In this document: piece after piece, positions 1-13,848 of the stretch
Numbering within the stretch: the stretch's first letter is position 1
Layout: every line of letters starts with the position of its first letter
Origin: Deltaproteobacteria bacterium
GTDB taxonomy: Bacteria > Myxococcota > Myxococcia > Myxococcales > Myxococcaceae
DNA length: 13,848 bases
Assembly: GCA_016875515.1 (NCBI GenBank)
Contig: VGRA01000016.1
Span: forward strand, 1 to 13,848
Direction of reading: 5' to 3'
Program-made: the position numbers and the translations under genes
The notes under the pieces: generated by a model
What the model saw: only the letters and a program-made list of their open reading frames with translations
What the model was told of the DNA's origin: nothing
The model's database searches: none

Positions 1-809
1 AGCGGGTCCGCGCTCCACGCGCTGCGCAGCACCGCCGCGGCCTCCGGCAGCCCCGCGCCCAACATCCCGCGCAGCGCGGCGAGGGCGCCCGCGGTGGCGC
101 CATCCGCCGCCGCCTCCACCTCCCGCGCGTAGGACCCGGCGTTGAACAGCACGAGCGCCGGCGTGCCGGTGAGGCCCTCCAGCGAGATGGGCTCGGCCCA
201 CCGGCCGCGCTCGCCTGCCGCCGGGACGCGGTTGAAGAACGTGGCGTCGGACGGCCAGGTGCGGGGCGGGAAGCGCAGCACGGTCTTGCTCAGCGCCCCC
301 ATGCCCAGCCGCGCAATGGCCGTCCGCTTCGCCTCCGACAGCGGTGTGCCGAAGGCCACCGTGCCCGCCTTCAGCACGCCCAGCGGGAGCGTCACCACCA
401 CGGCCCGGGCCCGGAAGGTGCCGCGCGGGGTGGTGACGGACACGCCGTCCCCGTCCGCGTCCACCCGGGACACCCCGTGGCCCGGCCGCACGTCCGCGCC
501 GCGCAGCAGCAGGGCGAGCAGCGGGTCGTACCCACCGGGGACGAACGCGTCCCCGCCCGCCTCGGCGCGCCCCGCGTCGAAGTGCAGCGCCGGCAGCTCG
601 GAGGCGTCCGCGGCGTACTCGTGCTCGAAGTGGCTCGTGATGCCGAGCCCTGCCGCCAGCCGCGCCTCGGCCGAGAGCGCCGCCTGTGCGAGCGCCCGGT
701 CCAGCACGGCGCGGAGCGGCTCGTCCCCATCCGGGCTCCGCTCGCGCCCCGCCTCGGCCAGCGCCGCGGCCTGGACCTCGAGCGCGTCCATCCGGTCCTC
801 CAGCCCCGG
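1..809 (-). pseudogene. Flavin amine oxidase, 5'-truncated (C-terminus beyond left edge)
   Basis: Reading the minus strand from about base 806 to base 1 gives roughly 268 residues of a flavin-containing amine oxidase of the monoamine/polyamine oxidase type. Recognisable pieces are PGGYDPLLALLL (bases about 539-504), the stretch ARAVVVTLPLGVLKAG that follows a short beta-rich segment, a K-T-V-L-R-F segment, and SAWSADP at the very edge, which in this family lies near the C-terminal FAD-contact region. The N-terminal dinucleotide-binding fold with its GxGxxG motif is absent: upstream of about base 809 the frame stays open only because it is antisense to a cyclase. An ATG at 839 could start translation, but the product would lack about 150 residues of FAD-binding domain, so I call it a pseudogene. 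The break is shared with the plus-strand cyclase fragment. The gene may instead be intact elsewhere and this a misassembly. Confidence 0.75.
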
Positions 810-810
810 G

Positions 811-1095
811 GACGACCGGCTCCGGGTCCGCGTGGGCATTGCCACCGGGCCGGTGGTGGCCGGCGTCATCGGCGCGCGCAAGTTCGCCGACGACGCGTGG
901 GGCGACACGGTGAACACCGCCGCGCGAATGGAGTCCCACGGCACCCCGGGCCGCGTCCACCTGGACGACGCCACCCGGCAGCTGCTGGGCAGCGACTTCC
1001 AGTTCGAGGACCGCGGCGAGTTGGAGGTGAAGGGCAAGGGGAAGCTGCGCACCTGGTTCCTGCTCGGGCGCGCGCCGCACACGGCCGCGGCCTAG
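811..1095 (+). pseudogene. Class III adenylate/guanylate cyclase, C-terminal fragment
   Basis: From base 811 the plus strand encodes about 94 residues of the C-terminal part of a class III nucleotide cyclase catalytic domain: LRVRVGIATGPVVAGVIG (820-873), then KFADDAWGDTVNTAARMES, then a K-G-K-G-K-L segment and a TAG stop at 1093. Asn (913-915) and Arg (925-927) of the N-x3-R transition-state motif and the preceding Trp-Gly-Asp are present. The first half of the domain, with the two metal-binding aspartates, and any sensor or membrane part are missing. The frame extends upstream to an ATG at 142, but that part is antisense to the amine oxidase and rich in Ser/Ala/Arg, so it is not a credible N-terminus. 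No ribosome-binding site precedes the fragment. It should be inactive alone. Confidence 0.75.
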
Positions 1096-1108
1096 CCGCC
1101 ACAGCGGC
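1095..1108 (+). terminator. Short GC stem-loop at end of cyclase fragment
   Basis: The arms GCCGC (1095-1099) and GCGGC (1104-1108) form a 5-bp stem with loop CACA, starting on the last base of the cyclase stop codon. It lies in the 39-base gap between two convergent genes. There is no T-run after it, so it is only a weak terminator candidate. Confidence 0.2.
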
Positions 1109-1134
1109 GCTCGCGGACGAGCCGGGCAGTCACC

Positions 1135-2565
1135 TCACGGCTTGCGGAACCCGCACCGCCCCGCGTAGTTGGACGGACAGGCCAGTTGGCGCAGCCACTC
1201 GTTGGCGAGCACGTCGATGCGTGCCGCATGCGCAGGCGCCCGGGCCTTCAGCGCGTCCAGCATCTGCTGCATCCGCGCCGCCTTGCCCACGTGCGCGGCG
1301 TAGAAGTCCGCGATCACGTCGTCCACCAACTCCCAGCCGATGGTGTCCGCCACGTCCTCGTAGAAGCAGGCTCCCTTCATGTAGTGGACGAGCGACCACT
1401 CGTTCATGAAGTCCAGCTGGTTGCAGGTGGCGTCCTGGAGCGCCACGGTGTTGCCGTAGTTCCCGTCGCAGATGTCCCGCAGGTATTCCACGTACAGGGG
1501 CCAGGGATCCGGCCCGCCCGCCTTCACCAGCCCGCGCGCCGCCATGTAGGTGACGGTTCCCTCGGACAGGACGAAGTCCTCCCAGCACGCCAGCCGCACG
1601 CCGTTGCCGTACCAGGCGTGCGCCGCCTCGTGGGCGTGCACCTCCTCGGTCCCGAAGTCGTACTTGGGCACGTGGTAGTAGGGCTGCACCTCGATGCCGC
1701 CCCACGAGTCCTCGCCCCAGTCCACCGCCACCGCCGCCAGCTCCGGGCCGAACGGGTAGGGGCCGTAGCGGCGCTCGAAGAAGTCCTGCACCGCCAGCAG
1801 GTGCGCCGTGCCCGCCTGCGCCGTGGCCAGGTCCACCAGGGGCGGCAGGTACCACGCGGACACCGCCGTCCCCGCGTCCGTGCTGCCGAGCGGCAGTTGC
1901 TGGTACGCCCCCACCGCGATGGCTGGCATGTAGGCCGGTGCCTCCGTGAAGGTGTCCCGGGGGTAGAGCGCGGTCTGCCCCGCCGGCACGCCCGCCACGT
2001 TCAGGGTGACGCGCACGCCGTCGCCCGGCGCCGGGTTGCACGGGTAGAGGTTCCCGCAGAAGAACGGCCAGGTGAACGTCACGCCCAGGGACGGCATCCA
2101 CCCGTCGAACGTCTCGCCGCGCGCCGGAAAGGTGTAGCGCACCTCCAACTGCACCGGCCCGTCCGTGCGGGTGATGGGGAAGTGGCCCAGCCCCGCCTCC
2201 ACCACCGGCTGAGCCGCCACCCCGTCCACGGTGGCCTGCGCGATGGAAAGCCCGCGCACGTCCAGCACCACCGAACTGGCCGCCGGCGCCGGCTGCACGG
2301 ACAGCGTGGCCACCCCGGTGCGCGCGGCCAGGTCCAGTTGGAGGTCCGTGGTCAGCACGTCCTGCCTGGACTCGGGCGTGCCTCCATCCGGCGTGGACGG
2401 GACGCTGCCCGCGTCGGGCGCAGCGGGGGAGCCGGCATCCACGGAGGGAGCGCCGCCGTCGGGTGCGCTGCCTGCATCCTGGCCGCCTCCCGTTCCATTG
2501 CACGCCAGCGCAGCGCAGAGCAGGGGCAGCACGAAAGGCAGGAGGAAAGCGTGGTGGGTCCGCAT
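1135..2565 (-). CDS. Exported M1-type zinc metallopeptidase, probable lipoprotein
   Basis: The 476-residue product has a signal peptide ending in a lipobox-like A-L-A-C (Cys22), then a Gly/Ala/Asp-rich linker to about residue 66 with repeated DAGS-type units, and a peptidase region. The zinc motif is HEAAH at 312-316 with Glu335 exactly 18 residues further on (gluzincin pattern HExxH-x18-E). Y-M-K-G at 395-398 matches the place of the catalytic Tyr of M1 aminopeptidases. G-G-I-E-V at 289-293 sits where the family has GxMEN; the Glu is kept and the Asn is replaced. Expected activity is hydrolysis of peptides, probably N-terminal, outside the cytoplasm. The several cysteines (for example 170, 176, 327, 366, 381, 400) suggest disulfides. 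The ATG at 2565 was chosen because it gives the signal peptide directly; the frame is open 125 codons further up but that part overlaps the previous gene. The protein is shorter than typical M1 enzymes. Confidence 0.85.
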   Translation of the reverse strand: MRTHHAFLLPFVLPLLCAALACNGTGGGQDAGSAPDGGAPSVDAGSPAAPDAGSVPSTPDGGTPESRQDVLTTDLQLDLAARTGVATLSVQPAPAASSVVLDVRGLSIAQATVDGVAAQPVVEAGLGHFPITRTDGPVQLEVRYTFPARGETFDGWMPSLGVTFTWPFFCGNLYPCNPAPGDGVRVTLNVAGVPAGQTALYPRDTFTEAPAYMPAIAVGAYQQLPLGSTDAGTAVSAWYLPPLVDLATAQAGTAHLLAVQDFFERRYGPYPFGPELAAVAVDWGEDSWGGIEVQPYYHVPKYDFGTEEVHAHEAAHAWYGNGVRLACWEDFVLSEGTVTYMAARGLVKAGGPDPWPLYVEYLRDICDGNYGNTVALQDATCNQLDFMNEWSLVHYMKGACFYEDVADTIGWELVDDVIADFYAAHVGKAARMQQMLDALKARAPAHAARIDVLANEWLRQLACPSNYAGRCGFRKP

Positions 2566-2571
2566 GACGGG

Positions 2572-2613
2572 CTGCACCGTAATGGCCGGGCCCCCGCAGG
2601 ACCAGCGGTGCAG
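2572..2613 (-). promoter_or_regulatory. Inverted repeat before the M1 peptidase start
   Basis: CTGCACCG (2572-2579) and CGGTGCAG (2606-2613) are perfect 8-base complements separated by 26 bases. They fill most of the 50-base gap between the four-helix membrane protein stop (2616) and the peptidase start (2565). On the transcript the second arm ends 6 bases before the peptidase ATG, so a folded stem would cover the region where a ribosome would bind; no other good Shine-Dalgarno is visible. It could affect translation or partial termination. A chance match is possible. Confidence 0.3.
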
Positions 2614-2615
2614 GC

Positions 2616-3044
2616 TCAGCCTGTCGCGTCCGTGCGGAGCCACCGTGCCATGCCCTCGCCCAGGATGGCCCCCACCGGCACCGTCAGCCAGCCCACGAGG
2701 ATGAGGCTGGCGACGATCAAGACGCCCACCATGTCCGCCACGGAGGTCGCCCTCTCGTCCGGGCCAATGCCGGCGAACAGGAGGGCCCACCTCAGGGGAT
2801 GGGCAAGCGTGGCGGCCAGGGCGCCGGCCAGGGCGCCACGGAGGCCTGAAACCCGCCCGGGTCCTCGAGCCACCAGGATCCAGGTGACGGTACCGGCGAG
2901 GAAGGCCGCCGGGGGGCACACGAGGACCATCAGGCCCCATTTCTCTCCAATCGCCACGGACGCGATCCCCAACCCGAGCAGGAAGCCGAACGCCGCGCAG
3001 AGACGACTGAAGGAGAGGGATTGAGTTCGCGCGTCCCGGGCCAT
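2616..3044 (-). CDS. Small four-helix integral membrane protein, unknown function
   Basis: I do not recognise this 142-residue protein. It starts with a short polar stretch (MARDARTQSLSFSR) and then shows four hydrophobic segments: about residues 14-35, 38-62, 68-92 and 108-132. Each is long enough to cross the membrane. Arg and Lys lie at several segment ends, and no catalytic motif stands out. The ATG at 3044 is preferred because it leads straight into the first helix; an open extension upstream overlaps the DHFR-like gene and is not hydrophobic. A weak GGTGA lies about 10 bases before it. The gene lies 31 bases after the DHFR-like gene and 50 bases before the M1 peptidase on the same strand, so it may be co-transcribed with either. 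Confidence 0.65.
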   Translation of the reverse strand: MARDARTQSLSFSRLCAAFGFLLGLGIASVAIGEKWGLMVLVCPPAAFLAGTVTWILVARGPGRVSGLRGALAGALAATLAHPLRWALLFAGIGPDERATSVADMVGVLIVASLILVGWLTVPVGAILGEGMARWLRTDATG

Positions 3045-3069
3045 GGACCGCACGTCACCCCGCGTGCAC

Positions 3070-3085
3070 CCGGGCTCAAGCCCGG
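3070..3085 (-). terminator. GC stem-loop around the DHFR-like stop codon
   Basis: CCGGGC (3070-3075) and GCCCGG (3080-3085) form a perfect 6-bp GC stem with a four-base loop that holds the TGA stop of the DHFR-like gene (3076-3078). No T-run follows in the direction of transcription. It may attenuate transcription or protect the 3' end, and so mark the end of the operon core. Confidence 0.3.
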
Positions 3086-3603
3086 CGGTAGGTGAGCTGC
3101 ACCATGCCCCGCGGCAGCTGCGCCACGTGCCCGAGCGAGAAGCCGTGCCGCCTCTCCAGCCCTGCACCCAGCGGACGGCCGCGCCCCAGCACCACCGGCA
3201 CCAGCGTCAGGGTCAACTCGTCCAGCAGCCCCGCGTCCAGCACCTGCCGGAGCAGCTTCCCGCCCTTGACGTAGACGTCCTTGCCCGCGGCAGCGCGCCT
3301 CGCCTCGGCCACGAGCGCTGCAGCGTCACCGCCGAGGGCTCGCACGGACGGCACCGAAGCGGAGAGCGGCCGGTGGGTGGCCGCCAGCACCGTGCGGTCC
3401 CCATGGGGCCACTCGCCGCCGAAGCTGGCCACCACGCCGTAGCTCCGCCGGCCCATCAGCAGCGCGCCAATCTCCGAGAGGAACGCGCCGAAGCCGAAGT
3501 CCCCCTCGTCGGGGGTGGGGTGGGGGAGCCACGAGAGATCGTCCCCCTCGCCCGCGATGAAGCCGTCGAGGCTCGAGGCGAGGAAGGCCCGGACGCGGCT
3601 CAC
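3076..3603 (-). CDS. Dihydrofolate reductase / RibD C-terminal-like reductase
   Basis: The 175-residue product fits the DHFR/RibD-like family (COG0262 type). Near the start is S-S-L-D-G-F-I-A-G (10-18), a typical first strand and nucleotide-binding turn. L-L-M-G-R-R-S-Y (48-55) is the usual helix start after the second strand. YVKGGKLLRQVLDAGLLDEL (111-130) followed by a T-L-x-P-V-V-L-G-R-G-x-P-L segment is the characteristic C-terminal part. Members bind NAD(P)H and reduce pterin- or pyrimidine-like or unknown substrates; the substrate here is not known. The start is GTG at 3603, overlapping the TGA of the preceding thioredoxin-fold gene in a GTGA, which implies translational coupling. It is unlikely to be the housekeeping folate reductase, since the sequence is of the RibD-like branch and the gene has no folate neighbours. 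Confidence 0.85.
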   Translation of the reverse strand: MSRVRAFLASSLDGFIAGEGDDLSWLPHPTPDEGDFGFGAFLSEIGALLMGRRSYGVVASFGGEWPHGDRTVLAATHRPLSASVPSVRALGGDAAALVAEARRAAAGKDVYVKGGKLLRQVLDAGLLDELTLTLVPVVLGRGRPLGAGLERRHGFSLGHVAQLPRGMVQLTYRRA

Positions 3604-4325
3604 CGGGCCGCCGCCTTCAGGGTCTCGGTGGGCGCCGCGGCGGACTGGGAACCGCGAAGCACGCGCCCGCCCACCTCGTAGTAGGGCACGCCCGTGATGC
3701 CGCGCGCCGAGGCGGCCTGTCCGGCGGCGCGCACCCCGTCCAGCCTGGAAGGATCCTGCACCGCACCCCGTGCCGCTGCCCCGTCCAGCCCTGCCGCGGC
3801 CGCCACGGCGGCCAGCACCTCCGGGTCCCCGAGGTTCTTCCCCTCGTCGAAGTGCGCCCGGTGCAAGCCGGCTACCACGGCGGAGCGCTTGCCCCGCGGC
3901 GCCCATTCAACCAGCGCATGCGCCGCGGCGGTGTTGGGGGACACCTTCACCGCGTCCCAGTGGAAGACCACGCCGGACTGCGCCCCGGCCTGCGTCACCC
4001 GCGCCAGCATGGCGTCCACCTTGTCCGCGCCGAACTGCTCCTCCAGGTGCCGCCGCATGTCCGTCCCGCTCTGCGGCGCGCCCGGCTCCAGCTGGTAGGC
4101 GTGGTGCACCACCTCCACCCGCACGTCCTTCAGCCCTGCCACGGCGGCGTCCAGGTTGTGCAGGCCCATGCGACACCACGGGCACACCAGGTCGTGCCAC
4201 ACGTCCACCCGCACCACCTTCGGCGCGACGGCGGCTTCCGGCGCAGCGGGGCGCTGGGGGGCGGAGGTGCTGCAGGCGGCGAGTGCGCACAGCAGCAGGG
4301 CGAGGGCAGGGCGAGGCGGGTTCAT
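3600..4325 (-). CDS. DsbA/FrnE-type thioredoxin-fold lipoprotein
   Basis: The 241-residue protein begins with a lipoprotein signal peptide with lipobox L-A-A-C (15-18, Cys18 as the lipid site) and an Ala/Pro-rich linker. A DsbA/FrnE-like domain follows: DLVCPWCRMG carries the redox pair Cys48-Pro-Trp-Cys51, a long helical insertion covers about residues 85-205, and T-G-V-P-Y (211-215) supplies the cis-proline loop next to the active site. Such proteins oxidise or isomerise disulfides. FrnE relatives are usually cytoplasmic, so membrane anchoring outside the cytoplasm is notable. The gene starts at ATG 4325, 23 bases after the nitroreductase, and its TGA overlaps the GTG of the DHFR-like gene. 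A plausible but unproven role is folding cysteine-rich exported proteins such as the M1 peptidase downstream. Confidence 0.85.
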   Translation of the reverse strand: MNPPRPALALLLCALAACSTSAPQRPAAPEAAVAPKVVRVDVWHDLVCPWCRMGLHNLDAAVAGLKDVRVEVVHHAYQLEPGAPQSGTDMRRHLEEQFGADKVDAMLARVTQAGAQSGVVFHWDAVKVSPNTAAAHALVEWAPRGKRSAVVAGLHRAHFDEGKNLGDPEVLAAVAAAAGLDGAAARGAVQDPSRLDGVRAAGQAASARGITGVPYYEVGGRVLRGSQSAAAPTETLKAAAR

Positions 4326-4348
4326 GCCGTGGGCGCTCGGTCGGGACT

Positions 4349-5044
4349 TCAGACGCGGTGGACGACCTTGCCCGTGGCAATGCGGAACTGCGGCCCCCAC
4401 GTGCCGCGCGCCCCCTCGCGGCCCGCGGCAATCACCATCACCACGCGGCTGCTGCCGTCCACGCCCACCAGCGCCTTCACCCGGTCCTCGTCGAACCCCT
4501 CCATCATGCAGGTGGCGTAGCCCTGCGCAGAGAGCGCGAGCACGAAGTTCTCGCACGCCAGCGCCGCGGACTTGATGGCCACCTCCTGCAAGTCCCGCAG
4601 CGTGTGCGGGGTGCGGGGGACGGGCCTGCGCAGCCCGGCCACCGTGGCGGCCAGCCGCTTGGCAAACCCCAGCGGGCTCGCCAGCCCGAACCGGTAGGAG
4701 GCGGGGATGTAGCTCCGGTAGTAGTCCTTCACCGGCTCCGGCGCGTTCACCCGGTCCACGAAGGAAATCATCTCCGGGTTCGCGCGCTCCCACAGCGCCG
4801 GGTCTGCCGTCACCACCACCAGCTCCGCCGCGGTGCGCGCCGCGGACTGCTTCATGCATGCCTCCACCAGCCCTGCCTTCTTCTCCGGGCTGCGCACCCA
4901 GAAGAAGTCCCATGTCTGCATGTTGGAGGAGTTGGGCGCCAGCACCGCCGCCTCGAAGGCCTGCTCCATCACCGCCTCCGGGATGGGCTCGTCCTTGAAT
5001 TTGCGGATGCTGCGGCGGGCCTTGACGGCATCAAAGAAATCCAT
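4349..5044 (-). CDS. Nitroreductase-family FMN oxidoreductase
   Basis: The 231-residue product has the hallmarks of NAD(P)H-dependent FMN nitroreductases. RRSIRKF (10-16) is the N-terminal FMN-phosphate contact, V-L-A-P-N-S-S-N-M-Q-T-W (34-45) the second flavin segment, and a C-terminal V-V-M-V-I-A-A-G-R-E-G strand the usual end of the fold. The family reduces nitroaromatics, quinones, enones or flavins and normally works as a dimer. The true substrate cannot be read from sequence. The start at ATG 5044 is supported by AAGGAAG (bases 5050-5056 read on the minus strand) 5 bases upstream, one of the clearer ribosome-binding sites here. It follows the Rieske oxygenase by 58 bases, so it could be in the same operon or have its own promoter. 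It might supply reduced flavin or act on the oxygenase product. Confidence 0.9.
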   Translation of the reverse strand: MDFFDAVKARRSIRKFKDEPIPEAVMEQAFEAAVLAPNSSNMQTWDFFWVRSPEKKAGLVEACMKQSAARTAAELVVVTADPALWERANPEMISFVDRVNAPEPVKDYYRSYIPASYRFGLASPLGFAKRLAATVAGLRRPVPRTPHTLRDLQEVAIKSAALACENFVLALSAQGYATCMMEGFDEDRVKALVGVDGSSRVVMVIAAGREGARGTWGPQFRIATGKVVHRV

Positions 5045-5102
5045 GGCCGCTTCCTTACGGCGCGCCCGGTCCGGGTGCCAGAGAAGAAGCCTCGGCGCGG
5101 GG

Positions 5103-6251
5103 CTACAGCCAGAACTCGATCTCCCGCGCCATGGGCGCCGGCCCCTCTCCCTCCTGCCCGGAGAGCAGCCACGCCCGGTACGCCTCGATGTCCGCGTGCA
5201 GCAGGTCCGCCTCGGTGGAGGAGAAGGTCACCGGCTCCGGCCCGCTCCGGAGGCCGCGCTGCTGCGTGCCCATGATCTCCACGTCCTGGGTGATGACCTG
5301 CGTCGTGTACCACTTCATCCCGCGGCTCAGCAGCTTCGCCACCGCCCCGCCCGGGGTGTCCACCGCCAGCCGGTAGCTGATGGCCGTGTACACCCAGGTG
5401 TCCGTGGGCCCCACCGGCGTGCACTGGCTGGTGATGACGAAGCCTGCCTTGCCCCAGCCGTAGTCCACGCGCGTGACGTTGGGGACGTAGAACTTGTCGG
5501 TGTGGACCATGTCCTCGCCGAACGGGTTCATCAGCCGCCCCGCCCCGGTGAGCTGGTCCTTCTCCTGTCGGTACGTCACCACCACCGAGCCGTCCCGCCG
5601 CTCCACCGTGGCCGGCACCCGCTTCTGCTCCTTCTCCCGGAACCACCCCCGGTGCACCCACACCGTGTGGGGCACGTCCATGAAGTTCTCCACCAGGTTC
5701 GTCACGCCGTTGGGGAAGCGCGTCACCATGAAGTAGACGGCCCACCCCGGCTCGCCCCAGTGCGGGACGCGGAACGGCTCCTTGCGCGGCGTCTGCCCGG
5801 ATCCTCCCATGAAGACGTAGACCAGCCCGTCCTGCTCCCGCGTGGGGAACGTCTTCAGGCACCCCACCTCCGCGGGCGTCCGGTGCAGGGGCGGCTGCTG
5901 CGCGTCTGCCGCAAAGGCGTGCGGCGCCTGCTGGGAGGGACCCAGGGACGGCACGTTCACGCACCGGCCGGAGCGGTCGTACACCCAGCCGTGGTACGGG
6001 CAGCACAGCTTGCCCCCCCACACCGTGCCCTCGGAGAGCGCCGCCCCGCGGTGCAGGCACCGGTCCCGCACCGCCACGGCCTGACCGGAGGCGTCCCGGT
6101 ACAGCGCCACCTTCACCCCGAACACCGTGCGCCCCAGCGGCTTGTCCCGCCCCAGCTCCCCGGAGAGGCAGGCCACGTACCAATAGTCCTTCAGCGCCCC
6201 GCAGCGCTCCAGGTCTGCCTCGCGCTCCAGGTCCAGGTCCAGGGCCGTCAC
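5103..6251 (-). CDS. Rieske non-heme iron oxygenase, alpha subunit type
   Basis: This is a 382-residue oxygenase with an N-terminal Rieske [2Fe-2S] domain and a C-terminal mononuclear iron domain. The Rieske ligands are Cys65-x-His67 (R-C-L-H-R) and Cys84-x2-His87 (C-C-P-Y-H-G-W). The iron site is NFMDVPHTVWVH with Asp192 as the bridging acid and His195 and His200 as ligands; Asp323 in QDVEIMG is the expected third ligand. Members hydroxylate, demethylate or desaturate with O2 using electrons from a separate reductase, and no ferredoxin or reductase gene is visible here. The length suits a single-component oxygenase (demethylase/PaO-like) rather than one needing a beta subunit. The start is GTG at 6251, only 2 bases after the GH3 stop, with GGGGGAG 8 bases upstream inside the GH3 gene. 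Substrate unknown; a product of the GH3 enzyme or its precursor is a reasonable guess. Confidence 0.93.
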   Translation of the reverse strand: MTALDLDLEREADLERCGALKDYWYVACLSGELGRDKPLGRTVFGVKVALYRDASGQAVAVRDRCLHRGAALSEGTVWGGKLCCPYHGWVYDRSGRCVNVPSLGPSQQAPHAFAADAQQPPLHRTPAEVGCLKTFPTREQDGLVYVFMGGSGQTPRKEPFRVPHWGEPGWAVYFMVTRFPNGVTNLVENFMDVPHTVWVHRGWFREKEQKRVPATVERRDGSVVVTYRQEKDQLTGAGRLMNPFGEDMVHTDKFYVPNVTRVDYGWGKAGFVITSQCTPVGPTDTWVYTAISYRLAVDTPGGAVAKLLSRGMKWYTTQVITQDVEIMGTQQRGLRSGPEPVTFSSTEADLLHADIEAYRAWLLSGQEGEGPAPMAREIEFWL

Positions 6252-6253
6252 CG

Positions 6254-7882
6254 TCAGCGCTCCCCCATCCCCGGCGCCAGCAGCTCGCCGCCGAACACCT
6301 CGTCCCAGCCGTCCCTGCAGTGCAGCGGCGTGGGCTTGATGTCCCCCGCCCGCTGGCCCCGCCGCACGCAGCCCGCTTCATACGCCTGCGCCCCGTCCTT
6401 CACGCGCATGACGTCCACCGCCCCCAGCTGCCCCAGCTCCCGCGCGTAGCGGTAGGGGTGTCCTGCGGCCAGCGCCTGCTCCACCCCCCGCGCCAGCGCC
6501 CGCAGCGCCCCGTCGTCCACGGCCGAGTCCACGTACAGCCGGTAGCGCCGCGTCCCGGCCGTCACCGGCGCCAGCATGGCGAAGCGCGACCGCGCCTTGA
6601 CCTCGCCCAGGGCCGTCTCCACGAAGGTGGCTGCCAGCTTCTCCCCCACGAGGTCGGACACCAGCCCCGCGCGCTCCAGGAAGCGCACGCAGGGCGTGGC
6701 CCGGCAACGCCCTTCCACCTGCACCCGGTCCCCCAACCGGTAGCGCACAAGCCCCGCCCCGGTGGTGAGCACCACTTCGTAGGACTCGCCCTCTTCCAGT
6801 TCATGCGCGAAGTGCGGCCGCCCCGCCGCGTCCAGGAACTCCAGCAGGTGCGAGCGCACCGCCAGCACCGGCGCAGGTGCCCCCACCCACGGCACGGAGA
6901 TGGCCCCCTCCGTGGCGAGCAGCCCCTTGCCCTCCACGGGCACCCCGGGGAAGCGCGCGGTGGCCTCGCCCAGGAATTGCGCCGCGGCAGCGTCCGTCCA
7001 CAGGGAGACCAGCGCCAGGTGCGGCCACGCCTCCGGGAGGGGCAGCGGGCCTGTCCCAGCGGCCAGCTTCCGCAGGGTGCGCGCCCGCTCCGGGTCTGCA
7101 GGCGGGGTCAGCTGCGAAAGGAGCGCCGCGTCCACCGGCCCGCTCCCTGGTGGCGGGGTGAAGCGCCCCTGCTCCAGGTCCTCCAGCAAGGACGGAAGGT
7201 GGGCGTCCAGCGCCTGCACCAGCAGCGTCAGGAACGTGGGGCTCCACACGGACAGGAGCGACAGGTCCTCGCGGGCGAGCAGCCACAGCAGCGTCGCGTA
7301 CCGGCACACCTCCACGCCCGGCAGGTGAGCCACCGCGCCCGGCACCGGCAGGAGCCGCCCCACCAGCGCGCGCGCGGCGCGGGGCAGGTACTCCGTGTCG
7401 TCCTCTGCACCAATGGGCGTCCCGCCACGGGTCACCTGCTTCGCCTGCGCCAGTGGGGAGATGGACCAGTAGGCACAGCCCGCGGCCACCCCCGGCCGGC
7501 GCGCGTACAGGTTCCACAGCCACGGCTGCAGCGCCCGGTTCATCTCCGAGAGGGACGCCCGCGTCATGGGCACCAGCTTCTGAGGGCCGGACGAGCCGCC
7601 GGACCGCTCGAAGCGGACGAGCGGGGAGGTGGACAGCCGCGTCACGTCCCCGTCTGCCACCGCCTCCACGTCTGCCGAGAGCTCGTCCCATCCCCGCAGC
7701 GGCAGCTCCCGCACGTCCTCCATCCGCCTGCACCGGCGGAGCCCCGGCAGCACCGCGCGCAGCCGGGAAAACACCTCCTGCTGGGCCTCGTGGGGGTCCG
7801 AGAGCGCGTGCTCGAACGCGGTGGCCCGCGGCCAGGTGCTTGCCGCGAACGGGTAGGTGAGCGCCTGCACGGGCAGCTTCAC
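6254..7882 (-). CDS. GH3-family acyl-adenylating (acyl acid amido synthetase-like) enzyme
   Basis: The 542-residue product matches GH3 proteins, members of the ANL adenylating superfamily known from plants as enzymes that activate a carboxylic acid with ATP and join it to an amino acid. Visible motifs are the phosphate loop SGGSSGPQK (94-102), LLATEGA (321-327) corresponding to A5, YRLGDRV (381-387) corresponding to A7, and GEKL (413-416) near the hinge. A C-terminal subdomain ends with G-D-I-K-P-T-P-L-H, where Lys516 may play the GH3 C-terminal lysine role. A start at GTG 7882 is favoured: it overlaps the TGA of the upstream membrane gene as GTGA and has GGGGAG 6 bases before it. There is no signal peptide, so the enzyme is cytoplasmic. 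Acid and amine substrates are unknown, and bacterial GH3 proteins are poorly characterised. It is probably co-translated with its neighbours. Confidence 0.9.
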   Translation of the reverse strand: MKLPVQALTYPFAASTWPRATAFEHALSDPHEAQQEVFSRLRAVLPGLRRCRRMEDVRELPLRGWDELSADVEAVADGDVTRLSTSPLVRFERSGGSSGPQKLVPMTRASLSEMNRALQPWLWNLYARRPGVAAGCAYWSISPLAQAKQVTRGGTPIGAEDDTEYLPRAARALVGRLLPVPGAVAHLPGVEVCRYATLLWLLAREDLSLLSVWSPTFLTLLVQALDAHLPSLLEDLEQGRFTPPPGSGPVDAALLSQLTPPADPERARTLRKLAAGTGPLPLPEAWPHLALVSLWTDAAAAQFLGEATARFPGVPVEGKGLLATEGAISVPWVGAPAPVLAVRSHLLEFLDAAGRPHFAHELEEGESYEVVLTTGAGLVRYRLGDRVQVEGRCRATPCVRFLERAGLVSDLVGEKLAATFVETALGEVKARSRFAMLAPVTAGTRRYRLYVDSAVDDGALRALARGVEQALAAGHPYRYARELGQLGAVDVMRVKDGAQAYEAGCVRRGQRAGDIKPTPLHCRDGWDEVFGGELLAPGMGER

Positions 7883-8541
7883 GGCCAGCTCCCCGCCGCC
7901 ACGTACCGCGCCACGAACAGCCCCATCCCCAGCCCCAGCACCCAGTTCCACCGCAGGGTGTTCCGGTTGATGGCCCGGAAATTCTCCGCCTCGTCGTCCG
8001 CGAACCAGACGCCGTCCTGCCCCGTGGTACGTCCTTGCACCGCGTGGAAGAAGGACCAGGCGTGGTGTATCTCCACGCAGAGCGACACCAGCACCAGCCC
8101 GCACAGCCCCAGGGCCCACCAGTCCGCGGGCGAGGAGAGCGCCATCACCTCCCGGGCGTTGGCCCCCAGCACCCCCAGCAGCAGCAGGATGCACGCCACG
8201 TCGTGGCCAATGCCGTACGGCGGCCGCCAGTTGAACGTGCGGTAGAGCATCACCATCTCCACCGCACCGCGCAGCCACATGAAGGCCGCGAAGCTGCCGA
8301 GCGCCCAGCGCAGGACAGGGGACAGGTGCGCCCCGTCCCACGCCACCACCGGGCAGACGATGAACCAGCACCAGATGGCGAACGGGAGCCAGAAGGCCTT
8401 GGGGCGCGAGATGGCCCCGCCCAGCTGGCCGCCGCGCTGCTTGCGGTAGAAGGACACGCCGAAGGCGGCGAGCGCCGGCACCGAGCCCAGGAGCAGCGCG
8501 CGCGCCACCCACGAGGCCTGGGGCTCGGCCCCCCCCGTCAC
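7879..8541 (-). CDS. Six-helix integral membrane protein, unknown function, histidine-rich
   Basis: I do not recognise the family of this 220-residue protein. It has about six hydrophobic segments: residues 13-32, 48-68, 76-98, 110-129, 141-165 and 198-214. Histidines lie in or beside the helices: His113 (G-I-G-H-D-V), His159-His160 after Glu157, and His166. Such an arrangement can bind heme or metals, but no known motif proves it. A conserved-looking loop, W-F-A-D-D-E-A-E-N-F-R-A-I-N-R-N, precedes the last helix. The GTG start at 8541 overlaps the TGA of the big fusion gene and its own TGA overlaps the GTG of the GH3 gene, so it is locked between them as a coupled cistron. It could be a partner of the RnfD-like domain of the upstream gene. 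Confidence 0.75.
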   Translation of the reverse strand: MTGGAEPQASWVARALLLGSVPALAAFGVSFYRKQRGGQLGGAISRPKAFWLPFAIWCWFIVCPVVAWDGAHLSPVLRWALGSFAAFMWLRGAVEMVMLYRTFNWRPPYGIGHDVACILLLLGVLGANAREVMALSSPADWWALGLCGLVLVSLCVEIHHAWSFFHAVQGRTTGQDGVWFADDEAENFRAINRNTLRWNWVLGLGMGLFVARYVAAGSWP

Positions 8542-11351
8542 GGGCGCATCCCCACCGGGGGCGTGGGTTGCTCAACGACGTGCCGCCCGTCCACCGGCAG
8601 CTGCAGCCGGCTCTGGCCGCCGCCCGGCCACTCCACCGTGACGTCCACCGGCCCCTGCGCGCTGCCCAGGCCGAAGTGCAGGCGCGGCTCCCGCTGCGAG
8701 GAGAAACCGCCCAGCAGGTGCTGCTCCTGCCGCGCCGTCACCCGCTCGCCGGACTCATCCGTCCAGCTGACGTTCACCACCGCCCCCACGCCGCGGGTGT
8801 TCTTCCCCTGGCCGCGCAGCTCCAGCTGCACCCAGTGCGCGCCGTCCGGGCGCGATTGCACCAGGTCGCTCCGGTACAGGCTCACCGGGCCGTGCTGGTT
8901 GGTCACCACCGTGTCCAGGTCCCCGTCGTTGTCCAGGTCGGCGAGCAGCACGCCGCGCGAGTTGTCCGGCGTGGACAGGCCCAGCGCGTCTGCCACGTCC
9001 ACGAAGTGGCCCGGCGCGGCCTTTCCCAGGTTGAGGTACGCCCGGCGCTTCTCGTTCGGGTAGATGATGCGCCCGCGCAGGTCCCCCCACATGTCCGCGT
9101 AGGTGTGGACCTCGGGGCCGGACTGCATGAGCTTCTGGTTCACGTACCAGTAGTCCTTCCGCTCGCCATCCGGGATGCGGGCATCCAGCCGGTCATCCAC
9201 CATGCCGTTGGCCTGCACCAGGTCCGGCCACCCGTCGTTGTCCAGGTCCCCGGCCTGGGCCCCCCAGCCGAAGCGGTGCTCGTTGAGCGCCCCGCGCTGC
9301 GTGGCCTCGTCGGTGAAGAGCGGAGTGGACGGGTCTGCCGGGTTGGGCCGCACCATCCACAGCATGCTCCCCTCCGCCTGAAGCCTGTGGTGCACGTTGC
9401 TGACGCTGACGTCCATGTACCCGTTGCGGTCGAAGTCCGCGTGGGTGGCGTTCATGCCCTTGTAGGTGTCATGGCCCACGTCGTTGAACCGGGGGCCGCG
9501 CACGGGGCGGAAGCGCCTCCCGCCCTCGTTGAGCAGCAGCTCGTCCGGCCCGAAGTCGTTCGCCACGTACAGGTCCACGAAGCCGTCGCGGTTGAAGTCC
9601 GCGGTGGTGACCGCGAGCGACCAGCGCGTGGAGGTGAGCCCCACCTCCTCGCCGCGCCGGCGCAGGAACGTCCCATCTCCGCGGTTCTCGTACAGCACCT
9701 GCCCGCCGCCGTTGTTGGCGTCGTGCCAGCCGTCGTGCATGAAGTGGAACATCCGCCGGTCCCCGGCGTGCTCTGGCGCCGGCAGCTTGAAGATGTTGAG
9801 CGGCCGCGGGGGTGCGTAGGCGTTCAGCCAGGGCGAGGTGGCGTTGAGGACCAGCATGTCCAGGTCCCCGTCGTTGTCATGGTCCAGGAACGTGGTGCCC
9901 AGGCTCACCGCGTGCGCCTCCACCCCGGCAGCCCGCGTGACGTCCTGGAACCCAAGCGCACCATCCTCCTTCAGCCGGTTCTGCAGCAGCCGCACCGGGC
10001 CGTAGCCAAAGGGCACCGCCAGGTCCAGGTCCCCGTCCCCGTCGTAGTCCGCGAAGGTGCCGCCGGACGGGACGCCGTCCTGCGCGGGGTGGGCCACCCG
10101 CCCGGCCAGCGCCGGGATGGGGAAGCGCGTGAAGGTGAAGGGCTTGCCCTCGGAGAGCCCGTTGAGGAAGAGCGCAGCGCGGTCCTGGGGTGACTTCATC
10201 GTGTTGCTCAGGAACAGGTCCAGGTCCCCGTCGCCGTCCACGTCCCCCGCGGCCACCGCGTCCCCCACGGACAGCAGCCACTTGCCCACGTGCTGCAGCC
10301 GCGGGTCGACTTCCTCCAGCAGCGTGCCCATGCTGCTTCCCAGTCCTGCCGCCTTCGCGTCCACCTGCGCCATGCGGAAGCCCGGCTCGCGCGTCAGCCC
10401 CCCGTCACGTGACGTGGCCCACGCCACCCCGGCGTAGGCCAGCGCCACCCCCGCCACGGCCGCCACCGCCCGCCCCTTGGGCCAGGCCCAACCGTCCTTC
10501 CGCAGCTTGCGCGCGTGCAGGTACAGGAAGCGCGCCGTGCCCACCGCCAGCGCCGCGTAGAAGAAGGTGTAGACGCTCTCCTTGAAGTGCAGCACCAGGT
10601 CCACCGCCGCCACGCAGAAGGCGATGAAGACCTGCATCTTCGGGTCTGCCGGCGAGGTGCCCGGGTCCGTCAGCATGTACAGCGTGAAGAGGAAGAACGG
10701 CGGCGTGGTGAGCGTGCCGATGAACAGCATCTCCGGCGGCAGGTGGTGCCGCATCACGTAGGCCCGGATGGCCGTGTTGAGGACGTAGAAGAGCAGGAAG
10801 CTCCCCACCAGCCACCCCCTCCCCACCCGGAACACGAACAGCATCAGCCCCAGCGTCAGGACGAAGAAGCTGACCGTCAGCGACGAGCCCGCCCACTGGT
10901 ACGCCGGCGCCGCAGTGATGAGCTCCTGCCCCACCAGCAGCGAGGTGGCCACCCCGAACATGGACGGGTTGAAGAAGTGCCGCCCGTTGAGCGTGATCAG
11001 GTGCTTGCTGCCGATGGTGAGCAGCACCGGCAGGAAGAGGATGGCGCTGTGCTTGGAGTAGTTGAGGAGGATTGCCAGCGACGTGCAGGAGATCCACGCC
11101 GACAGCGGCAGCACCTTCTGCCCCCGCGTCCACCAGGTCAGCGCCACGTCCATCAGCGCCCCGGAGGCCACGATGAAGAGCATCTGCCCCGGCGTCCGGT
11201 TGAAGCCGAAGAAGAGGAATCCCAGCACGCAGTAGAGCCCCAGCACCGCGGCAAAGGGCCAGCGTGGGTCGTTCCGGGCGGGAATGGTCCACCCCTCGAA
11301 GAGGCCCTGGCGGCCCGGTGGCGCGGGCACTGCGGTCATGGCGACGGACAT
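8538..11351 (-). CDS. UnbU-like (RnfD/NqrB-type) membrane domain fused to FG-GAP repeats and ASPIC/UnbV domain
   Basis: The 937-residue protein has two halves. Residues 30-311 hold about ten to eleven hydrophobic segments of the RnfD/NqrB/UnbU type, with F-F-N-P-S-M-F-G (126-133) and a T-L-T-T-P-P...L-T-D-P-G-T-S-P stretch (213-234). In RnfD/NqrB this area carries the threonine that binds FMN covalently, but the canonical S-G-A-T core is not seen. After about 330 come seven D-x-D/N-x-D/N-G-x-x-D calcium-type loops starting at 370, 435, 490, 585, 639, 702 and 805, as in FG-GAP/VCBS beta-propellers of CRTAC1-like proteins. Residues 840-925 form an ASPIC/UnbV domain with L-H-F-G-L-G (891-896) and V-E-W-P-G (906-910). 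The propeller half should lie outside the cytoplasm. UnbU and UnbV are named as separate accessory proteins of enediyne clusters; here they are one chain. The ATG at 11351 has no Shine-Dalgarno; Met5 is an alternative. It is the first gene of the minus-strand run. Confidence 0.9.
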   Translation of the reverse strand: MSVAMTAVPAPPGRQGLFEGWTIPARNDPRWPFAAVLGLYCVLGFLFFGFNRTPGQMLFIVASGALMDVALTWWTRGQKVLPLSAWISCTSLAILLNYSKHSAILFLPVLLTIGSKHLITLNGRHFFNPSMFGVATSLLVGQELITAAPAYQWAGSSLTVSFFVLTLGLMLFVFRVGRGWLVGSFLLFYVLNTAIRAYVMRHHLPPEMLFIGTLTTPPFFLFTLYMLTDPGTSPADPKMQVFIAFCVAAVDLVLHFKESVYTFFYAALAVGTARFLYLHARKLRKDGWAWPKGRAVAAVAGVALAYAGVAWATSRDGGLTREPGFRMAQVDAKAAGLGSSMGTLLEEVDPRLQHVGKWLLSVGDAVAAGDVDGDGDLDLFLSNTMKSPQDRAALFLNGLSEGKPFTFTRFPIPALAGRVAHPAQDGVPSGGTFADYDGDGDLDLAVPFGYGPVRLLQNRLKEDGALGFQDVTRAAGVEAHAVSLGTTFLDHDNDGDLDMLVLNATSPWLNAYAPPRPLNIFKLPAPEHAGDRRMFHFMHDGWHDANNGGGQVLYENRGDGTFLRRRGEEVGLTSTRWSLAVTTADFNRDGFVDLYVANDFGPDELLLNEGGRRFRPVRGPRFNDVGHDTYKGMNATHADFDRNGYMDVSVSNVHHRLQAEGSMLWMVRPNPADPSTPLFTDEATQRGALNEHRFGWGAQAGDLDNDGWPDLVQANGMVDDRLDARIPDGERKDYWYVNQKLMQSGPEVHTYADMWGDLRGRIIYPNEKRRAYLNLGKAAPGHFVDVADALGLSTPDNSRGVLLADLDNDGDLDTVVTNQHGPVSLYRSDLVQSRPDGAHWVQLELRGQGKNTRGVGAVVNVSWTDESGERVTARQEQHLLGGFSSQREPRLHFGLGSAQGPVDVTVEWPGGGQSRLQLPVDGRHVVEQPTPPVGMRP
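8911..10245 (-). repeat. Degenerate DNA repeat encoding calcium-type loops
   Basis: Within the fusion gene, near-identical segments built on gtccaggtccccgtcgttg recur, with clear copies near 8914, 9858, 10023 and 10217 and a related one near 9235. They code for the D-L-D-N-D-G-D-L-D type loops. The similarity follows partly from the protein motif and GC-biased codon use, but the long shared stretches could permit recombination between repeats. Confidence 0.5.
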
Positions 11352-11402
11352 GGATGCACAGCTTAGCGAAGTCGACGGACCGTGTGCGAGGGAGGTAGAC
11401 CC
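11352..11402. promoter_or_regulatory. Divergent 51-base promoter region
   Basis: These 51 bases separate the UnbU-UnbV fusion gene (minus) from the GNAT gene (plus) and must hold at least part of the control of both, unless promoters lie inside the genes. On the minus strand TAAGCT (11365-11360) fits the TANNNT pattern 8 bases before the ATG, the placement seen for leaderless transcripts. On the plus strand GGAGGT occupies 11391-11396. A small palindrome, ACGG-A-CCGT, lies at 11375-11383. No convincing -35 box or sigma-54 site was found. Confidence 0.4.
11391..11396 (+). promoter_or_regulatory. Shine-Dalgarno GGAGGT of the GNAT gene
   Basis: GGAGGT ends 6 bases before the ATG at 11403, an ideal spacing. 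It fixes the start of the acetyltransferase at 11403 instead of the in-frame GTG at 11382, which lies upstream of this site. Confidence 0.8.
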
Positions 11403-12575
11403 ATGCCACGCATGGGTGACCGAAAGAACGCTCCGGGCTTCGATGAGATCCGCTCACGCGTCCGGCTGGCCGGCCGGGAGGACGGTCCCTGGCTCACCGA
11501 GCTGATGGCCCACGTGCCCATGGAGGGCTCGCTCGTTCTCTCCACGCGCAGGGATCCTGACTTCTTCGGGCTCTACGACTTGCAGCGCGGCGTGGCGGAG
11601 TCCTTCGTCTACGACGACCCGTCCTTCTCCGGGGTTGGCAGCTCCATCGTCCGGGACGGCTGGCTGGGGGGAGGGAAGCAGAAGGTCGGCTACCTGGGGG
11701 ACATGCGGCTGCGGGGCACCGGCCGCGCGCGGCGGCACTTCCCGGCGCTCTTCGGCCACTTCTTCGAGGCGCACGCGGCGCGCACCGGCTGTGAGGACTT
11801 CTACACCGCGGTGCTCGCGCACAACGCGCTGGCCCTGCAGTCGCTCGTCCGGCGGGGCAAGAAGGCGCGCGCGGACCAGCCGTACTACCACCTGCTGCGA
11901 ACCTACCAGATGGCCTCGGTGCAACTGCTCCTGCCTCGGCGCGTGCGCGTGCCCTCGGGCCTCTTCGTGCAGTCCGCCACGGCCGCGGACGTGCCCGCGC
12001 TCGCCGCCTTCCTGCACGCGGACCACCAGCAGCGCCCGTTCGGCTACTGCTTCGACGACGGGGAGCTGGAGCACCGGCTCGCCCGTTGGCCGGGCTTCAC
12101 GCTGGAGGACACGCTGGTCGCTCGCGCGGACGGGGGGCGCATCGTGGGCTGCTGCACGCTGTGGGACGTGTCCCCGGTGAAGCGCTACCGCGTGGTGCGC
12201 TACGGCGGCGCCATGAAGGTGGCCCGCCTGGCGGTGGCGGCCGCCTCCACCGTGCTCGGCTGTCCACGCCTGCCCGCACAAGGGGAGGACTTCCGCGGGC
12301 TGTACATGACCAACCTGTCGGTCGAGCAGGACAACCCGGTGGTGCTGCGCGCGCTGCTGGAGGCGGGCTACGCGCGCGCGTGGGAGGCGCGCGCGCAGCT
12401 GCTCTCGCTGCCGCTGTACGACGGCCCTGGCGGCGCGCCGGATCCGCTCTCCCCTGCGCTCCGCGGTTTCCTGGTGCAGCGGCTCCCGTTTCACCTGTAC
12501 GGCGTCACCCGCAGCGCACGGGCCCGCACCGAGTGGCCGGAAGGCCGGCCGGGCTTCGAGATGGCGCTCGCTTGA
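11403..12575 (+). CDS. GNAT-family acyltransferase, probable double-domain
   Basis: The 390-residue product looks like two GNAT folds in tandem. In the first (about 18-165), V-G-Y-L-G-D-M-R-L (95-103) followed by RGTGRARRHF (104-113) matches the strand and acyl-CoA pyrophosphate loop (R/Q-x-x-G-x-G/A), and A-H-N-A-L-A-L-Q-S-L (139-148) is the usual end-of-fold segment. The second (about 186-340) starts S-A-T-A-A-D-V-P-A-L and ends with LSVEQDNPVVLRALLEAGY (305-323), a typical C-terminal GNAT element; its CoA loop is less clear, so it may be non-catalytic. Members move an acyl group from acyl-CoA to an amine; the acceptor is unknown. Start ATG 11403 is supported by GGAGGT. The gene is divergent from the UnbU-UnbV operon and 20 bases before the solute-binding-like gene, with which it probably forms an operon. 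Confidence 0.75.
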   Translation: MPRMGDRKNAPGFDEIRSRVRLAGREDGPWLTELMAHVPMEGSLVLSTRRDPDFFGLYDLQRGVAESFVYDDPSFSGVGSSIVRDGWLGGGKQKVGYLGDMRLRGTGRARRHFPALFGHFFEAHAARTGCEDFYTAVLAHNALALQSLVRRGKKARADQPYYHLLRTYQMASVQLLLPRRVRVPSGLFVQSATAADVPALAAFLHADHQQRPFGYCFDDGELEHRLARWPGFTLEDTLVARADGGRIVGCCTLWDVSPVKRYRVVRYGGAMKVARLAVAAASTVLGCPRLPAQGEDFRGLYMTNLSVEQDNPVVLRALLEAGYARAWEARAQLLSLPLYDGPGGAPDPLSPALRGFLVQRLPFHLYGVTRSARARTEWPEGRPGFEMALA

Positions 12576-12595
12576 GATAGAGGACCGGCCCGCCC

Positions 12596-13486
12596 ATGGC
12601 CCTCCAGCACCTCCACGTCCGCTTCCTCCGTTTCTCCGCCTTCTACGCGCCGCTGCTGCTGGCGCTGGAGGAGGAGCGGCTCGCCGCCGCGGGGCTCGCC
12701 GCCACGTTCGACAAGGTGACGCCCGAGCGCACCAACGAGGCGGGGCTGCGGGATGGGACGGTGCAGGTGGCGCAGTCGGCCACTGCGGTCAGCTTTGCCC
12801 CCGTGCTGCGCGGCGAGGTGCCGGTGTACCGCCACTTCGCGGTGATGAACCTGCGGGACGGCCTCTTCCTCGCGGCCAGGGACCGCGCGGAGCCGTTCAG
12901 CTGGAAGTCGCTGGAGGGGAGGTCGGTGCTGGTGGACCACTTCTTCCAGCCGCTGGCGCTCTTCCGCACCGCGCTCCGGCTGCAGGGCGTGGACGCATCG
13001 CGCGTGACCTTCGTGGACGCGGGGGACCCCGCCGGCATCGAGGCGGCCTTCAGGGAGGGGAGGGGGGACTTCTTCCACATGCAGGGGCCCGTCCCGCAGC
13101 AGATGGAGGAGGAGGGGCTGTGCCGCGTGGTGGCCATGGTGGGCGAGGCCACCGGGGACCTGGCCTTCAGCACGCTGTGCGCCCGGCCCGAGTGGCTCCA
13201 GACGGAGGTGGCCCGTGCGTTCATGGGCGTCTTCCGCAAGGCCCGCGCGGACGCGCAGCGGACGGAGCCCTCCGCCCTGGCGGCCCGGCTCGCCCCGTTC
13301 CTCCCGGGCAGCAGCGTCACTGCGCTCGCGGCCACCCTGGGGGCCTACCAGCGCATGGGCACCTGGACGGGCGACGAGCGGCTCACCCCCGCGCTGTATG
13401 ACCGCACGGTGCAGGTGTTCCGGGAGGTCGGCTCGCTCGCCTCCACGCCGGACATGTCCGAGGTGGTGGCGGCGTTCCCGGAGTAG
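12596..13486 (+). CDS. NMT1/SsuA-like substrate-binding-fold protein without export signal
   Basis: The 296-residue product resembles ABC-type nitrate/sulfonate/thiamine-precursor binding proteins (NMT1/SsuA/THI5 group). RFSAFYAPLLLALEE (12-26) is the first strand and helix where these proteins begin to contact ligand; VQVAQSATAVSFAPVLRGE (56-74) is the second conserved segment; SLEGRSVLVDHFFQPLALF (105-123) is the inter-domain region with the start of the second lobe. Known binding proteins are exported, but here the N-terminus enters the fold by residue 8 with no signal peptide, so the protein should be cytoplasmic. No permease or ATPase gene is next to it. The cysteine cluster of THI5 HMP-P synthase is absent (only Cys176 and Cys195), so that enzyme is unlikely. 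It may be a sensor or a metabolic enzyme of the same fold. AGAGGA lies 11 bases before the ATG. Confidence 0.65.
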   Translation: MALQHLHVRFLRFSAFYAPLLLALEEERLAAAGLAATFDKVTPERTNEAGLRDGTVQVAQSATAVSFAPVLRGEVPVYRHFAVMNLRDGLFLAARDRAEPFSWKSLEGRSVLVDHFFQPLALFRTALRLQGVDASRVTFVDAGDPAGIEAAFREGRGDFFHMQGPVPQQMEEEGLCRVVAMVGEATGDLAFSTLCARPEWLQTEVARAFMGVFRKARADAQRTEPSALAARLAPFLPGSSVTALAATLGAYQRMGTWTGDERLTPALYDRTVQVFREVGSLASTPDMSEVVAAFPE

Positions 13487-13498
13487 GCGGCGCGGGAC

Positions 13499-13848
13499 TC
13501 AATTCCCCGACAGCAGCGCCTTGACCGTCCCGTAGTCCTGCGCGTGTACCGCGCCCACGCGCGCGCAGCGCAGGTTCCCGGCCGGGTCCACCACGAAGTG
13601 CAGGGGAATGGCCGAGTCCGGGTCCAGGCCCACGGCGGTGCCGAGCCACTGCTGGAAGTCCTCGGGCGACTTCGCCCACGTCACCGCGCCGGGGAGATTC
13701 TTGCCGAGCCACTCGCGGAGCTTCGGCTCTGCCGCCGTCTCGTCCACGCTCAGCAGTTCGAACGCAACCTGGACCCCCTCGCGGTTGAGTCCGTCCCGCC
13801 AGCGGCCCAAAAGCCCCATCTCCTCCACGCACGGCGAACACCAGGTGG
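13499..13848 (-). CDS. TlpA/redoxin-like thioredoxin-fold protein (N-terminus beyond right edge)
   Basis: The last 116 codons of a minus-strand gene are present. At the window edge the frame reads T-W-C-S-P-C-V-E-E-M-G, the W-C-x-x-C redox site of TlpA/ResA-type thioredoxins. Further on, A-I-P-L-H-F-V-V-D-P-A-G contains the cis-proline loop and the strand typical of the fold, and the chain ends with a helix (V-K-A-L-L-S-G-N). Members reduce disulfides outside the cytoplasm, often for cytochrome c maturation or copper handling. A signal peptide or lipobox would be in the missing part. The gene is convergent with the solute-binding-like gene, with only 12 bases between the stop codons, so the two transcripts must overlap or end within each other. 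Confidence 0.85.
   Translation of the reverse strand, partial: TWCSPCVEEMGLLGRWRDGLNREGVQVAFELLSVDETAAEPKLREWLGKNLPGAVTWAKSPEDFQQWLGTAVGLDPDSAIPLHFVVDPAGNLRCARVGAVHAQDYGTVKALLSGN

Follow-up and report, generated by a model that had tools for sequence, protein, structure and literature searches.

The UnbU-UnbV fusion, the six-helix membrane protein, the GH3-family enzyme and the Rieske oxygenase encoded side by side in the window, as we call the whole 13,848-nucleotide stretch of DNA analysed, behave as one evolutionary unit, a conclusion supported by their co-occurrence beyond chance across Myxococcota genomes. The best explanation of this module is the synthesis of an acyl-amide with a membrane-linked oxidation, the product being perhaps exported, and we give this reading a probability of about one half. 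The window is one contig of a draft genome from Myxococcota that is fragmented into 904 contigs (3.9 Mb, 87% complete), and its four genes are all co-directional on the minus strand, the order of transcription being UnbUV, 6TM, GH3 and Rieske. The features that matter here are:

8538 to 11351, minus strand: UnbU-UnbV fusion (UnbUV, P0001), 937 aa, intact open reading frame
7879 to 8541, minus strand: six-helix membrane protein (6TM, P0002), 220 aa, no known family
6254 to 7882, minus strand: GH3-family acyl-adenylating amide synthetase (P0003), 542 aa
5103 to 6251, minus strand: Rieske non-haem iron oxygenase (P0004), 382 aa, with Rieske and VanA_C domains
11412 to 12575, plus strand: P7 (P0007), tandem-GNAT acyltransferase-like protein, 387 aa, alternative start at 11382, divergent from UnbUV
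4349 to 5044: nitroreductase, its start 58 bases past the Rieske stop
12596 to 13486: NMT1/THI5-like substrate-binding protein (P0008), directly downstream of P7

The four reading frames are open at these coordinates, and the junctions, read directly, agree with the compact layout described in the earlier note: the same 4-base overlap, GTGA, joins UnbUV to 6TM and 6TM to GH3, and 2 bases separate GH3 from the Rieske gene. The nitroreductase also lies where that note had placed it, but as a member of the unit it falls away, with no relative in 20 neighbour regions and one in 80 cross-phylum loci; it is outside the gene set. For the NMT1/THI5-like P0008, no protein match was found in the 20 neighbour regions around 6TM relatives. 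At positions 1 to 1095 of the window, a C-terminal fragment of an adenylate/guanylate cyclase on the plus strand (profile positions 97 to 182 of 183) abuts a piece of a flavin amine oxidase on the minus strand that is without its N-terminal part (profile positions 178 to 384 of 443); the two truncated genes stand head to head with the joint near 600 to 815, and have the look of a joint made by the assembly or of an old rearrangement.

Each of the four proteins was searched against 195 Myxococcota genomes, orthologues being accepted at 700 bits or more for UnbUV, at 380 or more for the Rieske protein, at 100 or more for 6TM (or as fragments, in G082 and G085), and for GH3 at 430 or more, or at 160 or more with at least 43% identity; the best candidates scored per genome were the top 4 for UnbUV, the top 7 for GH3 and up to 9 for Rieske. 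The counts leave out two candidates, a 6TM match in G016 that is weak (28%, 49 bits) and the GH3 of G053, which is 38% identical. Orthologues of UnbUV were found in 56 genomes, of 6TM in 55, all of which also have UnbUV, of Rieske in 55 and of GH3 in 60. All four genes are present in 54 of the 195 genomes, or 53 if we leave out G018, which is counted although its UnbUV, at 46% identity, comes no closer than the second, module-free copies in G099 and G101, at 47%. Partial sets are limited to seven genomes, namely G140 without GH3 and Rieske (86% complete), G080 without 6TM, and five with GH3 alone. Pairwise co-occurrence gives p values between 4.5e-40 and 3.7e-48, which ignore phylogeny. The distribution is patchy even within the largest genus, where 15 of 27 genomes carry all four genes and in the other 12 UnbUV, 6TM and the Rieske orthologue are all absent. 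Corallococcus, Archangium gephyra and Cystobacter fuscus appear by name among the relatives, and the nearest relatives from metagenomes, P0165 and P0166, have identities of 88 and 80%.

In 43 of the 54 four-gene genomes the starts of UnbUV, GH3 and Rieske lie within 5.7 kb, and in 41 of these clustered genomes, the 43 for which gene distances were measured, 6TM is on the same contig within 6 kb of UnbUV. In the other 11 (four of genus g4, six of g26, and G018) the genes are not in one cluster; all four of them are spread over about 100 kb of one contig in G069, and G018 has a GNAT gene, GH3 and Rieske side by side, with UnbUV at another place. Tight operon coupling is thus not required. The earlier note had read the four genes as one unit and had named scattering in relatives as the evidence against it; scattering does occur in these 11 genomes, yet the genes are co-inherited there too, so that what stands is a unit in the evolutionary sense, by co-occurrence, and not one of strict linkage.

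The gene order of the window is not the usual one in relatives. Of the regions around 6TM relatives, 20 were read; UnbUV, GH3 and Rieske are present in 14 of them, and in six the 6TM gene stands without these three. In 13 of the 14, 6TM and UnbUV are transcribed divergently, and in all 14 a gene of approximately 230 to 257 aa intervenes between UnbUV and GH3. The one clustered region with co-directional 6TM, L071 from G186 of another family, has the order UnbUV-6TM-GNAT-GH3-Rieske, and the window GH3 is placed beside its GH3 in the tree (support 99/96); beyond the 14, co-directional arrangements were seen in L115, L116 and L119. The exact order UnbUV-6TM-GH3-Rieske without GNAT occurs, among the regions read, in the window only. 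The intervening genes form a tight family, one member of which scores just above the Pfam GNAT cut-off and another of which is without a match. A GNAT gene is present in 13 of 15 module-bearing genomes tested, the exceptions, G000 and G140, both being less than 88% complete; none lies between UnbUV and GH3 in the window operon, and none was found in the 87%-complete genome to which the window belongs. Here the GNAT step may therefore fall to P7 or to an enzyme encoded elsewhere, or may have been lost.

P7 belongs to the set as well. A search that scored up to 65 candidates per genome found its relatives in each of the 25 module genomes examined but in none of five without the module; the distance was measured in 13 genomes, and in 12 of them, among these that of the window, P7 is on the contig of the module, 2.9 to 20.1 kb away. 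The four genes listed originally do belong together, then, but as the whole unit that list fell short, having missed the GNAT gene and P7 (11412 to 12575). The window P7 has no Pfam match, and Acetyltransf_1 is recognised by Pfam in 6 of 20 members of its family; judged by its AF2 model (pLDDT 89.6), it is a tandem GNAT, the Foldseek matches including the tandem GNAT MAB_4324 and N-myristoyltransferases, with an E value of 5.3e-12 to a tandem GNAT. The likeness lies in the predicted double GNAT fold, and P7 is only 9 to 15% identical to these proteins in the listed matches. GNAT folds also acetylate small polar substrates.

The 6TM protein of the window has no Pfam or NCBIfam match; its predicted structure consists of six long helices (pLDDT 92), in keeping with the six-helix protein described before, and Q35, K48, R91, E95, H113, D114 and E157 are invariant in 18 aligned sequences. 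A member of the desaturase family FA_desaturase precedes the 6TM gene in 8 of the 20 regions (checked with Pfam on two). In L115 the 6TM gene is followed by an alpha/beta hydrolase gene, and in L079 a GRAS-domain protein (1005 to 2114) is encoded beside CinA-like and SpoIIAA-like genes, a few kb from 6TM; GRAS-domain proteins are best known from plants, and members of the family of this one are encoded in 5 of the 20 regions.

When species genomes were scanned with the GNAT alignment, 566 relatives were found and the best 80 examined; L111, L112, L117 and L189 among these loci are sources of rows of the query alignment. Near the GNAT gene of these best 80 of 566 lie GH3 in at least 58 loci, Rieske in at least 53, P7 in at least 32, UnbUV in at least 20, 6TM in at least 7, AurF-like proteins in at least 20, ferredoxin in at least 20 and radical SAM enzymes in at least 7. 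No GH3 was seen in 22 of the 80 within the DNA covered; a good number of the loci stop at contig ends, and a gene scored as absent may lie beyond them, so that the counts above are lower bounds. The oxidative part varies, consisting of UnbUV with Rieske, of AurF-like, diiron and ferredoxin proteins with Rieske, or of radical SAM enzymes. When the loci were typed by gene calls, P7 was found in none of the 23 AurF/diiron loci, and AurF-like, diiron and hexapeptide families in none of the 20 UnbUV loci, a type present in Myxococcota, Bdellovibrionota, Gammaproteobacteria and Gemmatimonadota. In a tree of 57 GH3 rows (L117 and L091 being the same gene, and 73 of the 80 loci typed), all 20 AurF/diiron-type rows fall in one clade (100/100), outside of which UnbUV, radical SAM and minimal types are intermixed, as expected if the oxidative part has been exchanged around a lasting core. 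The minimal clusters are exemplified by GNAT-GH3-P7-HlyD-MFS in Pseudomonas segetis (L160) and by GNAT-GH3-P7, a protein with a sub-threshold PapA_C match and HlyD in Alcanivorax (L178). The best reading is that UnbUV-type clusters are part of a cross-phylum biosynthetic family whose core, the N-acyltransferase-like GNAT protein and the GH3 ligase, is a pair for acyl transfer and amide formation, often joined by P7. The AurF-type loci (L092, L094, L134 and others), found in Bdellovibrionota, Gammaproteobacteria and others, share a conserved cluster of genes for several Rieske oxygenases, an AurF-like protein, a ferritin-like diiron protein, ferredoxin, FA_hydroxylase, a hexapeptide protein and an SDR besides GNAT and GH3, and are probably a separate undescribed pathway.

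In the mechanism that we propose, GH3 would activate with ATP a fatty, or fatty-acid-derived, carboxylate and join it to an amine, of which an amino acid is the most likely. One or two further acyl transfers would be made by GNAT and P7, and oxidation of the acyl part would fall to the Rieske oxygenase, together in some relatives with a fatty-acid desaturase. UnbUV and 6TM would hold the oxidation step at the membrane, where UnbU may act as an RnfD-fold partner, either electron relay or substrate platform, and UnbV would be a calcium-binding propeller, probably outside; the product would probably be exported. A lipid-type substrate is suggested by the desaturase genes, by FA_hydroxylase, which Pfam also finds among the neighbouring genes of relatives, and by the resemblance of the P7 double GNAT fold to N-myristoyltransferase, and export by HlyD and MFS in L160, HlyD in L178 and, in L079, a MatE gene between Rieske and P7. 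The working model of the earlier note, an acyl-amide-like product with a redox step tied to the membrane, agrees with what the clusters of several phyla contain. What the data show directly is the gene content, the homologies, the intact motifs of catalysis, the co-inheritance and the linkage across phyla, and the enzyme classes follow from these tests; the fatty substrate, the amine, the order of steps, the membrane coupling and export we infer with OlsH as a guide, and we infer the role and topology of UnbUV as well. Against the model stand the lack of GNAT in the window operon, the 11 of 54 genomes with scattered genes and the six regions with 6TM but not the other three, the 22 of 80 GNAT loci in which no GH3 was seen, the score of GH3 far below the OlsH cut-off, the small polar substrates that GNAT folds can also acetylate, and the apparent loss in UnbU of the flavin-bearing stretch of RnfD.

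The GH3 evidence bears on the nearest rival. The window protein matches the N, M and C domains of GH3 in Pfam with 88.8, 52.9 and 25.6 bits (cut-off 23.6 each), and its three nucleotide-binding motifs, tested against the description in PMC12493201, are intact; among 57 aligned GH3s, K is conserved in 56 and G, T, E, R, Y and D in all 57. OlsH, a characterised bacterial GH3, forms N-acyl ornithine with ATP, according to that paper (PMC12493201), and this precedent, together with the membrane proteins of the set and the desaturase and FA_hydroxylase neighbours, would suit an ornithine-lipid-like pathway for a membrane lipid, in which GNAT and P7 correspond to OlsB/OlsA-type enzymes and GH3 to OlsH, the oxygenase and desaturase tuning the lipid. 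We consider this rather unlikely, since the module is patchy within one genus (15 of 27 genomes), efflux-type genes occur at some loci, of which few neighbours are annotated, and the window GH3 scores 17.2 bits against the OlsH equivalog NF052613 with its cut-off of 620; by this curated NCBIfam model it is not OlsH, and the substrates of OlsH are thus not transferable.

The name given to the fusion is borne out by homology. UnbUV consists of an RnfD-like membrane domain of about residues 1 to 330 (10362 to 11351), followed by FG-GAP repeats with seven DxDxDG-like motifs and a C-terminal UnbV_ASPIC domain, both of the latter found by Pfam search; its UnbU part has no Pfam match. A family profile of 18 UnbU members matches the solved RnfD chain 8ahx_D (E 3.4e-10), NCBIfam rnfD matches 13 of the 18 aligned members, the window member not among them, and UnbU is 31% identical over 199 columns to an 'Enediyne biosynthesis protein' of Salinispora tropica; some UnbUV relatives carry the JGI name 'enediyne biosynthesis protein E4'. 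G099 and G101 have, outside the module, a further UnbUV fusion of 47% identity (L095, L096 and L097), and G018 has no copy above 700 bits but the one of 46% identity. UnbU shares with RnfD/NqrB a homologous membrane domain and the NP and TDPxTSP motifs; it differs in that the alignment passes from profile position 132 to 153 while the chain runs from 135 to 220, so that RnfD residues 136 to 219 are replaced by some 20 residues. As this is the stretch in which we take the threonine with the covalent flavin of RnfD to sit, UnbU seems to be without the flavin-bearing segment, and an electron-transfer role is weakened and doubtful. No other Rnf or Nqr subunit was found among the Pfam-searched proteins of the window.

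It is in this light that UnbUV may be considered as the electron donor of the Rieske oxygenase, taking the place of the 2Fe-2S ferredoxin of AurF-type clusters. The RnfD/NqrB homology speaks for such a role, as does the finding that ferredoxin and UnbUV, each at 20 of the best 80 of 566 loci, never occur together; still, we regard it as unlikely, given the apparent loss of the segment taken as flavin-bearing, the occurrence of at least ten Rieske loci with neither UnbUV nor ferredoxin in the DNA covered (L117, L122, L124, L131, L136, L144, L147, L152, L153 and L158) and the 11 of 54 genomes in which UnbUV and Rieske lie outside one tight cluster.

The Rieske protein itself, with its Rieske and VanA_C domains assigned by Pfam, has its ligand motifs intact, the Cys-His-Cys-His cluster ligands (CxH..CxxH) and the Asn-Asp-His-His mononuclear-iron motif each being conserved in 22 of 22 aligned sequences. 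Its best solved relative by sequence, dicamba O-demethylase (3gb4), and its best-scoring NCBIfam model, 4beta-methylsterol monooxygenase (78 bits, cut-off 600), would suit a pathway that degrades or detoxifies some hydrophobic carboxylic acid, be it a resin acid, an aromatic acid or one akin to sterols, with GH3 as acyl-adenylating ligase and the Rieske enzyme as demethylase or hydroxylase; such a function is poorly compatible with two acyltransferase-fold proteins conserved with GH3 and with efflux-type genes beside the minimal clusters, seen among the minority of neighbours that were annotated, and we judge it quite improbable. That the operon joins adjacent genes of unrelated function by chance, as the scattering in 11 of 54 genomes might suggest, is highly implausible in view of the co-occurrence p values (4.5e-40 to 3.7e-48, ignoring phylogeny) and of a linkage repeated in other phyla.

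Set against known systems, the proposed acyl-amide module resembles OlsH-OlsI of Singulisphaera, in which GH3 couples a fatty acid to an amine and an acyl transfer is encoded in the cluster; it differs in that OlsI is an alpha/beta hydrolase instead of a GNAT fold, and UnbUV, Rieske and P7-like partners are not mentioned for OlsH-OlsI in the available portions of the source (PMC12493201). With the enediyne proteins the likeness extends to both parts of the fusion, the 31% identity of UnbU to the S. tropica protein and the UnbV_ASPIC domain, which also occurs outside enediyne clusters. UnbU and UnbV, which belong to the warhead genes of the enediyne cassette, are here fused into one protein, and no polyketide synthase was found among the searched proteins of the 13.8-kb contig; to our knowledge, the function of both in enediyne synthesis is unresolved. 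A biosynthetic cluster with a GH3 amide synthetase is of a known kind, and the gene set with its UnbUV partner is not described in the literature searched, where no description of the module was found and whose coverage left most subscription journals and all preprints outside.

We would suggest, tentatively and as a possibility short of a favoured one, that GNAT and GH3 define an undescribed cross-phylum class of acyl-amide pathways with exchangeable oxidation units, in which UnbU-UnbV is a general, membrane-bound partner for acyl-chain oxidation that enediyne pathways have recruited. If this is true, UnbUV takes the place that the diiron/ferredoxin set or radical SAM enzymes have in sister clusters, so that the enediyne role of UnbU and UnbV could be solved in a polyketide-free system. 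In myxobacterial genomes the UnbUV fusion is tied by co-inheritance to a few enzymes with recognisable chemistry, which, together with the UnbUV-free sister clusters of Pseudomonas and Alcanivorax, makes its role testable by gene removal and mass spectrometry; the module would also give the GH3 enzymes, widespread in bacteria, a second functional context beside that of ornithine lipids.
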